From positions 1 through 61,041 of the forward strand of contig CANARN010000006.1 of the NCBI GenBank assembly GCA_947364045.1: a DNA stretch of 61,041 nucleotides, written 5' to 3'. This document shows positions 1 to 61,041 of this stretch, piece by piece. The notes below the pieces were generated by a model. That model ran no database searches, was not told where the DNA came from, and worked only from the letters and a program-made list of their open reading frames with translations. Source of the DNA: an uncultured Clostridia bacterium (lineage in GTDB: Bacteria; Bacillota; Clostridia; Oscillospirales; Acutalibacteraceae). The position numbers were made by a program, and so were the translations under genes. Position 1 is the first letter of the stretch; every line of letters begins with the position of its first letter.

Positions 1-19
1 CTTTTAATGCGTCAAACAT
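1..19 (-). CDS. start of an unidentified gene (partial, runs off the left edge)
   Basis: Six codons (MFDALK) are visible from an ATG at 19-17. A GGAGTG ribosome binding site lies just upstream, right after the TAG stop of the helicase-loader gene. It is probably the next gene of the same minus-strand operon. Too little is visible to name a product. Confidence 0.5.
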
Positions 20-30
20 CGAATCACTCC

Positions 31-1023
31 CTAATTACTGCTTTGTCTTATGTCTCTGCCTAAAAACTCCAGCGTTTCAAATGTGCCTACAATTCTTGAA
101 ACTATGCTCTCGTGATATTTGTCGCGAAGCTCGTCAGGCGAAAGATTCGTACTGATAACAGTCGGTAGACTTTTGCATATCCTTGTATTGATTATCGTAT
201 ATAAAGCGGAGTTTGTAAAGGTTGTCGCAAATTCCATTCCTAAATCGTCTAAAATCAGCAAATCAGCGCCGCAAAGCAAGTCTAAAGTATAAGTATCATT
301 ACCTTTACTGAATTTTTCATACTCAATTTTCGCAAAGAAATTATTTACAGAGCCGTAAACTACATTATAGCCCTTTTTAATTACTTCGTTTGCTATTGAA
401 AGAGAAAGATGCGTTTTTCCGAGACCCGTTCTGCCGTAAAAAAGCAAATTCGCAGAATCGAGGTCAAAGTTTCGGGAATATGAAACACACGTTTCAAAAA
501 TATATTTCATCTGCTCAAGAGTTTCCCTGTCATTTTTATAAAACGACAAATCAAAATCGTCAAATGAGGAAAGCTCCAACGGGGTTTGCATTGACATTTC
601 CTCAGATGCCAATTTTTTAAGAAGCTCTATATGGCAGGAGCAAAGCCTTGTACCATGGGATACGCCCTTTTTCTCATCCCGCTCCTCATAAAAGCCTGTA
701 TCACTGCACTTTTCACAGCCATAGTGAACATCAAGATAATCCGCCGGCAAACCCATAGCAGTCAAAATATCCTTTTTTTCTTTATTGAGAGCCACATTAT
801 CTTTTTTCAGTTTTTTGAGTAATTTTTCCGCATCCTCAGGTGAAGAGGCAAAAGCTTTTACAAGTTTAATACCTGTTTCAGACAGCTTTTCATCAATATA
901 TTTCAAATCAGGGCATTTTTCGTAAAGCTCTTCGCAACGTGCTTCAGCCTTTTTTTCGGCATCGGCGCGCCGTTTTTTAATTTCAGTCAGTGCCTTTTCG
1001 TAAATTTCTTTTGAATACGCCAC
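31..1023 (-). CDS. DnaC/DnaI-type replicative helicase loader (AAA+ ATPase)
   Basis: 330 residues. The N-terminal half is helical and charged, followed by a zinc-binding cluster (Cys103, Cys106, Cys128, Cys130) like that of DnaI. The C-terminal half is an AAA+ ATPase: Walker A GRTGLGKT at 197-204, Walker B LLILDDLG at 255-262, a sensor-I-like ISTN near 290, and an arginine-finger-like SRI near 309. The family loads the replicative helicase DnaB/DnaC onto DNA at the origin or at restarted forks. It sits 2 bases after the DnaD-domain gene on the same strand, so the two are probably co-transcribed and act together in the primosome. The protein could be a paralogue rather than the main loader, but the DnaD neighbour favours the main one. 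Confidence 0.85.
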   Translation of the reverse strand: MAYSKEIYEKALTEIKKRRADAEKKAEARCEELYEKCPDLKYIDEKLSETGIKLVKAFASSPEDAEKLLKKLKKDNVALNKEKKDILTAMGLPADYLDVHYGCEKCSDTGFYEERDEKKGVSHGTRLCSCHIELLKKLASEEMSMQTPLELSSFDDFDLSFYKNDRETLEQMKYIFETCVSYSRNFDLDSANLLFYGRTGLGKTHLSLSIANEVIKKGYNVVYGSVNNFFAKIEYEKFSKGNDTYTLDLLCGADLLILDDLGMEFATTFTNSALYTIINTRICKSLPTVISTNLSPDELRDKYHESIVSRIVGTFETLEFLGRDIRQSSN

Positions 1024-1025
1024 TT

Positions 1026-2036
1026 TTATGCCCTCCTCGTTCTTTTCTTATTTTTCATATTTCCTATATCTCTGGTTCTGTCTCTGGATTTTTCTTTTAC
1101 CAGCTCAATGTCAAATGATGTTTCCTTTTTCTGCTTCTGCTTTTTCTTTTGCTCAAAAGCACTTGACGGCGCCGCTTCTATTTCCTTTACAGTGTGAACT
1201 CCCGCTTCGTGCCAGCCTTTCAGCACCTTGTCCATATACTGAAAATTTCTGTAATTAAGCGTGCCTGTTTCTTTTTCCGACTTCATTATACTGTGAGCTT
1301 TTGCAACGCACTCTGCGTCAAAGCCCCATAAAATCCATTTGCAAAGAAGCTCATACTGCGCAAACGTAGGCGATGAGTCTGCATTCCCAGTTAATTCGGC
1401 AAGCTCTGAAAACAGCTTTCTGCCCTTAGTTGCCCTGTGAATAAAATCGTTGGCGGCAGAGCAGTCCGTTATTCCGTTCTCAGACCAATACTTCGCAATT
1501 TTAAGCAATTCCTGCTGAGAGCAGGTGTCGGCATATTTTGCAAAATTCAAAAGCAGATTGGCAACATCCTGTGAAAGCCCGTAATAGTAAACAATATTAT
1601 AAAGCAAGCTCTGCATTGTATACCCATAGGTTTTTCCGAGGATTTGCTGCGCTTCGTTAAACAAATTTCTAAGCGAACGGCTCTTTTCAAGAGCCTTGTC
1701 AATTTCCTGCTGAGTCGGCTTTAAGAGCGGTACAATTTTCGGTACGGAAACCTCTTCTGCCGTTTCTTTACTGTCTTTTTCCGAAGCTGTTAAATCCAAA
1801 GTCGTTTTTTCCGAAACAATCAGCCCTGCGTCTGCCCAAAAATCCGCACATTCAGCGGCAGCGTCGGCGGAAAGCCCTGTTTTTTCGGCTAATCCGTTAT
1901 CATCAATACCGGGATTTCGCAAAATACAAAGTATTACCTTCAGCTGTTCTCCCGTACAGCGCGTCAGCATTTCGTCCGCTATCTTTGCCGGAACGGAAAA
2001 GGATGACGCTAAATATTTCACATCCGCCGAATACAC
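1026..2036 (-). CDS. DnaD-domain primosome protein
   Basis: 336 residues from a GTG start at 2036, chosen because GGAGG lies 7 bases upstream; a longer frame from a TTG at 2057 would place this ribosome binding site inside the gene. The N-terminal ~100 residues look like a winged-helix DnaD/DnaB2 oligomerisation domain. A DnaD-like helical domain follows, with YGLSQDVANLLLNFAKY near 160-180 and a second copy-like stretch (FNRxxQYMDKVLKGW type) near 270-290. The tail is basic, rich in Lys and Arg, and probably binds DNA. Family members remodel DNA and recruit the helicase loader, which is the next gene. Confidence 0.8.
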   Translation of the reverse strand: MYSADVKYLASSFSVPAKIADEMLTRCTGEQLKVILCILRNPGIDDNGLAEKTGLSADAAAECADFWADAGLIVSEKTTLDLTASEKDSKETAEEVSVPKIVPLLKPTQQEIDKALEKSRSLRNLFNEAQQILGKTYGYTMQSLLYNIVYYYGLSQDVANLLLNFAKYADTCSQQELLKIAKYWSENGITDCSAANDFIHRATKGRKLFSELAELTGNADSSPTFAQYELLCKWILWGFDAECVAKAHSIMKSEKETGTLNYRNFQYMDKVLKGWHEAGVHTVKEIEAAPSSAFEQKKKQKQKKETSFDIELVKEKSRDRTRDIGNMKNKKRTRRA

Positions 2037-2146
2037 ACTCTCACCTCCGAAAATCAAGTAATAATAAATTATTTTATCACATAAAGGATTTAATTAAAAG
2101 AGTTTTGGGGAAAATATTTTTTACAGCTGTGCGTTCGCTCTTTCTA

Positions 2147-2175
2147 TTGACAATAACTATTTAAAAATATATACT
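2147..2175 (+). promoter_or_regulatory. sigma-A promoter of the aldose epimerase gene
   Basis: TTGACA at 2147-2152 and TATACT at 2170-2175 are separated by 17 bases, with the start codon about 34 bases beyond. Near-consensus housekeeping promoter. Confidence 0.75.
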
Positions 2176-2208
2176 TAATTATACAGGAAAAATTAAGGAG
2201 TGTTAATT

Positions 2209-3249
2209 ATGAGCGTTACTAAAACTGTATTCGGCGAAACAAAAAACGGTGAAAGAGTCGACTCTTTTCTTATTGAAAATAAAAACGGCGTAAAAATTAA
2301 CTGCATTACCTTCGGCGCGGCGCTTCAAGCGGCTTATATTAAAGACAAAGACGGCAAGGAAATTGACGTTTTGGTTGGCTTTGACGATATGGACGGCTTT
2401 GAGAACCGCCATGACTATCAAGGTCTTGTTGTAGGTCCTGTTGCAAACAGAATTTCAGCAGGCGGAATAACAATTGACGGCAAAAAAATTCCCGTTACAA
2501 AAACGCACGGCGAAGTGTGCCTGCACAGCAACGGCGATTTTGCAACTGCTGTTTGGAACGCAGTAATCACAGATACCTCTTCCGTTGAGTTTTCTTATTT
2601 AAGCCCCGACGGCAAGGAAGGCTTTCCGGGAAATACTCTTACAAAGGTAAAATATACGCTTACAGATGACAATGAAATTAAAATTGAATACGACGCTGTT
2701 TCCGATAAAAAAACAGCTCTTAACATTACAAACCACGCTTATTTTAATCTTAAGGGCGTAGACAGCGGAGATATTCTTGACCATACGCTTTACATCAACG
2801 CGGACGCATTCACCCCTATGGGCGACGGACTTATGCCGACGGGCGAAATCCGCAGCGTAACAGGCACTCCCTTTGACTTCAGAGAGCCGAAGCAAATCGG
2901 CAGAGATATAACCGTTGACGATGAACAGTTACGGGCCGGCAACGGCTATGACCACAACTTTGCCCTCAACGATTATGACGGAAAAGTACGCCTTATCGCT
3001 ACAGCAGTTGCGCCGAACGGTGTAAAGCTTGACTGCTTTACAGATATGCCGGGCGTTCAGCTTTATGTTGGCAATTTCCTTGAAGGAAAGCTCGGAAAAC
3101 AGGGCAAGCCGATGGATTTCAGAACAGGCTTTTGCCTTGAAACTCAGTATTTTCCCAATGCTTCAAATATCCCTGAGTTTAAAAATTATGTTTTTGATGC
3201 AAACGAGCATTTCATTTCAACTACAATATATAAGCTTTCGCTGATTTAA
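2209..3249 (+). CDS. galM: aldose 1-epimerase (galactose mutarotase)
   Basis: 346 residues from the ATG at 2209, preceded by AAGGAG 8 bases upstream; a frame from GTG 2200 would overlap that site. Family features are visible: GPVANRISAG near 85, the NHAYFNL motif (catalytic His) near 180, GxGYDHNF near 248, and a late acidic residue in FCLETQYFPNA that fits the catalytic Glu. The enzyme interconverts alpha and beta anomers of sugars such as galactose and glucose in the cytoplasm. It stands alone behind its own promoter. Confidence 0.9.
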   Translation: MSVTKTVFGETKNGERVDSFLIENKNGVKINCITFGAALQAAYIKDKDGKEIDVLVGFDDMDGFENRHDYQGLVVGPVANRISAGGITIDGKKIPVTKTHGEVCLHSNGDFATAVWNAVITDTSSVEFSYLSPDGKEGFPGNTLTKVKYTLTDDNEIKIEYDAVSDKKTALNITNHAYFNLKGVDSGDILDHTLYINADAFTPMGDGLMPTGEIRSVTGTPFDFREPKQIGRDITVDDEQLRAGNGYDHNFALNDYDGKVRLIATAVAPNGVKLDCFTDMPGVQLYVGNFLEGKLGKQGKPMDFRTGFCLETQYFPNASNIPEFKNYVFDANEHFISTTIYKLSLI

Positions 3250-3350
3250 CGGTTTTATTATTTTTTCTCTTTCCCGTAACACAAATTCACCTTTCACATA
3301 AGATGTATTGAAGGTTACGAACATACTGCCTTTGGGAAGGAGGAAACATA

Positions 3351-3530
3351 ATGTCAAATTTCTTTGGAAATAACTCGTTGTTAATCCTCATTATCATCAT
3401 TATTCTTCTTTCTGATGGTAATTGCGGCTGCAACAACTGCTGCACACCTTGCTGCAATCCTTGCAACAATCGCAGAAATAACTGCGGCTGTGACTGCGGC
3501 TGTGATTGTGACTGCGGCTGTGGCTGCTAA
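3351..3530 (+). CDS. 59-residue cysteine-rich small protein
   Basis: ATG at 3351 follows an excellent AAGGAGG site; the gene ends with TAA at 3528-3530, just before a terminator. Residues 10-20 are a run of Leu and Ile (a likely short membrane or hydrophobic segment). From residue 25 to the end the protein holds 15 cysteines, first as CC pairs (CGCNNCC, PCCNPC), then as a strict alternation of Cys with Gly or Asp. This layout is seen in small clostridial proteins sometimes annotated as chorion-like high-cysteine proteins and in small sporulation proteins; the function is unknown. Possible roles are metal binding or a cross-linked coat or envelope component, but neither is shown. The alternating Cys tail is coded by a repetitive TGCGGCTGTGAC-type stretch. 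Confidence 0.8.
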   Translation: MSNFFGNNSLLILIIIIILLSDGNCGCNNCCTPCCNPCNNRRNNCGCDCGCDCDCGCGC

Positions 3531-3552
3531 TCACAAGAATTTCAAAAAAGCG

Positions 3553-3581
3553 GGCGGGTGAAAATCCCGCCTGTGTTTTTT
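3553..3581 (+). terminator. intrinsic terminator after the cysteine-rich gene
   Basis: GGCGGG at 3553-3558 pairs with CCCGCC at 3566-3571, followed by TGTGTTTTTT. Confidence 0.8.
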
Positions 3582-3600
3582 AGGAGTATATTTTAAAAAT

Positions 3601-4848
3601 ATGGAATTTTACGAAATAAATAACAAGCCTGAAAAAGCCTTGCTTCTGTCAGTTGACACCGGCGAATTTGATGCTGAAAGCTCAATTGCGGAGCTTGCGC
3701 TGTTAGCGGAGAGCGCAGGCGCTGAAGTTGTAGGTGAAATTCTGCAAAAAAGAGAAGCGCCGAACGGAGCATCGTATATCGGCGCAGGAAAGCTTGCCGA
3801 AGCAGAGCTTTATTGCAGCAATCAAAATGTTGATGTGATTATCTGTGATGCAGAGCTTACCCCCTCGCAGATAAGAAATATTGAAAATCACACTAACGTC
3901 AGGGTTATTGACCGCACTCAGCTTATTCTTGACATTTTTGCTCTGAGAGCTAAAAGCCGAGAGGGCAAATTGCAGGTGGAGCTTGCACAGCTTAAATATG
4001 CTCTTCCGCGTCTTTCGGGCAAGGGCAAGGAAATGTCAAGACTCGGCGGCGGCATAGGCACAAGAGGACCGGGCGAAAGCAAATTGGAAAGCGACCGCCG
4101 TCACATTATGAGACGAATCAACGCCCTTTCGGCAGAGCTTCGGGAAATTGACCGCAGAAGAGGCTACCTTCGGGCAAGGCGAGAGAAAAACCGTGTAACG
4201 ACAGTCGCGCTTGTCGGGTACACAAATGCAGGTAAATCCACACTTATGAACGCATTGACAGATGCCGGAGTATTAGCTCAGGACAAGCTGTTCGCAACTC
4301 TTGACCCTACCTCACGAAAGCTTACTCTTCCTGACGGGAGGGCAGTAATGCTTATTGACACAGTAGGCTTTGTCAGCCGTCTGCCCCATGACCTTGTAAG
4401 TGCATTTAAATCGACTCTTGAGGAAGCGGCATTGGCAGATGTTATTTTAAACGTATGCGACGCTTCAGACCCGCATTGCTCCGAGCAAGCGGAAATTACA
4501 ACTGAAATACTTAAAGAGCTTGGGCAAAACGGCGACAATATTATAACCGTACTCAATAAGTGCGACAAAGCGGGCGATGTTTATAACCTTATTCCTTTCG
4601 GAAAGACTGTAATGATAAGCGCACTGCATCAGGTAAATTTCGATATGCTGCTCTCTGCCGTTGCAGACTGTCTAAAGGAAAAATGCACACGTGTTAAAAT
4701 GCTTATTCCCTTTTCCAAAGGCGCAATTTTAAATGATATACGAAGCAACGGAAAAATATATACAGAGGAATATACCGCTGACGGCACCAAAATTGATGCA
4801 GTAATGCCCGTCTCGCTTGCCGAAAAATATAAGGAATATATCCAATAA
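3601..4848 (+). CDS. hflX: ribosome-associated GTPase HflX
   Basis: 415 residues. The N-terminal HflX domain spans about 1-195 and includes the glycine-rich GGGIGTRGPGESKLE near 145-160. The G domain follows: P-loop GYTNAGKST near 206-214, switch II DTVGF near 255, and NKCD near 318. HflX binds the 50S subunit and splits stalled or stress-damaged 70S ribosomes; it can also act as an RNA helicase. The only Shine-Dalgarno candidate (AGGAG at 3582-3586) is 14 bases from the ATG, rather far, so the start is likely but not certain. The GNAT gene begins 2 bases after the stop and is probably translated from the same message. Confidence 0.92.
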   Translation: MEFYEINNKPEKALLLSVDTGEFDAESSIAELALLAESAGAEVVGEILQKREAPNGASYIGAGKLAEAELYCSNQNVDVIICDAELTPSQIRNIENHTNVRVIDRTQLILDIFALRAKSREGKLQVELAQLKYALPRLSGKGKEMSRLGGGIGTRGPGESKLESDRRHIMRRINALSAELREIDRRRGYLRARREKNRVTTVALVGYTNAGKSTLMNALTDAGVLAQDKLFATLDPTSRKLTLPDGRAVMLIDTVGFVSRLPHDLVSAFKSTLEEAALADVILNVCDASDPHCSEQAEITTEILKELGQNGDNIITVLNKCDKAGDVYNLIPFGKTVMISALHQVNFDMLLSAVADCLKEKCTRVKMLIPFSKGAILNDIRSNGKIYTEEYTADGTKIDAVMPVSLAEKYKEYIQ

Positions 4849-4850
4849 AT

Positions 4851-5294
4851 ATGGAAATATTACGAATTGACAAAAATAAAAAGCAGTTTATTTCACTTCT
4901 GCTTTTGGCTGACGAACAGGAAAATATGATTGACCGCTACCTTGAAAAAGGTGTTATGTACGTTTTGAATGACAGCGGAGTAAAAGCCGAATGTGTCGTT
5001 ACTGATGAAGGAAACGGCGTTCTTGAAATTAAGAATATTGCCGTTGCCCCTGAAGCGCAAAGAAAAGGCTACGGTAAAGCCTTGATTGACTTTTTGATTA
5101 AGGAATATTCAGGCAGTTTCTCTGTTTTACGGGTCGGAACGGGCGACAGCCCTTTAACTGTGCCGTTCTATGAAAAATGCGGATTTGTCCGCTCACATAT
5201 CATTAAGGATTTTTTCACCGACAATTATGAACATCCGATTTATGAGTGCGGTGTTCGGCTTCAAGATATGATTTATCTTCAAAGAGAAATATAG
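4851..5294 (+). CDS. GNAT-family N-acetyltransferase
   Basis: 147 residues with the acetyl-CoA-binding signature VAPEAQRKGYGKALIDFL near 65-82 and a PFYEKCGF motif near 103-110 typical of GNAT folds. It lies 2 bases downstream of hflX. The substrate cannot be told from the sequence. A strong hairpin ends the unit. Confidence 0.8.
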   Translation: MEILRIDKNKKQFISLLLLADEQENMIDRYLEKGVMYVLNDSGVKAECVVTDEGNGVLEIKNIAVAPEAQRKGYGKALIDFLIKEYSGSFSVLRVGTGDSPLTVPFYEKCGFVRSHIIKDFFTDNYEHPIYECGVRLQDMIYLQREI

Positions 5295-5303
5295 ATATGT
5301 TTA

Positions 5304-5342
5304 AAATAAGCGGCAAAGCTTTACACTCTGCCGCTTATTTTA
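5304..5342 (+). terminator. terminator of the hflX-GNAT unit
   Basis: AAATAAGCGGCA at 5304-5315 pairs with TGCCGCTTATTT at 5329-5340; A and T runs on both sides could make it work in both directions, also serving the minus-strand remnant that ends at 5347. Confidence 0.75.
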
Positions 5343-5346
5343 TCTT

Positions 5347-5543
5347 TTAATCTTCGTTTCTCTTCTTAATAAATGCAACTGCGCCGAATGTACCCGCCGC
5401 GACAACCACCAAAACTGCCGTTATAATTCCGCTTCGTGTATCGGTATTCGGTATATTCGGTTTAACATTATTTCCGCTGTTATCGGAATTATCGCAGATT
5501 TCATAATTTCGCTTTTTGAGATTTCTGTCTTCTTTTCAGCCAA
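5347..5543 (-). pseudogene. remnant of a surface-protein gene with a sorting-signal-like tail
   Basis: A minus-strand frame of 62 codons (5535-5347) encodes an Asn/Asp-rich linker, a NIPNTDTRSG motif, about 20 hydrophobic residues and a KKRNED tail. This is the layout of a cell-wall sorting or membrane anchor at a protein's C-terminus. It has no start codon or signal peptide of its own and is closed upstream by a TGA at 5538-5536. A ribosome binding site (AGGAGTG) and a TTG codon at 5543 exist in another frame (MAEKKTEISKSEI...), so a start and an end from one gene may have been joined by an internal deletion with a frame change. The tail resembles that of the 981-residue surface protein at 54618-57563 (SIPNTTSGK plus membrane segment plus KKDDEE). 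Confidence 0.5.
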
Positions 5544-5662
5544 ATCTTTTCACTCCTAACGTAGTCAGTATTCTATCACATCAAAACTGTTTTTTCAATA
5601 TTCATATTTCTAATTTCACGCTTTCAATGCTAAAAAACTGTTAAAAGAATCTATACTTAATA

Positions 5663-5711
5663 TTACAAAAAAATAAAATATACGGGGCGGATTGCACACA
5701 ACCGTCCCGTA
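5663..5711 (-). terminator. terminator after the FRG-domain gene
   Basis: Read on the minus strand, TACGGGACGG (5711-5702) pairs with CCGCCCCGTA (5690-5681) and is followed by a T-rich tract (5680-5663). The rest of 5544-5795 holds no gene that I can support. Confidence 0.7.
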
Positions 5712-5795
5712 ATTCTTAATAATCAACAATATTGAATTTCCTTACCGATTCCATTTTATAAAACCGCTCAGAATAAAAAAATACAGCACGTAAAA

Positions 5796-6746
5796 TCAGC
5801 CCTTTACAGCCTCCGAAATATCCAAAAGGCATTGGTAACGGTACTGCGGAGCCTTGTCCTGCAACAGTTTTTGCAGCTTGGGACAAACCGCTTTATCTAT
5901 CACATATTTTTTAATAACAAAGCTTTGACGCACTGCCTTGGTGAAATATGCCGTATCCATAAGGCAAAAATCATTTAACAGTAAAAACACGCCCTGTTGA
6001 TATTTCATTAAATCGTTAGTGGGAATGTTCACAAGCTTTGCCGTGGGTGAAACGCCGTTCAAAAGCGATTCAAGCGTTTTTTGAGCCGACAAAAGCGGAT
6101 TTCCGATCTCATCGCTCGATTTTCGCCGTGAAGCAAGCAGCTTTAAAAATTCCTCTTTCGATTCCGCACGCACAATACCCACATTGTACCTCGAAAGCCA
6201 CTCGTTAACTTCATTTTCATCGGTCGTTGTGTCATCGTCACCGATGTCGAATGCAGTGTAAATCACAATATCGTCAGCAAATTCCGTACGTCCCTTCATT
6301 GCAAAAGACATCGCGACGTAAAGACTTGCCGAAAAATCAATAAAAGGGCTTACATCAAGGTAATGCTGTGCAAAAGCGAGCATTTTATATTGATTTTCAG
6401 GGTCGGGCGCGCCGTACAGCGTGGTGTAAACATCGGTAAATGCTTTTTTGCCGGTATAAAAATCGAACAAAGCTTTTGCGTCTATATGGGTGTAAAGTTC
6501 ATCACTTGAAAGTGCCTCCTGCCTTAAAAAAGTCGGCAAAAGACGGCGTGACGGCGAACAGATGCGCTCCCCTCGGTAAAACACCCCCGATGAGCGCAAA
6601 AACGGCGTAAGCAGTTCTTTTTCAAAATCGTCAAAAGAGTCAATCCGTATCTGAGTTACATCATAGCTTACATCAAACGCATCCTGCAGCTTTGTGCGCA
6701 AACGGCGGTGCATACCGTACTTTTTACCTTCTGAAAAATCCATCAT
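5796..6746 (-). CDS. FRG-domain protein
   Basis: 316 residues. The FRG domain spans about residues 20-230: FYRGERI near 58 (the F-R-G motif), a PTFLRQE-type arginine motif near 70, AQHYLDVSPFIDFSASLYVAMSFA-like region near 125-150, in which the family usually has QHYG...LDWT. FRG proteins are of unknown biochemical function; the domain is common in phage-like and defence-associated loci. TGAGGT lies 5 bases before the first of two tandem ATGs (6746 and 6743). It stands alone between two terminators. No partner gene for a toxin-antitoxin or defence system is adjacent. Confidence 0.8.
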   Translation of the reverse strand: MMDFSEGKKYGMHRRLRTKLQDAFDVSYDVTQIRIDSFDDFEKELLTPFLRSSGVFYRGERICSPSRRLLPTFLRQEALSSDELYTHIDAKALFDFYTGKKAFTDVYTTLYGAPDPENQYKMLAFAQHYLDVSPFIDFSASLYVAMSFAMKGRTEFADDIVIYTAFDIGDDDTTTDENEVNEWLSRYNVGIVRAESKEEFLKLLASRRKSSDEIGNPLLSAQKTLESLLNGVSPTAKLVNIPTNDLMKYQQGVFLLLNDFCLMDTAYFTKAVRQSFVIKKYVIDKAVCPKLQKLLQDKAPQYRYQCLLDISEAVKG

Positions 6747-6837
6747 AATACCTCATAAAACGTATTGCAAAATATTGTTTTCCTGTCTAAATGCTATCAC
6801 AAATCGACAAAAAAGTAAACCGAAATGCTGAAAAAGC

Positions 6838-6878
6838 AAACTCTGCCGTACCAGAAAGACAGATACAGCAGAGTTTTA
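6838..6878 (-). terminator. terminator of the phosphoribosyltransferase gene
   Basis: On the minus strand AAACTCTGC pairs with GCAGAGTTT across a loop of about 20 bases, followed by GCTTTTTC. Confidence 0.6.
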
Positions 6879-6898
6879 TAATAAATTTCAATATATTA

Positions 6899-7540
6899 TC
6901 AAAGCTGTGAACAGCCGAAGGAATTTACAAGCGCGTTGATTTTCTCGCCGTTTTTGCACATCGGGCAGTCGTGTGCCAAAGTCGTTTTGTACCCGGGCAA
7001 ATCGTTGGGATTGAATGCAGAATTGACCTCCAAGCCTTCAATCTCTTTAACCGTTGCAAAAATTGAAGCAATGCCTATGGGGTGTCCGCCGTAATAATTT
7101 ACCGATTCAACCGCCGATTTAACGGTAAAGCCCGTTGCAACCGACGCCGCGACAATAAGAACGAATTTGCCGTTAATCATCGGGGCTGTATTGTCACGGA
7201 AGAAAAGCTGACTGCCTGAATTATGCTCGGGAGTAAGAATATAAATCTCATTACTGCTGTTAATGTTCATATATCCTGCTTTTGTAAGCTCGCTTGCAAG
7301 GCACGCCGCAATAACCTCCATACCGTCAAGACACAAAATTGTGTCAATCATGGTGGTGTGCTTATATTTCTTGGCAAGCACCTTTGCCACCGCCCTTGCC
7401 TGATTCAAATTTGCCTTGTTTTTTGCAATGTCAATATAATAATTTGAATGACCGTGAGCTGTTGCGTAATGACCCTTGTAAATTTCAAGCTTTAACTGAG
7501 GGTCGCTCGTTGTGATTTCAACCTTTTCGCCTAATGCCAT
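6899..7540 (-). CDS. orotate-phosphoribosyltransferase-like protein
   Basis: 213 residues from the ATG at 7540, with CAGGAG about 8 bases upstream; an upstream in-frame TTG would overlap that site. The type I phosphoribosyltransferase core is visible: the PRPP-binding loop region VLIVAASVATGFTVKSA near 127-143, which departs from the usual DD/ED-TTG pattern, and a flexible-loop-like stretch before it. The tail has a CPMCKNG Cys pair and a third Cys near the end. The family transfers phosphoribosyl groups to nucleobases. The lack of the usual acidic pair before the PRPP loop makes orotate activity uncertain; it could be a regulatory or diverged member. Monocistronic. Confidence 0.65.
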   Translation of the reverse strand: MALGEKVEITTSDPQLKLEIYKGHYATAHGHSNYYIDIAKNKANLNQARAVAKVLAKKYKHTTMIDTILCLDGMEVIAACLASELTKAGYMNINSSNEIYILTPEHNSGSQLFFRDNTAPMINGKFVLIVAASVATGFTVKSAVESVNYYGGHPIGIASIFATVKEIEGLEVNSAFNPNDLPGYKTTLAHDCPMCKNGEKINALVNSFGCSQL

Positions 7541-7559
7541 AAAAATCAACTCCTGTTTT

Positions 7560-7886
7560 TCTTTTATTATATTTATTTTCGTTTGAAATAAGTTTATGTA
7601 ATTATTTTATTATAAAAAGTTTGCGTTATGTTAAAATTCGTCCATCTTTGCCGGTATGCCGTAAGGCAGAGGAAAAGGGACATATAAATCCTTTAAAATA
7701 AATGGCTACATTTATTTTAGCATAAATGCAAATAAATAACAATATAAATTTAAAATCAGATATATTATTTTTGTGTTGTCAATTATTAAATTTTCAGAAA
7801 AAGCATTTTTCCCTTTTAAATTAACTCTGCTTTTCCGATTTATAAAATTCGCTTTTGAAAATTCAAATATAATTTTTCAAAAAGGG
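7560..7886. other. AT-rich intergenic region with one small hairpin
   Basis: No gene can be supported here. The only structure seen is a symmetric stem AAAATAAATG/CATTTATTTT at 7695-7718 with a 4-base loop. Confidence 0.5.
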
Positions 7887-7915
7887 TTGACAAATCAGAT
7901 AAAATATCGTATTAT
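7887..7915 (+). promoter_or_regulatory. sigma-A promoter of the initiator tRNA
   Basis: TTGACA at 7887-7892, a 17-base spacer and TATTAT at 7910-7915. The tRNA begins 33 bases after the -10 box. Confidence 0.8.
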
Positions 7916-7947
7916 TATAAGGCACTCTTCGAGTGGCAAGTAAATAT

Positions 7948-8023
<76 letters not shown>

Positions 8024-8026
8024 CTG

Positions 8027-8069
8027 AAAAGTCTTGAAATCGTTAGGTTTTAAGGCTTTTTTATTTTTT
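8027..8069 (+). terminator. terminator after the initiator tRNA
   Basis: AAAAGTCTT (8027-8035) pairs with AAGGCTTTT (8052-8060) with one G-T pair, followed by TTATTTTTT. Confidence 0.7.
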
Positions 8070-8130
8070 ACTATATTTTAAATACAACCCATTTCTAACG
8101 GTTTTTCTAACACAATTACAAAAAAATCCT

Positions 8131-8187
8131 GCAGGGTTATGAGCCTGCGGAGAAAATACAAAACCGTTGGTTCAAATCCTCATTATG
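8131..8187 (+). pseudogene. scrambled tRNA-fMet-like fragment
   Basis: GGGTTATGAGCC at 8134-8145 is the exact reverse complement of the fMet anticodon arm core (GGCTCATAACCC), while CGTTGGTTCAAATCCT at 8165-8180 is a direct copy of the fMet T arm with one change. No acceptor or D arm is present, and the anticodon-like hairpin has an 8-base loop, so this is not a working tRNA. It looks like debris from duplication and partial inversion of the neighbouring tRNA. Confidence 0.45.
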
Positions 8188-8304
8188 CCTTGTAAAAATC
8201 CTCTATTTTATATCATTACGCTGAAAAAAGTTTTATCTTCAGACTTAAAGGATTTCATTTTCTATTTTACGCAAAGTGTAAAACCTTCCAAGGAGAAATA
8301 ACTA

Positions 8305-8664
8305 ATGATATAAGAAACAAACATAAATATATATTTAAAATTAAAAGAGTGTTTAGCGGAGCTTTGTCCGGAAATCGAAGTAAAGTTAATTTCTTCTGAT
8401 CCTATGCTGAAAGAATTGGGGTTTACCGATATTACCTCTTGCGTGATTGAGGTGTGTGCAGATGAACGGCAAATTGAAAAAATTCAAAATATGGCAATAG
8501 AATTTGAAGCGGACGCATTTAACACACCTGACGGTCAATATCCCAATGACAATAACAGCGACTATATTAAATACGGATGGTTGTTTGACTTTTTTATTAA
8601 ACTCTTTAAAGGCCAAAACCTTATATTGCAAAAGTTAAGTAAACAGAAAAAATCTGTCGGTTGA
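8305..8664 (+). pseudogene. small acidic protein gene interrupted by a stop at codon 3
   Basis: An AAGGAG site at 8290-8295 lies 9 bases before ATG 8305. The frame reads ATG ATA TAA and then stays open for 116 codons to TGA at 8662-8664, encoding KLKECLAELCPEIEVKL..., an acidic middle (CADERQIEKIQ) and a DYIKYGWLFDFFIKLFKG end. The open frame and the well-placed ribosome binding site suggest a gene with a single nonsense change; alternatively translation restarts at the internal ATG 8404, which has no Shine-Dalgarno sequence. I do not recognise the family. The 3' end runs into a terminator. Confidence 0.6.
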
Positions 8665-8691
8665 CCGTAACCGACAGACAACTGTTTTTTC
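8652..8691 (+). terminator. terminator overlapping the end of the interrupted gene
   Basis: TCTGTCGGTT (8652-8661) pairs with AACCGACAGA (8668-8677), then CAACTGTTTTTT. The stop codon lies in the loop. Confidence 0.8.
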
Positions 8692-8759
8692 TTTAAAAAA
8701 TATATACCGCTGCAGAGCTTATACTATCTGCTGTAATTTCATAGCAATACATTTATTTA

Positions 8760-8815
8760 TAATCAGCGTATAGCCCTTGGCGTAAAATCGGCAGTCAGGC
8801 TATGCGCTGATTTTT
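8760..8815. terminator. long hairpin between convergent genes
   Basis: AATCAGCG-TATAGCC near 8761-8775 pairs with GGCTATGCGCTGATT near 8798-8812, with a loop of about 22 bases. A T run follows only in the plus direction; it lies 4 bases beyond the stop of the minus-strand flavin reductase gene and may serve both sides. Confidence 0.5.
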
Positions 8816-8818
8816 AAA

Positions 8819-9436
8819 TTATTCGTAAATCGGTTCAAAATCGTCGGCGCTGTGGCCGCAAAGCGGGCAAATGAAATCTTCAGGCAGTTTTTCTCCCTCA
8901 TAAACATATCCGCAGATTTTACATCTCCAGCCGACAATCTTTTTCTTTTCATCTATCTTCTGAGGCTTCGGTTTTACGTCCTTATGATAATCGGCATAAG
9001 TAAGCGGTTCTTCATCGCTCAGCACTTTCATATCGGTTACCTCTGCAATAAACATCGTATGCGTGCCAAGGTCAATACTCTCTGTAACCTTTGCGCTTAT
9101 TACGGCACATGTACTCCACTGCATATAAGGCACACCGTTTAAATCGAGAGGCATTTTTACACCCTCGAATTTATTCACATTTCTGCCTGACTGCATTCCG
9201 AAATGCTTAATTGTATCAAAAATACAGGTTTTATCAAGCACGCTAACTGAAAAAACTCCGCTGTCCTTAATGTAATCGCAGGTTAAATTAGAATTCAAAA
9301 CCGAAATTGCTATTCTTACAGGGTCGTTTGCAATCTGCATACAAGTATTTGTAATGCAGGCATTAAAGCTTTCACCGCTTTTTGAAGAAAGAATAAAAAC
9401 TCCGTAAGACAATTTAAACAACGCTCTATTATCCAT
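8819..9436 (-). CDS. flavin reductase-rubredoxin fusion (high-molecular-weight rubredoxin type)
   Basis: 205 residues. Residues 1-155 form a flavin-reductase-like split-barrel that binds FMN (FxLSYGVFILSS start, then ITNTCMQIANDPVRIAISV near 28-46). Residues 168-205 are a complete rubredoxin with its two Cys pairs: WRCKICGYVYEG and FICPLCGHSADDFE. In clostridia this fusion (Hrb) passes electrons from NADH to flavodiiron proteins that reduce oxygen or nitric oxide. No flavodiiron gene is adjacent. The gene is divergent from metF. Confidence 0.88.
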   Translation of the reverse strand: MDNRALFKLSYGVFILSSKSGESFNACITNTCMQIANDPVRIAISVLNSNLTCDYIKDSGVFSVSVLDKTCIFDTIKHFGMQSGRNVNKFEGVKMPLDLNGVPYMQWSTCAVISAKVTESIDLGTHTMFIAEVTDMKVLSDEEPLTYADYHKDVKPKPQKIDEKKKIVGWRCKICGYVYEGEKLPEDFICPLCGHSADDFEPIYE

Positions 9437-9526
9437 TTTAATGCACCTTTTCTTTTGTTTTTATTTTATTTTATCATACATTTTTTATTTTTTCTATATT
9501 TAAGCTTAATATTAAATAAATTTATG

Positions 9527-9555
9527 TTGAAAGAAGTTTTTCTTAATGATATAAT
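9527..9555 (+). promoter_or_regulatory. sigma-A promoter of the metF-metH operon
   Basis: TTGAAA (9527-9532), 17-base spacer, perfect TATAAT (9550-9555). The leader to the start codon is only about 23 bases, too short for an S-box or other riboswitch. Confidence 0.8.
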
Positions 9556-9584
9556 CTAAAGTTAAAGAAAGAGGATTGAGATAT

Positions 9585-10472
9585 ATGACAATTACTGAAA
9601 TTTTAAATAAAAATAATATGTCGCTTTCGTTCGAGGTTTTTCCTCCTAAAAAAGAAACGTCATTTGAGAGCGTAAAAAACGCAACCGAGGAAATTGCCGC
9701 GCTGAATCCGTCGTTTATGAGCGTTACATACGGCGCAGGCGGCGGAACAAGCGATTACACTTTGTCCGTTGCAAAAAATATCAAGGAAAAATACGGCGTT
9801 CCTATGCTCGCTCATTTGACCTGTGTTTCATCAAGCAAAGCACTGGTTGAAAAACGTATAAACGATATGAAGAATGCGGGCATAACCAATGTTATGGCTC
9901 TCAGGGGCGACCTTACACCTGAGCTTCTGAATTCCGACAGAAAAGACTGGGATTACCGCTACGCTGTCGATTTAATCAGTGAAATCCGTGAAAAAGGCGG
10001 ATTTTGTATAGGCGCGGCTTGCTACCCTGAGGTTCACCCCGAAAGTACAAATCAGAGGGAAGACATTAAGCATTTAAAGGAAAAAGTAGACGCAGGCGCA
10101 GACTTTCTCACAACGCAAATGGTATTTGATAACAATCTTTTCTTCAATTTTCTCTATAAAATAAGAGAAGCGGGGATTACCGTTCCCGTGCTTCCCGGAA
10201 TTATGCCCATTACAAATGCCAATCAGGTTGAAAGAGCTATTAAGCTTTCCGGCGCATTTATGCCTCAGCGTTTTAAAGCTGTTGTCGATAAATTCGGGAC
10301 AAGTCCTGCGGCTATGAAGCAAGCAGGCATTGCTTACGCCACAGACCAGATTATTGACCTTTACGCCAACGGAATTACAAACGTACACGTTTACTCAATG
10401 AACAAGCCTGACATTGCAAAAGGTATTCAGCAAAATCTTTCGGCGATTTTAGGCAACAGCTTTTCGGATTGA
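9585..10472 (+). CDS. metF: 5,10-methylenetetrahydrofolate reductase
   Basis: 295 residues from ATG 9585 (GAGG about 10 bases upstream). Family motifs: SLSFEVFPPKK near 12-22 with the catalytic Glu, SVTYGAGGGTS near 47-57, MALRGD near 105-110, and TTQMVFD near 180-186. The enzyme uses FAD to reduce methylene-THF to methyl-THF, the methyl donor for MetH. First gene of a three-gene methionine operon (10-base gap to the next gene). Like many clostridial enzymes it lacks a recognisable NADH partner subunit here. Confidence 0.95.
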   Translation: MTITEILNKNNMSLSFEVFPPKKETSFESVKNATEEIAALNPSFMSVTYGAGGGTSDYTLSVAKNIKEKYGVPMLAHLTCVSSSKALVEKRINDMKNAGITNVMALRGDLTPELLNSDRKDWDYRYAVDLISEIREKGGFCIGAACYPEVHPESTNQREDIKHLKEKVDAGADFLTTQMVFDNNLFFNFLYKIREAGITVPVLPGIMPITNANQVERAIKLSGAFMPQRFKAVVDKFGTSPAAMKQAGIAYATDQIIDLYANGITNVHVYSMNKPDIAKGIQQNLSAILGNSFSD

Positions 10473-10482
10473 GGCGATTTTA

Positions 10483-11184
10483 ATGAATGAAAATACGGTA
10501 TTTGTGAAAAACTACCGTGAAAATGAAATACTGCCCGCAGCGGAAAGTGAAATCTGGCGTTATGCAGGTTTTCTCGGAAATCAAAACGAAATTAACGCAG
10601 AATTAAGCCAAACATTTGAAAATGTAAAGAATGAAATTAAAGACCTTTTCTCATATAAAGTATGTTACAGGCGAACAGAGCTTTTATGGGAACAAGGCGA
10701 GCCTGTTCTCCCCTTTTGCGTACATTCAAAAGCTCTTGCCAAGCTGCTTGAAGGCTGCGGAGAAATTATTGTTTTTTCGGCGACAGTCGGTCTGAGCATT
10801 GACCGATACATTGCAAAACAGCAACGAATATCTCCCGTTAAGGCGCTTTTAGCAAATGCATACGGCGCAGAGCGGATAGAAAACCTTTGCGACACATTTT
10901 GCGGCGACATAAAAAATCAACTGCAAAATGAGAATAAATATATTACAAGAAGATTTTCACCGGGTTACAGTGATTTTCCCCTTGAATCGCAAACAGAAAT
11001 GTTCGCATTGCTTGACTGTAACAGAAAAATCGGCGTTTCGTTAAATGAGAGCCTTTTAATGTCGCCCTCAAAATCCGTAACGGCAATAATGGGAATAAAA
11101 TATGAAAAATACAGTAGCTCCGTAAAGCAAAAATGCGGCGACTGCAAAAAAACGGATTGCATATTCAGAAAGCAGGAAAAATAA
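10483..11184 (+). CDS. free-standing methionine synthase reactivation domain
   Basis: 233 residues matching the AdoMet-binding activation domain that is the C-terminus of MetH in enterobacteria: RFSPGYSDFPLESQ near 160 (RxxPGY motif) and LNESLLMSPSKSVTAIMG near 188-205. The N-terminal half is a helical region seen in clostridial stand-alone versions, and the C-terminus carries four Cys (CGDCKKTDC) that may bind a metal or cluster. It is expected to remethylate oxidised cob(II)alamin on MetH using AdoMet and an electron donor. Its stop overlaps the metH start by one base (TAATG). Confidence 0.85.
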   Translation: MNENTVFVKNYRENEILPAAESEIWRYAGFLGNQNEINAELSQTFENVKNEIKDLFSYKVCYRRTELLWEQGEPVLPFCVHSKALAKLLEGCGEIIVFSATVGLSIDRYIAKQQRISPVKALLANAYGAERIENLCDTFCGDIKNQLQNENKYITRRFSPGYSDFPLESQTEMFALLDCNRKIGVSLNESLLMSPSKSVTAIMGIKYEKYSSSVKQKCGDCKKTDCIFRKQEK

Positions 11185-13586
11185 TGACCGTTTTAGATTA
11201 TATGAAAAATAATTTTGTCTTTCTTGACGGCGGAATGGGTACGCTTTTGCAAAAGCAGGGGCTTTTACCCGGCGAGCTTCCGGAAAGGTGGAACATTACC
11301 CATGCGGATAAAATTACAGACATTCACCGTCAGTATTTTGACGCAGGGTCAAATATTGTAAACACAAATACTTTTGGGGCAAACTGCCTGAAATTCAGCG
11401 AAGAAGAGCTTGAAGAAATAATTGAATCCGCTGTGAAAAATGCCAAAAAAGCCAGGGAAACGAGCAACGGAACACAGGAAAAATTTATTGCGCTTGACAT
11501 AGGTCCTCTCGGCAGACTTTTAAAGCCTTACGGTGATTTTGACTTTGATGAAGCCGTTGAATGTTATGCAAAAACGGTTAAAATCGGCGCCGAATGCGGC
11601 GTTGACCTTATTTTCATTGAAACAATGAACGATTCTCTTGACACTAAAGCAGCCGTTTTAGCCGCAAAGGAAAATGCAGATTTGCCTATATTCGTTTCTA
11701 ACGCCTACGGTGAGGACGGCTGTCTTATGACAGGTGCATCCCCTGCCGCTATGGTCGCAATGCTTGAGGGCTTGGGTGTTCAGGCAATAGGCGCTAACTG
11801 CTCGTTAGGTCCTGCGGAGCTTCGCAGCGTTGTCAGCGAATATCTTAAATACTCATCTCTTCCCGTTCTTTTAAAGCCCAATGCAGGACTGCCGAAATCC
11901 GTTGACGGACAAACAGTTTACGGGGTTTTACCCGAAGAATTTTCAGACTTAATGGAAAATTATGCCCGTGACGGAATACGCATTTTGGGCGGCTGCTGCG
12001 GAACTAATCCCGAATATATCTCAAAAACCGTACAAAGAGTAAAAAAAATAACGCCGAAGCCTGTTACAGACAAAAATGTTACCATGGTAAGCTCATATAC
12101 TCACGCTGTTGAATTTGACCAAGTTCCTGTACTTATCGGCGAGCGGATTAACCCCACCGGTAAAAAGCTGTTTAAAGAGGCGCTGCGCAATAACGATATA
12201 GGCTACATTTTAAATGAGGGCTTAAAGCAGCAGGAAAAAGGCGTTCACATTCTTGACGTAAACGTGGGTCTGCCCGAAATTGACGAGGAAGAAATGCTTC
12301 AAAAGGTCTGCTTTGAGCTGCAATCCATTATTGACCTGCCCTTGCAGATAGACACGACGAACATAAATGCAATGGAAAAGGCTTTGCGGCATTATAATGG
12401 CAAAGCTATGATAAATTCCGTAAACGGCAAAGAGGAAAATATGCGGGAAATTTTTCCCCTCGTAAAAAAATACGGCGGTTTGGTTGTTTGCTTAACTCTT
12501 GACGAGGACGGAATTCCCGACACAGCTGAAAAACGGGTTGAAATTGCGAAAAAAATTATTGACACGGCAAAGGAATACGGAATTCCAAAAAAAGACCTGA
12601 TTTTTGACACACTCGCGATGACCGTCAGCGCTGATAACAAATCTGCCGTTGCAACTTTAAAATCGTTGAATACCATTAAAAACGAATTAAAGTGCCACAC
12701 CTCTTTAGGTGTTTCCAATGTTTCCTTCGGACTTCCGCACAGGGATATTCTGAACGGCGCATTTTTCACTCTCGCTCTCGAAAACGGTCTTTCCGCCGCT
12801 ATTATGAACCCGAATTCAAATGAAATGATGAAAAGCTATTACTCCTTTAAAGCCTTAAAGGGACTTGACGAAAACTGCTCTGATTTCATTGAAAATATTG
12901 AAAAATATGCAGTTTCCGAGGCTTCTGTTACATCAAATTCTTCCGTAAGCAGTAATTTGCCTGACGCGCAAAGCGAGCTTCAAAGAGCTGTTGTTAAGGG
13001 ATTAAAGGACAAGGCGGCTGAAATTACGTCTTTACTTTTAGAGAATACCGAACCGCTCAGCATTGTAAATACGCAGATTATTCCTGCGCTTGACATTGTC
13101 GGCAAGGGCTTTGAAAACAAAACGATGTATTTGCCCCAATTACTTATGAGCGCCGAGGCGGCGTCTGCGGCTTTTGAGAAAATAAAAAGCAAGCTGAAAG
13201 AAAAGCCTGCTGAAACAGTCAGCAAGGGCAAATTTGTCATTGCAACGGTCAAGGGCGATATTCACGACATCGGGAAAAATATTGTTAAGCTGATTATGGA
13301 GAACTACGGCTTTGAGGTTTACGATTTGGGTAAAGATGTTGCTCCTGAAAAAATAGTTGAAGAGGCATTGCGCACAAACACAAAGCTTGTGGGATTGAGC
13401 GCTTTAATGACAACCACCGTTCCTTCTATGGAGGAAACCATAAAGCAATTAAGAGAAAAAGCGCCCGATGTAAAAGTTATTGTAGGCGGAGCAGTACTCA
13501 CAAAAGAATATGCGGACAGCATAGGCGCGGACTTTTACGCTAAAGACGCAATGGAAACAGTAAGATATTCATTACAGCAAAAATAA
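11184..13586 (+). CDS. metH: cobalamin-dependent methionine synthase, without reactivation domain
   Basis: 800 residues from ATG 11184. Order of domains: homocysteine methyltransferase barrel (about 1-300) with zinc ligands Cys near 205 and the GGCCGTNPEY pair near 267-271; pterin/methyl-THF-binding barrel (about 315-570; LIGERINPTGKK near 316); helical cap and cobalamin-binding domain (about 590-800) with the base-off DxHxxG motif GDIHDIGKN near 690. It moves the methyl group from methyl-THF to cobalamin and then to homocysteine. The fourth domain is supplied by the gene just upstream. A strong terminator follows. Confidence 0.95.
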   Translation: MTVLDYMKNNFVFLDGGMGTLLQKQGLLPGELPERWNITHADKITDIHRQYFDAGSNIVNTNTFGANCLKFSEEELEEIIESAVKNAKKARETSNGTQEKFIALDIGPLGRLLKPYGDFDFDEAVECYAKTVKIGAECGVDLIFIETMNDSLDTKAAVLAAKENADLPIFVSNAYGEDGCLMTGASPAAMVAMLEGLGVQAIGANCSLGPAELRSVVSEYLKYSSLPVLLKPNAGLPKSVDGQTVYGVLPEEFSDLMENYARDGIRILGGCCGTNPEYISKTVQRVKKITPKPVTDKNVTMVSSYTHAVEFDQVPVLIGERINPTGKKLFKEALRNNDIGYILNEGLKQQEKGVHILDVNVGLPEIDEEEMLQKVCFELQSIIDLPLQIDTTNINAMEKALRHYNGKAMINSVNGKEENMREIFPLVKKYGGLVVCLTLDEDGIPDTAEKRVEIAKKIIDTAKEYGIPKKDLIFDTLAMTVSADNKSAVATLKSLNTIKNELKCHTSLGVSNVSFGLPHRDILNGAFFTLALENGLSAAIMNPNSNEMMKSYYSFKALKGLDENCSDFIENIEKYAVSEASVTSNSSVSSNLPDAQSELQRAVVKGLKDKAAEITSLLLENTEPLSIVNTQIIPALDIVGKGFENKTMYLPQLLMSAEAASAAFEKIKSKLKEKPAETVSKGKFVIATVKGDIHDIGKNIVKLIMENYGFEVYDLGKDVAPEKIVEEALRTNTKLVGLSALMTTTVPSMEETIKQLREKAPDVKVIVGGAVLTKEYADSIGADFYAKDAMETVRYSLQQK

Positions 13587-13604
13587 TTCTTAAAAACAGA
13601 CTAA

Positions 13605-13640
13605 CCCCTCTCAAGCCTGAGCTTGAGAGGGGCTGTCTTT
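13605..13640 (+). terminator. terminator of the methionine operon
   Basis: A perfect 12-bp stem (13605-13616 with 13621-13632, CCCCTCTCAAGC core) with a 4-base loop, then TGTCTTTT. It may also stop transcripts from the minus-strand sigma operon. Confidence 0.85.
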
Positions 13641-13685
13641 TATTTCAGGAAGAAATATGAAAAATATTTTAAAATGTTAAACAAT

Positions 13686-15902
13686 TTACTGTACCGTGTC
13701 ATCTGTCTTTGCCATACTGTGAATAAAGACATCTATTGCTATCGCGTCAAAGGCATCTACGGTGCCGTCCTTGTTAAAGTCGGCAAAGTCTATTTGCTCA
13801 GCAGTCAAGCTTCCGTGACCCAATACATAGCTTTTTACCATAGCATAATCGTTTGTATCAACCACACCGTCTCCGTTGGCATCGCCGCTGTTCTTTTCAG
13901 GGAGTACAACAATTTCAAATTCGGCAGTATAAACTCCGACGAAATTGTTTTTACCCATTACAGCTACTGTGGCTGTTCCTACTTCGGTATTGTCCATATA
14001 TTCAACTATATAATCAATGTCCTTTTGAAGAGCTTTTCCGTTATAGGTAAGTGTGATTTCGGGTTCTGCCTTACCGTCGCAAAGCACTTGGGGAGCAATT
14101 TTGCTTACTTCAACGCCGTCGTTAATGTCACGCTGAACGATTGCAAATTTGCAACAGCACGCGAACATACTGTAATTACCCTCACCCATAACAGTCGCAG
14201 TTGCAAGACCCGCGTCAATATTATCCTTAAAATATGTGCTGTAATCATTACCCTTTGTAAGCTCCTTGCCGCTCGCTTTAACCGTAAGCTCCGGCTCAAT
14301 GCTCTCGCCTGTATAAGTCTGATTGGGTATAGGCATTACCTGCAAGGTTGTTTTTTCTATATTATTTTTGGCTGCATATGAGTAAGCGTAGCACTCTTCG
14401 GTGGGACAAACAATTGTAAGGTTGTCACAGCCGTCAAACGCTGTGTCATCTATGCTCTCAATTTCATCGGAAATGTAGACAGTCTGAAGATTTGCGCAGT
14501 TTGCAAAGGCTCTTGCCTCAACCTTTTCGACGGAAGAACCGAGCATAACCGTTTCGAGTGACTCCATATTGTCAAATGCCTGCGCGGAAACTGTCGCCTT
14601 CTCCTGTGAGTCAGTATCCTGATACACAACATCGGTAAGATTTGTGCATCCGTCAAATGCAGTGCTTTCAATCGACATAACATTTGTAAGGTCTATTCTT
14701 TCAAGAGTTGAACAGTTGTTGAAAACAAGCGCTTCAAGATATTTAATTCTGCCGAAGGTCACATTTTTAAGGCTTGTGCAGTCCTTAAAGCATTCTTCGG
14801 GAAGAGAGTTAAATGAGGAATTGCGGTCAAAGCCGACTGTTGTAAGCTCTGTGCAGTGCCAGAAAGCTTTCTTGCCTATCTTCGTTACGCTTTTCGGAAT
14901 GAAAACGCTTTCAATGCCCATATTGTAAAAAGCAATTTCAGATATTTCCGAAACTCTGTCGGAAATTACAACGGTTTTAAGATTGCTTGAAAATTTAGAG
15001 CTGTTTATAAGGTCTGTTTTGTTTTTAATATAGCTTCCGTCAAAAATATCAAATTTCATTCCCATTATTACAACAGGACTTATGTAGAATCCGCCGAAAG
15101 CATTATAAAAATTGTCAACTGTTGACGGCATAATGTAAACATTGTTCTGTTTGCCTGACGGATATGCGTAAAGCTTTGTCATATCCTTGCTGTAAAGCAC
15201 ACCGTTTACCGAACAGTAATTCGGATTTCGGTAATCAACGGTAATCTTTTTTAAATCAGAACAGCAAAGCGCTATACTCTTTTCAGCGGCTGTGGTTGAC
15301 AGCTCTGCCGATTTTGCAAATACAGCCAATGAACCGCCGACCATATACTGAATAACTTTTTTAGAGGCTTCAGGATTAGGTAAATTTACATTCTTGCCGA
15401 GATGCAGAGAGGTGATTGCCGTGTATGTAAAGGCAGACGCACCGACATAGGTTACACTGTCGGAAAGAACGATGTCACCTGACAGCTCCGAACAAGCAAA
15501 TGCATAAGCGCCGATATATTGGAGAGCGGTAAGCTCATTTAAGTTTGTTACAGCAACATTGCTCAGTCCGAAAGCCATAAAGCCTATTTTCTTTACAGTT
15601 ACCGGAAGCGTTACATTACGGGAAGCATATTCATTTTCTGTCCCCTCAACCTTCACTCCTGTTACAGCGGTAAATGCGCCGTCATCAATAACCGTTACGG
15701 GCTTGCCGTTGTACGTGTCGGGAACAACAATGTCTGTCGCAGTACCTGCGTTACAGCGCACAAGAGTTGCTTCGTTGCCGACCTCTTTAAATTCAAAGGA
15801 GTAAGGTGTTTCGGCAAACACACCGATTGGCAGTGCAGACAGCAGAAGCACTGTACTGATAATTATTGCAAACGTCCTTTTAAATACATTAAATTGTTTC
15901 AT
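13686..15902 (-). CDS. secreted leucine-rich-repeat protein with type I dockerin
   Basis: 738 residues. A signal peptide spans about 1-30 (KRTFAIIISTVLLLSALPIGVFA). Residues ~60-510 hold BspA-type LRR_5 repeats, with recurring VTKIGKKAFWHCTEL and LKNVTFGR-like units. About 520-660 are two Ig-like or YDG-type repeats (DYSTYFKDNIDAGLATATV and DYIVEYMDNTEVGTATVAV). A dockerin begins at 673 with two calcium loops, DANGDGVVDTND and DFNKDGTVDAFD. Dockerins bind cohesins on scaffoldins or the cell surface. The start is supported by AAGGAGG 9 bases upstream and lies inside the end of the anti-sigma-like gene (14-base overlap), so the two are translationally coupled. No catalytic domain is seen; binding or adhesion is likely. 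Confidence 0.88.
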   Translation of the reverse strand: MKQFNVFKRTFAIIISTVLLLSALPIGVFAETPYSFEFKEVGNEATLVRCNAGTATDIVVPDTYNGKPVTVIDDGAFTAVTGVKVEGTENEYASRNVTLPVTVKKIGFMAFGLSNVAVTNLNELTALQYIGAYAFACSELSGDIVLSDSVTYVGASAFTYTAITSLHLGKNVNLPNPEASKKVIQYMVGGSLAVFAKSAELSTTAAEKSIALCCSDLKKITVDYRNPNYCSVNGVLYSKDMTKLYAYPSGKQNNVYIMPSTVDNFYNAFGGFYISPVVIMGMKFDIFDGSYIKNKTDLINSSKFSSNLKTVVISDRVSEISEIAFYNMGIESVFIPKSVTKIGKKAFWHCTELTTVGFDRNSSFNSLPEECFKDCTSLKNVTFGRIKYLEALVFNNCSTLERIDLTNVMSIESTAFDGCTNLTDVVYQDTDSQEKATVSAQAFDNMESLETVMLGSSVEKVEARAFANCANLQTVYISDEIESIDDTAFDGCDNLTIVCPTEECYAYSYAAKNNIEKTTLQVMPIPNQTYTGESIEPELTVKASGKELTKGNDYSTYFKDNIDAGLATATVMGEGNYSMFACCCKFAIVQRDINDGVEVSKIAPQVLCDGKAEPEITLTYNGKALQKDIDYIVEYMDNTEVGTATVAVMGKNNFVGVYTAEFEIVVLPEKNSGDANGDGVVDTNDYAMVKSYVLGHGSLTAEQIDFADFNKDGTVDAFDAIAIDVFIHSMAKTDDTVQ

Positions 15903-16965
15903 TTACTTGTTCCTCCTTAGTCATAACAAACGAAAACGAGCGTTCCTCATAGGCAACTGTTACTAACGCCTTATTCTCCAAATCCATAAAATTCTTCTCG
16001 ACGGTTATTTCACATTCCGAAATCGGAATGTTCTTTTCGCTGCCGTCGGAATAAACCGCCGTAACCCTAATTCCCGAAAAATCCATATTGTCAAAGGATT
16101 CGGTTTTAAAGCTGAACTCATCAGGGAAAGTACCGTAAATCGAGTTGAGAACTGCGCTGTTCTTTTCGGCATAAACCTTTACGTCATAAGAATAGGTTTT
16201 TTCCTGATAAGCTACGGTTACCTTGTAGCTTCCCACATCTTGCCCGAATTTTTTCGGAACTGAAACGGTACAGTCGTCAAGCGGTATTTGCTTTTCGGCT
16301 CCGTTACTGTATACTGCAAAAATCTGTAAGCCGTTTAAATCAAGCTCTTCGCCCAATTTATATTCCGTCTTCATTTTTTTGGAACGCACACCGTAAATTT
16401 TTTCGAGATAAACAGGCTTTTCCTTGTGTTTTGTTGTGGACTCCTGCAATAAATCGGGAAGATTTTCGGTTGTTGTTTCGGTAGTCAACTCTGTTGTATC
16501 AAGAGGTACTGTTGTTTCCGGCGCAGAAATTTCAGCAGTGCCGTCTTTTTTCGGGTCAAAATTTTCAATACTGAAAACAGAAGCTATTTTATTTGTTATT
16601 TTTTTGGCGACGGTTTGACCTGATTGAGTTTTCACAGAGCCTACTGCAAAAAGAATTACTGCCGAAGCGCAAATTACAGCGAGTTTTCTGTATCGGTCTT
16701 TTTGCAAGACGGATTTTCTCTGAATTCCCTTTACAAACCTTTCCTCCGAAAGCAGAGCTGTTAAATGCGGTCCCTGCTCAGCGCTTTCAAGCTCCAGCTC
16801 TTCAAGAGCATTTATACATTCGTCTATTAAATCGCAGTCGGCGCTGTCGCCTTTACTTAATTCTTCGTCAATTACGCAGTTTAAATATTCCTTCAATTCG
16901 TTTATTGCTTCACTGTCGTTAAAAATCTGCCTGAGTATTGCAGAATTCAAACTAAGCTTTTCCAT
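15889..16965 (-). CDS. anti-sigma-like membrane protein with two Ig-like (Big_3) ectodomains
   Basis: 358 residues from ATG 16965 (AAGGAGGG 8 bases upstream). Residues 1-94 are cytoplasmic, acidic and helical with no zinc-anti-sigma HxxxCxxC motif. One membrane segment spans 95-111. A Thr/Glu-rich linker (TTVPLDTTELTTETTTE) follows, then two repeats of about 75 residues each with the Big_3 pattern (LDLNGLQIFAVYSNGAEKQI; MDFSGIRVTAVYSDGSEKNI). The one-base gap to the sigma gene marks it as the likely membrane partner and inhibitor of that factor, with the Ig domains outside the cell as sensors or ligand binders. The inhibitory role is inference from gene order and topology. Confidence 0.75.
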   Translation of the reverse strand: MEKLSLNSAILRQIFNDSEAINELKEYLNCVIDEELSKGDSADCDLIDECINALEELELESAEQGPHLTALLSEERFVKGIQRKSVLQKDRYRKLAVICASAVILFAVGSVKTQSGQTVAKKITNKIASVFSIENFDPKKDGTAEISAPETTVPLDTTELTTETTTENLPDLLQESTTKHKEKPVYLEKIYGVRSKKMKTEYKLGEELDLNGLQIFAVYSNGAEKQIPLDDCTVSVPKKFGQDVGSYKVTVAYQEKTYSYDVKVYAEKNSAVLNSIYGTFPDEFSFKTESFDNMDFSGIRVTAVYSDGSEKNIPISECEITVEKNFMDLENKALVTVAYEERSFSFVMTKEEQVNETI

Positions 16966-16966
16966 C

Positions 16967-17515
16967 TCAAATCCCTCCTTCGCTTTGAGATTCAATAAAG
17001 TCTGTAAGTTTTTCTTTAATTTGTTTTCTCAGTCTTGAGCTTCGCTTGGCGGCGGCTGTCGGTGAGATCTCTAATTTTTCCGCGATTTCGGACAGCGGCA
17101 GTCGTTCTATGTATTTTAATCTGTAGAACTCTTTTTCCTGCTCGCTCAGTGTATTCAGCAGCTTTAGCGCCAGAGCGTCATAATCTGTATTTTCCGTTTC
17201 GAAAGGCAGGTCTTTTGACTGTAATTCTTCAGCTTCTTCTAAAGGAACCGTACGTTTAAGCGACCGTGCATAAGCTTCTACTGCGCGTTTAAGGAAATTG
17301 TCTGCGGTACGGTAAAGGTAGGCTCTCGGATTTTCAATATCCTCTCCCGAGAGCAATCGGTTGTAATAAACCAAAAACGCTTCCTGAACGCAATCCTCCG
17401 CTGAAAGCTTTGCATCGCCCATTCGGACATTGCAGTATTTAATTAAAGGTAAATAGCAACGGCTGTAAGCTTCTTTAAGCTTTTCGTCCGCCCGTTTTTT
17501 CACAGCGCTGTTCAA
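16967..17515 (-). CDS. ECF-type RNA polymerase sigma factor
   Basis: 182 residues from a TTG at 17515, chosen for the GGGAGGGGG site 6 bases upstream; ECF sigma factors have this length. Region 2 lies at about 15-75 (LSAEDCVQEAFLVYYNRL, then NPRAYLYRTADNFL) and region 4 at about 118-170 (LSEQEKEFYRLKYIERLPLSEIA..., then a helix-turn-helix). It leads a three-gene unit with the anti-sigma-like protein and the LRR-dockerin protein. I see no clear ECF autoregulatory promoter upstream. Confidence 0.88.
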   Translation of the reverse strand: MNSAVKKRADEKLKEAYSRCYLPLIKYCNVRMGDAKLSAEDCVQEAFLVYYNRLLSGEDIENPRAYLYRTADNFLKRAVEAYARSLKRTVPLEEAEELQSKDLPFETENTDYDALALKLLNTLSEQEKEFYRLKYIERLPLSEIAEKLEISPTAAAKRSSRLRKQIKEKLTDFIESQSEGGI

Positions 17516-17617
17516 ACGGTTTCCCCCTCCCTTTCGTACAGTAGTCAGGAAATGTGCAAAAACTGACAAAAATTTTTCAAAAAATTTTTTTCAGAGTTTA
17601 TAATCACTGTTAAAAAT

Positions 17618-17643
17618 GGGACGATGTGGTCATCGTCCCCTAC
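17618..17643. repeat. small palindrome ending in CCCCTAC
   Basis: GGGACGATG (17618-17626) pairs with CATCGTCCC (17631-17639) over a 4-base loop, followed by CTAC. The 13 bases CATCGTCCCCTAC recur at 58349-58361. The rest of 17516-17776 has no gene; TATCA and TGATA half-sites flank 17653-17673. Confidence 0.6.
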
Positions 17644-17776
17644 TAATATCTGTATCAGACACTTTTGTTTGATAACATATTTTTTGTATATTATACACTA
17701 TTTTACAGCTTCGATTTCTACCGCAAAAAAGGTCGAAATTCTTGACTTTCAGGCGGTAAAATGATACCATATTTTA

Positions 17777-18583
17777 TTATGGCTTGATTATATTTAATAG
17801 TTTTTCTGCGTTGGTATGAAATATCTTTTCCGTGTCTTTTTCGGAAAAACCGTAACTGTTTATAATGTCTATAAACTTTTTTTGGTCGCTCCACGGCGAA
17901 TCCGTTGCAAAAAGTACTTTGTCAAAGCCGTGCTTTTCAATTATTTCTCTGCATTTTTCGGTGTAACGGTCAAGCACATAAGAGGTGTCAAAATAAACGG
18001 GCTTTCCGACAATTTTTTCGAGTACCTCGTCGGGCAAATCACAGCCGCCCATATGAGCGAGTACCAGCTTGTTGTCAATAATTCCGTTTAGTTTTTCCAA
18101 AACCTTTAATACCATTTGCGGCGTACAGTGAACATCGTCAGGGTAGCCGATGTCAATTCCTGCGTGAGTAACTGTGACAAGATTTCGCTTTACGGCTTCC
18201 CGCATTATGCGAATGTACCTTTCATCGTCAAAATAAACGCCTTGATAGTCAGGGTGGATTTTTATTCCGAACAATCCGTTTGATTTAACAAAATCAAGAA
18301 TTTCTTCAATATTTTCGCAGTCAGGGTGAATTGCTCCTGCAAAGAAAATTCCGTCTTTGCCGTTTTTCTCTGCGCTGAGTCTGTTTATTGACTCAACCTG
18401 CTTGGGTGAGGTTGCAACAGGCAAAACCACGGAAAAGTCAACTCCCGCTTTTTTATTTGACTCTCTTAAAGAAGAAAGCGTCCCCTCTCTGTAAGGCTTT
18501 GTATTGCCCTTTTCCGATAAAAGCTTTATAGTCTGCGCGGCTATTTTGTCCGGAAATGTGTGCGTATGAAAATCGATTATCAT
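17777..18583 (-). CDS. amidohydrolase-family metal-dependent hydrolase
   Basis: 268 residues of an amidohydrolase-2 type TIM barrel: metal motif DFHTHTFP at 3-10, GIKIHPDYQG near 124 (Lys/His), VTHAG near 157, LAHMGG near 195 and the late aspartate in LFATDSPW near 230. These fit the usual metal-binding His and Asp ligands. The substrate is unknown; relatives include decarboxylases and lactonases. RBS AAAGGA lies upstream of ATG 18583. It is divergent from the aryl-acid operon but no functional link is shown. Confidence 0.8.
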   Translation of the reverse strand: MIIDFHTHTFPDKIAAQTIKLLSEKGNTKPYREGTLSSLRESNKKAGVDFSVVLPVATSPKQVESINRLSAEKNGKDGIFFAGAIHPDCENIEEILDFVKSNGLFGIKIHPDYQGVYFDDERYIRIMREAVKRNLVTVTHAGIDIGYPDDVHCTPQMVLKVLEKLNGIIDNKLVLAHMGGCDLPDEVLEKIVGKPVYFDTSYVLDRYTEKCREIIEKHGFDKVLFATDSPWSDQKKFIDIINSYGFSEKDTEKIFHTNAEKLLNIIKP

Positions 18584-18688
18584 TATTAAAAAGTCCTTTC
18601 AGTATTGCGTTATCTAATATTTTAGTATATCACAAAACTGTACCGACAATCAATATCATATAAAAATTCTATCGGGAAAGGTGAAAAT

Positions 18689-20323
18689 ATGACAATAGTA
18701 GATTTATTGGAAAGAAACAGCAGCGAACACGGCAGTGACACCGCGCTCGTCGAAATCAACCCCGAAATTTCGGATAACCGCCGCTTAACTTGGCGTGACT
18801 ATGAGCTTGTTGAACCGACGGGGCGTTCATATTACAGAACAGAAATTACATGGGCGGTATTTAACGAAAAAGCAAACAGATTTGCAAACGCTTTAATAAA
18901 TTTAGGAATAGGTAAGGGCGATAAGGTTGCAATTCTTTTAATGAACTGCCTTGAATGGCTTCCCATTTACTTCGGTATTCTGAAAACGGGAGCTATGGCT
19001 GTTCCGCTGAATTTCCGCTATGCATCGGACGAAATTAAATACTGTGTTGAACTTGCAGAGGCGGATATGCTTGTGTTCGGTCCGGAATTTATAGGCAGAG
19101 TTGAAAAAATTGCAGACGAAATAAGCAAAAACAGACTTCTCATTTTTGTCGGCGACGGATGTCCGACTTTTGCGGAGAATTATTACAGTCTTTGCGCTGA
19201 CTCCAGCAGTATCAATCCCGAAATTCCGCTGACAGAAGACGATTATGCGGCAATTTACTTTTCGTCGGGTACAACAGGCTTTCCCAAAGCAATACTTCAT
19301 AAGCACAGGTCTTTGATTCATTCGTGCAGAGTTGAGCAAAATCACCATTCTCAAACAAGAGATGACGTTTTTCTGTGTATTCCGCCTCTTTACCACACAG
19401 GCGCAAAAATGCACTGGTTCGGCTCGCTTCTCAGCTGTTCAAAGGCTGTTTTGCTTAAAGGCACCAAGCCTGAATTCATTTTAGACGCCGCATCAAAAGA
19501 GAAATGCACAATCGTTTGGCTGCTCGTTCCGTGGGCGCAGGATATTTTAAATGCGCTCGACTCAGGCGAGCTTAAATTAGAGAATTACGACCTTTCTGCC
19601 TGGAGGCTTATGCACATCGGCGCTCAGCCCGTACCCCAAAGCCTTATTAAGCATTGGCTCGAATATTTTCCCAATCATCAGTATGACACAAACTACGGTC
19701 TTTCCGAATCAATCGGTCCGGGCGCTGTTCACCTGGGCGTTGAAAACGTACATAAGGTAGGCGCTATCGGAATTGCCGGTTACGGTTGGCAGGTCAAAAT
19801 TGTTGACGAAAACGGCAATGAAGTTACGGGGCAAGATGTCGGTGAGCTTTGCGTTAAGGGCGACGGAGTAATGGAATGTTACTACAATGACCCCGAAGCA
19901 ACTGCAAAGTCCTTAAAGGACGGTTGGCTTTACACAGGCGATATGGCGATGCGGGATGAGGACGGCTTTATTTATCTTGTTGACCGTAAGAAAGACGTTA
20001 TTATAACGGGCGGCGAAAATCTTTACCCTGTTCAGATTGAGGACTTTATCCGCACCTGCAACAAGGTAAGCGACGTGGCTGTAATCGGTCTTCCCGATGA
20101 ACGTCTCGGTGAAATTGCCGCCGCTATTATAAAAATTAAAGACGGAATGAACGCCACTGAAGAGGAAATTAACGAATTCTGTCTCGGTCTGCCACGTTAC
20201 AAGCGTCCGAGAAAGATTATTTTTGCAGATGTTCCCCGCAATCCCACTGGTAAAATCGAAAAACCGCTTCTTCGTAAAATTTACGGCGCAGACCATTTGG
20301 TTTCAGACCAAAACGCCCGCTGA
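18689..20323 (+). CDS. AMP-forming acyl-CoA synthetase
   Basis: 544 residues of the ANL superfamily. Core motifs: phosphate loop YFSSGTTGFPKAI near 190, YGLSES near 340, GDMAMRDEDGFIYLVDRKKD near 417-436 (hinge Asp/Arg) and the catalytic lysine in PTGKIEKPLLRK near 525. It activates a carboxylic acid to its CoA thioester with ATP. GGAAAGGTG lies just before the ATG. It begins a run of six same-strand genes with a sodium symporter, IorAB, phenylacetate-CoA ligase and an ACT protein, so an aryl or branched-chain acid is a more likely substrate than a long-chain fatty acid. Confidence 0.88.
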   Translation: MTIVDLLERNSSEHGSDTALVEINPEISDNRRLTWRDYELVEPTGRSYYRTEITWAVFNEKANRFANALINLGIGKGDKVAILLMNCLEWLPIYFGILKTGAMAVPLNFRYASDEIKYCVELAEADMLVFGPEFIGRVEKIADEISKNRLLIFVGDGCPTFAENYYSLCADSSSINPEIPLTEDDYAAIYFSSGTTGFPKAILHKHRSLIHSCRVEQNHHSQTRDDVFLCIPPLYHTGAKMHWFGSLLSCSKAVLLKGTKPEFILDAASKEKCTIVWLLVPWAQDILNALDSGELKLENYDLSAWRLMHIGAQPVPQSLIKHWLEYFPNHQYDTNYGLSESIGPGAVHLGVENVHKVGAIGIAGYGWQVKIVDENGNEVTGQDVGELCVKGDGVMECYYNDPEATAKSLKDGWLYTGDMAMRDEDGFIYLVDRKKDVIITGGENLYPVQIEDFIRTCNKVSDVAVIGLPDERLGEIAAAIIKIKDGMNATEEEINEFCLGLPRYKRPRKIIFADVPRNPTGKIEKPLLRKIYGADHLVSDQNAR

Positions 20324-20360
20324 TACCGTATAAATTATAAACAGCTAAAGGAGAATGAAA

Positions 20361-21929
20361 ATGAATTCAGCAATGATTATTACGTCTGTGCTTATCGTGT
20401 GCTTTTTCGCAATTATGATAGTTATAGGCGTACGCTCAAGAAAGCACGCAACCGATGTTAACGGCTTTGTTTTAGGTTCACGCTCGGTAGGGCCGTGGCT
20501 CAGCGCATTTGCATACGGAACATCTTATTTCTCAGCCGTTATATTTGTCGGCTATGCAGGTCAGTTCGGCTGGAACTTCGGTCTTGCTTCAACCTGGATA
20601 GGTCTTGGCAACGCATTTATCGGCTCGCTTCTTGCGTGGTGCATCCTCGGAAGAAGAACAAGAATTATGACTCAGCATTTAGGCTCAAAAACAATGCCCG
20701 AATTTTTCGGCGCAAGATTTAATTCAAAGGGTCTAAAAATTGCGGCGTCGGTTATTACATTTGTATTCCTTATTCCCTATACAGCGTCGCTTTTCAACGG
20801 TCTTTCAAGACTTTTCTCAATGGCATACAACGGAATTGACTATTCCGTATGCGTTATTGTAATGTCCGTTCTGACAGGTATTTACGTGCTTATAGGCGGA
20901 TATATGGCAACGGCTATAAACGACTTTATTCAGGGCCTTATAATGCTTGGCGGTATTGTAGCCGTTATTCTTGCAGTACTTCACAATAACGGCGGTCTGC
21001 TTGCCGCTACGAAGGCTCTTGCCGCAAATACGGGCGACGCAGGCTGGGCAGGCGCTTATTCCTCCTTCCTCGGTCCGAATCCTGTTTTCCTTTTATTTGT
21101 TGTTCTTCTCACTTCTCTCGGCACATGGGGGCTTCCGCAGATGGTCGGCAAGTTCTACGCCATCAAAAACGAGGATTCCATTAAAAAGGGTACTGTAATT
21201 TCAACAATTTTTGCAATTATTGTTGCCGGCGGATGTTATTTTCTCGGCGGCTTCGGCAGACTTTATGATATTGATGTAAAGAAAAACGGCTTTGACGCAG
21301 TTATTCCCACTATGCTTTCAACGCTCTCCCCGATTATTATTGCAATAGTTATTGTACTCGTTCTTTCAGCGTCAATGTCCACCCTCTCCTCCCTTGTTCT
21401 TACAAGCGGTTCAACGGTTACTCTTGACCTTATCGCCCCGCTGCGCAAAAAGCCGCTTTCCGAAAAGAAAAAAATGCTTATAATGAGAGCTTTAATCGTT
21501 GTTTTCATTGTAATCTCCGCTGTTATTGCAATTAAACAGGCAAGCAGTAAAAGCTTGTTTATCGCTCAGATGATGGGTGTTTCCTGGGGCGCGCTGGCAG
21601 GCGCTTTCCTCGCTCCGTTCCTTTACGGTCTTTACTACAAAAAGACAACAAAGGCGGCAGTTGTTGTTTCGTTTATATACGGTGTAGGTCTTGAAATTAT
21701 TCAGCTTTGCATATCCTTAGGCGCATTCAAATTCGCTGACGGCTCATTCCTTTCATTCGTATTTACAAACTCGCTGTATTCAGGCGTATTCGCAATGGTG
21801 GGCGGTTTGATTATTGTACCGATAGTAAGCCTTCTTACTCAGAAAACTCTTCCTGAGAAAACAGACGAAATGTTCAGCTGCTATGACAGCACAACTACGG
21901 TAGAAATTACCGACAGCCTCGGTAAATAA
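20361..21929 (+). CDS. sodium:solute symporter (SSS family)
   Basis: 522 residues from ATG 20361; the ATG at 20355 is too close to the AAAGGAG site. About 13 hydrophobic segments cover the protein, with the SSS core patterns ISAV/FVGYAGQFGWNFGLAST near 57-75, GxLxAWCILGRR near 90 and a central LSASMSTLSSLVLTSGS near 337 that fits the sodium-binding TM8 serines. It probably imports a carboxylate with sodium; its place between two CoA ligases and IorAB suggests arylacetates or branched acids. Stop 31-37 bases before iorA. Confidence 0.85.
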   Translation: MNSAMIITSVLIVCFFAIMIVIGVRSRKHATDVNGFVLGSRSVGPWLSAFAYGTSYFSAVIFVGYAGQFGWNFGLASTWIGLGNAFIGSLLAWCILGRRTRIMTQHLGSKTMPEFFGARFNSKGLKIAASVITFVFLIPYTASLFNGLSRLFSMAYNGIDYSVCVIVMSVLTGIYVLIGGYMATAINDFIQGLIMLGGIVAVILAVLHNNGGLLAATKALAANTGDAGWAGAYSSFLGPNPVFLLFVVLLTSLGTWGLPQMVGKFYAIKNEDSIKKGTVISTIFAIIVAGGCYFLGGFGRLYDIDVKKNGFDAVIPTMLSTLSPIIIAIVIVLVLSASMSTLSSLVLTSGSTVTLDLIAPLRKKPLSEKKKMLIMRALIVVFIVISAVIAIKQASSKSLFIAQMMGVSWGALAGAFLAPFLYGLYYKKTTKAAVVVSFIYGVGLEIIQLCISLGAFKFADGSFLSFVFTNSLYSGVFAMVGGLIIVPIVSLLTQKTLPEKTDEMFSCYDSTTTVEITDSLGK

Positions 21930-21965
21930 ACTAATATAAATATTAAATATAAAAAGGTGATATTT

Positions 21966-23702
21966 TTGAAAAAACTAATGCTCGGCAATGAAGCAATTGC
22001 CCGCGGTCTTTACGAAGCAGGCGTTAAGGTTGTATCAAGCTACCCCGGTACGCCTTCTACCGAAATTACGGAATTTGCCGCGAAGTATGACGAAATATAT
22101 TGCGAATGGGCGCCCAACGAAAAGGTTGCAACAGAGGTTGCCTTCGGCGCTTCGCTCAGAGGCGTCAGAAGTGCGTGCGCTATGAAGCACGTAGGTCTTA
22201 ATGTTGCGGCTGACCCGTTATTTACCCTTTCTTACACGGGCGTTAACGGCGGAATGGTTTTGTTTGTAGCCGATGACCCTGCAATGCACTCTTCACAGAA
22301 TGAACAGGATTCACGCCATTACGCAATTGCCGCAAAGGTTCCTATGTTAGAGCCTGCGGACTCAGCTGAAGCTAAGGCTTTTGTCAAAGAGGCATACCGC
22401 ATTTCAGAGGAATATGACACTCCCGTTATAATCCGTATGTGCACAAGAATTGCACATTCACAGGGTAGTGTTGAGCTTTGCGAAAGAGAGGAAATTGCTC
22501 TTCCCGCATATGAAAAAAATCCTCAGAAATACATAATGGCGCCTGCAAACGCAGTAAAACGCCATCCGTTTGTTGAGGAGAGAACAAAAAAGCTTTCCGC
22601 ACTCGGCGAAACAAGTCCTCTTAACAGAGTTGAAAAGGCAGAGTCCGACATAGGTATAATCTGCTCCGGCACTTGCTACCAATATGTTAAAGAGGTTTTC
22701 GGCGACAGTGTTTCGGTACTTAAATTAGGTCTTGTAAATCCCCTCCCCGTAGATTTAATTAAGGATTTCGCAAAGAGTGTCCAAAAGCTTTATGTCATTG
22801 AAGAGCTTGACCCGATTATTGAAACTCACCTTAATACAATAGGTGTAAAATGTACGGGTAAAGAGATGTTCTCAATACTCGGTGAATTTAACCAGAATAC
22901 TATCCGCAAGGCATTCGGTATTCCCGTTCCCGAAAACACGGCAACGGATACGCCTATTCCCGTGCGTCCTCCCGTTATGTGTTCGGGATGCCCGCACAGA
23001 GGACTTTTCTATACACTTTCTAAGCATAAAATTACAGCGCTCGGCGACATCGGCTGTTACACACTCGGCTCTGCCGCTCCTCTGTTTGCCCTTGACTCCA
23101 CACTTTGTATGGGTGCTTCCGTGTCAGGTATTCACGGCTTTAACAAGGCAGGCGGAAAAACAAGCGAAGAGAAAACCGTCTGCGTTATCGGCGACTCCAC
23201 CTTTATGCATTCGGGTATGACAGGTCTTGTAAATATTGCGTATAACAATTCAAACTCAACGGTTATCATTCTTGATAACTCAATTACAGGTATGACGGGG
23301 CATCAGCAAAACCCGACGACAGGCTACAACATTAAGGGTGAGCCTGCGGCGGCTGTTAATCTTGAAGAGCTTTGCCACGCCATAGGCATTGAAAGAGTAC
23401 GGGTTGTTGACCCCTATAACCTTAAGGAGTGCGAGGATGCAATTCTTGAGGAATTAAAGGTTGACGCTCCCTCGGTTATTATTTCAAGAAGACCTTGTAT
23501 GCTTCTTAAATATGTTAAGCCGAAATCACCCGTTAAGGTTAATTCCGACAAGTGCGTAGGCTGTAAAATGTGTATGAAGATAGGCTGTCCGTCAATCAGT
23601 ATGAAGAACGGCAAGGCGCACATTGACGCAACGCAGTGCGTTGGCTGTGACGTTTGCACGCAGATGTGCAAAATAGGCGCAATCGAAAAGGGGGACAGGT
23701 AA
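21966..23702 (+). CDS. iorA: indolepyruvate:ferredoxin oxidoreductase, alpha subunit
   Basis: 578 residues from TTG 21966, with AAAGGTGA 5 bases upstream; an in-frame GTG lies inside that site. The N-terminal pyrimidine-binding domain has SSYPGTPSTEI near 22 and the EKVATEVAFGAS region with its Glu near 50. The thiamine-diphosphate domain has GDSTFMHSGMTG near 408 and NNSNSTVIILDNS. The C-terminus has two ferredoxin-type 4Fe-4S motifs, CVGCKMCMKIGCP and CVGCDVCTQMCKIG. The enzyme oxidatively decarboxylates aryl-pyruvates to aryl-acetyl-CoA and reduces ferredoxin; with low-potential ferredoxin it can run backwards to make 2-oxo acids. iorB follows directly. Confidence 0.95.
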   Translation: MKKLMLGNEAIARGLYEAGVKVVSSYPGTPSTEITEFAAKYDEIYCEWAPNEKVATEVAFGASLRGVRSACAMKHVGLNVAADPLFTLSYTGVNGGMVLFVADDPAMHSSQNEQDSRHYAIAAKVPMLEPADSAEAKAFVKEAYRISEEYDTPVIIRMCTRIAHSQGSVELCEREEIALPAYEKNPQKYIMAPANAVKRHPFVEERTKKLSALGETSPLNRVEKAESDIGIICSGTCYQYVKEVFGDSVSVLKLGLVNPLPVDLIKDFAKSVQKLYVIEELDPIIETHLNTIGVKCTGKEMFSILGEFNQNTIRKAFGIPVPENTATDTPIPVRPPVMCSGCPHRGLFYTLSKHKITALGDIGCYTLGSAAPLFALDSTLCMGASVSGIHGFNKAGGKTSEEKTVCVIGDSTFMHSGMTGLVNIAYNNSNSTVIILDNSITGMTGHQQNPTTGYNIKGEPAAAVNLEELCHAIGIERVRVVDPYNLKECEDAILEELKVDAPSVIISRRPCMLLKYVKPKSPVKVNSDKCVGCKMCMKIGCPSISMKNGKAHIDATQCVGCDVCTQMCKIGAIEKGDR

Positions 23703-24275
23703 ATGAGTACTAAAAATATTATGATTGTCGGAGTAGGCGGTCAGGGAAGCCTGCTTGCAAGCAAGCTTTTAGGTTCACTGCTTACAGACGAGGGCTATGA
23801 CGTAAAAGTCAGCGAGGTTCACGGAATGAGCCAGCGCGGCGGTTCAGTTGTTACCTATGTCCGCTTCGGCGAAAAGGTGTACTCCCCTGTTATTTCAGAG
23901 GGTGAGGCAGACGTTATTGTTTCATTTGAAAAGCTTGAAGCCGCAAGACACCTTAAATGCCTTAAAAAAGGCGGTAAAATCATTGTAAACACTCAGGAAA
24001 TCGACCCGATGCCCGTAATTACGGGCGCGGCGCAGTACCCTGACGGCATTATTGAGGAAATTAAAGCAAAGGGCGTATTTGTTGACGATATTGACGCACT
24101 TTCACTTGCCGAAAAAGCAGGCAATTCAAAAAGCGTTAATATAGTTCTTATGGGCAGAGTTGCAAAATACTTTGACATTCCTTATGACAAATGGATTGCG
24201 GCTATTGAAAAAAATGTTAAACCGCAGTTTGTTGAGGTAAATAAAAAAGCCTTTGAATTAGGCTATAACGCATAA
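23703..24275 (+). CDS. iorB: indolepyruvate:ferredoxin oxidoreductase, beta subunit
   Basis: 190 residues; ATG directly abuts the iorA stop. The gamma-type domain begins IMIVGVGGQGSLLASKLLG, followed by VSEVHGMSQRGGSVVTYVRFG, both hallmarks of 2-oxoacid:ferredoxin oxidoreductase small subunits that contact CoA and complete the active site. It forms the heterodimer with IorA. Confidence 0.93.
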   Translation: MSTKNIMIVGVGGQGSLLASKLLGSLLTDEGYDVKVSEVHGMSQRGGSVVTYVRFGEKVYSPVISEGEADVIVSFEKLEAARHLKCLKKGGKIIVNTQEIDPMPVITGAAQYPDGIIEEIKAKGVFVDDIDALSLAEKAGNSKSVNIVLMGRVAKYFDIPYDKWIAAIEKNVKPQFVEVNKKAFELGYNA

Positions 24276-24290
24276 AAAGGAGCAGATAAA

Positions 24291-25598
24291 ATGGGAAATT
24301 ACTATCAGCCCGAAATCGAAACCGCCCCACGCGAAAAGATTTTGGAAATTCAAAATGAAAAAATTGTAAAGCAGGTTCGCCATGTATATGAAAATGTGCC
24401 TTACTACAAAAAGCTTATGGATGAAAAGGGCGTAACCCCTGATGACATAAAAAGCGTTGACGATATAAAAAAGCTTCCGTTTTTAACCAAAGCAGACCTT
24501 CGCGAAGCTTATCCTTACGGACTTCTTGCAACAGACCTTAAAAACTGCGTTCGTATTCAGTCAACCTCAGGCACTACAGGAAAACGTGTTGTTGCATTTT
24601 ACACTCAGCACGACATTGACCTTTGGGAAGAGTGCTGTGCGCGCGCTATTGTTGCCGCAGGCGGTACAAACGAGGATGTTTGTCAGGTTTGCTACGGCTA
24701 CGGTCTTTTTACAGGCGGTCCCGGTCTTAACGGCGGCTCACACAAGGTCGGTTGTCTTACACTGCCTATGTCATCGGGCAACACAGACCGTCAGATTCAG
24801 TTTATGATGGACTTGGGTTCAACAATTCTCTGCTGTACTCCGTCTTATGCCGCTTATATCGGCGAATCTCTTGCAGAAGCAGGCTACAAGCCCGAAGACA
24901 ACAAGCTCAAAGCAGGTATTTTCGGCGCAGAGCCGTGGACCGAAGAGATGAGAAGAAGCATTGAAAAGAGCCTCGGAATTAAAGCCTATGACATTTACGG
25001 TCTTACAGAAACAAGCGGTCCCGGCGTATCGTTCGAGTGTGAAGAGCAAACCGGTATGCACATAAACGAAGACCACTTCTATGCTGAAATCATTGACCCT
25101 GAAACGGGCGAGGTTCTCCCCGAAGGCTCAAAGGGCGAGCTGGTATTTACTTCTCTTGACAAAGAAGCCTTCCCGCTTCTCCGTTACAGAACGAGAGATA
25201 TTTGTGTTCTTACACGTAAAAAATGCTCCTGTGGCAGAACGCACGTTAAAATGTGCAAGCCTATGGGCAGAAGCGACGATATGCTCATAATCCGAGGCGT
25301 TAACGTATTCCCAAGCCAGATTGAAACCGTTCTTCTCAACGAGGGTTATACGCCGAATTACCAGATTATTGTTGACCGTGTTAACAACAGCGACACACTT
25401 GACATAAATGTTGAGCTTGCTCCTGACCAATTCTCAGACAAGGTAAGCGATACACAAAGCAAGGAAAAAGCATTGGAGGGCGCAATGCGCACAATGCTCG
25501 GAATAGGTCCCAAGGTTCATTTAGTACCGCCTAAATCCGTTGTCCGCAGTGAAGGCAAGGCAGTAAGAGTTATTGACAAGCGTAAGCTTCACGATTAA
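24291..25598 (+). CDS. paaK: phenylacetate-CoA ligase
   Basis: 435 residues, ANL superfamily PaaK type: RIQSTSGTTGKRVVAFYT near 89, YGLTETSGPGVSFEC near 239, RTRD near 300, CSCGRTHVKM near 313 (a Cys pair common in PaaK), and GRSDDMLIIRGVNVFPSQIE near 327-346. It makes aryl-acetyl-CoA from aryl acetate, CoA and ATP. Beside iorAB it supplies the substrate for reductive carboxylation to aryl-pyruvate, or drains it in the degradative direction. AAGGAG lies 8 bases before the ATG. Confidence 0.93.
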   Translation: MGNYYQPEIETAPREKILEIQNEKIVKQVRHVYENVPYYKKLMDEKGVTPDDIKSVDDIKKLPFLTKADLREAYPYGLLATDLKNCVRIQSTSGTTGKRVVAFYTQHDIDLWEECCARAIVAAGGTNEDVCQVCYGYGLFTGGPGLNGGSHKVGCLTLPMSSGNTDRQIQFMMDLGSTILCCTPSYAAYIGESLAEAGYKPEDNKLKAGIFGAEPWTEEMRRSIEKSLGIKAYDIYGLTETSGPGVSFECEEQTGMHINEDHFYAEIIDPETGEVLPEGSKGELVFTSLDKEAFPLLRYRTRDICVLTRKKCSCGRTHVKMCKPMGRSDDMLIIRGVNVFPSQIETVLLNEGYTPNYQIIVDRVNNSDTLDINVELAPDQFSDKVSDTQSKEKALEGAMRTMLGIGPKVHLVPPKSVVRSEGKAVRVIDKRKLHD

Positions 25599-25613
25599 AA
25601 AAGGAGAAAAGTT

Positions 25614-26033
25614 ATGGCTATAAATCAGTTATCCGTATTTGTTGAAAACAAGCCCGGCAAGCTTTTGGATATTGTAAAAGCATTGGCTGACGCAAATGTC
25701 AACATCCGCGCAATGAGCATTGCCGATACAAAGGATTTCGGTATTCTTCGCTTAATAGTATCAGATACTGACAAAGCAAAGGAAATTCTCTCAAGCGACT
25801 GTGTTGTTACCGTTACACCCGTCATTGCCGCAGAAATGAGCGATAAAGCAGGTTCTCTTGCAAGTATTTTAGAGGATTTTGCATTTGAAGGCGTTAACAT
25901 TGAATATATGTACGCTTTTACTGCTTCAACCGAACTCGGCGCTTATGTAGTTCTTCGTGTGGACGACAATGACGCCGCTGAAAGAGTGCTTAAAAGCAAG
26001 GGTATTGCAGTGCTTGACGGCGTTTCTATTTAA
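25614..26033 (+). CDS. ACT-domain regulatory protein
   Basis: 139 residues containing two ACT domains (about 1-68 and 70-139): LSVFVENKPGKLLDIVKALADA and AEMSDKAGSLASILEDFAFEGVN. ACT pairs bind amino acids and act as allosteric sensors. The partner, as last gene of the aryl-acid operon, probably senses an aromatic amino acid and modulates PaaK or IorAB. This stand-alone two-ACT protein is commonly found next to paaK in anaerobes. AAAAGGAG lies before the ATG. Confidence 0.85.
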   Translation: MAINQLSVFVENKPGKLLDIVKALADANVNIRAMSIADTKDFGILRLIVSDTDKAKEILSSDCVVTVTPVIAAEMSDKAGSLASILEDFAFEGVNIEYMYAFTASTELGAYVVLRVDDNDAAERVLKSKGIAVLDGVSI

Positions 26034-26049
26034 AGTGAAAATGAAAATA

Positions 26050-26185
26050 GTAGGGCGGGGGCTTGCTCCCGCCGTTACTTTTATATTTATTTTCTTTATA
26101 TCAGCAAAATATATGGCATCAGTACACTAAACAAGTCCGTATACAAAATTGTTTCTTTTTCGGCGGGAGCAAGCCCCCGCCCTAC
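26050..26185. repeat. inverted-repeat element with perfect 25-bp arms
   Basis: Positions 26050-26074 (begins GTAGGGCGGGGGC) are an exact reverse complement of 26161-26185 (ends GCCCCCGCCCTAC), with 86 AT-rich bases between. Each arm can also fold on itself (GGCGGG/CCCGCC). It lies in the gap between the ACT gene and the nitroreductase gene and holds no open frame; it looks like a miniature mobile or REP-type element. Confidence 0.75.
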
Positions 26186-26245
26186 TTATAAAAAGGCAGA
26201 AAAAAGTGATACAATAATTATACAATTTCAATCGGAGATGATATT

Positions 26246-26758
26246 ATGGAATTTTCAGAGGTTTTAAAAAACCGCTATTCCTGTAAAAAATTTGACGGCA
26301 GAAAAATCAGCAAAGAACAGTTAAATTATATTCTTGAAGCCGGAAGGCTTGCTCCTACCGCCAAAAACTCGCAGGAACAGCGCATATATGTTATTGAAAG
26401 TGAAGAAGCGCTCGCTGAAATTGACGCCGCTACGCCCTGCCGTTACAATGCAGGGACGGTTTTAGTTGTTGCATTCGATAAAAACGGTGCTTACAATTAC
26501 CCTCGCTCAACCCGTGATTCAGGCGTTGAAGACGCAACCATCGTCGCAACACAGATGATTTTAGCGGCGGCAGATATTGAAGTACAGAGCTGTTGGATTA
26601 ACAATTTTAATCCCGAAGAGCTGAAAATATCTTTAGGACTGCCAGAATCCGAAGAAATACTTATGCTTCTTGATTTAGGCTTTGCCGCCGAAGGCGCAGG
26701 TCCTCTGCCGAATCACAACAGCAGAAAAGAGCTGTCTGAAACGGTAAAATACCTTTAA
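26246..26758 (+). CDS. nitroreductase-family FMN protein
   Basis: 170 residues. Begins with the FMN-binding FSEVLKNRYSCKKFDGRKIS, then APTAKNSQEQRIYVI near 34-48, and ends GPLPNHNSRKELSETV, a short nitroreductase pattern. The family reduces nitro groups, quinones or flavins with NAD(P)H; the physiological substrate is unknown. CGGAGATG lies upstream of the ATG. Monocistronic. Confidence 0.88.
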   Translation: MEFSEVLKNRYSCKKFDGRKISKEQLNYILEAGRLAPTAKNSQEQRIYVIESEEALAEIDAATPCRYNAGTVLVVAFDKNGAYNYPRSTRDSGVEDATIVATQMILAAADIEVQSCWINNFNPEELKISLGLPESEEILMLLDLGFAAEGAGPLPNHNSRKELSETVKYL

Positions 26759-26804
26759 AATCCGAAACGCAACGGTGAATTGACAAATTGCAAGGTATGG
26801 TTGG

Positions 26805-26833
26805 TAGACAGCAACCGTTAAAAAAACTATAAT
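26805..26833 (+). promoter_or_regulatory. promoter of the XRE regulator
   Basis: TAGACA (26805-26810), 17-base spacer, TATAAT (26828-26833). AACGGT at 26771-26776 and ACCGTT at 26814-26819 form an inverted repeat reaching into the spacer, a possible operator. Confidence 0.6.
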
Positions 26834-26868
26834 TAAGCTACAAATTAAACAGCATCGGAGGATGAATT

Positions 26869-27867
26869 ATGATTTTAGCTGATAAAATAACTAACGAAAG
26901 AAAAAAGAACGGTTGGTCACAGGAGGATTTAGCGGAAAAGCTATCGGTTTCAAGACAGTCCGTTTCAAAATGGGAAAGCGCTCAGGCTGTTCCCGATTTA
27001 CAGAAAATTCTTAAAATGGCTGAAATTTTCGGCGTGTCAACCGATTATCTTCTAAAAGACGAATTAGAACCGGAAATAAATCTCGATAACAGTTATTTCA
27101 AAAGTGATGATACAAATTCCTCGCCTCTTCGCAGCATTTCGCTTCAGGAAGCCAACGAATTTTTAAAAATTCAGGAAAAAAACGCGCCTGTGACAGCTCT
27201 CGGAGTTTCACTTTGTATTATTTCCCCTGCTGTTTTAATTTTCCTTACGGGATTTGAAGATTTAAACGAGCGTTTCGGAGTAATCGGTTCTGCAATCGGG
27301 CTTGTAGTCCTGCTGGTTCTTGTTGCAATTGCAGTATTTTTATTTATGACAAGCTCGGCAAAGCTTAAAAAATTTGAATTTCTTGAAAAAGAAATTTTTG
27401 AAACCGCTTACGGCGTAACAGGTATGGTAAAAGAAAAACAAAACGAAAATGCCGAAACTCATACAAGACATCTTTCACTTGGCATAATTCTGTGCATTTT
27501 AAGCGTTATACCCCTCGTTTCCCTTTCAATTCTTTTTGAGGATAAAGACTACATTGCTACTGCTTGTGTAAGCCTGCTTCTGTGTATTGCGTCCGTCGGT
27601 GTGAACCTGATTGTACGCACAAGCATTATTGAGGGAAGCTACAAAAAGCTTTTACAGGAAAATGACTACTCCGTAAAAGCTAAAAAGGAAAATGCTTTTT
27701 TAAGCCCGCTGTCAAGCATTTACTGGCTTATCATAACCGCCGCCTATCTTGCCGCCAGCTTTATTACAAACAGGTGGGAAATTACTTGGATAATTTGGCC
27801 TGTAAGCGCAGTCATCTACCCCGTATTTATTCAAATTTTAAAGCTTATACACAAGAAAAACGGTTAA
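26869..27867 (+). CDS. XRE-type regulator tethered to a membrane domain
   Basis: 332 residues. A Cro/C1 helix-turn-helix lies at 5-60 (KKNGWSQEDLAEKLSVSRQS VSKWE region). A linker to about 110 leads to hydrophobic segments near 105-127, 135-158, 205-222, 230-248 and 285-325, making at least four membrane helices. This family of DNA-binding membrane proteins is common in clostridia; targets are unknown. GGAGG lies before the ATG, and a terminator follows the gene. Confidence 0.85.
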   Translation: MILADKITNERKKNGWSQEDLAEKLSVSRQSVSKWESAQAVPDLQKILKMAEIFGVSTDYLLKDELEPEINLDNSYFKSDDTNSSPLRSISLQEANEFLKIQEKNAPVTALGVSLCIISPAVLIFLTGFEDLNERFGVIGSAIGLVVLLVLVAIAVFLFMTSSAKLKKFEFLEKEIFETAYGVTGMVKEKQNENAETHTRHLSLGIILCILSVIPLVSLSILFEDKDYIATACVSLLLCIASVGVNLIVRTSIIEGSYKKLLQENDYSVKAKKENAFLSPLSSIYWLIITAAYLAASFITNRWEITWIIWPVSAVIYPVFIQILKLIHKKNG

Positions 27868-27884
27868 TATTCCAAACAATTTCA

Positions 27885-27916
27885 AAATCCCCTCATCGAA
27901 AATGAGGGGATTTTTG
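27885..27916 (+). terminator. terminator of the XRE gene
   Basis: AAATCCCCTCAT pairs with ATGAGGGGATTT over a short loop, then TTG. Confidence 0.8.
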
Positions 27917-27945
27917 AATATAATGTTAACATTTATTGCGTTCTG

Positions 27946-27974
27946 TTGAGAAAACATACTCACAGTGCTATAAT
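27946..27974 (+). promoter_or_regulatory. sigma-A promoter of the transporter trio
   Basis: TTGAGA (27946-27951), 17-base spacer, TATAAT (27969-27974), 40 bases before the start codon. Confidence 0.8.
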
Positions 27975-28013
27975 GTAAATTATATTCGGAACTTACTGAA
28001 CGGAGGTATACAG

Positions 28014-28790
28014 ATGGATTTATTCATAAAAATACTTGTTTGCTTTTTTGCAGGAGCGGGCGCAGGTATCGGAACGGGATTTGCGGGTATGAGCGCGGCG
28101 GCAGTAGTCGGACCTATGCTCATAACTTTTCTCGGTATTCCGCCTTACGAAGCAGTGGGCATCGGTCTTGCCAGTGACGTTCTTGCAAGCGCAGTAAGCT
28201 CTTACAACTATAAAAAAAGCAAAAATATTGACATTAAAAACGGTGTTGTAATGATGATTGCAGTCCTTGTAATGACTGTTATCGGCTCATTCACCGCCAA
28301 GTTCCTTCCCGAACGGGCAATGGGCAACACAATGCAAATTTCTATGATTATTATAGGGCTTCGTTTCCTTTTAAAGCCCGTTATGACAACCAAAGCCCAA
28401 ATGGAAGGTATACCTAAATCCAAGCGCATAAGAAATGCCCTTATCGGAGGAATAGTTATCGGCTTTATTTGCGGTTTTATCGGCGCAGGTGGAGGAATGA
28501 TGATGCTGTTCATTCTCACCTCATTCCTCGGCTACGAGCTTCACACGGCTGTGGGTACAAGCGTTTTCATTATGACCTTTACCGCTCTTACAGGCGCTGT
28601 AAGCCACTTTACCATAGGCGAAATGCCTGACACGGCAACACTGCTTCTGTGTATTTTATTTACATTTATCTGGGCGCAGATTGCCTCAAAAATCGCCAAT
28701 AAGGCGCAAACAAAAACACTTAACCGTGTTGTAGGCGCAGTTCTGATTATTACAAGCGCTGTAATACTGACGGTTAATTTTCTCAAGTAA
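28014..28790 (+). CDS. TSUP/TauE-SafE family membrane permease
   Basis: 258 residues from ATG 28014 (GGAGG 7 bases upstream); the frame is open further upstream but would include the promoter. Eight or so membrane segments with the two family repeats GAGIGTGFAGMSAAAVVGPML near 18-38 and GFICGFIGAGGGMMML near 148-163. The family carries sulfite, sulfoacetate and related sulfur anions or organic acids. It is the first of three transporter genes. Confidence 0.88.
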   Translation: MDLFIKILVCFFAGAGAGIGTGFAGMSAAAVVGPMLITFLGIPPYEAVGIGLASDVLASAVSSYNYKKSKNIDIKNGVVMMIAVLVMTVIGSFTAKFLPERAMGNTMQISMIIIGLRFLLKPVMTTKAQMEGIPKSKRIRNALIGGIVIGFICGFIGAGGGMMMLFILTSFLGYELHTAVGTSVFIMTFTALTGAVSHFTIGEMPDTATLLLCILFTFIWAQIASKIANKAQTKTLNRVVGAVLIITSAVILTVNFLK

Positions 28791-28846
28791 CACAAAATTT
28801 TATTTTTCATAACATAAAAGTGGATTAAATTATCGGAGGAATAATT

Positions 28847-29623
28847 ATGACACTTTTAACTGCACAGGGGCTTCTGGTTCCGCTTTTCGGAACCGCTTTA
28901 GGCTCTGCGTGCGTTTTGTTTATGAAAAAATATTTCAGTATTGCCGTTCAGAACGGACTTATGGGCTTTGCGGCAGGTGTAATGGTTGCCGCGTCGGTAT
29001 GGAGTTTAATTATACCGTCAATTGAACAGTCAGAGCATTTAGGGAAGCTGGCTTTTTTCCCTGCGGTAGCAGGTTTTTGTATAGGAATGGTTTCTCTTAT
29101 GCTTACAGATAAAGTTACTGATAAAATACAAAAAAGCTCTCAAAATGAGGAAAATTCCTATTTCAGAAAAACTACTATGCTTGTTGTCGCCGTCGTACTG
29201 CACAATATTCCTGAAGGAATGGCGGTTGGCGCTGTTTATGCAAATGCGCTTGCAACCAAGGAAAGCGCTGCATTTTCAGCCGCTTTTGTCTTAGCAATGG
29301 GAATAGCTATACAGAATCTGCCTGAGGGCGCAATAATTTCTATGCCCCTGGCAGCCAGAGGTATGAGCAAGGGAAAGGCTTTTTTTAACGGAATCTTATC
29401 AGGTGTAGTAGAGCCTGTTGCAGGTCTTCTTACTATTCTGCTTTCTGCACTTATAATTCCCGTTCTGCCTTATCTTCTTTCCTTTGCGGCGGGAGCTATG
29501 ATTTTTGTCGTTGTTAAAGAACTTGTCCCCGAAATAAGTACGGGCAAACACTCGGACAGCGGAATTATGATGTTTACACTCGGCTTCTCGCTTATGATGG
29601 CGTTAGATGTCGCTTTGGGGTGA
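28847..29623 (+). CDS. ZIP-family divalent metal transporter
   Basis: 258 residues with eight hydrophobic segments. The metal path signatures are clear: HNIPEGMAVG near 123-132 and QNLPEGAIISMPL near 155-167. ZIP proteins import zinc, iron or manganese. The cytoplasmic loop lacks the usual His-rich stretch. GGAGGA lies before the ATG; the next gene overlaps or abuts its stop. Confidence 0.9.
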   Translation: MTLLTAQGLLVPLFGTALGSACVLFMKKYFSIAVQNGLMGFAAGVMVAASVWSLIIPSIEQSEHLGKLAFFPAVAGFCIGMVSLMLTDKVTDKIQKSSQNEENSYFRKTTMLVVAVVLHNIPEGMAVGAVYANALATKESAAFSAAFVLAMGIAIQNLPEGAIISMPLAARGMSKGKAFFNGILSGVVEPVAGLLTILLSALIIPVLPYLLSFAAGAMIFVVVKELVPEISTGKHSDSGIMMFTLGFSLMMALDVALG

Positions 29624-29628
29624 AAATT

Positions 29629-30042
29629 ATGTGGTTTATTTTAGCATTGCTGTCAGCCGTTTTTGCGGCGTTTACTTCGGTTTTGGCAAAAATCGGAATA
29701 GACGGCGTTAACTCAAGCCTTGCCACTGCAGTAAGAACCGTTGTTGTTCTTTTTATGTCATGGGCAATGGTCTTTATTACAAATTCACAAGGCGGAATTA
29801 CGGAAATAAGCAAAAAAAGCTGGATATTCCTTATTTTGTCCGGACTTGCAACAGGCGCTTCATGGCTTTGCTATTATAAAGCAATCGGGATTGGTCAGGT
29901 ATCAAAGGTTGTTCCCATTGACAAGCTGAGCATTATCTTTACATTCATTTTAGCCTTTGTTTTTCTTCACGAAAAGCTAACCGTTAAATCGGTTATAGGC
30001 TGTATTTTAATATGCATCGGCACACTTTTAACCGTACTGTAA
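29629..30042 (+). CDS. half-size EamA/DMT-type transporter
   Basis: 137 residues from ATG 29629; GGGGTGA at the end of the ZIP gene can serve as its ribosome binding site, and a GTG at 29620 is an alternative start. It has a single EamA repeat with five hydrophobic segments (WFILALLSAVFAAFTSVLAKIG; SWLCYYKAIGIGQVSKVVPIDKLS). Full EamA proteins have two repeats, so this one probably works as a dimer. Substrate unknown. Confidence 0.82.
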   Translation: MWFILALLSAVFAAFTSVLAKIGIDGVNSSLATAVRTVVVLFMSWAMVFITNSQGGITEISKKSWIFLILSGLATGASWLCYYKAIGIGQVSKVVPIDKLSIIFTFILAFVFLHEKLTVKSVIGCILICIGTLLTVL

Positions 30043-30055
30043 CACTGCATATAAC

Positions 30056-30096
30056 AAAACCGCCGGGGGTACTTGGACTGCCCCGGCGGTTTTTAT
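30056..30096. terminator. bidirectional terminator between convergent genes
   Basis: A 13-bp perfect stem AAAACCGCCGGGG/CCCCGGCGGTTTT with a 12-base loop and T runs on both strands, separating the transporter genes from the giant dockerin gene. Confidence 0.88.
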
Positions 30097-30113
30097 TGTA
30101 TTTTATCAAGCTT

Positions 30114-33100
30114 TTACGGCAGCTTAACCGCGCCGTGTAAATACATATTAAGATAAACTGCATCCATTCCGTCAACTGCTCCGTCGCCGTTTATATCTGC
30201 ATTCGTCATCTGCTGTCCGTTCAAAGCGAAATTGCATTTAATATGTATCATAAGTAAATCGTAGTCATCGCGGTCAATATCACCGTCGAGGTCAATGTCT
30301 CCTATCAAAGACTTTCCGACAGATAAAGCAACATCCTGCTTCGTATCACCCGTCACATTTATCACCTTACGGTATAACTCGTGACCGTCACACTCGGCAA
30401 TTAAAATATATCCTCCGTTGTTTATTCCGTCAAACGAATATGACGTTTCATTTATTCCAACCGTCTTTTTGGTTATAAGACCGTTAGTGTAAAAATCATA
30501 AATCTTAATTGTTATGCTGTCGGCAAGCTCCGAAGCTTCAACAGATATATTTCCGTGAATACCCGCTCCCGTTTTCTGAGATTTATCAAGAATTACCGAG
30601 TACACGGGACTTTCATAGCTTTCAACTCCGTATTTGTTGACAGACTTAAATTTATAATCGGCAACAACACTTTCCGAAAGAGTCAGCGAATTACCTGAAA
30701 TTTCAGTCCAGCCTTTGCCGTTGTCATAAAAATAAGTAACCTCCTGACCGTCAGGGCTGAAGAAATTAAAGGTAATATCATCACCCGTACGAATTCCTAT
30801 CGTTCCATCAACAGTAACCTGAAGCACAGGCTTATTTCCGGGATTTAACGGGTCATAGAAATTGTCAACCGTAAGCAAATAGTTTGATGTTTTAAGGTTG
30901 TTGCCCGTAACAGTAATAAGGTATGTGCCGTTCTTAGACACAGTAATAAATTCTGCTCCCGTAATATCCTCACCGTTAAGGGTAACCGATTTAAGCCCTG
31001 CTTCGCCGTATTTGTAATCCAAATGAACCTTATATGGATTAACGGTAATATCGGTCATCTCCGGCGTTACCGTAACCTCGGGAACGACTGTATCTATCAT
31101 AACGATATAGCTGTCTGAGGGAGGACTCTTCGTACCCGCCGCATTAACAGCCATAAACTGATAATTGGCATTTATGTTATCGTAAAGCACAATCTGATTG
31201 CCTGTTGTAATTTCAGTCCAGCCGCTTCCGTCGTTATAGTAATATGTTACCCCTGAAAGCGAAGGCTCAAGAGTTGAAAAGCTAAAGGTCATATTTTCGC
31301 CTGTCCAGCGTTTAAATGTACCCTGAAACTCAACGCGGATAACCGGCATCTGACGGTCAATTTTAACCGAAACGGGAACAATGTCGCTTTCAAGATTCGA
31401 GTATGACACTGTCTTAAATTCAAGAATATGCTCGCCCTCATCGCCGAAGCTGATATTAGGCTCAGCCATTACCTTCCAATCGCCGCCGTCAACTCTGTAA
31501 AGATACTCGTAAATTCCGGAAAAGGCATAGGACGAAACGGAAACATTTACCGAGTCAGAGGTCCATACACCGTTTTCATACTCCTGCCCCTTGCTCACGG
31601 CATTTACCTCGATAGTAGGATTATCGCCGTCAATAACAAAGCCATCCGAACGGTAAACTGCAGATTCATTACCTGCCCTGTCGGTTGCCTTAACTTCAAC
31701 AACACCCTTGAAATTCGGTGAAAACTGCGGCTTGTCAAGCTCGTTATATGTTATCCATTCTTCTGAAACAGGAATACCGTTTTCATCAAGCAGGCGGTAT
31801 TCGACTTTTCCGACGCTTGCTATTCCTCGGTCCTCCGCAAAAACAGTAAGCTCAACAATTTCGTTAAAGAACAGTCCGTATTCCTCGCCTGTCAGCTCAC
31901 GCGCGTTTGTTCCTGTTGTTTTATGCTTTAAAACTATCCTGTTGATAACGGGCGGTTCACGGTCAATGTTATTTACCGTTTTAATAAGTGTTTTTGAAAG
32001 CCCGTTATTTGCCGTTACGGTAACCGAGTAGTCGCCGTTTTCGGTAACTAAAAACTCTGTATTGCCGTTAATATCCTCACCGTTAACTGTAATTGACTTT
32101 ATTCCCGACAGACCGATGCTTAAATTATCTATTTTTATCTTAAAATTCTGATTTGTTACGGTATTTATTTCTTTGTTAAGAACAAAGTACGGCGTAACAT
32201 TATCACGCTTTACAGTATATCCGTCGGTTTCGGCACTCTCAATATTTTCGCTGTTTACAGCTTTAAAATAATATACATCCTGTAAATTAGTATTCACGGT
32301 AAGAGTATTACCTGACAGTACCGTCCAGTTAGATTTACTCTCAGGTCTGTAATAATATTTCAGTCCGCCAAGCTCATTGGTGGCTGACAGCGTAAATGTA
32401 ATGTTGTTGGGAGTCCATTCGCCTGCATATCCGTTAGTATCAACCGAAACAACCGGTATTCCGTATACTATTACAGGGAAAGAGGTTTCCGCCGTTCTTC
32501 CCTCGTGAGTGTATGAAACAGTAATATTCTGCTCAACATTGTAAAGCGTCGGGTCAAAGTCCTCAGTATGAACTATGTAATCGGTAACCATTTCGGAGGG
32601 AGCGTTGGAATAGTTTGCTTTTACAGTAAGACCCTCAAGGTCAAGCTCTGTTTCACCCTCAAGATATTTGTATTTCGGCTCGGTAATTTCAATGCTTTCA
32701 ACAGCCTTTGACGCAAGTGTTATTGAGAATACCCCTCGATAGCTTCTTCCCGCTCTTGTTACTGAAAGTACAATATACTGCTCCGTGTCAAGTATATTCG
32801 GATTTATTTCGCCTACCGAGTAATCCGTAACCTCAACAGTCAAATCACTGTCCTGATACATTTCCGATGTATCGCCGTAATATTTCTCAATATCTGCCCT
32901 GTCATACGTCAGCTGAACACGAAGTCCCGTAAGGTCAAGCTCTGTTTCACCCTCAACATAATCGGTTTTTGTAGGCGCTGTAACAGTAATACTCTTGGGT
33001 TCTATCTCAACAGTATTTATTTTTTTGCTTGTTTGAACATAAGAGGTAAGATTACGCTTACCGTAAAGGTAAATGTTTGTTTCGCCTGAATTCAGCGCAG

Positions 33101-35072
33101 TAACAGTGCCGTCACTTGAAATCTTTGCAATATCATTTTCAGTGTATTTCGGTCCGCTGACGGTTACTGAATTTTCAAAAGGACTCTGTCCCTCATTATT
33201 TTCAATACCCCAATACGTTCCTGTTGCATCAAAACGTGACGGAGAAAAAGAGCCGTTATACTTTATTGGGAAATCCTTGATTACATTGTCAACTCCCTCA
33301 ATATGCGCCTGTGTGAAATAGTTTATAGTTGACCTTGTAACCTCAACCGTAACAGTTTTGGAAATACCGCCTATTGTTGCAGTAACCTTAACCGTTTTTG
33401 TACGGTTTGTAAATGTACCTGAACCGCCCTCAATACCTTTTATTAAGCCGTTTGCGTCAACAGATGCAATTTTTGAGTCGGCTGATGTCCACTTAATCGT
33501 TTCAAGAATCTGAGGGTCATAATCCTCGGGATTTATATTAGTAATTGTAAGCTGCGAGGTTTTTCCCTCGTCAATGGTAAGATCGCCTGAAATAGTAAAA
33601 TCGGTAATCGGTTTGCCGAAAAATACGCTTTTTGTCGTTTCAACCGTAACGTCCTTATTTGTTGCCCTTGCAACAATTGTTATAATACCGCTGGCATTGG
33701 CAGTAAGATTGCCGTTTGAATCTATTGTGCCGTAAATTGTTGAGGCAGGTGTATCCGGCGTTGCCATTATGTAATTGCCTTCATCGTCAAGAATACCCCA
33801 TTCTCTTACAATTGAACTGCTCGTATTAAGTCTTGTCGGGTAAACCGTTGATGTGTATTTTGATGTACTGCCGATTCCGAGAGCGTCTTCACCCTCAATT
33901 TCAATATTATTAATGTCGCCTTGAATTGCTCCGCGCTTAACCTCAACCTCAACGCTCTTAGTAACTTCGCCCAATGTAACGGTAACGGTTGCCTTTTTAG
34001 AATAAGTAATGCCGCTTCCGCCGTCAAGACCCGTTATATTACCCTCTTGGTCAACAATAACAACGGACGGGTCTGAGCTTGACCAAACTGCGTCGCCCGT
34101 ATATGCGCCTGCCGGCACTACATTCGACACGGCAAGCTTTGAGCTTTCGCCCTCCTTAACACTTGTTGTACCGCTGATTGAAAAATCGGTAACAGGAAGC
34201 TCCTCTTTTGCAACAACATTAAATGTAATTGAATCCGAAAATGCGGCGTAAAGAGCATTTGTAGGAGTAATTTTGATTTTCAGTTTACCGGGATTTGTAA
34301 ATGTAACAAGACCGTCATCTGTAACTTCGCCCTTTGCCGACTCAAAAACCGTCTTGTCAACGCTCCATTTAACCCCCTGCTTTAATCTTACGGGCGTTAC
34401 CGCGCCGTAAAGCTGAACCGTTGTACCGACCGCAACAGTGGTAGGCACAGCCTTTTTATTTGTAATGTGAACGCCTGTCGGCGCAACCTGAGCAATGATG
34501 CTTTGAGTAACCAGAACCTCTATCTTATCGTTTGCAATTTCAACTCCGTCTGCGCTGTAAAGCGTAGCCGTTATCTCAACATTCATATTGTCGAGATATT
34601 TTCGCAAGCTTTCGCCCAACTGGTCGCCCGCAATACCTGAAACTATTGCTACAAGAACATCTGTATTAACAGTTTCAATATCAACGCCGCTGGAAGCAAT
34701 AGCATCCTCAATGGATTTTGCCATAGATTCGCCGACCAATGGAAGAGAACGTATATTTTCGTCTATCCAAAGCTGAATAATTGCGGCTTTGGAATAGTCG
34801 TAAGCTGTAACCTTTCCGTTTTCATCAACATTTGCCAAAAGCGGCAGATTGCTTTCCCAAGTAACATAGGCCCCCTCAGGCATTTCAGGGGTAACCGTGT
34901 AAGAAAGCTTAACGTTTCGGTACTCCTGCACCTCGATTCTTTCAGTGATTTCGTTTCCGTTTTCATCCGTTATATTTATTGCTTCTCCGAGAGAAAATAC
35001 AGTAAATGCGGGATTAAATACAGAAATCACAAGTAAAACAGCAAGTACGCATCCGATAAGCTTGTTCTTCAT
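30114..35072 (-). CDS. giant secreted Ig-repeat protein with type I dockerin
   Basis: 1652 residues. Signal peptide at about 1-30 (KLIGCVLAVLLVISVFNPAF). The N-terminal half holds Big_2-type Ig domains with the pattern EGxSSKLAVSNVVPAG...VTVTLGEVTKSVEVEV, repeated with about 200-residue spacing. Near 700-860 are two Big_3-like modules (EGETELDLTGLRVQLTY; EGETELDLEGLTVKANY). From about 880 to 1510 come at least four repeats of an Ig-like unit with YYYRPESKSNW, YLYRVDGGDW, YYYNDGSGWTEI and YFYDNGKGWTEI. A CnaB-like module near 1530-1585 leads to a dockerin from 1591 (loops DIDLDGDIDRDD and DINGDGAVDGMD). No catalytic motif is seen; an adhesin or structural surface protein is likely. Monocistronic, and divergent from the GH95-like gene. 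Confidence 0.88.
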   Translation of the reverse strand: MKNKLIGCVLAVLLVISVFNPAFTVFSLGEAINITDENGNEITERIEVQEYRNVKLSYTVTPEMPEGAYVTWESNLPLLANVDENGKVTAYDYSKAAIIQLWIDENIRSLPLVGESMAKSIEDAIASSGVDIETVNTDVLVAIVSGIAGDQLGESLRKYLDNMNVEITATLYSADGVEIANDKIEVLVTQSIIAQVAPTGVHITNKKAVPTTVAVGTTVQLYGAVTPVRLKQGVKWSVDKTVFESAKGEVTDDGLVTFTNPGKLKIKITPTNALYAAFSDSITFNVVAKEELPVTDFSISGTTSVKEGESSKLAVSNVVPAGAYTGDAVWSSSDPSVVIVDQEGNITGLDGGSGITYSKKATVTVTLGEVTKSVEVEVKRGAIQGDINNIEIEGEDALGIGSTSKYTSTVYPTRLNTSSSIVREWGILDDEGNYIMATPDTPASTIYGTIDSNGNLTANASGIITIVARATNKDVTVETTKSVFFGKPITDFTISGDLTIDEGKTSQLTITNINPEDYDPQILETIKWTSADSKIASVDANGLIKGIEGGSGTFTNRTKTVKVTATIGGISKTVTVEVTRSTINYFTQAHIEGVDNVIKDFPIKYNGSFSPSRFDATGTYWGIENNEGQSPFENSVTVSGPKYTENDIAKISSDGTVTALNSGETNIYLYGKRNLTSYVQTSKKINTVEIEPKSITVTAPTKTDYVEGETELDLTGLRVQLTYDRADIEKYYGDTSEMYQDSDLTVEVTDYSVGEINPNILDTEQYIVLSVTRAGRSYRGVFSITLASKAVESIEITEPKYKYLEGETELDLEGLTVKANYSNAPSEMVTDYIVHTEDFDPTLYNVEQNITVSYTHEGRTAETSFPVIVYGIPVVSVDTNGYAGEWTPNNITFTLSATNELGGLKYYYRPESKSNWTVLSGNTLTVNTNLQDVYYFKAVNSENIESAETDGYTVKRDNVTPYFVLNKEINTVTNQNFKIKIDNLSIGLSGIKSITVNGEDINGNTEFLVTENGDYSVTVTANNGLSKTLIKTVNNIDREPPVINRIVLKHKTTGTNARELTGEEYGLFFNEIVELTVFAEDRGIASVGKVEYRLLDENGIPVSEEWITYNELDKPQFSPNFKGVVEVKATDRAGNESAVYRSDGFVIDGDNPTIEVNAVSKGQEYENGVWTSDSVNVSVSSYAFSGIYEYLYRVDGGDWKVMAEPNISFGDEGEHILEFKTVSYSNLESDIVPVSVKIDRQMPVIRVEFQGTFKRWTGENMTFSFSTLEPSLSGVTYYYNDGSGWTEITTGNQIVLYDNINANYQFMAVNAAGTKSPPSDSYIVMIDTVVPEVTVTPEMTDITVNPYKVHLDYKYGEAGLKSVTLNGEDITGAEFITVSKNGTYLITVTGNNLKTSNYLLTVDNFYDPLNPGNKPVLQVTVDGTIGIRTGDDITFNFFSPDGQEVTYFYDNGKGWTEISGNSLTLSESVVADYKFKSVNKYGVESYESPVYSVILDKSQKTGAGIHGNISVEASELADSITIKIYDFYTNGLITKKTVGINETSYSFDGINNGGYILIAECDGHELYRKVINVTGDTKQDVALSVGKSLIGDIDLDGDIDRDDYDLLMIHIKCNFALNGQQMTNADINGDGAVDGMDAVYLNMYLHGAVKLP

Positions 35073-35253
35073 AGCCTTTCACTCCATCATTAAATATAAT
35101 TACGCATAATTTTATCACACTTCAATTTGTTTTTCAATATTTTTTAATTTCCATATAATGTTTTTTGTAATTTTTTACAGAAGCGTTAATAACTATTTCT
35201 TTTTTATTCCAGATATGATATTATATTTTTACAATTTCTCAAGGGGGATCAAA

Positions 35254-37935
35254 ATGAAAAAAATCAAAATCAGCAGTAAAGCTAAAGCGGGGCTTTGGAA
35301 AACAGTAAAGATTCTTCTTTCCGTTTTACTTTCACTGTGCATTTTACTTTCTGCCGTATACGGCACATTTACACTTTACAAAAATTCCTTAAAAGGAGAT
35401 TACAAGCTTTTGAAAGGTGACACAAAAAAGGCTTTCGCTACCGAATTCAGCGAAGTGAAAGAATATTCAAAAACTAAAACCGCAGGAAGATATTGGCGTG
35501 ACGGTATGATAGGCGGCAACGGAAAGCTCGGGTTTGTAACATCAGGCTCGCCGTACAGCGACACAATTATCTATCAGAATGTTGACTACATAATGCCGTC
35601 TGACCGTGACAGATTCAATATGCCTGACCTCACCTTTGAACTCCATAGCACCAAGCAGAAAATCATAAATCTTGACGGAAGTCTTTGCGTTTCGGGCTGC
35701 GGAGAATGGAATTACGGCTACGCCTTCCACCCGGGTCAGCAATTAAGACTTACTCAGGAAGACAAACACACCTTCTTTAAAGACTATATCCGTTGGACAG
35801 ACTACGAAACAGGTGAAGTCGGCGTTTCATACCGCGACAAAAACGGTACTTGGGAGCGAACCACATTCACCTCAAGAACAGATGACGTAACGGTTACCAA
35901 AATTTCCAAATCGTCAGACAGCGCAAAAATCAATATGACGCTCTCCCTCGACGATTTAAGCGGAATGTATAAATTCGGCAACGGCTACGAAAAGGATATG
36001 CAGTATAAAAAAATCGTTTCCGATGACGCATCTGTAATTACTCTCGTTTCACACTACCCGTCTTATGAGCTTTCATCGCTTAAAGACGGCGGCTGGGCAG
36101 GCGTAACCTATGTTGTAACAGTCGGCGGAACAAAAGAAAAGATTTCTTTGGAATCTAAAAAAGACGAAAAAGTAAATGTGAGCGAAAAGAACCCTGCGGT
36201 AAAAATTACAGACGCCGAAGAGGTTTACCTTATCACCAAAAACGACCGCACATTTAATATGGGTAAAATCGAAGATTTTGCTGCTTCAGCGTCTTATGAG
36301 CTTACAGACTCTCTTTTAAAGGATTGCAAGACCGTTGCGGAAAAATACACTGCAAACGGCAAATTTGATTACAGCGCCGCATTAGCTCCCAGCGCAAAAA
36401 TTCATTCGGAAATGTTTAACCGTGTGTCATTTACCTTGGGTGAAGGCGAAAATGAAATGAGATATCTTTCCAACGAAGAGCTGCTTACCAAGCAGACATT
36501 CTCACGGAATATCAACGACGCTTTGATGGAAAGAATTTATATGCAGGCGCGCTATGCCGCAATTTGCGCAAGCGGATACTCTATGACACGCCTTTCGGGA
36601 ATGTGGACAGGTGAATGGAATCCCGGCTGGAGAAGCGAATATACAATGGACGCCAACGTAAATCTTCAGTCATCGGGAATGAACACTGCAAATCTTATTG
36701 AGTTCAGCGAAGGCTACGTTAAATTTATTCTCAGACAAACTGATGATTGGGAAATAAATGCCGAAAAATGCTACGGTATGCACGACGCTTTAATGGCGCC
36801 TGTTAACTGTGACGGCGACGGCGCTCTCGGAGCTGAATACTGTCAGGAATATCCGTTCCAGTATTGGAACGCGGGTACGTCATGGATGCTTCAGCCGATT
36901 TTTGAAATGTATCAGTGCTACGGCAATGTTACATTCAAGGGTGATGACGGCAAGGCTTTAAGACTTCTTGAAGACGTTTTAGTACCGCTTCTTACAAAGC
37001 AGTCTAATTTCTGGGAGCAACTCGTTTCCCCCGAATATTATACCGACACAGACGGTAACGCCAAATATGAAAAGGGTAAAACCGAACTTAATGACGGTGA
37101 AAAATATCTGATTATCCCCTCCTATTCTCCCGAAAACACAACGGGTGGCTCAGTTTACAACTCAACTCTCGCGGCAAATGCGGCTATTGACATTGCGGCG
37201 GCAAAAAGCGGTCTTCAAATGACAATCGACTGTGAAAACGACGCAAAGCTTGAGGGCTATGAAGAAAGAGTTGCAAAATGGACCGAATTACTCGGTAAAA
37301 TGCCCGATTACAGATATGACAGCACGGGAGCTATCAAGGAATGGTGCGCTAATCAGTATGAGGAAAACAACCGTCACCGCCACATAAGCCACCTTTACTG
37401 CGCTTGGCCTCTTACACAGACTCAGCATAACGAGGAGCTTGCAAAAGCGTGCCTTCAGGCAGTAAATAACCGTGAAAAAGAAAACAGCGCTTCTCACGGC
37501 TTTGTGCATCAGGCTCTTGTATTTGCAAGGCTTAAGCAGAGTGAAAACGTTTACGGTCTTGTTCACAGCTTACTCAAGAGCAACATTTGCTATACATCTC
37601 TTATGACAGACCACAATACGAACAGAGGCTCCGATACATACTGCACAGACACTCTGCTCGGACTTATAGGCATTGTAAACGAATCGCTTCTTTATTCAAA
37701 CACGGGTGAAATTGAAATTTTACCTGCTCTTTCAAGCAAATGGACTAAAGGCGAAATTACAGGTCTTTCGACGAGAACGGGCGCAACTGTTTCAATTAAA
37801 TGGGCTGACGGCAAGGCAACGGCGCAAATAACATCAAGCATTGACCAGACAATAGCGGTTTCCTGTGCGGGCGGCGAAGCGCAAAGCATTGCCCTCTCCA
37901 AAGGTGAAACAAAAACGGTTGAATTTACATTTTAA
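35254..37935 (+). CDS. membrane-anchored GH95-like alpha-L-fucosidase
   Basis: 893 residues from ATG 35254 (AAGGGGG 7 bases upstream). A basic start and one hydrophobic segment (LLSVLLSLCILLSAVYGTF, about 22-40) suggest a signal anchor. The N-terminal beta-domain covers about 70-330 and the (alpha/alpha)6 barrel about 380-800, with SEYTMDANVNLQSSGMNTANL near 465 (the NxN pair of GH95) and RHRHISHLY near 710. A C-terminal beta-domain ends LPALSSKWTKGEITGL.... The usual IDGNFG catalytic region reads CTDTLLG here, keeping the Asp. GH95 enzymes release fucose or galactose from host or plant glycans. It has no dockerin, unlike the adjacent giant protein. Specificity is uncertain because of the divergence. 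Confidence 0.78.
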   Translation: MKKIKISSKAKAGLWKTVKILLSVLLSLCILLSAVYGTFTLYKNSLKGDYKLLKGDTKKAFATEFSEVKEYSKTKTAGRYWRDGMIGGNGKLGFVTSGSPYSDTIIYQNVDYIMPSDRDRFNMPDLTFELHSTKQKIINLDGSLCVSGCGEWNYGYAFHPGQQLRLTQEDKHTFFKDYIRWTDYETGEVGVSYRDKNGTWERTTFTSRTDDVTVTKISKSSDSAKINMTLSLDDLSGMYKFGNGYEKDMQYKKIVSDDASVITLVSHYPSYELSSLKDGGWAGVTYVVTVGGTKEKISLESKKDEKVNVSEKNPAVKITDAEEVYLITKNDRTFNMGKIEDFAASASYELTDSLLKDCKTVAEKYTANGKFDYSAALAPSAKIHSEMFNRVSFTLGEGENEMRYLSNEELLTKQTFSRNINDALMERIYMQARYAAICASGYSMTRLSGMWTGEWNPGWRSEYTMDANVNLQSSGMNTANLIEFSEGYVKFILRQTDDWEINAEKCYGMHDALMAPVNCDGDGALGAEYCQEYPFQYWNAGTSWMLQPIFEMYQCYGNVTFKGDDGKALRLLEDVLVPLLTKQSNFWEQLVSPEYYTDTDGNAKYEKGKTELNDGEKYLIIPSYSPENTTGGSVYNSTLAANAAIDIAAAKSGLQMTIDCENDAKLEGYEERVAKWTELLGKMPDYRYDSTGAIKEWCANQYEENNRHRHISHLYCAWPLTQTQHNEELAKACLQAVNNREKENSASHGFVHQALVFARLKQSENVYGLVHSLLKSNICYTSLMTDHNTNRGSDTYCTDTLLGLIGIVNESLLYSNTGEIEILPALSSKWTKGEITGLSTRTGATVSIKWADGKATAQITSSIDQTIAVSCAGGEAQSIALSKGETKTVEFTF

Positions 37936-37964
37936 GCTTAATTACATTTAAACTCACACGCAAA

Positions 37965-38000
37965 AACGGCAGTTCATTTTTTGAACTGCCGTTAACTTTT
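37965..38000. terminator. bidirectional terminator after the GH95-like gene
   Basis: AACGGCAGTTCA (37965-37976) pairs with TGAACTGCCGTT (37982-37993); T-rich on the plus side and CGTTTTTGCG on the minus side. Confidence 0.8.
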
Positions 38001-38013
38001 GTTTATTTTTCTG

Positions 38014-39144
38014 TCACATTAAAAGCCACGCTAAATCGGTGCTTGTTGAAATGTTTTCCGCTCCGAACATAAAGAGCGCCTCGGTAAACTGCTCCTCTTT
38101 TGCAAGCTTATTTAACGATTTCTTGTAATAACGCAAATCAATCATTACTATTTCTTCATAATTCTCTGCCGCAAAGGTTGCAAAGCAATGAGCGTAAGAA
38201 TCCTTTATCAAAAGCAATTTTTTACCGTTATGTACGCTTTCGTTGCGTATTCTTACAAATGCGTGGTTACCGTCAAGAAAAACGGGATATTTATCCTTCT
38301 CTTCCAGATGCTGTTCAAAATAAAGACTGCCATACTCCTTTGCACCCTTACCGTCGTCAATTATCACGGTATATTTATTACCTGAGTCACATCCGTAAAT
38401 TTCAACGGCATCGCTTTTCGTAAGCCAAAATCCGCTTTTGGAATAAGTTGTGCCGTAAAAACCGTCTGTACTGTTCAATAATGAAAAAGACTGTTTTTCA
38501 TTACCCGTTACTTTGCAAAACTCATCATAAACAAGCATTGACCCCTTACTTGTTAAATGGTGGTCGGTTTTATAATAAATCTGCGTATCGTTCTTTCGGC
38601 TTTCAAACGTGTTTCTGATGTCAATAAAGTCCGCACTTTTGACGGTGCTTTTCACACAGTCAAAAATTGCTCCGTCTTTATATTCTTTATGATTTAACGG
38701 CAGTTTATCTGAAAGAATGCAGCCGGCTTCAGGAATAATAATCACATTTGACGGCAATCCTGTTCTGTCAATAAATTTTTCGATATAGCCTGCATTTTTA
38801 GTGCATTTGCTCTCATCAAATTTTGACGGCGCAGTTATAAGGTACCCGTCTTTAGCGTTGTAAATCCCGTTTTCGCCCGTTTTGCCGAGGGCGAGTCCGA
38901 AATATGCGTCAATGCCGATAAATGCATCTCTAAACGGGAAACGGTCTGAAAGATATTTTTCCAAGCCGTCGGTAAATTCTCCGTTTTGCGCCGTTTCAGC
39001 GGTAAGCTTAGGAAATTTAGCCAATACACGCTTTTCGGTTTCGGAAAAATCCTTTTTCGGCATACAGACAAGCATAATTACAAATGAGAATATGAATAAA
39101 AGAAATACGCACGGAAGTATTCTGTTTTTTGCTTTTTCACTCAT
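38014..39144 (-). CDS. DHHW/AlgX-AlgJ-type O-acetylation protein
   Basis: 376 residues from ATG 39144 (AGAGGTGAG just upstream). One N-terminal membrane segment (ILPCVFLLFIFSFVIMLVCM) then an SGNH-like ectodomain with the DHH motif in YYKTDHHLTSKG near 193 and a late serine motif LLIKDSYAHCFATF near 315-330. This is the partner protein that works with MBOAT acyltransferases in adding acetyl groups to surface polysaccharides. The MBOAT gene lies 12 bases upstream. Confidence 0.85.
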   Translation of the reverse strand: MSEKAKNRILPCVFLLFIFSFVIMLVCMPKKDFSETEKRVLAKFPKLTAETAQNGEFTDGLEKYLSDRFPFRDAFIGIDAYFGLALGKTGENGIYNAKDGYLITAPSKFDESKCTKNAGYIEKFIDRTGLPSNVIIIPEAGCILSDKLPLNHKEYKDGAIFDCVKSTVKSADFIDIRNTFESRKNDTQIYYKTDHHLTSKGSMLVYDEFCKVTGNEKQSFSLLNSTDGFYGTTYSKSGFWLTKSDAVEIYGCDSGNKYTVIIDDGKGAKEYGSLYFEQHLEEKDKYPVFLDGNHAFVRIRNESVHNGKKLLLIKDSYAHCFATFAAENYEEIVMIDLRYYKKSLNKLAKEEQFTEALFMFGAENISTSTDLAWLLM

Positions 39145-39156
39145 TTTTCTCACCTC

Positions 39157-40554
39157 TTAAAATCTGAAATAAAGGAACGGATTATACCCTGATCGCAGGA
39201 GCGACGCCGTACAAAGAGTTAAAACCGCAAGCACTGCAATCGCTTCGAAAATCGGGAAAAGCTTCATTTTGCTCATCTTGAAATAAAGCTTTCTTATCAC
39301 AGGCAGTGATGCAAAAACTGCAATACACAAAACAGGCAAGGATGACACAATAAAGCTGAGCAAATCCGAATCTGTCCCGAAAGCTGCAAAGCCGAACATT
39401 CCGCCTATATATTTTAAAATATCCGCAACCGATGAGAAATCAAAGATTACCCAACCGATAATCACAAAAAACATTGTGTAAATATGTGAAAATACTTTCG
39501 GTATTTTCTTTAACAGCTTTAGCGTAAAGAACTTTTCAACAGTCAGCAAAACACCGAAATATACGCCCCAAAGAACAAAATTCCACGAAGCCCCGTGCCA
39601 AAGACCCGTAAGCGCCCAAACAATGAAGATGTTAAGGCACTGTCTGCCTTTTCCCTTGCGGTTGCCGCCGAGAGGAATGTAAACATATTCCCGAAACCAC
39701 GTTCCGAGGGAAATGTGCCACCTTCTCCAAAATTCTGTTATGCTCTTTGAAATATACGGATAGTCAAAGTTTTTGACAAAACTGAAGCCGAACATATTGC
39801 CGAGTCCTCTTGCCATATCGCTGTAACCGCTGAAATCAAAATAAATCTGCAACGTAAATGCAATTATTCCGACCCAGTGACCGAGAACTCCTGCGCCGTC
39901 CCCCGCGAATTTCAGCTCATTCCAAATAAGCCCCATTTCGTTTGCAATAAGCACTTTTTTGGCAAGTCCCAAGGCAAAAAGGCGTACGCCGCCCGAAAAA
40001 AGCGCCGTACTCTCGCGCCGTTCTGTCAACTGATTTTCAATGTCAACATAACGTACAATCGGTCCGGCTATCAGCTGAGGGAAAAGCGAAACGAAGGTTC
40101 CGAAACTGACAATATTTTTCTGAGGTTTACAGTTACCGTTATAAACATCAATAACGTAAGACATTGTTTGAAAGGTGTAAAACGAAATGCCGATAGGCAG
40201 AGCAATTTCAGGGTTGGGCAAAAAGGAGAACACAGGCAGATTTCTGAGTGTGCCGACAATAAGACCAGCATATTTAAAATATCCCAAAAGCGCAATGTTT
40301 ACAATTACACAAAAAATGAGTACAGTCTTTGAAGCCTTGTTTTTACCGTAAAGTTTGCCTAAAGCCAAACCGCACACATAGTTAAAAATAATCGAAAAAA
40401 GCATCAGCAAAATAAAAACAGGTTCGCCGTAGCCGTAAAAGAACAGACTGAATACCAAAAGAACAAAATTACGGAACTTTTTCGGAACAATGTAATAAAC
40501 TGCCAATACTGTTGCTAAAAAGCCGAATAAAAACGGAATACTTGAAAAAACCAC
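39157..40554 (-). CDS. MBOAT O-acyltransferase (AlgI/DltB family)
   Basis: 465 residues from GTG 40554 (GGAGG 8 bases upstream). About 11 membrane helices. The family signatures are clear: SKSITEFWRRWHISLGTWFREYVY near 270-293 (FWRRWH) and LTGLWHGASWNFVLWG near 318 with the catalytic His. It carries acetyl groups across the membrane for transfer to an extracytoplasmic polysaccharide by the DHHW protein encoded downstream. A hairpin terminator lies just before its ribosome binding site. Confidence 0.92.
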   Translation of the reverse strand: MVFSSIPFLFGFLATVLAVYYIVPKKFRNFVLLVFSLFFYGYGEPVFILLMLFSIIFNYVCGLALGKLYGKNKASKTVLIFCVIVNIALLGYFKYAGLIVGTLRNLPVFSFLPNPEIALPIGISFYTFQTMSYVIDVYNGNCKPQKNIVSFGTFVSLFPQLIAGPIVRYVDIENQLTERRESTALFSGGVRLFALGLAKKVLIANEMGLIWNELKFAGDGAGVLGHWVGIIAFTLQIYFDFSGYSDMARGLGNMFGFSFVKNFDYPYISKSITEFWRRWHISLGTWFREYVYIPLGGNRKGKGRQCLNIFIVWALTGLWHGASWNFVLWGVYFGVLLTVEKFFTLKLLKKIPKVFSHIYTMFFVIIGWVIFDFSSVADILKYIGGMFGFAAFGTDSDLLSFIVSSLPVLCIAVFASLPVIRKLYFKMSKMKLFPIFEAIAVLAVLTLCTASLLRSGYNPFLYFRF

Positions 40555-40566
40555 CTGTCTAACCTC

Positions 40567-40606
40567 CAAAAAACAAGAAAAGCGTGTGCTGAAAAATGGC
40601 ACACGC
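40567..40606 (-). terminator. terminator or attenuator between the lipoprotein and MBOAT genes
   Basis: Minus strand: GCGTGTGC (40606-40599) pairs with GCACACGC (40589-40582), followed by TTTTCTTGTTTTTT. The MBOAT ribosome binding site begins directly after it, and no separate promoter is apparent, so the MBOAT-DHHW pair may depend on read-through. Confidence 0.7.
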
Positions 40607-40627
40607 AAAAAGAACGCTTATACAGCC

Positions 40628-41128
40628 TTATTTATTAAACGAGTCCTCAAAAATCTTTTCCATCTGCGCGTGCTTTGCGGAAATAAACAAAGCTAAATAG
40701 TTATCTTTTTCAATTATTTTACACTCCTGCGCAAGAGCGTAATTTTCAGCGTCATAATTCTGTGACTGAACCTTAACATCGTCAAGATGTGAGCTGAGCT
40801 TGCCTGTAATGCGCATCCTTGCGCTCTCATTTGCCGCTTTAAGCAAAATTACCTCGTCAGGAAATGTGCCGTCTAAGGTAGTAACGCAAACAGCCTCGGA
40901 AACATCCGCCGGGTCAATATCATAAAGCTCGCAAAGCCTTTCAGCGTCTATTTCAAGCGGGTCTTTAAGCGCCGCCTGTTCAACAATTGCATTTTTAACA
41001 GCATTTATATCAATCGTAACCTCGCTCACAGCCTTGTCTGAGGGCTTATCCTCCGCAGGCTTTTCAGTGCATGAAGCAAAAGCAAATATAACGGTTAAAG
41101 CAAGAATTACAGTTAAAAATTTTTTCAT
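40628..41128 (-). CDS. DUF4358 lipoprotein
   Basis: 166 residues with a lipoprotein signal: LALTVIFAFASC ends in a lipobox with Cys20. A Lys/Glu-rich linker leads to the DUF4358 domain (about 38-160), of unknown function and often next to MBOAT or SGNH surface-modification genes in clostridia. It precedes the MBOAT gene with a terminator between. ACAGGAG lies before the ATG. Confidence 0.85.
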   Translation of the reverse strand: MKKFLTVILALTVIFAFASCTEKPAEDKPSDKAVSEVTIDINAVKNAIVEQAALKDPLEIDAERLCELYDIDPADVSEAVCVTTLDGTFPDEVILLKAANESARMRITGKLSSHLDDVKVQSQNYDAENYALAQECKIIEKDNYLALFISAKHAQMEKIFEDSFNK

Positions 41129-41165
41129 ATTTTACTCCTGTCAAAAAACAATAATCTATTTAATT

Positions 41166-41195
41166 ATTATACATATTTGTACTTGTTTTTGTCAA
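41166..41195 (-). promoter_or_regulatory. promoter of the DUF4358-MBOAT-DHHW unit
   Basis: Minus strand: TTGACA (41195-41190), 18-base spacer, TATAAT (41171-41166), about 37 bases before the start codon. Confidence 0.75.
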
Positions 41196-41229
41196 TAGAA
41201 AAACATCATATTCTGTCGAAAAAGCAAAG

Positions 41230-41260
41230 AAAAACGCACGCCGAAAAGACGCACGTTTTT
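41230..41260 (-). terminator. terminator of the SGNH esterase gene
   Basis: Minus strand: AAAAACGTGCGTC pairs with GGCGTGCGTTTTT (with G-T pairs) over a 5-base loop, followed by CTTTGCTTTTT. Confidence 0.7.
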
Positions 41261-41313
41261 AAATTGCCGTTATTGGTAAAATCAGTATAAATTTTACATA
41301 AAAATCGCACAAA

Positions 41314-42300
41314 TCACGGGGTATGCGTAAGAAGATAGTCAATCCACGCCTTGCAACCTGCATTGGTAAAATGAAGACCCATACCGTCCGGGTCACCGCA
41401 GTAATCTCTCTTGAGATAACCGTTATCGTCATACATTACCTCAGAAACATTTACAAAATACCAGCCTCTTTTCTCAGCTAAGGCTGCCAGCTTTTTGTTA
41501 TACTCATAAATAGTTTTATTGTTAAGCTTGCCTTCTTTCGCAACAGATGATTTACTGCCCTTTATAAGAGGAGTTACGGACTGAACGTAAATTTGAACAT
41601 TCGGGGATTTTTTCAAAATATTGTTGCACAGCTTTTCAAAATTCTTAATTCCGTTTTTAGAACCGACTGCATTTATGTCATTCATACCGAGCATTATGTA
41701 GACCTTTTTAACGCCCTTCATCTGCGCTATTGAATCCTCTACCTTTTGCTTTTTGCCCTTATATTTCGGGTGAACAGACCTGTCGCTTACATCCCAAAGC
41801 GCATTGGTTGCGCTCAGACTTCCCGCTGTTAAAAACTGTGCTTTTCCAAGCCTGTCAACCGATGATTCATACATAGTAAGCTTAAGACTTACGGAATCTC
41901 CTACAAAAACAGCATCGTCAAACCAGCTTCCCGAAACTGCCGTATTTTTCGGCAGCGCGCCTGCAATTTTGTGTCCGGGAGAAAATGTGTAGTCCTCAGA
42001 CGGCTTGTACGGCTTTGTAGGCTTTTCAGGCTTGCTTGTATTTGGCTCAGGCTCAGGCTTCGGAGCAGGCTTTTGAGTTGTAGTTTCTTTTGTTGCCGTT
42101 TCGGGCTTTGATTCCGTAGCCGATTCCGTCAAGGCTTCGGTTGTACTCTGCGTACTGCTTTCCGAAATTTTACTCTGCCCGGAAGCTTTTACAGGCGGAT
42201 TGTTTCTTTTATTTCTTAATACTATTACTGACGCGCAGGTCAGGCATAAACACAAAAATACCGCCACTGTCGCAATAACAATTTTCTTCGATTTGTTCAT
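41314..42300 (-). CDS. membrane-anchored SGNH/GDSL hydrolase
   Basis: 328 residues from ATG 42300. An N-terminal membrane segment (IVIATVAVFLCLCLTCASVIVL) is followed by a Ser/Thr/Glu then Pro/Lys-rich stalk to about 120, and the SGNH domain: block I FVGDSVSLKL near 138 (Ser), block III MLGMNDIN near 205 (Asn) and block V DGMGLHFTNAG near 302 (Asp and His). It probably removes acetyl or other acyl groups from wall or capsule polysaccharide, balancing the MBOAT system next door. AAAGGAGC lies 11 bases before the ATG. Confidence 0.87.
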   Translation of the reverse strand: MNKSKKIVIATVAVFLCLCLTCASVIVLRNKRNNPPVKASGQSKISESSTQSTTEALTESATESKPETATKETTTQKPAPKPEPEPNTSKPEKPTKPYKPSEDYTFSPGHKIAGALPKNTAVSGSWFDDAVFVGDSVSLKLTMYESSVDRLGKAQFLTAGSLSATNALWDVSDRSVHPKYKGKKQKVEDSIAQMKGVKKVYIMLGMNDINAVGSKNGIKNFEKLCNNILKKSPNVQIYVQSVTPLIKGSKSSVAKEGKLNNKTIYEYNKKLAALAEKRGWYFVNVSEVMYDDNGYLKRDYCGDPDGMGLHFTNAGCKAWIDYLLTHTP

Positions 42301-42484
42301 TAAAAAATATGCTCCTTTGAAAAATACAGTCGAAATATAGTACAATAAAATATTATACACCGTAACTTATCATTTTCAATAGGAAAATGCAGAAAAAACA
42401 ACAAAATTTCCCGGAAATAAAAGCATATTTTTGTTTCAAAGACCGCTGTAAAAAAAGGCTGTAAAAAACTTACTTTTTTTTAAT

Positions 42485-44110
42485 CTATTCTACCGTAACA
42501 TTCTCACAGTTTTTAGTTTTTATCAGCTCCGGAGCAGACAAAACAATGTTATCGATAAATTTCAAATTTGAAGATGATTTCGCATAAAAGCACTCTTTTT
42601 CACATTTCTTAAATGTGTTGTTTAAAACCTTTATATTCTTGTGAACAGCGCCTGCGTGCACTGAATTTTCAGGCTTAATCATTATTCCGTGTTCGCCGCA
42701 ATAATCAAACACATTGTTCTTCACGGTAACATCGGTACACATTCCGCTCTCATACCAGCTTGACGCATCGTCAGAGAAAAGAATTCCGCTCATACCGTTC
42801 ACGTAAAAATGATTGTCCTCAACCGTTGTTTTGCCGCGGGTGGTAATAAGCAGTCCGCGGGTTACAATCCGATGAATTTCATTTCGGGCAAAGGTAAGAC
42901 GCGGGCAGGCGGAAACATTTTCTATCATCATACACTTTTCGGGAATATCCCCCGAAAGCGTTAATTCAATTGTTGTTTCATCAATAAGCCTTGAAGAAAC
43001 CACCTCGCTTTTCCCCTTTTCAAGAAGCGTCAGTTTGTCAATAAACGCCGCAGTATCTCCGCTTCTGAACGGATTATACCCGTGAGACTGAGGGTGCATA
43101 AACTTAACATAAGCCTTATTGCCGCTGATATTTTCAACCTTAAAATGAAAGCCGTGGCAGTTAAGGCAGTCGTCGCCTGCGCCGTCAAACACGCAGTCTG
43201 TAACACTGAACTCGCCTCTGCACATACAGGCTTGAATGAAATCGGCAACAGACGTTACAAAATGCTCCTTTTTAGGCGTGCAGTCAAGCTCTTTAAGAAA
43301 AATATTCTCAGAACACTGGCAAACAACGGCCAAAGAATAATTAAAATGCTGAGCAATGTTTTGCAGTGTGACATTTTTGCAGTTATCAATAAAAATTCCT
43401 GCATACTGACGGCGGTTGTCAAAAATGTAATATATATCCCCCTCTTTAAAGCCGCCCGTTGAAAAATAATATGCCCTGAGCGTTTTTGAGTCTGTCATTT
43501 TAAGCTTTAAAGCAGTTGCCAGCGGATGCCTTGCCCGCACATTATTTTCACGGTTTTCAGCCGAAACCTTATTCGCCCACCAGCAAACCTTTGCCTTAGC
43601 TTTTATATTGGCTTCAAAGCCGTCGCCTTTATAAATGACGGTGCCTTTTTTAAATACGAAATCTTCATTTTCGTCAAGCTCAAAATCAACGTAATACTTA
43701 CCCTTTGCGGCAATTTTAAGCTGATGAAAATCAGGCTTGTCCGTATCTATCGTAAGATTTTTCAAAACGAAATTTTCACAATTTGCTACAACGCAGTTTG
43801 TCACTTTGCCGCTGATAACAAATTCTGCACCGCCGCCGTCTACCGTCAAATTATCAATGCCGTCAAAGTAAAGAGCTACAGGAGCCTCATGCGGTGTTTC
43901 CTTTCGTGAATACTCTCTGTCACCTGCTGTATTGGTAATGTAAAGCATACGCTTTTTAAGGGCGCTCGCCTTAATGTAATAAGTTCCTTTTTGAAATCTG
44001 ATAATTTTTTCCGATTTATCACGCGGAATGCTTTCAATAAATTTTTCAAGCTTTTCCCCGCATTCGCTTTCGGGCAAAATTCCGTAATCCCAAGCATTAA
44101 ATTCCTTCAT
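42485..44110 (-). CDS. GH110-like right-handed beta-helix protein (alpha-1,3-galactosidase type)
   Basis: 541 residues without a signal peptide. The start is ATG 44110, 7 bases after ACGGAG; an ATG at 44116 is too close to it and overlaps the stop of the amidase gene. Parallel beta-helix repeats run through the protein (NCENFVLKNLTIDT; NCKNVTLQNIAQHF; NNVFDYCGEHGIMIKPEN). The DGAGDDCLNCHGFHFKV stretch near 320 resembles the acidic active-site region of GH110 enzymes that remove terminal alpha-1,3-galactose. The coupling with an amidase gene is unusual. No export signal is visible, so substrate would have to be intracellular, or export is by another route. Confidence 0.7.
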   Translation of the reverse strand: MKEFNAWDYGILPESECGEKLEKFIESIPRDKSEKIIRFQKGTYYIKASALKKRMLYITNTAGDREYSRKETPHEAPVALYFDGIDNLTVDGGGAEFVISGKVTNCVVANCENFVLKNLTIDTDKPDFHQLKIAAKGKYYVDFELDENEDFVFKKGTVIYKGDGFEANIKAKAKVCWWANKVSAENRENNVRARHPLATALKLKMTDSKTLRAYYFSTGGFKEGDIYYIFDNRRQYAGIFIDNCKNVTLQNIAQHFNYSLAVVCQCSENIFLKELDCTPKKEHFVTSVADFIQACMCRGEFSVTDCVFDGAGDDCLNCHGFHFKVENISGNKAYVKFMHPQSHGYNPFRSGDTAAFIDKLTLLEKGKSEVVSSRLIDETTIELTLSGDIPEKCMMIENVSACPRLTFARNEIHRIVTRGLLITTRGKTTVEDNHFYVNGMSGILFSDDASSWYESGMCTDVTVKNNVFDYCGEHGIMIKPENSVHAGAVHKNIKVLNNTFKKCEKECFYAKSSSNLKFIDNIVLSAPELIKTKNCENVTVE

Positions 44111-44112
44111 TT

Positions 44113-44823
44113 TCATTCTCCGTTCATTTCGAGTAATGTCATTTCTATTCCGTCGGCTATTGCAGCCGCTAAAACCGTAAGATTTCCGTCAAACTGTTCA
44201 TTGTCTTCTTTGCTTGATATAAATCCGATTTCCGCCAGCACCGACGGCATTTTTGAACAGCGGTTGACATAATAGTTTTTATCTGCGCCCTCTCGGTAGC
44301 CCGTATGTATTCCCCTTGACGTGTCAGCGCCTGCAAGCTCAAGGCTTTGCAAAATATTCTCAGCAAGCAGTCTGTCGTCTGAGGGATTCATACTGTGAAT
44401 CCACATTTCGCACCCCTGCCCTGTTCCCGATGTTGAATTACGGTGAATAGAAACAAACAGCGATGCCCTTGACTTATTGGCGACCTTACACCTGTCCTCC
44501 AAAGAAATATCAATATCAGTATCTCTCGTCATCACAACAGTATAGCCTCTTTCCGCAAGCTCGTCACGCACAAGCAGAGAAAGACGCAGGGTGTCATTCT
44601 TTTCAAGTCTTTTTCCGCCCTCGCCCGTAGCTCCGGAGCTTGTTCCGCCGTGTCCGGGGTCAATACATACGGTTTTAGGGTCGGGAGTAAAATTCAGTTG
44701 ATTCAAATAATATACCGTTTCTTCTCCGCCCACTGACAAAAGTGCAATAACAGCAGAAAAGGTTAAAACAAAAATTGCCGCCAATGGAATTAAAAAGTTA
44801 AACTGCTTACGCTTTATCTTCAT
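44113..44823 (-). CDS. N-acetylmuramoyl-L-alanine amidase (Amidase_3)
   Basis: 236 residues. One N-terminal hydrophobic segment (FLIPLAAIFVLTFSAVIALL, about 9-28) anchors or exports it. The zinc-amidase domain follows: TVCIDPGHGGTSSGA near 48-62 (first zinc His), the Glu in EKNDTLRLSLLV, SLFVSIHRNS near 122 (second His), and the catalytic Glu in SVLAEIGFISS near 195. It cuts the bond between MurNAc and the stem peptide of peptidoglycan. Its stop overlaps the beta-helix gene's earliest possible start. Confidence 0.92.
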   Translation of the reverse strand: MKIKRKQFNFLIPLAAIFVLTFSAVIALLSVGGEETVYYLNQLNFTPDPKTVCIDPGHGGTSSGATGEGGKRLEKNDTLRLSLLVRDELAERGYTVVMTRDTDIDISLEDRCKVANKSRASLFVSIHRNSTSGTGQGCEMWIHSMNPSDDRLLAENILQSLELAGADTSRGIHTGYREGADKNYYVNRCSKMPSVLAEIGFISSKEDNEQFDGNLTVLAAAIADGIEMTLLEMNGE

Positions 44824-44945
44824 TTTTAGTGCATCTCCGAATAAAATTCACTAAAATATATGCAAAGTTACATACTAAATAACACATAATAATTTTAACA
44901 TAAAGCGACATCTATATCAAGTCCGTTAATTTTTGCAAATAAACA

Positions 44946-44974
44946 TTGTAAAATACAAATTTATTTGATATAAT
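44946..44974 (+). promoter_or_regulatory. sigma-A promoter of the tmk operon
   Basis: TTGTAA (44946-44951), 17-base spacer, TATAAT (44969-44974), 37 bases before tmk. Confidence 0.75.
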
Positions 44975-45011
44975 GTAATCTATATAACTATAATTTCAGG
45001 CAGGAAAATTT

Positions 45012-45677
45012 ATGAACGGAAAACTTATTGTCATTGAAGGGCTTGACGGCAGCGGAAAATCAACGCAGATTGAAAAGCTGAAAGAAAAACTTGCAGAATA
45101 CGGAAAAAATGTGAAGCAGATTAAGCTTCCTGACTATGAAAGCCGTTCAAGCGCACTTGTAAAAATGTATTTAGGTGGCGAATTCGGCAATAGCCCCTCG
45201 GACGTTAATACCTTTGCCGCTTCCCTTTTTTACACGGTGGACAGATATGCAAATTACCAAAAGGTCTGGAAAAATGACTATTTAAACGGTGCTTTAATCC
45301 TGGCGGACCGCTACACAACGTCAAATGCCGTTCACCAGACCGTAAAGCTTCCCAAAGACAAATGGAACTCATACCTTGACTGGCTTTTTGAAACGGAATA
45401 CGGCAAGGTCGGAATACCCAAACCCGACAAAGTGATTTTTCTTGATATGGACGTAGACATTTCGCAAAAGCTTATGTCAAAACGGTATTGCGGCGAGGAG
45501 TCTAAAAAAGACGTTCACGAGGCTAATGTAGATTATCTGAAACAATGCCGAGAAGCCGCGCTTTACACGGCAAATCGTTTCGGCTGGACTGTAATTAAGT
45601 GCTTTGACGGCGAAAGCCCCTTGCCGATAGACGAAATAAGCGGCAAAATTTTTGAAAATGTCAAGGAGATGCTTTGA
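45012..45677 (+). CDS. tmk: thymidylate kinase
   Basis: 221 residues. P-loop GLDGSGKST at 10-18, the DR-type region ADRYTTSNAVHQ near 99-110, and LID region DVDISQKLMSKR near 150. It phosphorylates dTMP to dTDP. The DRYTTSNAVHQ motif and inserted LDWLFETEYGKVGIP are the clostridial long form. Its TGA overlaps the next ATG by one base (TGATG), so the two are coupled. First gene of a long run of co-directional genes ending near 52.7 kb. Confidence 0.92.
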   Translation: MNGKLIVIEGLDGSGKSTQIEKLKEKLAEYGKNVKQIKLPDYESRSSALVKMYLGGEFGNSPSDVNTFAASLFYTVDRYANYQKVWKNDYLNGALILADRYTTSNAVHQTVKLPKDKWNSYLDWLFETEYGKVGIPKPDKVIFLDMDVDISQKLMSKRYCGEESKKDVHEANVDYLKQCREAALYTANRFGWTVIKCFDGESPLPIDEISGKIFENVKEML

Positions 45678-46546
45678 TGGACTTTCGTTCTCCTGCGCTT
45701 TCTGACAAATCGGTTATACAGGAAATATTTGACAGTGACAGTACAGACTGCTGTGAATACTGCTTCGGTAATATTTTTATGTGGTCTGATATTTACCAAA
45801 ATAAAATAAATACTCAGGACGGCGTTTTTATTTCAAAAACCTTCAGGGACGCGTTTTATTGCTATCCGAGAGGCTCAGGCGACAAGAAAAGGGTTATCAA
45901 GGAAATAACGGAAAGTGACAAGGGCGCTGTTTTCTACGGGCTGACAGAAAGCGACAAAGAAGAGCTTTGTTCTCTGTTCCCGGACAAATTTGAATTTTTT
46001 GAAGACCGCGACGCTTTTGAATATATCTACAGAACCGAGGATTTAGCTTATCTTCGCGGCAAAAAATATCACAGCAAGAAAAACCACATAAGTTATTTTG
46101 AAAAAAACTTTGACTGGCATTTTGAAGAGATAACTCCGAAAAACATTGACCGCTGCCGCATTTTAAACGACCAGTGGGAACGGCTTAACGAGCAAAAAGA
46201 GCCTGAGGAAATCGAAAACGAACACGAAGCAATTTCCAAAGCATTCGGCAGTTTTTTTGAACTCGGTCTTTACGGAGGAATCCTTTTTGTTGAGAACGAA
46301 GCCGTTGCCTTTACCTTCGGTGAAGGGCTGAACGGCAGTACCTTCTGCACACACGTTGAAAAGGCTTACGCAAATTTCAGAGGCGCATACCAAATGATTA
46401 ACCGTGAGCTTGCAAAAGCGCTTTTGGGAAAATACGAATTTATTAACCGTGAGGATGACACAGGCAGCGAGGGACTGCGCAATGCCAAGCTGTCTTACCG
46501 TCCCGTAACGCTTCTTACAAAATACAACGCCCGTTTAAAAGGATAA
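45677..46546 (+). CDS. DUF2156 (GNAT-like phosphatidylglycerol-lysyltransferase domain) protein
   Basis: 289 residues from ATG 45677, with AAGGAG 9 bases upstream in the end of tmk. It has the DUF2156 pattern: SDSTDCCEYCFGNIFMWSD near 17-35, YLRGKKYHSKKNHISYFEK near 127-145 and GAYQMINRELAKALL near 237-252. The fold is two GNAT-like domains related to the catalytic part of MprF, but without the membrane flippase part. Acceptor unknown; lipid or peptide aminoacylation is a family-based guess. Confidence 0.85.
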   Translation: MDFRSPALSDKSVIQEIFDSDSTDCCEYCFGNIFMWSDIYQNKINTQDGVFISKTFRDAFYCYPRGSGDKKRVIKEITESDKGAVFYGLTESDKEELCSLFPDKFEFFEDRDAFEYIYRTEDLAYLRGKKYHSKKNHISYFEKNFDWHFEEITPKNIDRCRILNDQWERLNEQKEPEEIENEHEAISKAFGSFFELGLYGGILFVENEAVAFTFGEGLNGSTFCTHVEKAYANFRGAYQMINRELAKALLGKYEFINREDDTGSEGLRNAKLSYRPVTLLTKYNARLKG

Positions 46547-46549
46547 TTT

Positions 46550-47212
46550 ATGGACTCAGACAATAAACAAAATCAGCTTTCTGCTCTTTGGCAAAGCATT
46601 TTTGACGAAGATGAATATGTAACAAAGCTGTTTTTTAAAAGGATTTACGGTATTTGTAAAAATCCCTGTATAGAATTTAACGGTAAAATTTTATCCTCTG
46701 CATTCCTTATTCCCTGTGAAATTGAAAAATTTAAGGGCTGTTACGTTTACTGCGCCTTAACGCATAAGGATTACAGAGGGAAAGGTTTAATGGCTGAGGT
46801 TCTCTCTCAGGCAGATGAAATACTGAAAAAAGACGGGCTTGATTTTTTGCTGCTTGTACCTGCAGAAAAAAGCTTATTCAATTATTACGGAAAATTCGGC
46901 TATGTACCTTTCGGGTACTCGTTTCAGACCGATATACCGAAATCCTGCCGTGAGCTCCGGGCAGATTACTCCTCTGTGAGAAGCTTTTCCGAAACAGAGG
47001 TCAAATTTCCCGACTGTGTTGCAGACTTTTGGGCTGACTCAGTAAAGCATTACGGCGGAAAAATTATTGAAACAGACGGCAGTATTTGCCTTTTGGGCGA
47101 AAAAGTTCTCGACGCAAAATCGGGTAATAAAATTTACAATACGGCAATGATTAAAACGGATATTGAAAAATTGAAAAATACTTCGTGCTTTATCGGCATA
47201 ACACTGGAATAA
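46550..47212 (+). CDS. GNAT-family acetyltransferase
   Basis: 220 residues. The acetyl-CoA site is in ALTHKDYRGKGLMAEVLSQA near 73-92, with FNYYGKFGYVPFGY near 115-128. The C-terminal half resembles Eis-like two-part acetyltransferases. It starts 3 bases after the DUF2156 gene. Substrate unknown. Confidence 0.82.
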   Translation: MDSDNKQNQLSALWQSIFDEDEYVTKLFFKRIYGICKNPCIEFNGKILSSAFLIPCEIEKFKGCYVYCALTHKDYRGKGLMAEVLSQADEILKKDGLDFLLLVPAEKSLFNYYGKFGYVPFGYSFQTDIPKSCRELRADYSSVRSFSETEVKFPDCVADFWADSVKHYGGKIIETDGSICLLGEKVLDAKSGNKIYNTAMIKTDIEKLKNTSCFIGITLE

Positions 47213-47228
47213 CTATTGGAGTGAGAAT

Positions 47229-47777
47229 ATGATATACATTTTTTTGGCAGACGGATTTGAAGAGGTTGAAGCGTTGGCACCCGCAGACGTTTTAAGGCGT
47301 GCGGGCATAAATGTTCAAACGGTAGGTGTCGGCGGAAAGATAATTACCGGTTCGCACAATATTCCCGTTGTATGCGATTTAACAGACAGTGAAATCTCTC
47401 TTGACGGTACACTTGAAGGAATTTTCCTTCCGGGAGGAATGCCCGGTACATTAAACCTTGAAAAAAGCAAAAAGGTTAATGAGGCTATCGGCTTCTGTGT
47501 TCAGAATAAATTGCTCATAGCGGCAATTTGCGCCGCCCCGTCAATTCTCGGTCACAAAGGTCTTTTGACGGGCAAAAACGCCGTTTGCTTTCCCGGCTTT
47601 GAGCAGGAGCTTGAAGGCGCTGTATTGTCTGACGGGTTTATTTGCGAAGACGGCAATATAATGACCGCTAAGGGAATGGGCAGCGCAGTTGAATTCGGTT
47701 TAAGAATTGCCGAACGCCTAAAAAGCGCAGACTCGGCAGACGAAATCCGCTCTTCCTTACAGATTTACCATGAATAA
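47229..47777 (+). CDS. DJ-1/PfpI-family protein
   Basis: 182 residues. The DJ-1 core is clear: IFLADGFEEVEALAPADVLRR at the start with the conserved Glu, FLPGGMPGTLNL near 75, and the reactive Cys in AAICAAPSILG near 97-107. Family members act as glyoxalase/deglycase or chaperone; the exact activity here is not shown. Overlaps the next gene by 8 bases. Confidence 0.9.
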   Translation: MIYIFLADGFEEVEALAPADVLRRAGINVQTVGVGGKIITGSHNIPVVCDLTDSEISLDGTLEGIFLPGGMPGTLNLEKSKKVNEAIGFCVQNKLLIAAICAAPSILGHKGLLTGKNAVCFPGFEQELEGAVLSDGFICEDGNIMTAKGMGSAVEFGLRIAERLKSADSADEIRSSLQIYHE

Positions 47778-48324
47778 ACAGGAATTCCGCAAAAAATATC
47801 TGGCTTTAAGAAACAGCATACCGCTTTCCCAAAAGCAGATTTTCGATAAATCCCTGACAGACAAAATACTGTCCTCTGTCGAATTTAAAAGCGCTGACTG
47901 CATTTTGCTTTTTGCAAGCATCAGAAGTGAGGTTAATACTCTCGGTTTATTCCGCGAATGCATAAAGCAAGGCAAAAAGGTTTATTTCCCGAAATGCACA
48001 GATGCAGGAAAAATGGAATTTTTACGAGTTTTTTCCGCAAATGACTTTTCGGTCGGCAAATACGGCATTTCCGAACCTAAAACGGAAGAAAAGTACACCG
48101 AAAGCAAAACAAGCGATTTAGCAGTTATACCGGCTTTAGCTGTCGGAAAAGATTTTTCCCGTATCGGCTACGGAAAAGGCTACTATGACAGATTTTTGAA
48201 GAATTTTAAAGGAATATCCCTTTGTCCCGTATATCCGCAGCTGCTTTGCGGCGGAGTTCCGACAGACGAATTTGACATTCCGCTGAATATAATTATTACA
48301 CCTACACAAAGCCTAAGGAGGTAA
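47770..48324 (+). CDS. 5-formyltetrahydrofolate cyclo-ligase
   Basis: 184 residues. Begins with the basic RKKYLALRNSIP, and has the folate/ATP signature VIPALAVGKDFSRIGYGKGYYDRFL near 114-138. It recycles 5-formyl-THF to methenyl-THF with ATP. It overlaps the DJ-1 gene, so the two are coupled in translation; a strong AAGGAGG then precedes mltG. Confidence 0.92.
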   Translation: MNKQEFRKKYLALRNSIPLSQKQIFDKSLTDKILSSVEFKSADCILLFASIRSEVNTLGLFRECIKQGKKVYFPKCTDAGKMEFLRVFSANDFSVGKYGISEPKTEEKYTESKTSDLAVIPALAVGKDFSRIGYGKGYYDRFLKNFKGISLCPVYPQLLCGGVPTDEFDIPLNIIITPTQSLRR

Positions 48325-48329
48325 CTTAT

Positions 48330-49988
48330 ATGGACAAGTTTTCAAATGATTTTTCCAGCAAAAGTTACGATGATCTTTTAAACGAATATGCAGGCGAAAG
48401 TCTGACAAGTAAGGTCAGCCGACCGCATGAGCCGACCGAAAAACCCGAAAGAAAGGCAAATACGGCAAAAAGCGGTATGACAGATATTTATACAAAAAGA
48501 GCGAATACTCCTGCTCCGAAAAGGGCGGTAATTGAAACTCCGAAAAGAGCTGAACCGCCGCAAAGAAATTCTGCTCCGAATATACAGAAAAATACGTCTG
48601 CTCCCATACGGCGTCCTAATGCTCCGAAATCAGCTTCCGAAAATACTCCGCCAAACAGAGCGCCAAAAATTAACCTCAGAACAATAAAAAGCTTTGAGGA
48701 AGAAATAAAAGCTGCAAAGCCGACTGCGGCGAAGTCTGAAAAGGGCGACACAATGGAGTTTAAAAAGACAAGGACCTCGTCTAAAGCGCCTGTTATTGAT
48801 AAGGTCTTTTCAAAAGAAGCTTCCGCCAACATAAAGAAAAAAGCTGTAAATTTCAAGAATAAAAGTATATCTACAATAAAATCCCCAGATAAAAGAGCCG
48901 CAGTTATCAATGCATTGAAGGTAAATAAAACCGTGTTTATCGGTATGGCGGTTTGTCTTGTAATTTCAATCGCTGTTTCGGTTCTGCTTATCGGCTGTGT
49001 TAACGACGTTCTCGCCATAGGCAGAGACGGAGAAACGTCTGTTGAAGTAGTCCTTCCTGATAATGCCGACACAAAAACAGCTGTTTCTGTTTTAAAAGAA
49101 AGCGGACTTATCAAAAACAAGCTTTTCTGCACGGTTTTCATTAAAGCTATGGGTTATTCAGACAAAAACTATTTGCCCGGCGTTTATTATTTCACAGAAA
49201 ATATGGGCGTCGAGAAAATGATTAAACGCTTTAAAACAAGCAGTACCAGAGGCGCTCTTATCAGTATTACGATTCCCGAGGGCTACACTATTGACAAGAT
49301 TTTTGAACGTCTTGAAAAGAACAACATCTGCACTGCCTCTGCCCTATACAAAACGATAAACGAGGTAGATTTCAGCAAAGAATACAGTTTTATTCCAAGC
49401 GCTGATTCAAAAAAAGACTGCTATCATGTTCTTGAGGGTTATTTCTTCCCTGCTACCTATGAATTTGAACAGGGAGCCGACCCTGCAACCGTTGTCAGAA
49501 AATTTCTTAACGCTTTCCAGCAGCACTGGACAGACGAGTATGCAAAGAAAGCTGAAGAGCTGAGAATGTCAGTTGACGAAATAGTAAATCTTGCGTCTAT
49601 TATTGAAAAAGAAGGCGCAAATGCCAAGCAGTTTACGCAGATTTCATCTGTTCTCCATAACCGTTTGAATAAATCAGGGCTTTATCCGCTCCTTGAATGT
49701 AACTCAACTAAGGATTACGTTACAAATACAATTTCGGCAAAGGTAACATCAAAATCCGAGCTTAATAAATATATTTCAGGCTACAACACCTACGAGCATG
49801 AAGGTCTTCCTGTCGGCGCAATCTGCAATCCGGGCGAAACAGCTATTGAAGCGGCCCTCAATCCCGAAAACACCTATTACTATTTCTTTGCTCACGACAA
49901 CAAGAAAAATATTTATATGGCTGAAACAATGGAACAGCATGACGCGAACCTCAGAAAAATTGCACAGCTTAACGCAAAACAGTCTTAA
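48330..49988 (+). CDS. mltG: endolytic murein transglycosylase MltG with long cytoplasmic tail
   Basis: 552 residues. Residues 1-190 are a Lys/Pro/Ala-rich, low-complexity cytoplasmic tail with repeated APKR, PKRA and APIRR motifs. One membrane segment follows at about 200-222. The extracytoplasmic part has a LysM-like region (VLPDNADTKTAVSVLKESG) and the catalytic domain, with the active-site Glu in LASIIEKEGAN near 425 and GLPVGAICNPGETAIEAALNP near 490-510. MltG cuts nascent glycan strands and sets their length. In Bacillus the gene is also followed by U32-family genes, as here. Confidence 0.9.
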   Translation: MDKFSNDFSSKSYDDLLNEYAGESLTSKVSRPHEPTEKPERKANTAKSGMTDIYTKRANTPAPKRAVIETPKRAEPPQRNSAPNIQKNTSAPIRRPNAPKSASENTPPNRAPKINLRTIKSFEEEIKAAKPTAAKSEKGDTMEFKKTRTSSKAPVIDKVFSKEASANIKKKAVNFKNKSISTIKSPDKRAAVINALKVNKTVFIGMAVCLVISIAVSVLLIGCVNDVLAIGRDGETSVEVVLPDNADTKTAVSVLKESGLIKNKLFCTVFIKAMGYSDKNYLPGVYYFTENMGVEKMIKRFKTSSTRGALISITIPEGYTIDKIFERLEKNNICTASALYKTINEVDFSKEYSFIPSADSKKDCYHVLEGYFFPATYEFEQGADPATVVRKFLNAFQQHWTDEYAKKAEELRMSVDEIVNLASIIEKEGANAKQFTQISSVLHNRLNKSGLYPLLECNSTKDYVTNTISAKVTSKSELNKYISGYNTYEHEGLPVGAICNPGETAIEAALNPENTYYYFFAHDNKKNIYMAETMEQHDANLRKIAQLNAKQS

Positions 49989-49997
49989 GGAGAACGT

Positions 49998-51218
49998 ATG
50001 ATTAAACCCGAAATACTTTCGCCTGCGGGCGACAAAGAACGGCTTGACGCCGCCTTAATGTTCGGCGCAGACGCAGTTTACCTCGGCGCAGACGCATTTA
50101 CAATGCGCGCCGCTCCGCAGAATTTCAAAACAGAAGAGCTTTCGCAAACTGTTGAAAAATGCCACGGCAAAAATGTTAAGGTATACCTTACCGTAAATAC
50201 TCTGCCGCGTAACAATGAAATTGCGCTTTTGCCATCTTACCTTGAGCAGTGGGAAGCTGCGGGCGTTGACGGATTTATTGTTGCCGATATAGGCGTACTC
50301 TCTCTTTGTAAAAAATACGCTCCGAAAGTGCCTGTGCATATTTCTACGCAGGCAGGCATTGTAAATTACGTTACCGCTAATGAATTCTACAATATGGGCG
50401 CTTCGAGAATTGTAACCGCAAGAGAGCTTTCTCTTAATGAAATTGCGGAAATCCGCGCAAAAATTCCGAAGGAGCTGCAGATTGAATGCTTTGTCCACGG
50501 CGCAATGTGCGTTTCATTTTCAGGCAGATGCCTTTTGTCCAACTACCTGTTAAACAGAGATGCAAACAGAGGCGAGTGCGCTCAGCCGTGCCGCTGGGAA
50601 TACGCAATTATGGAGAAAAAGCGTGACGGAATGTATTTCCCCATTGACGATACGGAAAACGGCACATACATATTAAATTCGAAGGATATGTGTATGATTG
50701 AGCATATTCCGGAGCTTATCGAGGCGGGAATTAACAGCTTTAAAATTGAGGGCAGAGCAAAATCTGCTTACTATGCGTCGGTTATTACCAATGCTTACAA
50801 GGCGGCTGTGAACGAATATATGCAAAATCCCTCCCCTGAATTCAAACCGTCAAAATGGATAATAGACGAGTGCTATAAGGTCAGCTACCGCGATTACTGC
50901 ACAGGATTCTATTTTGACGCTCCGAATGAAAATGCGCAGGTGTCCTTTGAAGGCGGTTACATCCGCCACTGCGACATTGCGGCAGTGGTTACAAAGTGCG
51001 AGGACGGTTTTATTTTCGCAGAACAGCGGAATAAATTTTGCAGAGGCGAAGAGCTTGACGCATTGGAGCCTGCAAAGGAACCCGTATTTTTTAAAGCAGA
51101 CGAGCTCTTTGACCTTGACGGAAATGCGCTTGATTCGCTCCCCCACCCGATGATGCAGTTTAAAATCAAAAGCGACTTAAATTTCCCTGCGGGAACGATG
51201 CTGAGAAAAGGAAAATAA
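49998..51218 (+). CDS. U32-family peptidase-like tRNA hydroxylation protein
   Basis: 406 residues. The U32 signature with its Cys ligands is present: CFVHGAMCVSFSGRC near 161-175 and GECAQPCRW near 188-196. The start KPEILSPAGDKERLDAALMFGADAVYLGA is typical. Relatives (TrhP, YrrO) hydroxylate uridine 34 of tRNA with prephenate, rather than act as collagenases. AAGGAG lies 7 bases upstream. Only one U32 gene is here, where Bacillus has two. Confidence 0.88.
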   Translation: MIKPEILSPAGDKERLDAALMFGADAVYLGADAFTMRAAPQNFKTEELSQTVEKCHGKNVKVYLTVNTLPRNNEIALLPSYLEQWEAAGVDGFIVADIGVLSLCKKYAPKVPVHISTQAGIVNYVTANEFYNMGASRIVTARELSLNEIAEIRAKIPKELQIECFVHGAMCVSFSGRCLLSNYLLNRDANRGECAQPCRWEYAIMEKKRDGMYFPIDDTENGTYILNSKDMCMIEHIPELIEAGINSFKIEGRAKSAYYASVITNAYKAAVNEYMQNPSPEFKPSKWIIDECYKVSYRDYCTGFYFDAPNENAQVSFEGGYIRHCDIAAVVTKCEDGFIFAEQRNKFCRGEELDALEPAKEPVFFKADELFDLDGNALDSLPHPMMQFKIKSDLNFPAGTMLRKGK

Positions 51219-51219
51219 G

Positions 51220-51825
51220 ATGAATTTTAATAGCGAAAAGCTAACTTGGTTCAGAGAACCTAAGGAATATAAAATCAGCGACAATAAAATTGAAATTATT
51301 ACCGAACCGCACACAGATTTGTGGCAAAAGACATATTATCACTTTATTAACGATAATGCCCCCGTTCTTCAGACAGAAACCGATGAAAAATATTTTTCTT
51401 TTACCGTCAAAACAGAATTTGAAAGCAAATTCAGATTTGACCAATGCGGCATTGCAATGTATCTGGACAGCGAAAACTGGTTAAAAGCCTCTGTTGAATA
51501 TGAAAACGGTACATTTCAGCATTTGGGCAGTGTTGTCACAAATAACGGATATTCAGATTGGGCAACAACCGAAATTGACGCTTCAATTAAATCAATGTGG
51601 TACAGATTAAGCCGAAGATGCGATGATTTCTGCATCGAATGTTCTGCTGACGGTACGGACTTTAAGCAAATGCGTATTTGCCATATGCATAACGGCGGCG
51701 GCACAGTAAGGTTCGGAATATATGCATGCAGTCCGGAAAACTCGTCCTTTAAGGCTACCTTTACAAACCTCGAAATTACCGAATGTATGTGGAATGCGCA
51801 TAACGGACAAACTCCGGATTATTAA
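51220..51825 (+). CDS. DUF1349 domain protein
   Basis: 201 residues, one base after the U32 gene. The DUF1349 beta-sandwich pattern is seen: LWQKTYYHFINDNAPVL near 29-45, FRFDQCGIAMYLDSENWLKASVEYE near 70-95 and GSVVTNNGYSDWATTEI near 102-118. The fold is that of concanavalin-type sugar-binding lectins; no catalytic motif is known. Lacks a signal peptide. Confidence 0.85.
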   Translation: MNFNSEKLTWFREPKEYKISDNKIEIITEPHTDLWQKTYYHFINDNAPVLQTETDEKYFSFTVKTEFESKFRFDQCGIAMYLDSENWLKASVEYENGTFQHLGSVVTNNGYSDWATTEIDASIKSMWYRLSRRCDDFCIECSADGTDFKQMRICHMHNGGGTVRFGIYACSPENSSFKATFTNLEITECMWNAHNGQTPDY

Positions 51826-51844
51826 ATCGGATAACCAAATAACA

Positions 51845-52732
51845 ATGAATTTATTTTTAGATAATTTAGTAAAAGAAATACAGCTTAATGACAGTGTTTA
51901 CGCTCTTGCTCTGCCGCACATCAAGTCAGGCAGGGCAGAGATTTTAGCGGACAAAATACTGTCAAAGGGCTGTTATTTTTGTTCTGCGGAATATAATAAA
52001 TCTCCGAAAGAATATGCCTCTTTACTGCTCGCCGCCTCTCTTTTACTGGCAGGAAAAGCCTATGAAAAATACCGTGAAAGAAACATTCCCGACGAAATTT
52101 TTTATGACACAATGTCAGACATCACAGTTTGGGTAAATACGCTTAAGAGAGAAGAAAATATCGACGGGCTTAAAAACATTGCCTGGCTTTACAATCATTT
52201 TAAATTTGAGCTGTTCAAGGTTGGCAGAATGCAGTATCAGTTTTTCAAAACAAATTATGTACTTTCGGGTGTGCCGTTGCATAAAATCAGTAAAATGACC
52301 GTTAAAAATCACCGAAACGTACTTAATATTCATATCCCCGAAGGTGAACCGCTTAACTTTGATAAATGCAAAGACAGCATAAATACAGCTAAAGAATTTT
52401 TCGGAAAATACTTTCCCGAATACAAATTTGACGGCTTTGTGTGCGAATCGTGGCTCCTTGACCCCAACAACGCCCTGTTTATGGATAACAGCAAGAATAT
52501 TGTAAAATTTGCAGACCTGTTTGACACGGTTGTCAGAACAAAGCGAAACAGCTTTGAAATTGTTAAACGTCTTTGGGGAAAAGAAATAAAATCAGCAAAG
52601 GATATAAAAGACTTTCCCGAAATCACTGATTTACAAAAACGCACAAAAGCATATATTCTGTCGGGCGGTAAAACCGGAAACGGATATGGCACAATAAAAT
52701 ACTGCAATTTTGCCCAACTCTACGATTCATAG
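51845..52732 (+). CDS. acyltransferase-like protein of uncertain family
   Basis: 295 residues from ATG 51845; the frame is open upstream through the end of the DUF1349 gene and no clear Shine-Dalgarno sequence marks the start, so the true start is uncertain. An N-terminal helical half is followed by a GNAT-like C-terminal half with LNIHIPEGEPLNFDKCKDS near 172-190 and FVCESWLLDPN near 208-218. Such two-part proteins occur in clostridia as acyltransferase domain proteins of unknown role. Confidence 0.7.
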   Translation: MNLFLDNLVKEIQLNDSVYALALPHIKSGRAEILADKILSKGCYFCSAEYNKSPKEYASLLLAASLLLAGKAYEKYRERNIPDEIFYDTMSDITVWVNTLKREENIDGLKNIAWLYNHFKFELFKVGRMQYQFFKTNYVLSGVPLHKISKMTVKNHRNVLNIHIPEGEPLNFDKCKDSINTAKEFFGKYFPEYKFDGFVCESWLLDPNNALFMDNSKNIVKFADLFDTVVRTKRNSFEIVKRLWGKEIKSAKDIKDFPEITDLQKRTKAYILSGGKTGNGYGTIKYCNFAQLYDS

Positions 52733-52795
52733 GGTGACACAGCGTCTAAAAAAATGCTATCCTAAGTGTATAAAATAATAAAAGGAGTTACCGAT

Positions 52796-53806
52796 ATGAA
52801 CCCCAAAAATGTAGGTGAATTTATTGCCGAGCTTAGAAGTGAACAGAATATTACACAAAAGGATTTAGCTGAAAGACTCGGAGTTACCGACAAAGCTGTT
52901 TCACGTTGGGAAACGGGCAAGGGCTACCCTGATATTGAAATTCTGCAAAATATCAGCACCGTATTCGGCGTCACTGTCAATGAGCTTTTATGCGGTGAAA
53001 GGATTGCTCCTCAGGAGCTTATAAATGCCTGTGACAATAATGTTACAAAGGCATGGTATAAAAATAAAAAACTGCGCCGTTTTCTGCAAGAAGCACTGTG
53101 CACCGTACTTCTTTTGTGCATTGCCTTTGCCTCTCTTGCGATTTACAGTCATAAAGAAATCACCGATTCAAAATTTATGAATACGGAAACATATCTTTAC
53201 AGCACTTCCACGCATGGAATACTCAGCGAATGTACAGGAATAATCAATTCTCAGATAAACGATTTTGAAGTAAAAAACTTTTCAGTGACAATGTCAAGCG
53301 ACCTGCAAATATCCACCTGCCTGTTTGACGGAATATCCCGTGAGAGAAACACCGTTATTAAAGGCGAAGCGTTTAACCGCAGCCTTACGCACCGGTCGTT
53401 TAACTGCACAGTGAAAGAGGAAGATATTCCGAAAAATATGTCTTACCTTTTTGACAGTAACTATAATTTAAATCTTAACGATATAAATTCCGTAATGTCG
53501 TTGATTGATTTTAAAAGCTTCGGACCGCAGAAATGTGAAATACTGTTTTCTTTGATTCCGGAAATCTGTACTTTTAAAGGCTATAAGGGCGATGCAGATT
53601 TGCCGTATCAGGAATTTGTGCTGTCCGACGGTCAGCTTGTTCCGATAGAAAATAAAACGCTTACGGGAAATTTTGTTAAATTTGACTTGTCCCGTATGCT
53701 TAAAGACACCGAAGAAAACGAGATAACCGTAAACGGTGAAAAACGTACTGTTGTAACGGAAGGGCTTCGTTCAAACACTTATGCCGTAATATATGTTTCC
53801 GTATAA
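52796..53806 (+). CDS. XRE-type regulator with one membrane segment
   Basis: 336 residues from ATG 52796 (AAAGGAG 8 bases upstream). Helix-turn-helix at 5-60 (ITQKDLAERLGVTDKAVSRWE). A single hydrophobic segment lies near 95-116 (EALCTVLLLCIAFASLAIYS). The C-terminal 215 residues follow the membrane and are presumably outside. This HTH-plus-membrane layout suggests a surface or membrane signal controls it; targets unknown. Confidence 0.82.
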   Translation: MNPKNVGEFIAELRSEQNITQKDLAERLGVTDKAVSRWETGKGYPDIEILQNISTVFGVTVNELLCGERIAPQELINACDNNVTKAWYKNKKLRRFLQEALCTVLLLCIAFASLAIYSHKEITDSKFMNTETYLYSTSTHGILSECTGIINSQINDFEVKNFSVTMSSDLQISTCLFDGISRERNTVIKGEAFNRSLTHRSFNCTVKEEDIPKNMSYLFDSNYNLNLNDINSVMSLIDFKSFGPQKCEILFSLIPEICTFKGYKGDADLPYQEFVLSDGQLVPIENKTLTGNFVKFDLSRMLKDTEENEITVNGEKRTVVTEGLRSNTYAVIYVSV

Positions 53807-53854
53807 CCGTTGCACTTTATAAAAAAATGTGGTATTATTTTTTCGGTGATTTAA

Positions 53855-54529
53855 GTGAGATTACGTAAAACAAAAAATCTTGAAAAACGGCGTGAAAGCT
53901 GCAGTGAACTGCGTCTGCCCTATACTCTGCCCACATTTAAACTTAATGAAATTAAGGACTATACACAGTATTTCGATTTTGAAGAGATTTTCGGCAACCA
54001 AAATCCTCTTGTTCTTGAAATCGGGTGCGGAAAAGGTCAGTTTGCCTGTACCTATGCTGAGAAGAATCCCAACAGAAACGTGATTGCCGTTGAGTGCGAA
54101 GCTGGAGTACTTGTAAAGGCTTGCGAAAAAGCACAGAGTATGGAGCTTTCCAATATACGATTTTTAGAAATGAAAGCTGAATATCTCCCAATATTCGTAA
54201 AGCCCCAAAGCATCAGCGAAATTTATCTTAATTTCAGTACACCGTTCCCCAAAAAGACCTATGAAAAGCACCGCTTAACGCACAAAAGCTTTTTGGAAAT
54301 ATACAAATCACTCTTATGCAGTGACGGGTTTATTGCACAGAAAACCGACAATCAAGGCTTGTTTGAATTTTCCGTTGAGAGCTTTTCTCAAAACGGATTT
54401 GCGCTTTATAATGTTTCGCTTGATTTACACAAAAGTGACTTTAATGGCAACATTGTAACAGAATACGAACAAAAATTTGCAGAACAAGGTATGCCGATTT
54501 ACAGGCTTGAGGCAAGGCCTATTTTATAA
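53855..54529 (+). CDS. trmB: tRNA (guanine-N7-)-methyltransferase
   Basis: 224 residues from GTG 53855 with a weak site (CGGTGAT). The AdoMet motif is LVLEIGCGKGQFACTYAEK near 50-68. The usual catalytic motif LNFSDPWPKKRHxKRRL reads LNFSTPFPKKTYEKHRLT near 124-141, replacing Asp-Pro-Trp with Thr-Pro-Phe. Then KTDNQGLFEFSVESF and EYEQKFAEQGMPIYRLEA, both typical. It methylates G46 of tRNAs. The altered motif may be lineage-specific. Confidence 0.88.
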   Translation: MRLRKTKNLEKRRESCSELRLPYTLPTFKLNEIKDYTQYFDFEEIFGNQNPLVLEIGCGKGQFACTYAEKNPNRNVIAVECEAGVLVKACEKAQSMELSNIRFLEMKAEYLPIFVKPQSISEIYLNFSTPFPKKTYEKHRLTHKSFLEIYKSLLCSDGFIAQKTDNQGLFEFSVESFSQNGFALYNVSLDLHKSDFNGNIVTEYEQKFAEQGMPIYRLEARPIL

Positions 54530-54542
54530 TTGATACCGACAT

Positions 54543-54576
54543 AAAAAATCCCACTGAAAAATCAGCGGGATTTTTT
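54543..54576. terminator. bidirectional terminator between trmB and the surface-protein gene
   Basis: AAAAATCCC-ACTGA pairs with TCAG-CGGGATTTTT; A and T runs on both sides. Confidence 0.85.
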
Positions 54577-54617
54577 ATTTTTTGATTATATTTAATCAGG
54601 AAGGAAAAATTATCGAA

Positions 54618-57563
54618 TTATTCCTCGTCGTCCTTCTTGCACTTGTTTACACAAGCTGCTGCACCTGCGCCGATTCCGCCGAGAACAGCCATTACAACAA
54701 TAGGAGCAATAATCTTGCCGCTTGTTGTATTCGGGATAGAGGGGTTATCGTTGTTGCCGGGATTATCAGGATTATCGGGATTGGTAGGATCTTCAGGATT
54801 AAAGAAACTCATAATCAAGTCAATAAGCTTCTGGATAAAGCCTGCGATACCGCCTTCTTCACCGCCGCCGATGTTAATATCGGGAACCTGCGGATCAGCA
54901 ACATTTACAATTGCTGTAATGAAAGCATCAGACGGAAGTGCGCCTGCAATTACATCAAGTACGGGAGAAAGAATACTGTTAATTGTATCTGCATTATCAG
55001 GATTCTTAGCAGATATTATATCATTAACCAATGATCTGTTAGGAATGAGAACATCGTCATAAACATATCTCATAAGGGTTACGAAAGCGTCAGCCTTATC
55101 AGCCTCAACTCTTGCTTTGTATGCATTTGCAATAGAATCACTCTCATAAACCTTAAGAGTACCGCAGCCCTCAAGATCCTTCATAACTTCAATAAAGTCT
55201 TTTTCCTGAAGAGCAATAGTAGTATATTTCGCTTCAGTCGTATTACCGGACTCATCTGTTCCTGCTTCCTGAAGAGCAATTGTAACCGTAAGAGTTCCCT
55301 GATTAGGATAGTTTACATCACCGGAAGTGTTAGTGCTTTCTGTAAAGGTTATACCTTCAATTCCGAGTTTTCCAAGTGTATTGAAGAGATTTTCTGTTGA
55401 AAGGTCAATACCGAGGTTAACAAGGTTAACAGGACCGCCGACTGCATCTTCAACAATACCCTTAACGAGTGAACCCAAGCCGTTCATAGCATTATCAACA
55501 ATCTCCTGAACCTTAACATTGAGATAGCCGGAGTTAAGAACAGCTGCAAGGTTGGGAAGAAGCTCAGTAAGTGTTGTTACAGGAGCTACCGCAATATTGT
55601 CAAGCAACGTGAAAACTGTTTCAAGAATAGGTCTTATTCTTGCATCAATTTTCTCATTATCAGTTTCCGCCGCATTAACAGCGTCAGTATAAGTTACTGA
55701 ATCTACACTTTCAATTCCGAGAGCCTCGAAAATACAGTGAAGCTTTTCGTAGTTACCCTCTCTATATGTTTCCGTACCAAGGTCAAAAACATTTTCCAAG
55801 TCGAGAATTTTGAACAGCGGAACATTAATAATAACTGCATTAAGCGCAATGCTGCCTACCGGTCTGAACATTGTTGCAAATGCATCAAGGAAAGCTTCTT
55901 TATCTTTCGCAGGATCGCCGCTCTCCACAAAGAAATCGCCGTTTTTAAATTTAACATCCGCCCAAGTGCCGTTTCCCGTAGCAAGAACATTATCAAGTGC
56001 CTGAACAGCGCCTGCATATGCCTCAATATCAGCTATGTCATCTCTGTATGCCTTTACAGACAAATCCTTTTTAAGAGAAATCATACTTGCATAATCCGGA
56101 CCGGCAAGTTCCTTAATAGTGCCCTCGAGGCTTACAACGATTTCATCAAGTTTGGGGAAGAAAGTTGCTGCAATTTTTGTAAGTGCTTCGTTTGTGTAAA
56201 TACCGTTAACAGTTGCCCGAAGGTCTTTCTCCGAAGCAAGCTCTACAATCTTATTAACAAGTTCATCCATTTTTGGAATAGCATCTGTTGTCTTTTCATA
56301 AGGTGCGCCGGAGGGATATGTAACATTGGTTTTCTTATATCCGCTCATATCAGGCTTATCCGTTGATTTAAGATCCTGAATTGCCTTCCACTGGCAGATT
56401 GCACGGTATTTTGCCGTTCCTTCTTCGTTAAGCTTTGAACGGAGAGTAGATGGAACAGCATCATATTTAGCGTGTGCAGACTCATACTTTTCAATGGTGT
56501 AAGGCTTATCAACCGTAGCCATAAAATTATCAAACTCGTTTACTGTTTGATATTTAGCAATAGTATCAAGCTCTTTATACAAAGCAGATACAAAAATTGT
56601 TGTAGGTGAAGTTGCTGTGTCAGCAGGCTTGTCGGCATATGTAATATAGCCCTTAAAAGAAATAGCCGCTATTGAAAGCTGTACCTCAACATCAAGTGAG
56701 TTATAATAATTAACTACGTCATCTGCCTTGCTCCAGTCGTTGCTTGTTTTAAAAGCGTCAATTGCCGGAACCGCTTTATCAATGAATGTTAAAATAGCAT
56801 TGAAAGAATTATCGCCGATTTTAGCGACAGCTCTCTTAATAGCCTCTTTTACGCAGTTAATTTCCCAAGTGTAGTTTTGAGTGTAATACTCACGGTAATC
56901 CTTAATATAGTCAGGATTCTTTGAACCGTCGGGATAATCTTTAGAATTAGGTCTTGCTATACCGCTGTAGGGCTGTTCTTTTTTCACGTCTGTGAAAATT
57001 TTATTAGTGATACTGTATATCACATAGTTGCCCTTGCTTTCAAGGTTGTAATAGAACAGTCCATAGGTTGAAAACGCTGTAGACGCCATAAGCTTAGATA
57101 AAGTGCTGGGCATTGCCTTGTAAATATCAGCAATCTGATCAGCTGTTTTCTTTGTATCGGAGATACCGTCATCAACCGCTTTCTGAGCAGCGTTAAGAGC
57201 CGGTGAATTGAGAGTTTCAACAACCTTCTTTGCAGCTGCCTTACGTTTTGCTGTTGAGTTGCCCGTCGCCTGTGTCTGCTCGTAAGCATACATAAGCTGT
57301 GTGAGCTTATTCAAAGCAAAAACATCAATGCTGTCTTTTTGAGAGTCACCGAGTTTTTGAAAGTCAGCAACAAGTGCGTCGTAGCCCGCTTTGTTATCCT
57401 CTGCTTTACCCTCAAACGCATTGATTTTTTTCTCAAGCGCAGTAACAACAGCGTCTTTTGAGGCTTTAGCCTCCTGTGCCGCGGCAACAAGTCCTGCTGA
57501 AATTACAGACAGCATCATTACCATAGCCAAAAGCACACTTAAAAGCTTTCTGTTTTTTTGCAT
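54618..57563 (-). CDS. 981-residue secreted surface protein with sorting-signal-like tail
   Basis: A signal peptide spans 1-30 (LLSVLLAMVMMLSVISAGLVAAA). The body is largely helical with no domain I recognise. Near 900 an Asp/Gly-rich stretch leads to a Pro/Asn/Asp linker (NPEDPTNPDNPDNPGNNDN), a SIPNTTSGK motif, a hydrophobic segment IIAPIVVMAVLGGIGAGAAA and a CVNKCKKDDEE end. The C-terminal layout matches wall- or membrane-anchored proteins; IPNTT is sortase-like but not LPXTG. AAGGAG lies upstream of the ATG. It is convergent with trmB. Confidence 0.8.
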   Translation of the reverse strand: MQKNRKLLSVLLAMVMMLSVISAGLVAAAQEAKASKDAVVTALEKKINAFEGKAEDNKAGYDALVADFQKLGDSQKDSIDVFALNKLTQLMYAYEQTQATGNSTAKRKAAAKKVVETLNSPALNAAQKAVDDGISDTKKTADQIADIYKAMPSTLSKLMASTAFSTYGLFYYNLESKGNYVIYSITNKIFTDVKKEQPYSGIARPNSKDYPDGSKNPDYIKDYREYYTQNYTWEINCVKEAIKRAVAKIGDNSFNAILTFIDKAVPAIDAFKTSNDWSKADDVVNYYNSLDVEVQLSIAAISFKGYITYADKPADTATSPTTIFVSALYKELDTIAKYQTVNEFDNFMATVDKPYTIEKYESAHAKYDAVPSTLRSKLNEEGTAKYRAICQWKAIQDLKSTDKPDMSGYKKTNVTYPSGAPYEKTTDAIPKMDELVNKIVELASEKDLRATVNGIYTNEALTKIAATFFPKLDEIVVSLEGTIKELAGPDYASMISLKKDLSVKAYRDDIADIEAYAGAVQALDNVLATGNGTWADVKFKNGDFFVESGDPAKDKEAFLDAFATMFRPVGSIALNAVIINVPLFKILDLENVFDLGTETYREGNYEKLHCIFEALGIESVDSVTYTDAVNAAETDNEKIDARIRPILETVFTLLDNIAVAPVTTLTELLPNLAAVLNSGYLNVKVQEIVDNAMNGLGSLVKGIVEDAVGGPVNLVNLGIDLSTENLFNTLGKLGIEGITFTESTNTSGDVNYPNQGTLTVTIALQEAGTDESGNTTEAKYTTIALQEKDFIEVMKDLEGCGTLKVYESDSIANAYKARVEADKADAFVTLMRYVYDDVLIPNRSLVNDIISAKNPDNADTINSILSPVLDVIAGALPSDAFITAIVNVADPQVPDINIGGGEEGGIAGFIQKLIDLIMSFFNPEDPTNPDNPDNPGNNDNPSIPNTTSGKIIAPIVVMAVLGGIGAGAAACVNKCKKDDEE

Positions 57564-58045
57564 TTTTCCTTCTCCTTTTCATAGTAAATTTTTTATCATA
57601 GAAAAACTATGCAAAACCGTTTCAGCGCACCGAGTGCGAAAAAGCAATTGTTTTCTCTGATTCAAAACGTGAATAAACAGGGAAACGATTTTCCGTAAAG
57701 CCAATAAATATTTATATATAATAAACAATTAATATATATATATATATATATATGACATTTTCACTAAATGAAGCAAAAATCTATCTCTTTAGTTAATTTT
57801 ATAATAATAAATTCACTACTGCAATATTAAAATGAGAAAAATAGATACACAAATCGGAAATTTATGCGTAATTCATATTTTTTCTGTTCGCAAGCATCAC
57901 CGCTGAGCAGAAAAATATTCAAGCGTACCGAATACGCAAAATTCGGCGACTGACTTTCGCTCTTATTAAGTAGTATTTTATCCTACTTTTACATACTTGT
58001 CAATATAATAAGCGAAAATATGCTAATATTGTATTAGGTGATAAT
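57564..58045. other. AT-rich intergenic region
   Basis: 482 bases with no supported gene. It contains an AT dinucleotide run and the likely promoters of the divergent surface-protein and RHH genes; a TTGTCA near 58009 could serve the latter. Confidence 0.5.
57732..57753. repeat. (AT)11 dinucleotide repeat
   Basis: Eleven uninterrupted AT units between divergent genes; prone to slippage and to cruciform or easy melting. Confidence 0.9.
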
Positions 58046-58201
58046 ATGAAACCGTTAAAAGATAAAATAAGTGTAACAATTGATTCAGATTTGCTTGTAA
58101 AGCTCCGTCAATTGGCGGATGATGACGACAGGTCGCTTTCGCAATATATCAACTTAATATTAAAGCAACATATAGACAGAAAAGAAAAAAAGGAGCAGTA
58201 A
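58046..58201 (+). CDS. 51-residue ribbon-helix-helix protein
   Basis: The ATG at 58046 is preceded by AGGTG. The protein begins KPLKDKISVTIDSDLLVKLR (the strand and first helix) and continues with ADDDDRSLSQYINLILKQHI (second helix), the pattern of CopG/Arc/MetJ-type repressors. It ends in Lys and Glu. Such small proteins often act as antitoxins or plasmid/phage repressors, but no toxin gene is adjacent. A terminator hairpin overlaps its stop codon. Confidence 0.82.
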   Translation: MKPLKDKISVTIDSDLLVKLRQLADDDDRSLSQYINLILKQHIDRKEKKEQ

Positions 58202-58216
58202 AATGCTCCTTTTTTA
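58185..58216 (+). terminator. terminator of the RHH gene
   Basis: AAAAAAGGAGCA pairs with TGCTCCTTTTTT; the stop codon lies in the loop. Confidence 0.85.
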
Positions 58217-58348
58217 TTGATATTTATGATTTGAAAAATCAAGAACAGAATACAGTGAGAAACGTGACAATGAGGGGTGCGGGTTGCCGGTGGCAACCTT
58301 TGATTGCAACAGCAAGCAAAAGCACCGACCGAGCCGGCAGGCAAGACA

Positions 58349-58361
58349 CATCGTCCCCTAC
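58349..58361. repeat. CATCGTCCCCTAC motif
   Basis: Exact copy of 17631-17643, here without the matching GGGACGATG arm. The gap 58217-58424 also holds a GGTTGCC/GGCAACC hairpin near 58274-58290 and no supported gene. Confidence 0.5.
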
Positions 58362-58424
58362 AAATATATCATACAATATAAATTATATTCATCAACATAA
58401 ATATAACAAATAATATAATGATTA

Positions 58425-59048
58425 TCACTCGCTGTTTACAAGGTGCTTTTGGGAATATTCACAGCCGCAATAGTTCTGGCGGTAGAGATTATATTCCTTT
58501 GAAAGCTCGATTGAACGCTTAAAGCCCTCTTTCTTTTTAAAATCTGACGGTAAAAATTTAACGCCGTATTTTTCTGCAAGCTCGACGCCGATTTCATTGA
58601 TTTTCTGCGCATTTTTTAACGGGCTTATTGTAAGCGATGTTGTAAACCAGTCAAAGCCGTTTTCGCTCGCAATCTTTGCCGCTTTTGTGAGGCGTAATCG
58701 GTAGCATTTAAAGCACCGCTCGCCGCCCTCACGGCAATTTTCAAGTCCCTTTGCCGTTTCATAGAATTTTTCGCTCTCAAAATCGCAGTCAATAAATTTT
58801 ACGGGATATTTAGTTTTCATTTCACTTATAAGGCGGATTTGCTCTGCCTTTCTGTGAAGGTACTCGCTTTCGGGGTAAATATTCGGGTTGTAGTACAGCA
58901 CTGTAATATTAAAATAGCTTGAAAGATATTCAATACAGTAGCTGCTGCACGGCGCGCAGCAGGTATGCAAAAGCAGGGACGGGGCAATGTCGCCCAGTCC
59001 CTGAATTATTTTGTCAAGCTGTTTTTGATAGTTAATATTATTCGTCAT
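58425..59048 (-). CDS. queH: epoxyqueuosine reductase QueH
   Basis: 207 residues from ATG 59048, overlapping the end of the upstream gene by 11 bases. Paired cysteines are visible: LLHTCCAPCSSY near 25-36 and RCFKCYRLRL near 114-124, plus YCGCEYS near 198. A YYNPNIYPESEYLHR motif near 55-69 is diagnostic. QueH reduces epoxyqueuosine in tRNA to queuosine, using a metal/iron-sulfur site, in place of QueG. Confidence 0.92.
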   Translation of the reverse strand: MTNNINYQKQLDKIIQGLGDIAPSLLLHTCCAPCSSYCIEYLSSYFNITVLYYNPNIYPESEYLHRKAEQIRLISEMKTKYPVKFIDCDFESEKFYETAKGLENCREGGERCFKCYRLRLTKAAKIASENGFDWFTTSLTISPLKNAQKINEIGVELAEKYGVKFLPSDFKKKEGFKRSIELSKEYNLYRQNYCGCEYSQKHLVNSE

Positions 59049-60402
59049 CTGCATCTGCGTTTTCAGCATTGTCAGGTAAAATTTCAACCTTTACCTTGCC
59101 GATTCTTCTCTCTTCAACGTTCAGCACCGTAAATTTAATATTTTCATACTGCGCTACGTCCTGATTTTCGCCCTTGGGAAGATAGCCTAAAAGACTTATA
59201 ATAAATCCGCCGAGAGTATCATAATCGCCGTCGGGAATTTTAATTCCGAGCAGCTCTTCCACCTCATCAATAAATGTAATTCCGTCAACCGTAAATGTAC
59301 TGTCGTCAATTTTGGAAATCTCTTCATCCTCATTGTCATATTCATCCTGAATATTTCCTACAATAGACTCCAAAATGTCCTCAAGCGTTACAATACCCGC
59401 AGTTCCGCCGTATTCGTCAACAACAACCGCCATTTGAATATGCTTTTCGAGCATTTCATTTAAAAGCTCAGAGCATTTTTTAGTTTCGGGAATGTAATAT
59501 GTTTCACGTAAAAAGTCCTTTATAGACTTTGATTTCGGAATTGAAGTGCCGATATATTTAAGAAAATCCTTCACGTAAATTACGCCGACAATATTGTCCT
59601 GATCCTCTTTATAAACAGGAATTCGTGAATGACCGCACTCGATTGACATATTGATTATGTCGGAAAGCTGGTCGTCAACATCAACACAGTCCATATCCGT
59701 TCTGTGAGTCATTACCCCCGCAACGTCCATATCGTCAAACTCGAAAATGTTGTTTATCATTTCCTTTTGCGCGTCCTCAATAACGCCCTTTTCCTGACCG
59801 ACGTCAACCATCATTCTGATTTCTTCTTCGGTAACAACCTCTTCGTCTTCGTTTGGGTCAATGCCGAACAGACGTATAAGACCGTTTGTAGATGCAGAAA
59901 GAAGCTTAACAAAAGGCTTTGCAACTTTATTTACAAAAAGCAGCACGGGAACAACCGTAAACGAAACCTTCTCAGGAGCGTGCATTGCAATCTTTTTCGG
60001 TGTAAGCTCGCCGAGTACCAGTGAAAAATAAGATGTTATAACTGTAATAAGAACAGTCGATACAGCGCTTATTACGCCCACGGGAATAACATTTACAATT
60101 GCTGTTTCCGAAAGCTTATCGGTCAGCATTACGGCAAAGTTCTGCGAAGCCGAGGCACTTGTCAAAAAGCCCGCCAACGTTACGCCGATTTGGATTGTTG
60201 ATAAAAATCCGCTGGAATCCTTAGTAAGCTTTAGAACCTGCTTGGCTTTTTTGTCGCCTTCCTCTGCCATTCTTTCAATCTTGTTGTCATTGAGCGAAAT
60301 AATTGCAATTTCACTCATTGCAAAAAATGCGTTTACAAGAATCAAAATAAAGAGTACTAAAAGTTTTAGAATAATACTCACGGGGTCTGCGTCCATAGAC
60401 AA
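59038..60402 (-). CDS. CNNM/CorC-type membrane protein (hemolysin-like)
   Basis: 454 residues. TTG 60402 is 6 bases from AAAGGAG and is preferred; ATG 60396 is an alternative. The DUF21 membrane domain (about 1-190, four segments) is followed by two CBS domains (MTHRTDMDCVDVD near 235; VVVDEYGGTAGIVTLEDILE near 325-344) and a CorC/HlyC domain (FTVDGITFIDEVEELLG, then DYDTLGGFIISLLGYLP). The family exports magnesium or sodium or controls their transport. queH overlaps its end. Confidence 0.92.
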   Translation of the reverse strand: MSMDADPVSIILKLLVLFILILVNAFFAMSEIAIISLNDNKIERMAEEGDKKAKQVLKLTKDSSGFLSTIQIGVTLAGFLTSASASQNFAVMLTDKLSETAIVNVIPVGVISAVSTVLITVITSYFSLVLGELTPKKIAMHAPEKVSFTVVPVLLFVNKVAKPFVKLLSASTNGLIRLFGIDPNEDEEVVTEEEIRMMVDVGQEKGVIEDAQKEMINNIFEFDDMDVAGVMTHRTDMDCVDVDDQLSDIINMSIECGHSRIPVYKEDQDNIVGVIYVKDFLKYIGTSIPKSKSIKDFLRETYYIPETKKCSELLNEMLEKHIQMAVVVDEYGGTAGIVTLEDILESIVGNIQDEYDNEDEEISKIDDSTFTVDGITFIDEVEELLGIKIPDGDYDTLGGFIISLLGYLPKGENQDVAQYENIKFTVLNVEERRIGKVKVEILPDNAENADADDE

Positions 60403-60583
60403 AATTTACTCCTTTAAATTCAAAAAAATATTTTCGGTATATATACCTTTATATATTCTATAACAAAATCTAAAAATAGTCAAGTAAGTATTATTTTTCC
60501 GCAAAAACTTCGGCTTTTGGAAAGCATTGCCCTTTTTACTAAAAAATATTCCTAAATCCCGCAAAATTCCACGCAAAAAAATA

Positions 60584-60612
60584 TTTACAATTTGATTTAA
60601 AAGTGTTAGAAT
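60584..60612 (+). promoter_or_regulatory. promoter upstream of the structured element and nifJ
   Basis: TTTACA (60584-60589), 17-base spacer, TAGAAT (60607-60612). Transcription would start near 60619 and carry the whole element in the leader of the downstream gene. The rest of 60403-60583 is AT-rich without a gene. Confidence 0.6.
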
Positions 60613-60649
60613 ATCAAACGTATGAGAATAAATACATCTCTATCAAACA

Positions 60650-60928
60650 GTAGGGTGAGGAGAGTTGAACACAATATGGTTTAAAGCGGTAAATTTCCGC
60701 CTGAGCTTCGTTAAAAATCTCACCATACGTCAGTATGCTGTCGATTTTATGCCTTGCTCAGACAAAAATTTTCTCGCTTTAAACTGCTTCGCACCGTAAA
60801 AACTTGATATTTGAATGTGTTTTTGTTTTTGAGACAGCAGATTTGCTGACGCAAATCAATGGCGAAAGGACGAAAACACGGCAAAGAGCTGTTTTTACGG
60901 CATATGGGGTTCGACTCCCCTCACCCTA
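60650..60928. repeat. 279-bp structured element with 28-bp imperfect terminal inverted repeats
   Basis: 60651-60678 matches the reverse complement of 60901-60928 at 24 of 28 positions (it begins TAGGGTGAGG and ends CCTCACCCTA). Inside are two long imperfect hairpins. Arm 1 (60680-60783): TTTAAAGCG/CGCTTTAAA, CTGAGC/GCTCAG, AAAATC/GATTTT, CATAC/GTATG. Arm 2 (60794-60900): CCGTAAAAAC/GTTTTTACGG, GTGTTTT/AAAACAC, GATTTGC/GCAAATC. The 3' end contains a tRNA B-box-like GGTTCGACTCC. It may be a miniature mobile element, or a structured RNA in the nifJ leader. Confidence 0.75.
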
Positions 60929-60953
60929 ATCAATTCAAGGAGGAAATAAATCT

Positions 60954-61041
60954 ATGGTAGTCAGAAAATCAAAGACTATGGACGGTAACAATGCCGCTGC
61001 TCATGTATCTTATGCATTTACTGAAGTAGCAGGTATTTACC
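60954..61041 (+). CDS. nifJ: pyruvate:ferredoxin oxidoreductase (partial, 5' end only)
   Basis: 29 residues are visible before the window ends: VRKSKTMDGNNAAAHVSYAF then TEVAGIY. The MDGNxAAAHVxYAFTEVAxIYP start is diagnostic of the enzyme that oxidises pyruvate to acetyl-CoA and reduces ferredoxin. AAGGAGG lies 10 bases upstream. The leader contains the 279-bp structured element. Confidence 0.88.
   Translation, partial: MVVRKSKTMDGNNAAAHVSYAFTEVAGIY

Follow-up and report, generated by a model that had tools for sequence, protein, structure and literature searches.

Three adjoining genes lie on the minus strand of the window, which is the whole 61,041-nucleotide stretch of gut-bacterial DNA that was analysed: a sigma factor gene (17515-16967), a gene for an Ig-domain membrane protein (16965-15889) after a 1-base gap, and an LRR protein gene (15902-13686) that overlaps the second gene by 14 bases. 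All three reading frames lie where an earlier sequence-only reading had placed them. The features of the locus are as follows.

17618..17639, minus strand: terminator-like hairpin 5' of the operon promoter (folding against shuffles, z -3.9)
17541..17568, minus strand: predicted ECF-type promoter, -35 TGTCAG at 17568-17563, 16-nt spacer, -10 GACTAC at 17546-17541 (conservation)
16967..17515, minus strand: ECF sigma factor, 182 aa, TTG start (Sigma70_r2, Sigma70_r4_2, TIGR02937)
15889..16965, minus strand: single-pass membrane protein P0002, 358 aa, putative anti-sigma factor (upstream ECF sigma gene, predicted model)
16780..16965, minus strand: N-terminal cytoplasmic helical domain of P0002, residues 1-62, putatively sigma-binding (conservation, predicted helices; no Pfam family)
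16630..16689, minus strand: transmembrane helix, residues ~93-112 (hydrophobicity; model helix 93-109)
16573..16629, minus strand: juxtamembrane helix, residues ~113-131, possibly amphipathic (model helix 114-130, block pLDDT 52-57; hydrophobic moment)
15913..16407, minus strand: two Ig-like (Big_3) ectodomains, residues ~187-266 and ~272-351 (Pfam; beta folds in the model)
13686..15902, minus strand: LRR_5 (BspA-type) protein, 738 aa, with C-terminal repeats and a dockerin (Pfam; signal peptide by eye)
13740..13886, minus strand: type I dockerin of the LRR protein (Dockerin_1; cohesins present in the genome)
13603..13634, minus strand: terminator-like hairpin at the operon end, on both strands (folding against shuffles, z -7.1)

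The sigma factor gene starts with TTG, preceded by GGGAGGGGG. The protein matched Sigma70_r4_2 (E 9.3e-9) and Sigma70_r2 (E 1.9e-6) in Pfam, and the NCBIfam profile TIGR02937 for sigma70-ECF (E 1e-19, 70.8 bits against a cut-off of 42.9). It is short (182 aa), contains regions 2 and 4 and fits the ECF profile; the Pfam and TIGR02937 profiles agree on the ECF class that had been proposed from the sequence. The hairpins at 17639-17618 and 13634-13603 each folded better than 200 of 200 shuffles, and the terminator scan gave 5 hairpin sites against 4.6 expected from shuffles, i.e. no excess.

The membrane protein and its N-terminal domain

The Big_3 match of P0002 (E 1.7e-16) covers two stretches, and zero Pfam matches were found upstream of residue 196 at E values up to 1. 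The N-terminal domain contains the motif (I)D.EL.KGD..DCDLID.C; the Pfam search gave it no consistent match, the known anti-sigma families included, and the sequence search against solved structures gave a single weak match (E 0.24). The zinc motif Hx3Cx2C is absent from this domain, in line with the earlier description of a putative anti-sigma factor lacking a zinc motif, and a zinc anti-sigma factor was ruled out. Structure models of the domain were of moderate to low confidence: the helices predicted ahead of the membrane (residues 8-37, or 8-14 and 18-37; 44-62; 66-72; 75-87) had a mean pLDDT of only 65, with block values of 77-90 over residues 21-60. The Ig ectodomains were modelled as beta folds, mostly with block pLDDT of 85-92. 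The hydrophobic moment of the juxtamembrane segment was 0.50 against 0.35 in shuffled sequences (fraction 0.06); across 64 proteins the mean was 0.49 against 0.34, and the fraction was below 0.05 for 26 of the 64.

Conservation within the membrane protein peaks in the second Ig domain, whose mean identity (67%) is comparable to that of the LRR core (66%) and the sigma factor (64%). The N-terminal domain is also joined to ectodomains with LRR_5, Flg_new repeats or DUF4367. The Ig domains that had been read from the sequence are therefore present; however, they do not define the architecture, since the N-terminal domain takes other ectodomains as well. Big_3 as the defining part was further ruled out by a control, in which none of 29 Big_3-only loci had a sigma neighbour (0/24 among the assessable ones; in the other 5 the frame runs off the locus start). 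A tblastn search of the Ig protein against 50,697 phage records gave zero matches, and a phage origin was rejected.

Conservation of the three-gene unit

The same genome carries a second, divergent triad on contig C31. The sigma-Ig-LRR order was found in 19 of 20 loci of the genus, which are of two types (A and B), the remaining one being cut by a contig end, and also in six more genera. Judged from the sequences, the three genes are one unit beyond chance, because a paralogous triad occurs in the same genome and the order is conserved; this agrees with the coupled unit claimed before. Types A and B were absent from 22 of the 39 genus genomes (some incomplete), and hence the unit looks dispensable.

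An ECF sigma gene was located upstream of the N-terminal-domain gene, on the same strand, in 40/40 of the family loci targeted, with gaps of -62 to 293 bases. This supports the association of the membrane protein with the sigma factor gene, which goes by the N-terminal cytoplasmic domain. The arrangement recurred in 20/20 loci of named genomes (12 of these being contigs counted before), and among 12 further loci in 10 of the 11 with room upstream. No adjoining sigma gene was seen for three more places on the family list, where the frames are short (68-72 aa), for a single frame at the L104 edge, or for L278. The remnant locus L164 has lost the Ig gene along with the end of its sigma gene. In the tree, a branch (47 rows, 98/80) has all of the LRR-coupled pairs (31/31) to one side of it and 0/33 to the other.

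The membrane protein adjoins its own ECF sigma gene and is probably an anti-sigma factor that holds the sigma factor in check, because of its gene order, topology and analogy to known systems.

Promoter and targets

The predicted promoter was kept 5' of the sigma gene in 19 aligned loci of the genus, and its two versions match the sigma type (11/11 and 8/8). Within the genome of the window, the promoter core occurred at two sites, one before each operon. A promoter model built from the 19 operon promoters, with which 150 of 2312 first-look candidates were scored, gave the two operons 55.6 and 49.2 bits and the next best site 13.1; the search, run on a draft genome of 96.8% completeness, may overlook targets that share only part of the motif. 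Across the genus, operon or remnant promoters accounted for 18 of 29 core sites, and the reversed control pattern gave 49 sites. The core pattern pointed to no further targets in the genus: of the 11 non-operon sites, 10 lie within reading frames, and the last lacks a frame on its own strand inside 300 bases. Two of these 10 sit in a 474-aa gene shared by two genomes. A loose pattern with 3 mismatches was uninformative (162 matches against 99 in the control).

The LRR protein and the dockerin

The LRR protein matched LRR_5 (E 1.7e-48) and Dockerin_1 (E 1.1e-12) in Pfam, and its C-terminal repeats are presumably MBG-like. The genome has 13 dockerin matches (three overlapping within one frame) and 4 cohesin matches, and cohesin was found in 39/39 genomes of the genus. 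With a dockerin, and cohesins in the genome, the LRR protein has the features of a cellulosomal protein, and the two may pair. It seems to be the main product of the unit, and is probably displayed on the cell surface.

The dockerin is not conserved, since the paralogous LRR protein P0006 of the second triad has none. A search for a promoter motif common to the operon and the dockerin genes genome-wide had been suggested; a link to the dockerin genes was not supported. The core, and the model over the 150 candidates scored, matched only the two operon promoters in this genome, a dockerin regulon was rejected, and therefore the dockerin genes are probably not targets of the sigma factor.

Proposed circuit and alternative explanations

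The unit is likely a membrane anti-sigma circuit of the zinc-less kind, whose output is its own operon and chiefly the LRR surface protein. This best reading is based on the conserved order, the co-occurrence of the sigma factor with the N-terminal domain, and the sigma-type-specific promoter. The N-terminal helical domain would hold the sigma factor at the membrane. An event outside the cell at the Ig domains would make the juxtamembrane segment accessible for cleavage at site 1, as happens in RsiV, and intramembrane proteolysis would follow. The freed sigma factor might then transcribe its own operon, of which the LRR_5 protein would be the sole effector, held at the surface by its dockerin; in relatives, other C-terminal tails may do so. 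In the most speculative step, the LRR protein would double as the outside partner of the anti-sigma factor and close the loop.

Two explanations of the LRR protein have to be weighed. The first takes it as output only (an adhesin or binder), with the Ig domains alone sensing an outside ligand or stress; we place this somewhat under an even chance. The LRR gene is the last in an operon with an ECF-type promoter, the third gene in the wider family can encode a secreted-looking protein of ~165-185 aa without LRR similarity, and within the LRR-bearing sigma group 13 assessable members lack an adjoining LRR gene. However, LRR_5 is fused to the sensor at two loci (L104 and L111), and the outer Ig domain shows unusually high conservation. 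Moreover, it is mostly next to very large sensors that the LRR neighbour is missing: with a size cut chosen after the data were seen, sensors with an LRR neighbour have at most 700 aa (31/31), whereas those without have at least 767 aa in 10 of 13 cases.

The second takes the LRR protein as a ligand or co-sensor of the anti-sigma factor, by analogy a Gram-positive counterpart of the FecA-FecR-FecI system; it is conceivable, with the balance tilting against it. The same fusions, the tight and old linkage, the complementarity between the size of the sensor and the presence of an LRR gene, and the matching conservation of Ig domain, LRR core and sigma factor are consistent with it. However, the complementarity is backed by only 2-3 independent events in the tree and is not significant once corrected, and short-sensor relatives outside the LRR group manage without LRR. 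That the anti-sigma factor might have the LRR protein as its partner outside the cell is suggested by two sensors with fused LRR and by giant sensors, which occur without an LRR gene. A fuller form of this idea is tentative and rather doubtful: in a Gram-positive three-part surface-signalling system, the exported LRR_5 protein would be made only when the sigma factor is free, dock on the surface and be read by the Ig ectodomain. The operon would then sense its own product or the bound partner of that product, and the anti-sigma factor would act through the N-terminal domain, which is not in Pfam and has come to be joined to ectodomains of the Ig, LRR, Flg_new-repeat and DUF4367 kinds.

It is improbable that the membrane protein is a co-activator or tether needed by the sigma factor instead of an inhibitor. 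Its N-terminal domain belongs to no anti-sigma family, and the joint loss in L164 is compatible with either reading; however, the gene order, the single-pass topology and the swapped outside domains suit anti-sigma factors. Slightly less probable still is a SigI/RsgI-like polysaccharide sensor governing the cellulosome genes, which the dockerin of the LRR protein and the dockerin and cohesin matches of the genome would suit, whereas the ECF type of the sigma factor, the lack of a match to the RsgI N-terminal or a carbohydrate-binding domain, the promoter core at no other place in the genome and the dockerin-less paralogous triad speak against it.

As a zinc-less anti-sigma circuit, the unit would offer a one-operon switch for an LRR_5 protein with a clear predicted promoter, and a candidate anti-sigma domain that is not in Pfam. 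Gut bacteria commonly display proteins of the LRR_5 (BspA) type; to our knowledge, the switches for their expression are mostly undescribed. Two natural versions share one genome, and their promoter differences predict insulation. In addition, a dockerin-bearing neighbour need not imply a cellulosome regulon.

Comparison with known systems

In the FecI-FecR-FecA system, a sigma factor, a membrane regulator and a surface protein are encoded together, and FecA is a Gram-negative outer-membrane transporter; here it is an LRR_5 protein in a Gram-positive bacterium, with a putative signalling role. Among the open-licence PubMed Central papers searched, none was found that joins an ECF sigma/anti-sigma pair with LRR (BspA), Ig-like or DUF4367 partners.

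The class I anti-sigma domains (ASDI: RseA, RskA, RsiW, ChrR) are four-helix domains, with a three-helix bundle and a separate fourth helix; according to the available text of the source, Hx3Cx2C is present in ~56%, missing from ~44% and not obligatory (PMC7406223). The window protein likewise has a cytoplasmic domain, predicted to be helical, ahead of the membrane helix, and the zinc motif is dispensable in ASDI; however, its domain matches none of the known anti-sigma families in Pfam and lacks Hx3Cx2C.

RsiV with sigma-V of Bacillus subtilis (ECF30, with a DUF4179 juxtamembrane switch) is likewise an ECF sigma factor with a membrane anti-sigma factor. In the part of the source at hand, RsiV has protective amphipathic helices directly after the membrane helix (PMC6066255); the window protein has a low-confidence predicted helix at the same place. 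It differs in its N-terminal domain, in its Ig ectodomains and in the LRR protein as third gene. No DUF4179 match was found in P0002 with Pfam, and the relative L110 has a weak one below the cut-off (E 0.009, 16.8 bits against 30.1). RsiP with sigma-P of Bacillus thuringiensis is a membrane anti-sigma factor without DUF4179, in which signal peptidase makes the site-1 cut; RsiP answers beta-lactams, and an LRR partner is unmentioned for it in the portion of that paper available (PMC8844934).

The SigI/RsgI pairs of Clostridium thermocellum also include a membrane anti-sigma factor whose sensor domain lies outside the cell, and their clostridial host likewise has cohesins and dockerins. As far as the source text at hand goes, SigI is a separate sigma group and not ECF, RsgI ectodomains bind substrates, and the targets are cellulosome genes (PMC12203970). 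The window protein had no match to the RsgI family at E values up to 1; with the ECF profiles of the sigma factor, this upholds the earlier view that the architecture is other than SigI/RsgI. Here the sigma factor is of the ECF class, and the apparent target is its own operon.

Organization of the triad and its paralogue

The three reading frames put forward in the sequence-only reading were borne out by sequence and profile matches, together with their coordinates, spacing and identities. The features of the operon are as follows.

17515-16967, minus strand: ECF sigma factor, first gene, 1-base gap to the Ig-type gene
16965-15889, minus strand: Ig-type (Big_3) single-pass membrane protein, the putative anti-sigma (sensor), middle gene, 14-base overlap with the LRR gene
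15902-13686, minus strand: LRR_5-dockerin protein, third gene
17639-17618: terminator-like hairpin directly upstream of the promoter (z -3.9)
13634-13603: strong terminator-like hairpin past the last gene (z -7.1)

Because hairpins flank the promoter side and the operon end, the triad probably forms a single transcription unit, with the regional total of such hairpins not exceeding the shuffle expectation.

The 2.0 Mb draft genome contains a single full paralogue of the Ig protein, on contig C31, likewise placed between the genes for an ECF sigma and an LRR_5 protein. The sigmas share 38% identity and the Ig proteins 31%, and LRR and C-terminal repeat blocks are common to both LRR proteins. 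A profile search of the C31 LRR protein (1400 aa) for a dockerin gave no match; its C-terminus is an IPNTD-hydrophobic-basic tail, by eye a sorting-like signal. The genome also gives three sortase, 4 cohesin and 13 dockerin matches, three of the dockerins overlapping within a single frame. A 749-aa frame contains three of the cohesins (G000:C3:51369-52460, minus strand); its small scaffoldin-like product could bind the LRR protein's dockerin. Another dockerin in the window is found at 30138-30302 (minus strand), within a 1654-aa open frame.

Conservation within the genus

Relatives of the Ig protein are present in 19 of the 39 genus genomes. The genus set comprises 23 loci (the window, the C31 copy and 21 fetched loci, numbered with L), of which 20, spread over 17 genomes, are window-like (type A, 12) or C31-like (type B, 8). 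The sigma-Ig-LRR order is kept in 19 of these 20, and L087 is cut off by the end of its contig. Of the remaining three loci, L099 and L100 pair a sigma with a longer Big_3 protein and lack an LRR gene next to it; in L101 the sigma is accompanied by a DUF4367 protein. A dockerin-like C-terminus was recognized by eye in all 12 type A LRR proteins (by Pfam in the window protein only), one of whose frames is broken (L081, genome G004). In six of the seven complete type B LRR proteins the C-terminus consists of IPNTD/IPKTG and a tail of hydrophobic and basic residues; the tail of L098 looks amphipathic instead. Since the C-termini differ between the types, the mode of surface anchoring seems to vary while the LRR part persists.

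Association with sigma factors beyond the genus

The alignment of the cytoplasmic N-terminal domain (A4) matched 35 of 300 family genomes, three being of the genus. Of 61 listed places outside the genus, 40, mostly the best-scoring, were targeted. Each of these (40/40) is preceded by a same-strand ECF sigma gene (gaps -62 to 293 bases). Three more of the 61 places fell within the fetched stretches; they are frames of only 68-72 aa with no adjoining sigma:

L131:7343-7561, plus strand: short N-terminal-domain frame
L133:3226-3432, minus strand: short N-terminal-domain frame
L134:4315-4521, plus strand: short N-terminal-domain frame

These frames hold little besides the domain and could be soluble relatives; those in L133 and L134 sit 1.1-1.3 kb past a full operon. 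An unlisted domain frame at the edge of L104 also has no adjoining sigma. A scan of named genomes found a sigma beside the domain in 20/20 loci, 12 of them contigs already counted, whereas control relatives with Big_3 only had none in 29 (24 assessable; in five the frame runs past the locus start). The order-level fetch added 11 loci from other families and a single genus locus. One of the 12 starts at a contig end; a sigma was present in 10 of the 11 with room upstream, the exception being L278. The start is uncertain in L275, where the sigma frame overlaps that of the domain, and L271 (family 10) has the domain gene overlapping with an LRR gene. The class-level scan matched 6 of 391 genomes, one being that of the window and most of the rest giving weak matches.

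Among the 40 family loci, 11 from six genera (g16, g19, g22, g35, g58 and g133) have an LRR gene directly next (gap <=333 bases). In L112 the LRR gene follows an inserted gene (471 aa, L112:2692-4107, plus strand), which splits it from the sigma/sensor pair. A second operon class consists of a sigma, an N-terminal-domain protein of 250-300 aa and a secreted-looking protein of ~165-185 aa (L118, L120, L123, L128-L132, L136, L139-L141, L101 and L282), and may be read as a parallel one-product switch. Two of its domain proteins were scanned: L101 has DUF4367 and L118 had no match over the cut-off. The four ~165-185 aa proteins that were scanned gave no Pfam match.

Membrane protein and sigma phylogeny

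Residues 1-62 of the N-terminal domain form a helical hairpin with a DCDLID core, in which D33, E35 and D48 are invariant across 23 rows. With E values of up to 1 allowed, no Pfam family matched more than 3 of the 23 members; ARM_5 scored best, in one member (E 9e-5). In the predicted models, helices 8-37 and 44-62 are followed by two short ones ahead of the membrane, the helix crossing it (93-109) and another immediately outside (114-130), then by a linker of low confidence and a pair of Ig folds. The Ig domains are modelled with good confidence, the core of the hairpin with fair and all other parts with low confidence. Among scanned relatives, the outside domains carried on the N-terminal domain are Big_3, LRR_5, Flg_new repeats and DUF4367. 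For example, the putative anti-sigma L102:4845-9080 (minus strand, 1411 aa) has Listeria-Bacteroides (Flg_new) repeats outside.

A tree of 80 sigma factors was midpoint-rooted after 12 duplicate contigs were dropped. The LRR-coupled pairs all fall on one side of a branch (31/31; 47 rows, support 98/80) and none on the other (0/33); the remainder of the 47-row group are 3 loci ending at a contig edge and 13 without an LRR neighbour. The LRR-neighbour label requires 8 changes on the tree versus 25 in shuffles. Type A sigmas group with L103/L105 of another genus, away from type B, and the two types look like old paralogues in this tree. The L102 sigma groups with those of Eubacterium-named genomes.

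Candidate promoter and probable regulon

The candidate promoter motif upstream of the sigma gene in the genus is TGTYA[GT]-N16/17-SACTAC. Among 19 aligned promoters, type A (11/11) has C, 16 nt and G, and type B (8/8) has T, 17 nt and C. The twentieth locus, L089, has an extended frame and was therefore not aligned; the promoter model finds its site at 41.5 bits. The pattern did not match in L099 or L101, and a looser one occurs upstream of the sigma in 10/40 family loci.

In the genome of the window, the strict core has two sites, both at the triad operons, which the model scored at 55.6 and 49.2 bits, with the next at 13.1 (150 of 2312 first-look candidates scored). Genus-wide, 29 core sites were found in 39 genomes, versus 49 for the reversed pattern. 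Of these 29, 16 are promoters of intact operons, 2 belong to remnants and 11 lie elsewhere: 10 within reading frames and one more than 300 bases from any frame on its strand. In one remnant (L164 / L192, G003:C20) the shortened sigma runs in frame into the LRR gene and the Ig gene is missing; in the other (L189 / L193, G004:C26) only the promoter and the LRR end remain. Both could reflect decay or else assembly errors. The simplest reading is a regulon of one operon. The dockerin link of the triad is probably incidental.

Role of the LRR protein

The triad is real and conserved, and probably a self-contained ECF switch, with an anti-sigma-like domain unlisted in Pfam and the LRR protein as its likely output. 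The LRR protein may also have a role beyond output, as a partner of the sensor. The sensor itself bears LRR_5 after Big_3 in two putative anti-sigma proteins, each with an additional LRR gene downstream:

L104:5838-7871, minus strand: fused sensor, additionally bearing a dockerin
L111:5765-7867, minus strand: fused sensor

Where an LRR gene is adjacent, the sensor measures 221-700 aa (31/31); of the 13 sensors lacking one, 10 measure 767-1411 aa (Mann-Whitney p 0.0009; 3 contig-edge loci dropped, size cut chosen once sizes were seen). However, this link is only suggestive, because the tree yields no more than 2-3 independent events. Mean identity is similar for the outer Ig domain (67%, highest within the membrane protein, versus 56% for the first Ig and 50% for the N-terminal domain), the LRR core (66%) and the sigma (64%), and is 47% for the dockerin (broken L081 LRR excluded). 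On the other hand, the 13 members of the LRR-bearing sigma group without an LRR neighbour speak against a partner role, as do short-sensor relatives outside that group, often followed by a secreted-looking protein of ~165-185 aa.

Comparison with known systems

Many members appear to have an amphipathic segment just past the membrane (mean moment 0.49 versus 0.34 shuffled; 26/64 below 0.05). The RsiV-type DUF4179 was matched in only one relative, and weakly. By analogy with RsiV (PMC6066255) and RsgI (PMC12203970), a juxtamembrane site of the membrane protein would become exposed through an event outside the cell and would then be cleaved by proteases.
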